Of a DNA stretch of 11,817 nt, positions 1-11,817 are shown piece by piece. Under the pieces are notes generated by a model. That model saw only the letters and a list, made by a program, of their open reading frames with translations, made no database searches and had not been told where the DNA came from. The DNA comes from a bacterium (lineage in GTDB: Bacteria > Vulcanimicrobiota > CADAWZ01): NCBI GenBank assembly GCA_024409025.1, contig JAKSUM010000011.1:1-11817 (forward strand), written 5' to 3'. Position 1 is the first letter of the stretch. Every line of letters starts with the position of its first letter. Made by a program: the position numbers and the translations under genes.

Positions 1-804
1 ATTGCCGAGAAGATATATGATGAGTATGACAGCTATTGCGGATTTGTCGTTGTACATGGCACGGACACAATGGTCTATACATCGTCTGCAGTATCATTTC
101 TGCTCCAGAATCTTGGCAAGCCTGTGATATTTACCGGATCTCAGATCCCTATGTCAAGCCCTTCGGGCAGCGATGCAAAGAATAATCTGATATATGCCGT
201 GCGATATGCCCTTATGGATATTGCAGAGGTATGCATATTTTTCGGAACAGTTCTCTTGAGGGCCAACAGGGCTAAGAAAATAAGCGGTTTTGATTTCAGC
301 GCATTCGGATCGTTTTCTCTTGTCCCGTTGGGACATGCCGGAGTCAGGGTCACTCTTACTGGGGAGGGCAGGAAAAGAAGCAAGGCAAGGCCCGTTTTAA
401 GAAAAAATCTGATAAAGGAAGTTTTCCTGCTTAAAATATATCCGGGAATGAGTCCTGAAATCATAGACAGGCTGACCGATGCCGGCTTTAAGGGAATTGT
501 CATTGAGAGCTTTGGCACTGGAAACATTCCCATAGGCAAAAATTCTCTTATACCTGCAATTGAGAGGGCTATTGATAAAGGAGTCTCAATAGCGGTAACG
601 TCACAGTGCGAAAAGGGATGTGCCCAGGAGCTGTATCCTTCCGGAAGGCTTCTGAAAAAGGCAGGCGCAATTATGGCTTACGACATGACTGCAGAGGCTG
701 CCCTTGTAAAGCTTATGTGGACCCTTGGCAATTCCTCTACGAGGAGGGAGACTGAGGATATGATGCAGACCCTTATGGCAGGCGAGTTTTCTCCGATAGA
801 GTAA
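1..804 (+). CDS. ansA: Type I L-asparaginase, 5'-truncated by the window edge
   Basis: Hydrolyses L-asparagine to aspartate and ammonia, probably in the cytoplasm. The frame is open from base 1, so the start lies upstream; 267 C-terminal residues are visible, most of a family protein of about 330. The VVHGTDTM motif (residues 18-25 of the visible part) holds the second catalytic Thr-Asp pair. It is followed by FTGSQIPM and SDAKNNL, both typical of the asparaginase fold. The C-terminal domain has the family signature TSQCEKG, then a GRLL segment and DMTAEAALVKLMW. The N-terminal catalytic Thr is outside the window. The archaeal amidotransferase subunit GatD shares these motifs, but the bacterial neighbours favour plain AnsA. 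The downstream gene is 100 nt away, so co-transcription is uncertain. What is seen is the motifs; the substrate is inferred from the family. Confidence 0.92.
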   Translation: MAEKIYDEYDSYCGFVVVHGTDTMVYTSSAVSFLLQNLGKPVIFTGSQIPMSSPSGSDAKNNLIYAVRYALMDIAEVCIFFGTVLLRANRAKKISGFDFSAFGSFSLVPLGHAGVRVTLTGEGRKRSKARPVLRKNLIKEVFLLKIYPGMSPEIIDRLTDAGFKGIVIESFGTGNIPIGKNSLIPAIERAIDKGVSIAVTSQCEKGCAQELYPSGRLLKKAGAIMAYDMTAEAALVKLMWTLGNSSTRRETEDMMQTLMAGEFSPIE

Positions 805-816
805 TTGCGGAGGCAA

Positions 817-868
817 TGACGGCGTCCGGCCGTTAATAAATTGAGGCGTCCGCTTGAGGCGGATGCCT
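817..868 (+). other. Two tandem hairpins after ansA
   Basis: The first hairpin pairs 817-823 with 829-835 (7 bp with one G-U, 5-nt loop). The second pairs 844-853 with 859-868 (10 bp with one G-U, 5-nt loop TTGAG). Both contain GGCGTCCG. The second is followed by TTGTATTAAT, which is too poor in T to be a convincing intrinsic terminator. It may be a weak terminator, an mRNA-stabilising element or a copy of a dispersed repeat; the window does not decide. Confidence 0.4.
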
Positions 869-904
869 TGTATTAATATCCGAGATAATAGGCGGAAATG
901 AAAC

Positions 905-1078
905 ATGATTCAGGTAATATGTCCCTCATGCAAAGGCAGCGGAGAAAAAGACTGCCCTTTCTGCAGGGAGAAAGCAGACGATGAGAAAAAATCCTGTCCG
1001 GAATGCGGCGGCAGCGGTAAGATAACATGCGGAGCATGCATGGGCGGGGGAATAATTGACACCACGGCTATGGCATGA
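905..1078 (+). CDS. 57-residue DnaJ-type zinc-knuckle protein
   Basis: A very small protein made almost wholly of cysteine pairs: C6/C9, C17/C20, C31/C34 and C42/C45. Motif 1 (CPSCKGSG), motif 3 (CPECGGSG) and motif 4 (CGACMGGG) fit the CxxCxGxG pattern of the DnaJ cysteine-rich region exactly; motif 2 (CPFC) keeps only the cysteines. Four such motifs are what DnaJ uses to hold two zinc ions, so two zinc sites are likely. There is no J domain, no membrane segment and no signal peptide, so it should be cytoplasmic. The ATG at 905 is preceded by a weak GGCGGA. The stop lies 10 nt before the start of the S41 protease, suggesting one transcript. Comparable small proteins are usually annotated only as hypothetical or zinc-finger domain proteins; a chaperone-like or redox role is a guess. 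Confidence 0.72.
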   Translation: MIQVICPSCKGSGEKDCPFCREKADDEKKSCPECGGSGKITCGACMGGGIIDTTAMA

Positions 1079-1088
1079 GGCAGGCAGA

Positions 1089-2450
1089 ATGATTAAATAT
1101 ATAGTTTTTATAATTGCGGCAGCGGTTCTTCTTTGTTCCGCGCCTTCCTTTGCGGATAAAGCATCAAAGCCTCCGGCGAAATCGGAAAAGAATTCAGATT
1201 TGATTGACTATTCTGATTATGTTAAGAATCCTTCAAAGCTTGGATTTTCTCCTAATCTTTCCCTGTTTAAATCCGCTTATAACCTGATAAAGATGAAATA
1301 TCTGGAGCCGACAGATGATGCGGTTCTTGCAAAAGGCGTGAAAAAGGAAGTAAACAGGCTTATGAGGACTGCCGGAAAGCCGGCGTCATTTAACCTCCAG
1401 TCCCTTAATGACGTCTCACAGCAGGTCAAGGCCGCTTCGTCCTCATCGGGGCTTTCGGAAGATCTTGTGTGGCTTGCCGCTATAGAAGGTCTTCTTTCCG
1501 CTATGGACGATCCTTATACGGTGCTTCTGACCCCAAAGGATTACAAGTCTCTTATGGAACAGATGCAGGCCGGATCTTTTGGAGGCATAGGGGTTTTTAT
1601 ACAGCAGGACAAGGATAACGGCAATCAGCTTACCGTTTTCGAGCCTATGGAGGGCACGCCTGCCTATAAGGCCGGAATCCTCCCAGAGGATTTGATAATG
1701 TATATAAATGGCGAATCCACGAAGAATATGCCTATTGATGTGGCTATGGCCAAGCTTCGCGGAGAGCCCGGCACGCAGGTTTCCCTTAAGATAAAGAGAA
1801 AGACAAGCTCCAAGCTTATTCCCTTTACTCTTGTAAGGGAGCAGATACGGGTCAAATCGGTTGGCTGCAAGCTTATTGACAAGAGCATAGGCTATATTAA
1901 GATTAGGACATTCGGAGATGATACGGCCTCGGAATTTGCCAAGGCCCTTGCCGCTCTTGAGTCAAGGAACATAAAGGGACTTATAATTGACGTCAGAAAC
2001 AACGGAGGAGGCCTTATAAATGCGGCGGTAGATCTCTGCAGTCATTTTGTCCCTTCCGGACAGCCGATTGTTTCTGTTGTCACAAAAAGCGGCGATAAGC
2101 AGTATATGAGATCTTCTGGCGGAATCGGAGTAAAGGTTCCGTGCGTTGTTCTTATAAACAAGTATTCCGCAAGCGCTTCGGAAATAACGGCGGGCTGCCT
2201 TCAGGATTACGGCTTTGCAAAGCTTATGGGAGGCAAAAGCTATGGAAAAGGCTCCGTTCAGGAGCTTATTCCTCTTAGAAACGGTGGCGGATTTAAGATA
2301 ACAGTCGCGCATTATTTTACTCCTAAGAACAGATTTATAAATAAGATCGGTATAGAGCCCGACATAAAAAAGGAAATGGACGTCACTAAGGCGGGAAGGC
2401 CTGGAGATATACAGCTTAGCGCCGCAGTGAATTACCTAAAGAAAAGATAA
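1089..2450 (+). CDS. ctpA: S41-family C-terminal processing protease with PDZ domain
   Basis: A serine protease of the CtpA/CtpB/Prc family, exported and acting in the periplasm or cell envelope, where relatives trim or degrade proteins from the C-terminus. The product is 453 aa. A Sec signal peptide covers residues 1-22, with likely cleavage after SFA; the Cys in the hydrophobic core lacks a proper lipobox. A PDZ domain spans roughly 160-245, starting at FGGIGVFI. The catalytic domain has DVRNNGGGL, then SASASEITAG with probable nucleophile Ser362, and SYGKGSVQ with Lys387 and Gln391. The Ser-Lys distance of 25 and Lys-Gln distance of 4 match B. subtilis CtpB (S309, K334, Q338). ATG 1089 is chosen over an upstream in-frame TTG at 1056 because it sits behind GAGGCAGG, begins the signal peptide and avoids overlap with the zinc gene. 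It leads the tightly packed run to miaB, an exported protein and hslU. Confidence 0.93.
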   Translation: MIKYIVFIIAAAVLLCSAPSFADKASKPPAKSEKNSDLIDYSDYVKNPSKLGFSPNLSLFKSAYNLIKMKYLEPTDDAVLAKGVKKEVNRLMRTAGKPASFNLQSLNDVSQQVKAASSSSGLSEDLVWLAAIEGLLSAMDDPYTVLLTPKDYKSLMEQMQAGSFGGIGVFIQQDKDNGNQLTVFEPMEGTPAYKAGILPEDLIMYINGESTKNMPIDVAMAKLRGEPGTQVSLKIKRKTSSKLIPFTLVREQIRVKSVGCKLIDKSIGYIKIRTFGDDTASEFAKALAALESRNIKGLIIDVRNNGGGLINAAVDLCSHFVPSGQPIVSVVTKSGDKQYMRSSGGIGVKVPCVVLINKYSASASEITAGCLQDYGFAKLMGGKSYGKGSVQELIPLRNGGGFKITVAHYFTPKNRFINKIGIEPDIKKEMDVTKAGRPGDIQLSAAVNYLKKR

Positions 2451-2451
2451 C

Positions 2452-3762
2452 ATGGAAAAGAAATACCACATAATAACTCTGGGATGCCAGAAGAATGAAT
2501 ATGATTCGCAGCTGATAGCGGCCCTTCTAAAATCCATGGGCTATGAAAGCACGGGGAAAATAGAAGAATGCGATATTCTTGTAATCAATACATGCTGTAT
2601 CAGGAATAAGGCTGATGTCAAGGTTTATGGAAGGCTTGGCCAGTACAGGGAGCTTAAGTCTGCAAATCCTGACCTTATAACAATAGTATCCGGATGTCTT
2701 GCAGAGAAGGACGGAAAGAGCCTTCTGTCGAGATTTTCCAATGTAAGCCTTGTTGTCGGACCTAGAAATATAAGCAGGATTCCTGAGCTTGTTGAATATG
2801 TACGCAGGACAGGAAAGAGAAGATGCGCTATAGGTCTTGGAAATATGAATTTTGAGATTATGCCTGTTCTCAGGGACAGAGCGTATGCTGCATGGATTCC
2901 TGTTACGGAAGGATGCGACTGCAGATGCACATACTGCATTGTACCCTATGTAAGGGGAGCAATGACCAGCAGGCCTTCCGAGCATATCGTTCATGAGGCT
3001 GAGGAGTTTGCAGCCTCCGGAGGGGTTGAGATAACTCTTCTCGGACAAAATGTGAATGCCTATGGCACCGATATTCCGGAATACGGTGATTTCGGCTCAA
3101 TCCTTGAAAAGATAAACGCCATAGACGGCATTAAAAGAATAAGATTTATGTCGCCTCATCCGAGAAATTTCTCTGACGCGTTTATTGAAAAAATGGCATC
3201 TCTTGAAAAGGTATGTCCGCATGTCCATCTTCCTCTCCAGTCTGGGGATGATACTATTCTCAGGAGAATGAACAGGAGATATGGAACCGATGAATATGCC
3301 CATATAGTGGATAAGCTAAGGTCATCAATAAATGACATTGCCATAACTACGGATATAATAGCCGGATTCCCGGGAGAAACTGAGGAGCAGTTCTCCAATA
3401 CCATGGAATTCGTTAAAAGGATGGAGTTTGACGGCGCCTTCATGTTTGCGTATTCCGAAAGGGAAGGTACTCCTGCCGTTAAGATAAATCCGCCCGTCCC
3501 TCCGCAGGAGCGTCTTGACAGGCTTAACAGGCTTATAGCCCTGCAGAACGACATAACATTTGCCAAGCACAGGCTTTATGAAGGCCGAGAAGCGGAGGTT
3601 CTTGTTGAAACCGTTTCCAAGAAGGACAGCGAGTTCCTCACCGGAAAGACTCTTCGCAAGGAGGTCGTCAATTTTACTGGTCCTGAAAATCTTGTCGGAA
3701 AGCTTGTCAGGGTAAGGCTTGCAAAGGCCTATACTTGGGGCTTTATGGGGGAAATGGTATAG
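2452..3762 (+). CDS. miaB: tRNA-2-methylthio-N6-dimethylallyladenosine synthase MiaB
   Basis: A radical-SAM methylthiotransferase that adds a methylthio group to i6A37 in tRNAs reading UNN codons; cytoplasmic. The 436-aa length is normal. The N-terminal UPF0004 domain supplies Cys12, Cys48 and Cys82 for the auxiliary iron-sulfur cluster. The radical-SAM triad CxxxCxxC is Cys155, Cys159 and Cys162, followed by IVPYVRG. SPHPRNF, HLPLQSG and DIIAGFPGET are MiaB-type signatures that favour MiaB over MtaB or RimO. A TRAM domain fills roughly 375-436. An extra Cys157 lies inside the triad and an extra Cys49 beside Cys48; neither breaks a motif. The ATG starts 1 nt after the protease stop with only a weak purine-rich site, so translation is probably coupled. 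A MiaA partner is not in the window. Confidence 0.95.
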   Translation: MEKKYHIITLGCQKNEYDSQLIAALLKSMGYESTGKIEECDILVINTCCIRNKADVKVYGRLGQYRELKSANPDLITIVSGCLAEKDGKSLLSRFSNVSLVVGPRNISRIPELVEYVRRTGKRRCAIGLGNMNFEIMPVLRDRAYAAWIPVTEGCDCRCTYCIVPYVRGAMTSRPSEHIVHEAEEFAASGGVEITLLGQNVNAYGTDIPEYGDFGSILEKINAIDGIKRIRFMSPHPRNFSDAFIEKMASLEKVCPHVHLPLQSGDDTILRRMNRRYGTDEYAHIVDKLRSSINDIAITTDIIAGFPGETEEQFSNTMEFVKRMEFDGAFMFAYSEREGTPAVKINPPVPPQERLDRLNRLIALQNDITFAKHRLYEGREAEVLVETVSKKDSEFLTGKTLRKEVVNFTGPENLVGKLVRVRLAKAYTWGFMGEMV

Positions 3763-3763
3763 A

Positions 3764-4843
3764 ATGTTAAGGCATATGAAATTTGCAATGCTTGCATTGC
3801 TGCTTGCATCCTCGTTTTTTATGATGGGCGTGATTGAGGGCGGAGATATTCCGGAGTATATAAGGAAGCAGGCTCATTCTGAAAAGGAATGCGGCGTCAG
3901 GACTATAAAGGACGGAAATATTTCCGATATATTCAAGCTTCAGGAGAATCCTGAATATGCGAAGATACTCTGCATTCAGACAAGCCCTGAGGCAATGAAT
4001 GCGGAATATGCCGGCATAATCATGAAATGGGTCAGGGAATCAGGACATACGGTATGGTTCTATGATTCAAGGCTTGCAGGCTGGTTTGGAATGGAGGCGT
4101 CGGATATAAATCCGGAAGGCGCTTTCTCCAAGGAGATAACAGGCGAGTACGGCGGAAGAAAGGTAAAAGGCAAGGCTGCGGTCGTGTCTGCTTTTGGAAA
4201 TCATAAGACGCTTTCCGGAGTCAACGGAGCTGTTGTTTTTCTTGTCCCTACAGGCGAAAATACCTACAGTGCGGTAAAATGCTCCGGAGTCACTCCTCTT
4301 TTAAAGCAGAACCTTGCATCAGATCAGGCTGTCTCTGCTATCAGGGAGGAAGGCAGCGGAAGGATTATACTCAAGCCCCTTTTATGGCCTGACAAAATTG
4401 ACGGGCTGAGATTCCAGACGAACATAATGGAATTCTCAGCAGGATATCCCGTCCCAGTTGTAACGGAAAAGGATTCGCCTATAACGGATGAGATGATGGT
4501 TCCATCAAAGTCATCGGACAAATGGGAAGAGATTGACGAAGTCGAGCTTTCGGACGGAAGAACCGTGTGGGGCAGAGTCAATAACGGCGAGTTTGTTTTT
4601 GAAGGCATTTCCAAAGGAAAAAAGATTAAAAAAGATGAAATAAAGACAATAGTCTTTTCCGAAAAAGGAAGCGGGCTTGATGCCGTTATTTTTGAAAACG
4701 GCAAAAGGCAGAAAGGACTGCTGTCACTGAGTGTTGACGGGCTTGTTTTTAAAACGCCATGTGGCAAGACGGTCAGAATAGGCAAAAAAGAAATTAAAAA
4801 GATAAGCTTCGGCTTGTCAAAGGAAAGGGATGCTGTAAAATAG
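3764..4843 (+). CDS. Exported protein of unknown function with two C-terminal barrel-like repeats
   Basis: I do not recognise this 359-aa protein. It opens with a hydrophobic stretch (residues about 5-23) that looks like a signal peptide or N-terminal anchor, so it should reach the envelope. Residues about 67-110 (KILCIQ, an alternating hydrophobic core, GHTVWFYD, GWFGM) look like an alpha/beta domain, vaguely like the glutamine-amidotransferase-like DUF4350 group; this is weak. The C-terminal third holds two similar units at about 257-298 and 307-349. Each follows the pattern V, (D/N)G(R/K), G, F, GK, I, EIK, I, F, suggesting two small beta barrels of SH3 or Sm type. ATG 3764 lies 1 nt after the miaB stop; ATG 3776 is an alternative giving 355 aa. 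It abuts hslU without a gap. The position between a protease operon gene and hslU suggests an envelope-quality role, as inference only. Confidence 0.82.
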   Translation: MLRHMKFAMLALLLASSFFMMGVIEGGDIPEYIRKQAHSEKECGVRTIKDGNISDIFKLQENPEYAKILCIQTSPEAMNAEYAGIIMKWVRESGHTVWFYDSRLAGWFGMEASDINPEGAFSKEITGEYGGRKVKGKAAVVSAFGNHKTLSGVNGAVVFLVPTGENTYSAVKCSGVTPLLKQNLASDQAVSAIREEGSGRIILKPLLWPDKIDGLRFQTNIMEFSAGYPVPVVTEKDSPITDEMMVPSKSSDKWEEIDEVELSDGRTVWGRVNNGEFVFEGISKGKKIKKDEIKTIVFSEKGSGLDAVIFENGKRQKGLLSLSVDGLVFKTPCGKTVRIGKKEIKKISFGLSKERDAVK

Positions 4844-6238
4844 ATGAATTCTCTTACGCCAAAGCAGATTGTCGAAGAACTTGACAAATACATAATCGGC
4901 CAGAATCAGGCTAAAAAAGCTGTTGCTGTAGCTTTGAGAAACAGGTACAGGAGAAATTTTCTTCCTGATTACATAAAGGATGAGATTATTCCTAAGAATA
5001 TCCTTATGATAGGCCCTACAGGAGTCGGCAAGACTGAAATAGCAAGAAGGCTTGCAAAGCTTACAGGAGCTCCTTTTATCAAGGTTGAGGCAACCAAGTA
5101 CACTGAGGTCGGATATGTCGGCAGGGATGTTGAATCTATGATCAGGGAGCTTGCCGAGACCGCTGTCAGGATGGAGGAAAAGAAAAGGTTCAAAGAGGTC
5201 GAGCCGAAAGCTAAAAAAGCCGCCTGCGACAGGATATTGAAGATACTCAGGCCTGCGGATCCCCAGAAGGCCCAGCAGCAGTCGCCCATATCAATGCTGC
5301 TTGGAGGAATGGGAGTCACTCCTCCGGAGCCTCAGGCTGACGAGGCTCCTGCCGAGCTCTCTCCTTCTCCTGAGGAACTCCTTAAAAAAATTGAGTCGGG
5401 CGAGCTTGATGACGAGATGATTGAGCTTGAGGTGGATGACAATTCTGCTTCCATGATAGAGGTCTTTACAGGCACAGGTCTTGATGAGATGGGAGTAAAT
5501 TTTCAGGATGTCCTTGGAGGACTTATTCCAAAGAAGAGAAAGAAAAGGCGCCTTACAGTCAAGGACGCTAAGAAGCTTCTTTCAAATGAAGAGTCCATGA
5601 AGCTTGTCGATATGGAGGAAGTAAAGAGGCAGGCCATAGAGACCGCCGAGCGACATGGCATAATATTCCTTGACGAGCTTGACAAGATAGCCGGAAAGGA
5701 AGGAGGCCATGGACCTGACGTCTCAAGGGAAGGCGTCCAGCGCGATATTCTTCCCATTGTCGAGGGCTCCACAATTAATACGAAATACGGTCCTCTTAAG
5801 ACCGATCACGTTCTCTTTATTGCTGCAGGCGCGTTCCATGTCAGCAAGCCTTCGGATCTTATTCCTGAGCTTCAGGGAAGATTCCCGATAAGGGTTAATC
5901 TGGAAAACCTCGGGGCCGAAGATTTCCTTAAGATTCTTACCGAGCCTACCAATGCCATTGTAAAGCAGTATAAGGAGCTTCTTGCTACTGAAGGGGTCGA
6001 GATAGAATTTTCTGAAGACGGCATAAAGGAAATTGCCGAAATGTCCGAGTCTGTAAACAATCAGACTGAGAATATAGGCGCAAGAAGGCTTCATACCATA
6101 ATGGAAAAGGTGCTTGAGGATCTCAGCTTCAATGCTCCCGATCATAAGGGCGAAAAGATTGTGGTTGACAGGGAGTTTGTCCGCAAGGAGCTTTCTGACA
6201 TAGTTGATGACAAGGATCTCAGCAGATACATACTTTAA
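4844..6238 (+). CDS. hslU: ATP-dependent protease ATPase subunit HslU
   Basis: An AAA+ unfoldase that feeds substrates to the HslV peptidase in the cytoplasm. At 464 aa it is slightly longer than E. coli HslU (443). Walker A is GPTGVGKT (57-64), the pore loop is GYVG (90-93), Walker B is IIFLDE with Asp277/Glu278, the arginine region is LQGRF (343-347) and sensor 2 is GARR (412-415). The inserted I domain spans about 105-240 and contains an acidic, Pro/Glu-rich stretch (about 160-200). The C-terminus ends SRYIL, the tail that inserts into HslV and activates it, so a functional HslV partner is expected. However hslV, normally just upstream, is not in the window. The ATG follows the preceding stop with no gap, behind AAAGGGA. 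The gene ends at a strong terminator. Confidence 0.96.
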
Positions 6239-6243
6239 TCGAT

Positions 6244-6290
6244 AAAAAAACATCCTCTTGGAAATCAATATTCCAAGAGGATGTTTTTTT
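6244..6290. terminator. Bidirectional intrinsic terminator between hslU and folT
   Basis: A perfect 13-bp stem (6251-6263 with 6271-6283) encloses a 7-nt loop and is flanked by seven A on the left and seven T on the right, so it gives a stem plus U-tract on either strand. It lies between two converging operons, 6 nt after the hslU stop and 12 nt after the folT stop on the other strand, and should stop both. Confidence 0.95.
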
Positions 6291-6301
6291 ATTGTTATCT
6301 T

Positions 6302-6805
6302 CTATTTGCGCCGGTTTAGGGCTTTTATTATTTCATGAGAGAAAAATGCATATGCCGGAATATGGATTATTTCGGCGGCTATCGATTTTACCATATAAAT
6401 TTCTGCAGGTATTCCGAAGCAAAATTGCATTATGAACGGGATCATAAGTATTTTTGTTGCAATCTGCGCCGCTCCTGCGGCTGCAAGAGCTGCCGGAAAT
6501 GATGACCGGTCTTTCTGGGGAAAAAATTTTACTATAACTGGCGGTATGATTCCCGTAATTGCTGATGTTATTGTAAAAAACGGAATGTAGGGGCCATGAG
6601 GAGCTATGGCTGCTCCGGCAATATCGCTTAACGCTCCTGTCAGAGCTCCTGCGGCAGGCCCCATCATAAGCCCTGCAAGTATAATGGGAAAGCCTCCGAA
6701 ATTTAGGACTCCTGCAGGCAGGGGGATTGTCAGAAACTTCCTAAGAAGCACGGACAGGGCTATAAGTATGGCGCAGTATGATATCGTCTTAGCCGAAAGC
6801 TTCAA
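6302..6805 (-). CDS. folT: Folate-family ECF transporter S component (FolT-like)
   Basis: A 167-aa integral membrane protein that would bind a vitamin, probably folate, and dock on a shared EcfA/EcfA'/EcfT energising module. It has about five or six hydrophobic segments. The first helix carries the A12-I-L-I-A16 AxxxA contact motif used by S components to meet EcfT. The stretch NFGGFPIILAGLMMGPAAG followed by SDIAG and GPYIPFFT is the pattern of the FolT family. No ATPase or EcfT gene is in the window, consistent with a group II system. The start is a TTG at 6805, inside the end of the preceding gene (17-nt overlap in another frame), with GCAGG upstream; no in-frame ATG occurs near it. Substrate specificity comes from family resemblance only and could be another pterin-like or unrelated vitamin. 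Confidence 0.85.
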   Translation of the reverse strand: MKLSAKTISYCAILIALSVLLRKFLTIPLPAGVLNFGGFPIILAGLMMGPAAGALTGALSDIAGAAIAPHGPYIPFFTITSAITGIIPPVIVKFFPQKDRSSFPAALAAAGAAQIATKILMIPFIMQFCFGIPAEIYMVKSIAAEIIHIPAYAFFSHEIIKALNRRK

Positions 6806-7619
6806 ATGAACCTGCCGTATCCCACTTTTGCTTGAATTCCGGCATGAATCCGTCTCCCCTGATTCCGGATCTTGTAAGGCAGAAGTCGTATTTTACGGGA
6901 TCTTCAGGGCAGAATCTCCGAAAATTGCCCGTTATCTCCTCTGCCGCCTTCATCGAGGCGTTCTTTCTCTTTGTGAAGCCGAGGTCTATTCCTATTGAAT
7001 GCATGTGCGTGTCGAGCGGGACGATCAGCTTTGACGTGTCTGCCGCATCATGCCACCACCCTGGATCCACATTGTCCTTTCTTACCATCCAGCGGAAAAA
7101 AAGCATAAGCCTTTTGCATGGGGACTGTGAGCCGCTTATAGGAAGAAGGCTCATTCTTTCGGATCCAGAATATGCCCTTATCTTCTCAGAGAATCTGAGA
7201 GCTGCCTGAGCATAGCTTTCTTCGCCGCTTTTCAGGCATGAGAGGAAGCATTCAAGAAGTGATCCGTATTCACATGAGGCTTCCTTTATGCCGTAAAGAA
7301 AATCTGCAGTCTCTGATGCCGTGGTGTATCTGTATTTTATGTCGGAAAAATCATGTTCTATATCGCTTTTTGATGAGCCTGCAAGATATTCTGCCGGTTT
7401 GAAACCGGTTCTTCCCAGTATTTCCGCCGTTATTGTCAGTATTGCATGGACCCTTCCGTATGGGAATGATGGGGCTATGAGCCCTGTCGCCTCCGCTTCG
7501 CGCATGGATGTCGCTTTAAGCACATGCTCCAGAGGATCCGGATGGACGAATGAAGGATCGTCGTATTCAGTGTATTTTTTTTCAAGCTCAGCGAGCTTTA
7601 TCGATGATTCGTTATTCAT
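6789..7619 (-). CDS. TIGR02757/DUF2400 family protein, possible HhH-GPD-type glycosylase relative
   Basis: A 276-aa cytoplasmic protein of the TIGR02757 (DUF2400) family, whose function is not established to my knowledge. Family signatures seen: YDDPSFVHPDP (19-29), YGRVHAI (54-60), CKRLMLFFRWMVR (168-180), VDPGWW (184-189), PLDTHMHSIGIDLGF (201-215) and PEDPVKYDF (238-246). The PLDTH block resembles the VDTH block of HhH-GPD DNA glycosylases, where the Asp is catalytic (Asp138 in E. coli Nth). Lys169 is placed like the catalytic Lys120, although the spacing here is 34 rather than 18. This is my inference, not an established activity. The ATG lies within the end of the methyltransferase gene (8-nt overlap), and the 3' end overlaps folT by 17 nt, so expression is probably coupled with both. 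Confidence 0.88.
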   Translation of the reverse strand: MNNESSIKLAELEKKYTEYDDPSFVHPDPLEHVLKATSMREAEATGLIAPSFPYGRVHAILTITAEILGRTGFKPAEYLAGSSKSDIEHDFSDIKYRYTTASETADFLYGIKEASCEYGSLLECFLSCLKSGEESYAQAALRFSEKIRAYSGSERMSLLPISGSQSPCKRLMLFFRWMVRKDNVDPGWWHDAADTSKLIVPLDTHMHSIGIDLGFTKRKNASMKAAEEITGNFRRFCPEDPVKYDFCLTRSGIRGDGFMPEFKQKWDTAGSFEAFG

Positions 7620-8151
7620 GTTTTAAATTGTGTCTGTATCTTCTTAGATGCTCGTAAGATGTTATTGCAAATGCGTTCGAGACATTCAGTGAGTTTTTCA
7701 TCCCGAATGCCGGCAGCTCTGCCGCCATATCGGATTTTTGAAGAATTTCGCTGCTGAGTCCTTCCGTCTCATTTCCGAATATGAAGGCTGTCTTTTCCGG
7801 AAAATCTATGTCATATAGGCTTTTGCTCTCATCTGCCGTCTCCATTGCAATGACAAAATATCCCTCTTCCTTAAGCCTGTCTATAAGCTCCAATGTCGAA
7901 GGATAGTATTCCCAAGGGATATATTTTTCCGCTCCAAGAGCCGTTTTTTCAAGCTTTGGATTTGACGGGTATGGGGTATAGCCGCATAGGAACAGCTTTC
8001 CTATGCATGCCGCATCTGCCGTCCTCATCATGTTTCCGGCATTGAATGCGCTTCTTATGTTATCCAGGACTGCGGCAGACTGAAGCCTTTTCCGTTTGAA
8101 GAATTCCATTGCATCTTCAGATCTGTCCTTGTTTCTGATGTTGAAACTCAT
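7612..8151 (-). CDS. TrmH/SpoU-family RNA 2'-O-methyltransferase
   Basis: A SPOUT-fold methyltransferase that would transfer a methyl group from SAM to a ribose 2'-OH in tRNA or rRNA. At 179 aa it is a minimal catalytic domain, lacking the N-terminal substrate-binding domain of TrmH-like rRNA enzymes and closer in size to TrmL. The three SpoU motifs are present: motif 1 with NAGNMMRTAD (37-46, Arg43 likely catalytic), motif 2 FIFGNETEGLS (123-133) and motif 3 ELPAFG followed by NSLNVSNAFAI (153-163). These form the trefoil knot that binds SAM. Target RNA and position cannot be told from the sequence. It starts in an ATGA overlap with the metallopeptidase stop and overlaps the next gene by 8 nt. 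Confidence 0.92.
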   Translation of the reverse strand: MSFNIRNKDRSEDAMEFFKRKRLQSAAVLDNIRSAFNAGNMMRTADAACIGKLFLCGYTPYPSNPKLEKTALGAEKYIPWEYYPSTLELIDRLKEEGYFVIAMETADESKSLYDIDFPEKTAFIFGNETEGLSSEILQKSDMAAELPAFGMKNSLNVSNAFAITSYEHLRRYRHNLKHE

Positions 8152-8798
8152 TGTTCCAGTATTTCCTTTTTCAGCCTTTCAGCCTCATCTCTGTTGTTTA
8201 TCAGCCATTCCGTAAGCCTTATGCCGCCTTTGAGCTTTTTTTCCGCATTAAGGACGCTTTTAAAGCCCTTTCCGAATTTCAGGGTTTTAATGCCCATAAG
8301 TTTTTCCGCATTCTCCTTGTCACCTAGGCTCTTGAGCATTTTATATTCCATCCATCTTGCCATTGCCTCTCTTACCGGCTGGCTTTCCGTGAACAGCCTT
8401 TTTTCGTAAAGGAAGGCATGCATAAGCTCATGTGCGGCTATGGCAATGAACCGTTTCCTCGGAAGCCCTGCGATGATGTATATCATATGGTACTTTTCAT
8501 TGATCATCTTTTGGGAGTGGTATTTGCCTACATCCTCCTCCCTCCATTCAAAGCGAAGGGCAAAGCTGTTACGGTTTTTTATAAGCTCAAGCACTACAGG
8601 GTTCTTGACGCTGACGGAGTATCTCTCGCTTATCTCCGTCTTTGTCCTGTCAAGGATTTTTTTACCTATCAGGGGATCGGTTACTGTGTCATGGCTGTCC
8701 AGATCGAACGATTTTATGGCAATGCCGCTTTCTCTTCTGCCGGAAAAAAAATAATTGATTTCGGCAAAGAGCCTTGATATGAGGTTCATTATGCTCAT
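8148..8798 (-). CDS. DA1-like zinc metallopeptidase
   Basis: A predicted zinc peptidase of 216 aa. HELMH (His123, Glu124, His127) is the zinc/catalytic motif and Glu144 in PVREAMARWM is the likely third ligand. The order IYIIAGLPR, then AAHELMHAFL, then the downstream Glu with an aromatic-rich helix, follows the C-terminal peptidase domain of plant DA1 (GLPR, HExMHAWL, VEEG); here VREA replaces VEEG. The LIM and ubiquitin-interacting parts of plant DA1 are absent. The N-terminal 20 residues are moderately hydrophobic but not a clear signal peptide. Start is ATG 8798 or ATG 8789 three codons later; neither has a good Shine-Dalgarno site. A longer frame back to 8948 is rejected because it crosses a terminator and a neighbour's coding region. 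The gene heads a four-gene overlapping operon (ATGA overlap with the methyltransferase). Substrate unknown. Confidence 0.8.
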   Translation of the reverse strand: MSIMNLISRLFAEINYFFSGRRESGIAIKSFDLDSHDTVTDPLIGKKILDRTKTEISERYSVSVKNPVVLELIKNRNSFALRFEWREEDVGKYHSQKMINEKYHMIYIIAGLPRKRFIAIAAHELMHAFLYEKRLFTESQPVREAMARWMEYKMLKSLGDKENAEKLMGIKTLKFGKGFKSVLNAEKKLKGGIRLTEWLINNRDEAERLKKEILEQ

Positions 8799-8808
8799 GA
8801 TGCAAAAC

Positions 8809-8853
8809 AAAAAAACCTGCGGACGGCCATTATCGGTAAATCCGGCAGGTTTT
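8809..8853 (-). terminator. Intrinsic terminator of the small membrane protein gene
   Basis: On the minus strand the arms AAAACCTGC (8845-8853) and GCAGGTTTT (8812-8820) pair over 9 bp. Three more pairs (8841-8843 with 8821-8823) form past a bulged base, and a run of seven T follows (8809-8815). It lies 22 nt after the stop of the 73-residue gene. Its U-tract ends only about 10 nt before the start of the metallopeptidase gene, so it may act as an attenuator for the following operon. Confidence 0.85.
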
Positions 8854-8875
8854 GTAATTTTAAATATATGCCTCT

Positions 8876-9097
8876 TTATTCGGCTTTTGCTGCCTTTTTG
8901 GCTTTCTTTGTCTTTCCGAGAGCTTCGTTGATGTCGTCCTCCGTGCATCCCTGCTTGTTGGCAAGAACAGTCATAAGAATGGATATTCTTTCAAGCTGTA
9001 TGCTGGCCTCGCCGATTGCTTTGGATATGCTGGCAAGGAACATGCACATGAAAGCGAGAACGAGAATGACGACTGCACCTATTAGTACTGTATGCAT
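8876..9097 (-). CDS. 73-residue single-span membrane protein
   Basis: I do not recognise a family. Residues about 4-24 form one hydrophobic membrane segment. An amphipathic helix follows (about 25-47, with SIQLERISILMTVLANK), then an acidic turn GCTEDDINEA and a Lys/Ala-rich basic tail. The topology is probably N-terminus out or embedded, with the basic tail in the cytoplasm. The ATG at 9097 is the first start after two in-frame TAA codons and has a strong GGAGG (9110-9114), at the long distance of 12 nt. Its own terminator follows, so it is probably a single-gene transcript, divergent from the pilT pair. A role linked to pili is possible from position only. Confidence 0.75.
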   Translation of the reverse strand: MHTVLIGAVVILVLAFMCMFLASISKAIGEASIQLERISILMTVLANKQGCTEDDINEALGKTKKAKKAAKAE

Positions 9098-9267
9098 TGC
9101 TTATTAATTCCTCCGATTTTTCATATGGATCCGTTTACAGATTAGTTCTACAAAAACTGCTTCCTTCCTTCACATATAGAAAGGACTCGAAAAAAATAAA
9201 AAGAACTAAATCTAAAAGCGGATTGTTTTTAATTTGATTACAAGGCGGCGGGAGGAAGTTTACTTAA
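9098..9267. promoter_or_regulatory. Divergent intergenic region with imperfect inverted repeat
   Basis: This 170-bp AT-rich gap must hold promoters for the small membrane protein (leftward) and the pilT pair (rightward), but I cannot name convincing -35/-10 boxes. AGATTAGTTCT (9139-9149) and AGAACTAAATCT (9202-9213) are inverted copies differing by one inserted base, separated by 52 nt. They could be paired operator half-sites or the arms of a long hairpin. Each side has a GGAGG ribosome site (9110-9114 on minus, 9251-9255 on plus), each 12 nt from its start codon. Confidence 0.5.
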
Positions 9268-10359
9268 TTGAAAAACATAGACAAGCTTTTGAATTTTGTT
9301 ATCTCTAACGGCGGCTCCGATCTGCATGCTGCAGCCGGAAGCAGGCCAATGATGAGGAAAAACGGCATTCTTGAGACAACAGATTTTCCTTATCTTACCA
9401 ATTCAAACGTATATGAGCTTATGAAGGAAGTGCTCTCTCAGAAGGAAATACAAAAATTCACTTCCAATGCCGATATTGATTTCATATACCATTCAGAGGA
9501 CCTTGATCAGAGATTCAGGGCAAATGCCTTCTATCAGAAGAACGGCATGTCGATGGTATTCAGATGGATTCCGAAGGATATTCCTTCTCTGAAGGATCTT
9601 GGATTTTCAGAGAGCGTCAAGAAGGTCACTAAATTCCATCAGGGAATGGTGCTTGTGACAGGGCCCAGCGGCTGCGGAAAGACGACCACTATGGCCAGCC
9701 TTATAAACCTCATAAATGAAGAAAGATCCCTGCATATCATAACTGTTGAAGAGCCTGTGGAATATCTTCATTACAATAAAAATTCCCTTGTTGTGCAAAG
9801 AGAGATTGGGAAGGACGTCGATAATTTCCAGACAGCCCTGAAGGCGGCGCTGAGAGAGGATCCGGACGTAATTGTAATAGGAGAGCTAAGGGATCTTGAG
9901 ACTATTTCGCTTGCAATAACGGCGGCAGAGACAGGGCATCTTGTGTTTGGAACCATGAACACGAATGACGCCATACAGACTGTTGACAGGATTATAGATT
10001 CATATCCTCCGGATCAGCAGTCGCAGGTCAGGGTCATGTTTTCAGAATCGCTCAAGGCTGTAATATCGCAGCAGCTCGTTCCTCTTCAGAGCGGAGAGGG
10101 AAGGACATGCGCCTATGAGCTTCTCATTGGCAACAGCTCGGTAGCAAATCTTATCAGAGACGGAAAGCAGTATCAGATAATAAACACTATGGCTACTGGA
10201 AAGAAGATGGGAATGCAGCTGATGGACAATTCTCTCATAGATCTCGTAATGGCAGGAAAAATTTCGCTTGAAACTGCTATGGAGCACTCTCAGAATTCAT
10301 CCGGATTAAAAGACAAGTATGACAAGGTTATGTCGGCACAGCAGGGAGGTATGAGATGA
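9268..10359 (+). CDS. pilT: PilT-family type IV pilus ATPase, copy 1 (altered His box)
   Basis: A hexameric secretion ATPase of the PilT (pilus retraction) group, acting at the cytoplasmic base of the pilus. At 363 aa its length is normal. The start region IDKLLNFVISNGGSDLH is the typical PilT opening. Walker A is GPSGCGKTT (132-140) and Walker B VIVIGELRDLETI (201-213). The Asp box reads EEPVE (161-165) where the family has EDPIE. In the His box, His224 of TGH is kept, but the LHTN histidine is Asn231. An AIRNLIRE-like segment, VANLIRDGK (292-300), is present. The start is TTG 9268, directly after an in-frame stop; the good GGAGG lies 12 nt upstream and no in-frame ATG is near. It overlaps the next gene by 4 nt. 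PilT or PilU-like cannot be decided; the changed boxes suggest a specialised or partner-dependent subunit. Confidence 0.92.
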   Translation: MKNIDKLLNFVISNGGSDLHAAAGSRPMMRKNGILETTDFPYLTNSNVYELMKEVLSQKEIQKFTSNADIDFIYHSEDLDQRFRANAFYQKNGMSMVFRWIPKDIPSLKDLGFSESVKKVTKFHQGMVLVTGPSGCGKTTTMASLINLINEERSLHIITVEEPVEYLHYNKNSLVVQREIGKDVDNFQTALKAALREDPDVIVIGELRDLETISLAITAAETGHLVFGTMNTNDAIQTVDRIIDSYPPDQQSQVRVMFSESLKAVISQQLVPLQSGEGRTCAYELLIGNSSVANLIRDGKQYQIINTMATGKKMGMQLMDNSLIDLVMAGKISLETAMEHSQNSSGLKDKYDKVMSAQQGGMR

Positions 10360-11666
10360 ACTTTTTCGGTTTCGGCAAAAAACAGCAGCCACAGCAGCAG
10401 AGTCAGGAGGTTTTCGGATTCCGGACTCAGGCTCCTGTCCAGAGGACTTCCCCTTATGCTGAACAGAAGCCTCAGCAGGCTCCGGCACAGCAGTCCTATT
10501 CATCATCTTCTTCCATGTCATCATCCTCATCAAAACCAGAGGATGAGCCTATCCTTGTGACGGAGGAGATTGCCGGAAAGCAGATAAGCATAGATCTTCC
10601 GGAAATTACTATAGACGGACTTTTGAGCAAGATGAAGGAAATCAAGGCTTCCGATCTTCACTTTGAAACGTCATCGCAGCCGATATACAGGATTAACGGA
10701 GATATGCATTTTACCGATCTTCCCAAGATTACTCAGGAATTTGCGGAAAAACTCCTCTATCCGCTTATTACCGATTCCCAAAGGAATATCCTTAATTCCA
10801 CGGGAAACCTCGACTTCTGCTATGAGATACCGAACGTGGCAAGATTCAGGGCAAATTATCTGCGCCACAGGGGAGGCCTTGGAGCCGTTTTCCGCATCAT
10901 CCCTTCTAAAATACCAACTGCGGAGGAATTGAATCTTCCTGAGGTCATAAAGACTATTGCCAACTTCAAAAAAGGAATAATACTTGTTACAGGGCCTACA
11001 GGAAGCGGCAAGACGACCACTATGGCCGCCATGATTAACTACATAAACCAGACGAGAAAGGCTCATATCATTACTATTGAGGATCCTATCGAATTTACGC
11101 ATACTCCTGTAAACTGTCTGATATCGCATAGGGAGATAAGGCAGCATGCAAAGTCGTTCAATACTGCGCTTAAGGCTGCTCTGAGAGAAGATCCTGATGT
11201 TATTCTGGTAGGCGAGCTTAGGGATCTTGAGACTATATCTCTGGCGCTTACGGCTGCCCAGATGGGTGTTCTTGTCATGGGTACTCTTCATACGAACAGC
11301 GCCACAAAGACTGTCGACAGGATGATTGACGTATTTCCGCCGAAACAGCAGGAGCAGGCAAGAGTCCAGCTTTCCCCGTCCCTAAGGGCGATAATAGCCC
11401 AGCAGCTTATCAAAAAGGCTGACGGCAAGGGCAGGGTTGCGGCCATGGAAATACTTATATCGGATCTCGGTCTTGCGAATATAATCAGGGAAGGAAAGTC
11501 GCCCCAGATACCGACCCAGATCATAATGGGAAAGAGCAGGGGAATGCAGCTTATGGACAATGTCCTTATTGATCTGGTAAAAAATAACGTTATAACTAAA
11601 GAGGATGCCATGCTGAGGGCCAAGGATCTTAAACTCTTTGAAAGGGCAGGCATAAAAGTCAGCTGA
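10356..11666 (+). CDS. PilT-family ATPase, copy 2, with Gln/Ser-rich N-terminal extension
   Basis: A second retraction-type ATPase of 436 aa, paralogous to the upstream one. The first 80 or so residues are a low-complexity tail rich in Gln, Pro and Ser (a run of Ser at about 48-59), unlike usual PilT; the conserved core begins near residue 84 with ITIDGLL. Walker A is GPTGSGKTT (213-221), the Asp box IEDPIEFTH (241-249) is canonical, and Walker B is VILVGELRDLETI (282-294). In the His box the TGH histidine is Val305, while His312 of LHTN is kept, the reverse of copy 1. The AIRNLIRE-like segment is LANIIREGK (373-381). It starts in an ATGA overlap with copy 1 behind a good GGGAGG, so the two proteins are made together and may form mixed hexamers. 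The dus gene follows after 1 nt. Confidence 0.92.
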   Translation: MNFFGFGKKQQPQQQSQEVFGFRTQAPVQRTSPYAEQKPQQAPAQQSYSSSSSMSSSSSKPEDEPILVTEEIAGKQISIDLPEITIDGLLSKMKEIKASDLHFETSSQPIYRINGDMHFTDLPKITQEFAEKLLYPLITDSQRNILNSTGNLDFCYEIPNVARFRANYLRHRGGLGAVFRIIPSKIPTAEELNLPEVIKTIANFKKGIILVTGPTGSGKTTTMAAMINYINQTRKAHIITIEDPIEFTHTPVNCLISHREIRQHAKSFNTALKAALREDPDVILVGELRDLETISLALTAAQMGVLVMGTLHTNSATKTVDRMIDVFPPKQQEQARVQLSPSLRAIIAQQLIKKADGKGRVAAMEILISDLGLANIIREGKSPQIPTQIIMGKSRGMQLMDNVLIDLVKNNVITKEDAMLRAKDLKLFERAGIKVS

Positions 11667-11667
11667 T

Positions 11668-11817
11668 ATGACGGGTTTTAGTATAGCAGGCAGGTCTTTT
11701 GACAGCAGGATAATAGCGGCTCCTCTTGCAGGAGTTACGGATGTCGCGTTCCGCAGGATAATAAGGGCCTTCTTCAGCGGCCTTGCATGTGCGGCAATGA
11801 TAAGCAGCCAGAGCCTG
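11668..11817 (+). CDS. tRNA-dihydrouridine synthase, 3'-truncated by the window edge
   Basis: Only the first 50 residues are visible. IIAAPLAGVTDVAFRRIIR matches the FMN-binding start of Dus enzymes (family pattern APMAGVTDxPFR), and MISSQSL fits the following strand and helix. Dus enzymes reduce uridine to dihydrouridine in tRNA D-loops with FMN and NADPH. Position 20 has Leu where the family usually has Met, a conservative change. The catalytic Cys lies beyond the window, so activity and DusA/B/C type cannot be judged. The ATG lies 1 nt after the stop of the second pilT gene, suggesting co-transcription with the pilus ATPases. Confidence 0.87.
   Translation, partial: MTGFSIAGRSFDSRIIAAPLAGVTDVAFRRIIRAFFSGLACAAMISSQSL

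Follow-up and report, generated by a model that had tools for sequence, protein, structure and literature searches.

Interface residues of described pilus motors

The closest described systems are PilT and the PilT-PilU pair of retraction-type ATPases. In PilT, H230 touches the nucleotide and is itself reached by T221 from the next packing unit only where the interface is closed; the T221-H230 distance defines open and closed interfaces, and the ring forms described include CCCCCC, OCOCOC, and OOCOOC (PMC6858323). These contacts place H230 on the ATP-holding side of the interface and T221 on the neighboring subunit. The trans T221 also contacts T133 of Walker A (PMC6858323), and in PilB the threonine equivalent to T221 is sandwiched between both histidines (PMC5424180). 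We take H223 to act, probably, from the chain that also provides T221. The numbers of T221 and H230 are those of PMC6858323, and the numbering of H223 was derived from alignment offsets. The H229A mutant of Pseudomonas PilT is described as having lost twitching in PMC6858323, where phage resistance is stated for the E204A control only; in PMC12607626, H229A supports slight twitching, which needs PilU and the PilA A34T background. PilT and PilU of V. cholerae interact and are reported as separate homohexamers (PMC6821130). Heterohexameric pilus motors have been a matter of speculation (PMC6711533).

The tandem PilT genes of the window

The window is an 11,817-nucleotide stretch of a bacterial genome of the phylum Vulcanimicrobiota (contig JAKSUM010000011.1). 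It carries two PilT-family genes arranged head to tail, PilT-A and PilT-B (A and B below; Table 1). TIGR01420, which describes the PilT/PilU family of type 4a pilus ATPases, has a curated cut-off of 319.1 bits, and both proteins score above it (A, 431.9 bits; B, 439.5 bits). Solved PilTs aligned to them across the entire PilT domain, the best five per gene with E values of about 9e-89 to 9e-100. The PilT matches in B begin at residues 83-89, behind an N-terminal extension which, among 14 aligned B sequences, is variable in length, poorly conserved, and short or missing in some. The C-terminal stretches SVANLIRD of A and GLANIIRE of B resemble AIRNLIRE of PilT.

Table 1. Positions of the PilT pair, its motifs, and the following gene in the window
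Feature	Position	Strand	Remark
PilT-A, PilT-family ATPase, first gene	9268..10359	+	TTG start, 363 aa
PilT-B, PilT-family ATPase, second gene	10356..11666	+	ATG start, 436 aa
A stop / B start overlap, ATGA	10356..10359	+	sequence
Walker A of PilT-A, GPSGCGKT	9661..9684	+	canonical form GPTGSGKS/T; lysine present
Walker A of PilT-B, GPTGSGKT, canonical	10992..11015	+	sequence
His box of PilT-A, TGHLVFGTMNT	9931..9963	+	sequence, alignment to PilT
His box of PilT-B, MGVLVMGTLHT	11262..11294	+	sequence, alignment to PilT
PilT-A His224, CAT	9937-9939	+	codon
PilT-A Asn231, AAC	9958-9960	+	codon
PilT-B Met303, ATG	11262-11264	+	codon
PilT-B Val305, GTT	11268-11270	+	codon
PilT-B His312, CAT	11289-11291	+	codon
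PilT-B His258 at the Q176 position	11127..11129	+	alignment
N-terminal extension of PilT-B, ~81 aa, Q/S-rich	10356..10598	+	beyond the PilT match
Start of next gene, probably tRNA-dihydrouridine synthase	11668..11817	+	inferred from relative G002

T222, H224, and N231 of A align to T221, H223, and H230 of Geobacter metallireducens PilT (6ojx), and M303, V305, and H312 of B align to the same three residues. A has the trans-side T222 and H224, with N231 at the position of the γ-phosphate histidine. B has this histidine (H312), and the trans-side T221 and H223 are replaced. By this alignment, A has retained the neighbor-side set and lost the ATP-side histidine, and B the reverse. The initial annotation had described overlapping genes with one histidine lost in each copy, and the codons, the boxes (TGH...MNT in A and MGV...LHT in B), and the shared ATGA confirm that description. 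It had also taken both histidines to be normal for PilT. TGH...LHT is indeed found in all five aligned PilT chains that were viewed residue by residue, and both histidines are present in all 36 other PilT sequences of the phylum described below; neither A (N231) nor B (V305) has both in one chain. The annotation missed the loss of the threonine in B (M303), which we think is the more telling change. The asparagine of A and the valine of B are seen again in three other genomes of the family (4/4), which speaks against a sequencing error. With the changes conserved in the family and the other motifs complete, both a sequencing error and a decayed pseudogene were ruled out.

In the window genome, which is 69% complete, a PilB/GspE-like ATPase (assigned by motif) adjoins a PilT on C241, and another is found on C2. 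Together with nine T2SSF platform-domain matches and nine N_methyl prepilin matches, they make a type IV pilus likely. None of the annotated genes that precede the pair has a known pilus role. About 150 bases of the window remain after B, and the gene directly after B in G002 is Dus (PF01207). Few neighbors were in common among 17 longer stretches, and the ten flanking proteins scanned included one platform protein (G004:C35). The gene order at G004:C35 (L129 4581-10003) is kinase, T2SSF platform protein, PilT-A, and PilT-B. Upstream of the pair, the minus strand of the window encodes a DA1-like putative metallopeptidase with a HELMH motif (8148-8948), which has a relative near the pair in G001 and G002 (54% identity), in G004 (44%), and in G007 (31%). 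A 374-aa protein with no Pfam match is encoded at 3719-4843, between genes that we take, from sequence and domains, to be miaB and an HslU-like gene.

Distribution of the losses in the phylum and beyond

A first listing of PilT-like matches covered 38 genomes, the window's included; a second, made with separate profiles of A and B, covered 149 genomes of the phylum. The phylum counts rest on the matches listed, that is, on the stretches around noticed tandem matches and a sample of single matches; phylum loci fetched later are outside the counts, except that L113-L115 appear in the larger trees. From 151 distinct matches, six shorter than 230 residues and one duplicate or unplaced match were removed, leaving 144 sequences. 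Ten further sequences were kept off the tree: seven PilB/GspE-like proteins, the highly degenerate second genes of L106 and L108, and the fusion protein L007. Because L106, L108, and L007 lack an intact His box, the statement that other PilTs are intact is valid for the remaining 36 sequences, several of which themselves belong to other kinds of tandem pair.

The loci of these excluded proteins have features of their own. A second tandem pair in the window's family consists of a PilT followed by a PilT-like protein that has a Walker A and resembles a pseudo-ATPase (G000:C125, L004 1387-3200; L106 213-2198; L108 680-2599). In the second gene of L106 and L108, the Asp box (ENP) is altered, as are Walker B and the His box; the second gene of G000:C125 runs past the contig end. 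At G000:C34 (L007 439-2301), a 621-aa frame carries a long N-terminal region fused to a PilT-like domain, in which Walker B (SGDIDSYE) and the His box (MYS) are degenerate.

In a tree built without the His-box columns, A forms a clade of 51 sequences (SH-aLRT 99), stemming from at least 28 of the 149 phylum genomes, and B a clade of 47 (SH-aLRT 97). With 67 extra sequences, A stayed exclusive (98) and B (98) gained one sequence from the same phylum. In a tree of 227 sequences, from which seven long or odd ones were omitted, four first-gene sequences of other phyla joined A with a support of 86, and the nearest neighbors of B were poorly supported. The sister relation of A and B had a support of 83 within the phylum and was gone once sequences of other phyla were added, and we do not rely on it. 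The reference set was partly picked by His-box motif, and its residue frequencies at these positions were excluded.

The losses fall on different sides in the two clades. Among A sequences, T221 is present in 50/51, H223 in 51/51, and H230 in 33/51 (replaced by N in 15, P in 2, and Q in 1). In B, H230 is present in 46/47, T221 is lost in 15/47 (14 M, 1 S; present in 32), and H223 is lost in 29/47 (present in 18). Each of the three residues is present in 36/36 of the other PilTs of the phylum, and the position corresponding to T133 is a threonine in 20/51 A and 46/47 B. K137, E160, and E164 are present in all 51 A and 47 B sequences, the window's included, and the catalytic Glu is present in 50/51 A and 47/47 B. 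With these residues retained, neither A nor B resembles a dead protein. The Arg finger R81 is found in 51/51 A and 45/47 B (one C, one gap).

The initial annotation had proposed testing whether the two substitutions always occur together in genome pairs, and strict co-occurrence was ruled out: both losses are found in 10/47 pairs (one of them mirrored), a single loss in 27, and none in 10. The single-loss pairs comprise 14 with B H223 lost, 6 with B T221 and H223 lost, and 7 with A H230 lost. Nine pairs combine loss of A H230 with loss of B T221 and H223, namely those of the four family genomes including the window's, two pairs of G004, one of G006, and two of G007. The complete triad of T221, H223, and H230 would be available at A-A contacts in 30 pairs, at B-B contacts in 17, at B sites with trans residues of A in 46, and at A sites with trans residues of B in 11. 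Some mixed A/B triad is complete in 47/47 pairs, and in 10 pairs no single-protein triad is.

The only exceptions to the side rule are both genes of the mirrored pair, G012:C76 (L125 3824-6359), in which gene 1 reads VGH..MHT and gene 2 reads TGH..MQT. Since the pair is mirrored in both genes, its mixed site is still complete. Gene 2 also has S at D161 and W at R207, and both sequences lie on long branches in open forks, which makes their assignment to A or B less sure. Shared descent among the 47 pairs means that the independent losses are far fewer. On the trees, A230 must have changed at least 7 times, B221 at least 3 times, and B223 at least 4 times (10 if the residues at 223 are distinguished). 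A rough Fisher test on these event counts, in which the mirrored pair was scored as a violation of the rule, gave p = 0.03 or 0.001 depending on the B count. In a plain Fisher test that ignores kinship, loss of A H230 is associated with loss of B T221 (p = 0.019) and not with loss of B H223 (p = 0.75); a tree-aware coupling test had only 3 usable contrasts and no power.

A and B occur together. Among the sequences fetched, a full B adjoins 47/51 A, and an A stands beside 47/47 B. B sequence lies downstream in 50/51 A; the remaining one (L066) is at a contig edge, and three have an incomplete B (L030 at a contig end, L059 in two frames, and L084 interrupted by N). Neither variant was found without its partner gene among these sequences (50/51 A and 47/47 B paired); a variant standing alone is what the initial annotation had named as counting against its idea. 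A ends in ATGA in 11/47 pairs. In 32 of the other 36, an ATG or GTG, counted in any frame, is found at most 27 bases from the A stop. The distances within A and within B correlate in a mirror-tree comparison with r = 0.87, and re-pairing within the 15 multi-pair genomes gave a maximum r of 0.78 in 5000 trials. These mirror-tree and pairing results indicate that the pair is inherited as a unit, and we infer that it was also duplicated as one unit.

From genomes outside the phylum, 60 stretches were taken, eight of them because two matches lay near each other or a relative had a pair, and the others for a high-scoring match. After dropping two sequences of other ATPase types, 35 same-strand adjacencies remained, and removal of two inter-pair gaps left 33, two of which come from one three-gene run. 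The second gene lacks H223 in 14/33. In those 14, TGH of the first gene is always present (14/14) and its H230 nearly always (13/14), with H230 of the second gene present in 14/14; ten of the 14 come from G172 and G319 (one family), G367, and G225, so the independent origins are fewer. G297 shows the full combination again, with N in the first gene and neither T nor H in the second. No loss of H223 in the first gene was found among the 33 adjacencies. The remaining 19/33 are intact, many of them of PilT-PilU type. Non-tandem PilTs outside the phylum are intact in 28/29 (the exception, L184 of G247, reads TGQ). Taken with the 36/36 intact sequences inside the phylum, this indicates that these residues are not free to vary in other PilTs; free variation was the other outcome that the annotation had said would speak against it.

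A divergent pair at G142:C23 (L114 1308-2639 and 2725-3747), which is not among the 47, has N230 in its first gene and a second gene without T221 and H223. The second gene has also lost the Walker A lysine (K to R, GSGRT) and an Arg finger position, and the first gene falls outside the A clade. With these losses, no obviously competent site is left.

Possible assemblies and comparison with known motors

We tentatively favor a mixed PilT hexamer, probably an alternating A3B3, in which A and B would be the two subunit types of one retraction motor. B would bind and hydrolyze ATP through its canonical Walker A and H312, and the neighboring A would provide the trans threonine and histidine (T222 and H224), closing the interface. 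At the reverse interface, where the A site with N231 would face M303 and V305 of B, the trans threonine and histidine would both be missing, and it may stay open or hydrolyze poorly. Only three of the six sites in such a ring would then fire. The shared ring, the alternating order, and the function in pilus retraction are all predictions. The idea of a hetero-oligomer gains support from what was observed, namely the residues found in each copy, the asymmetry of the losses, the pairing of the genes, and their inheritance as a unit. The losses in A and in B also lie across the described subunit interface from each other, which is the pattern expected of a mixed ring.

The initial annotation had proposed that the two proteins may be halves of one obligate motor. 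The opposite-side losses and the joint pairing speak for two halves, and the uncoupled losses in 27/47 pairs speak against the obligate part. Pairs with a loss in A only (7), in B only (20), or in neither (10) indicate that the His-box residues do not enforce mixing everywhere. Less probable than the mixed ring itself is a more far-reaching version, in which A3B3 heterohexamers would be obligate and would make up an ancient and widespread class of retraction motors. Three interfaces of each ring would be catalytic (B-site/A-trans) and three degenerate, locked in alternating closed and open states, and the kept side could be swapped between the genes as in G012:C76.

The main alternative is that each protein makes a homohexamer of its own and that the two rings stack or take turns on the platform protein. 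A would be a coupling or low-activity ring that connects B to the machine, B would be the powered one, and the His-box changes would tune each ring separately. The V. cholerae homohexamers are a model for this arrangement (PMC6821130), and PMC6762196 argues against mixed hexamers. H229A of Pseudomonas PilT together with PilU is a precedent for an A without H230 beside an intact partner (PMC12607626); since that mutant retains some function when PilU is present, A by itself may well be active and the stacked-ring arrangement is still a good model. The seven pairs with a loss in A alone also fit. Separate rings give no account of why B loses the trans-side T221 and H223 while A almost never does, or of why the sole exceptional pair is mirrored in both genes, and in the window each single-protein ring would miss part of the triad. 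The mixed ring is to us the best single explanation, followed closely by the two homohexamers.

Relaxed constraint after duplication is improbable as the main cause. Drift at dispensable positions would make the complementary look a by-product of two ancestral specializations, and it would suit the lineage-dependent states (N, P, or Q at H230; V, A, L, I, Y, or R at H223), the at least 7 changes of A230 and at least 4 of B223 on the trees, and the ten pairs without any loss. It does not explain why the remaining catalytic residues are almost invariant, why the losses are one-sided per clade across the phylum with the B-type loss recurring in other phyla, or why the non-tandem PilTs barely vary (28/29). 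Least probable is an internal replacement in B by histidine at Q176 (H258 in the window), which would leave B a complete homohexameric motor and only A altered: His176 is found in 25/29 B sequences without H223, in 4/18 with H223, and in 0/51 A, but outside the A and B sets only 2/16 sequences without H223 have it and six have it together with an intact H223, and a tree test had only 2 usable contrasts.

If the mixed ring is true, it would be a new arrangement for pilus-retraction motors, and it would be relevant to the number of sites, out of six, that must fire and to whether a threefold cycle can drive retraction. A natural pair that divides the ATP-side and neighbor-side residues is a clean system for the heterohexamer question. 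We found no description of the A/B residue asymmetry in the literature searched, in which subscription papers were scarcely covered.

Compared with PilT (TIGR01420; structures 3jvu, 6ojx, and 2gsz), A and B are alike in scoring above the cut-off over an entire PilT domain and in having the Walker A lysine, the Asp-box glutamates, the catalytic Glu, and the Arg fingers. They differ in that neither copy in the window has both histidines, B also lacks the trans threonine, and the two form a tandem pair in separate clades. The PilT-PilU pairs of V. cholerae and P. aeruginosa likewise consist of two retraction-type ATPases, and PilU depends on PilT. A PilT gene followed directly by a PilU-like one was also found in the outside loci, where the label is given by motif (FAETGH..LHANN, which we take to be typical of PilU). 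Those PilU-like sequences have TGH and LH[A/S], whereas both members of the A/B pair resemble PilT and fall into clades of their own; B as a PilU was ruled out by its His-box context and the tree, and the PilU-type box is absent from A and B. The F1-ATPase is a heterohexameric α3β3 ring with catalytic and non-catalytic interfaces. By analogy, and with no homology implied, the predicted A/B ring would resemble it in being built from two paralogous subunits with three competent and three degenerate sites.
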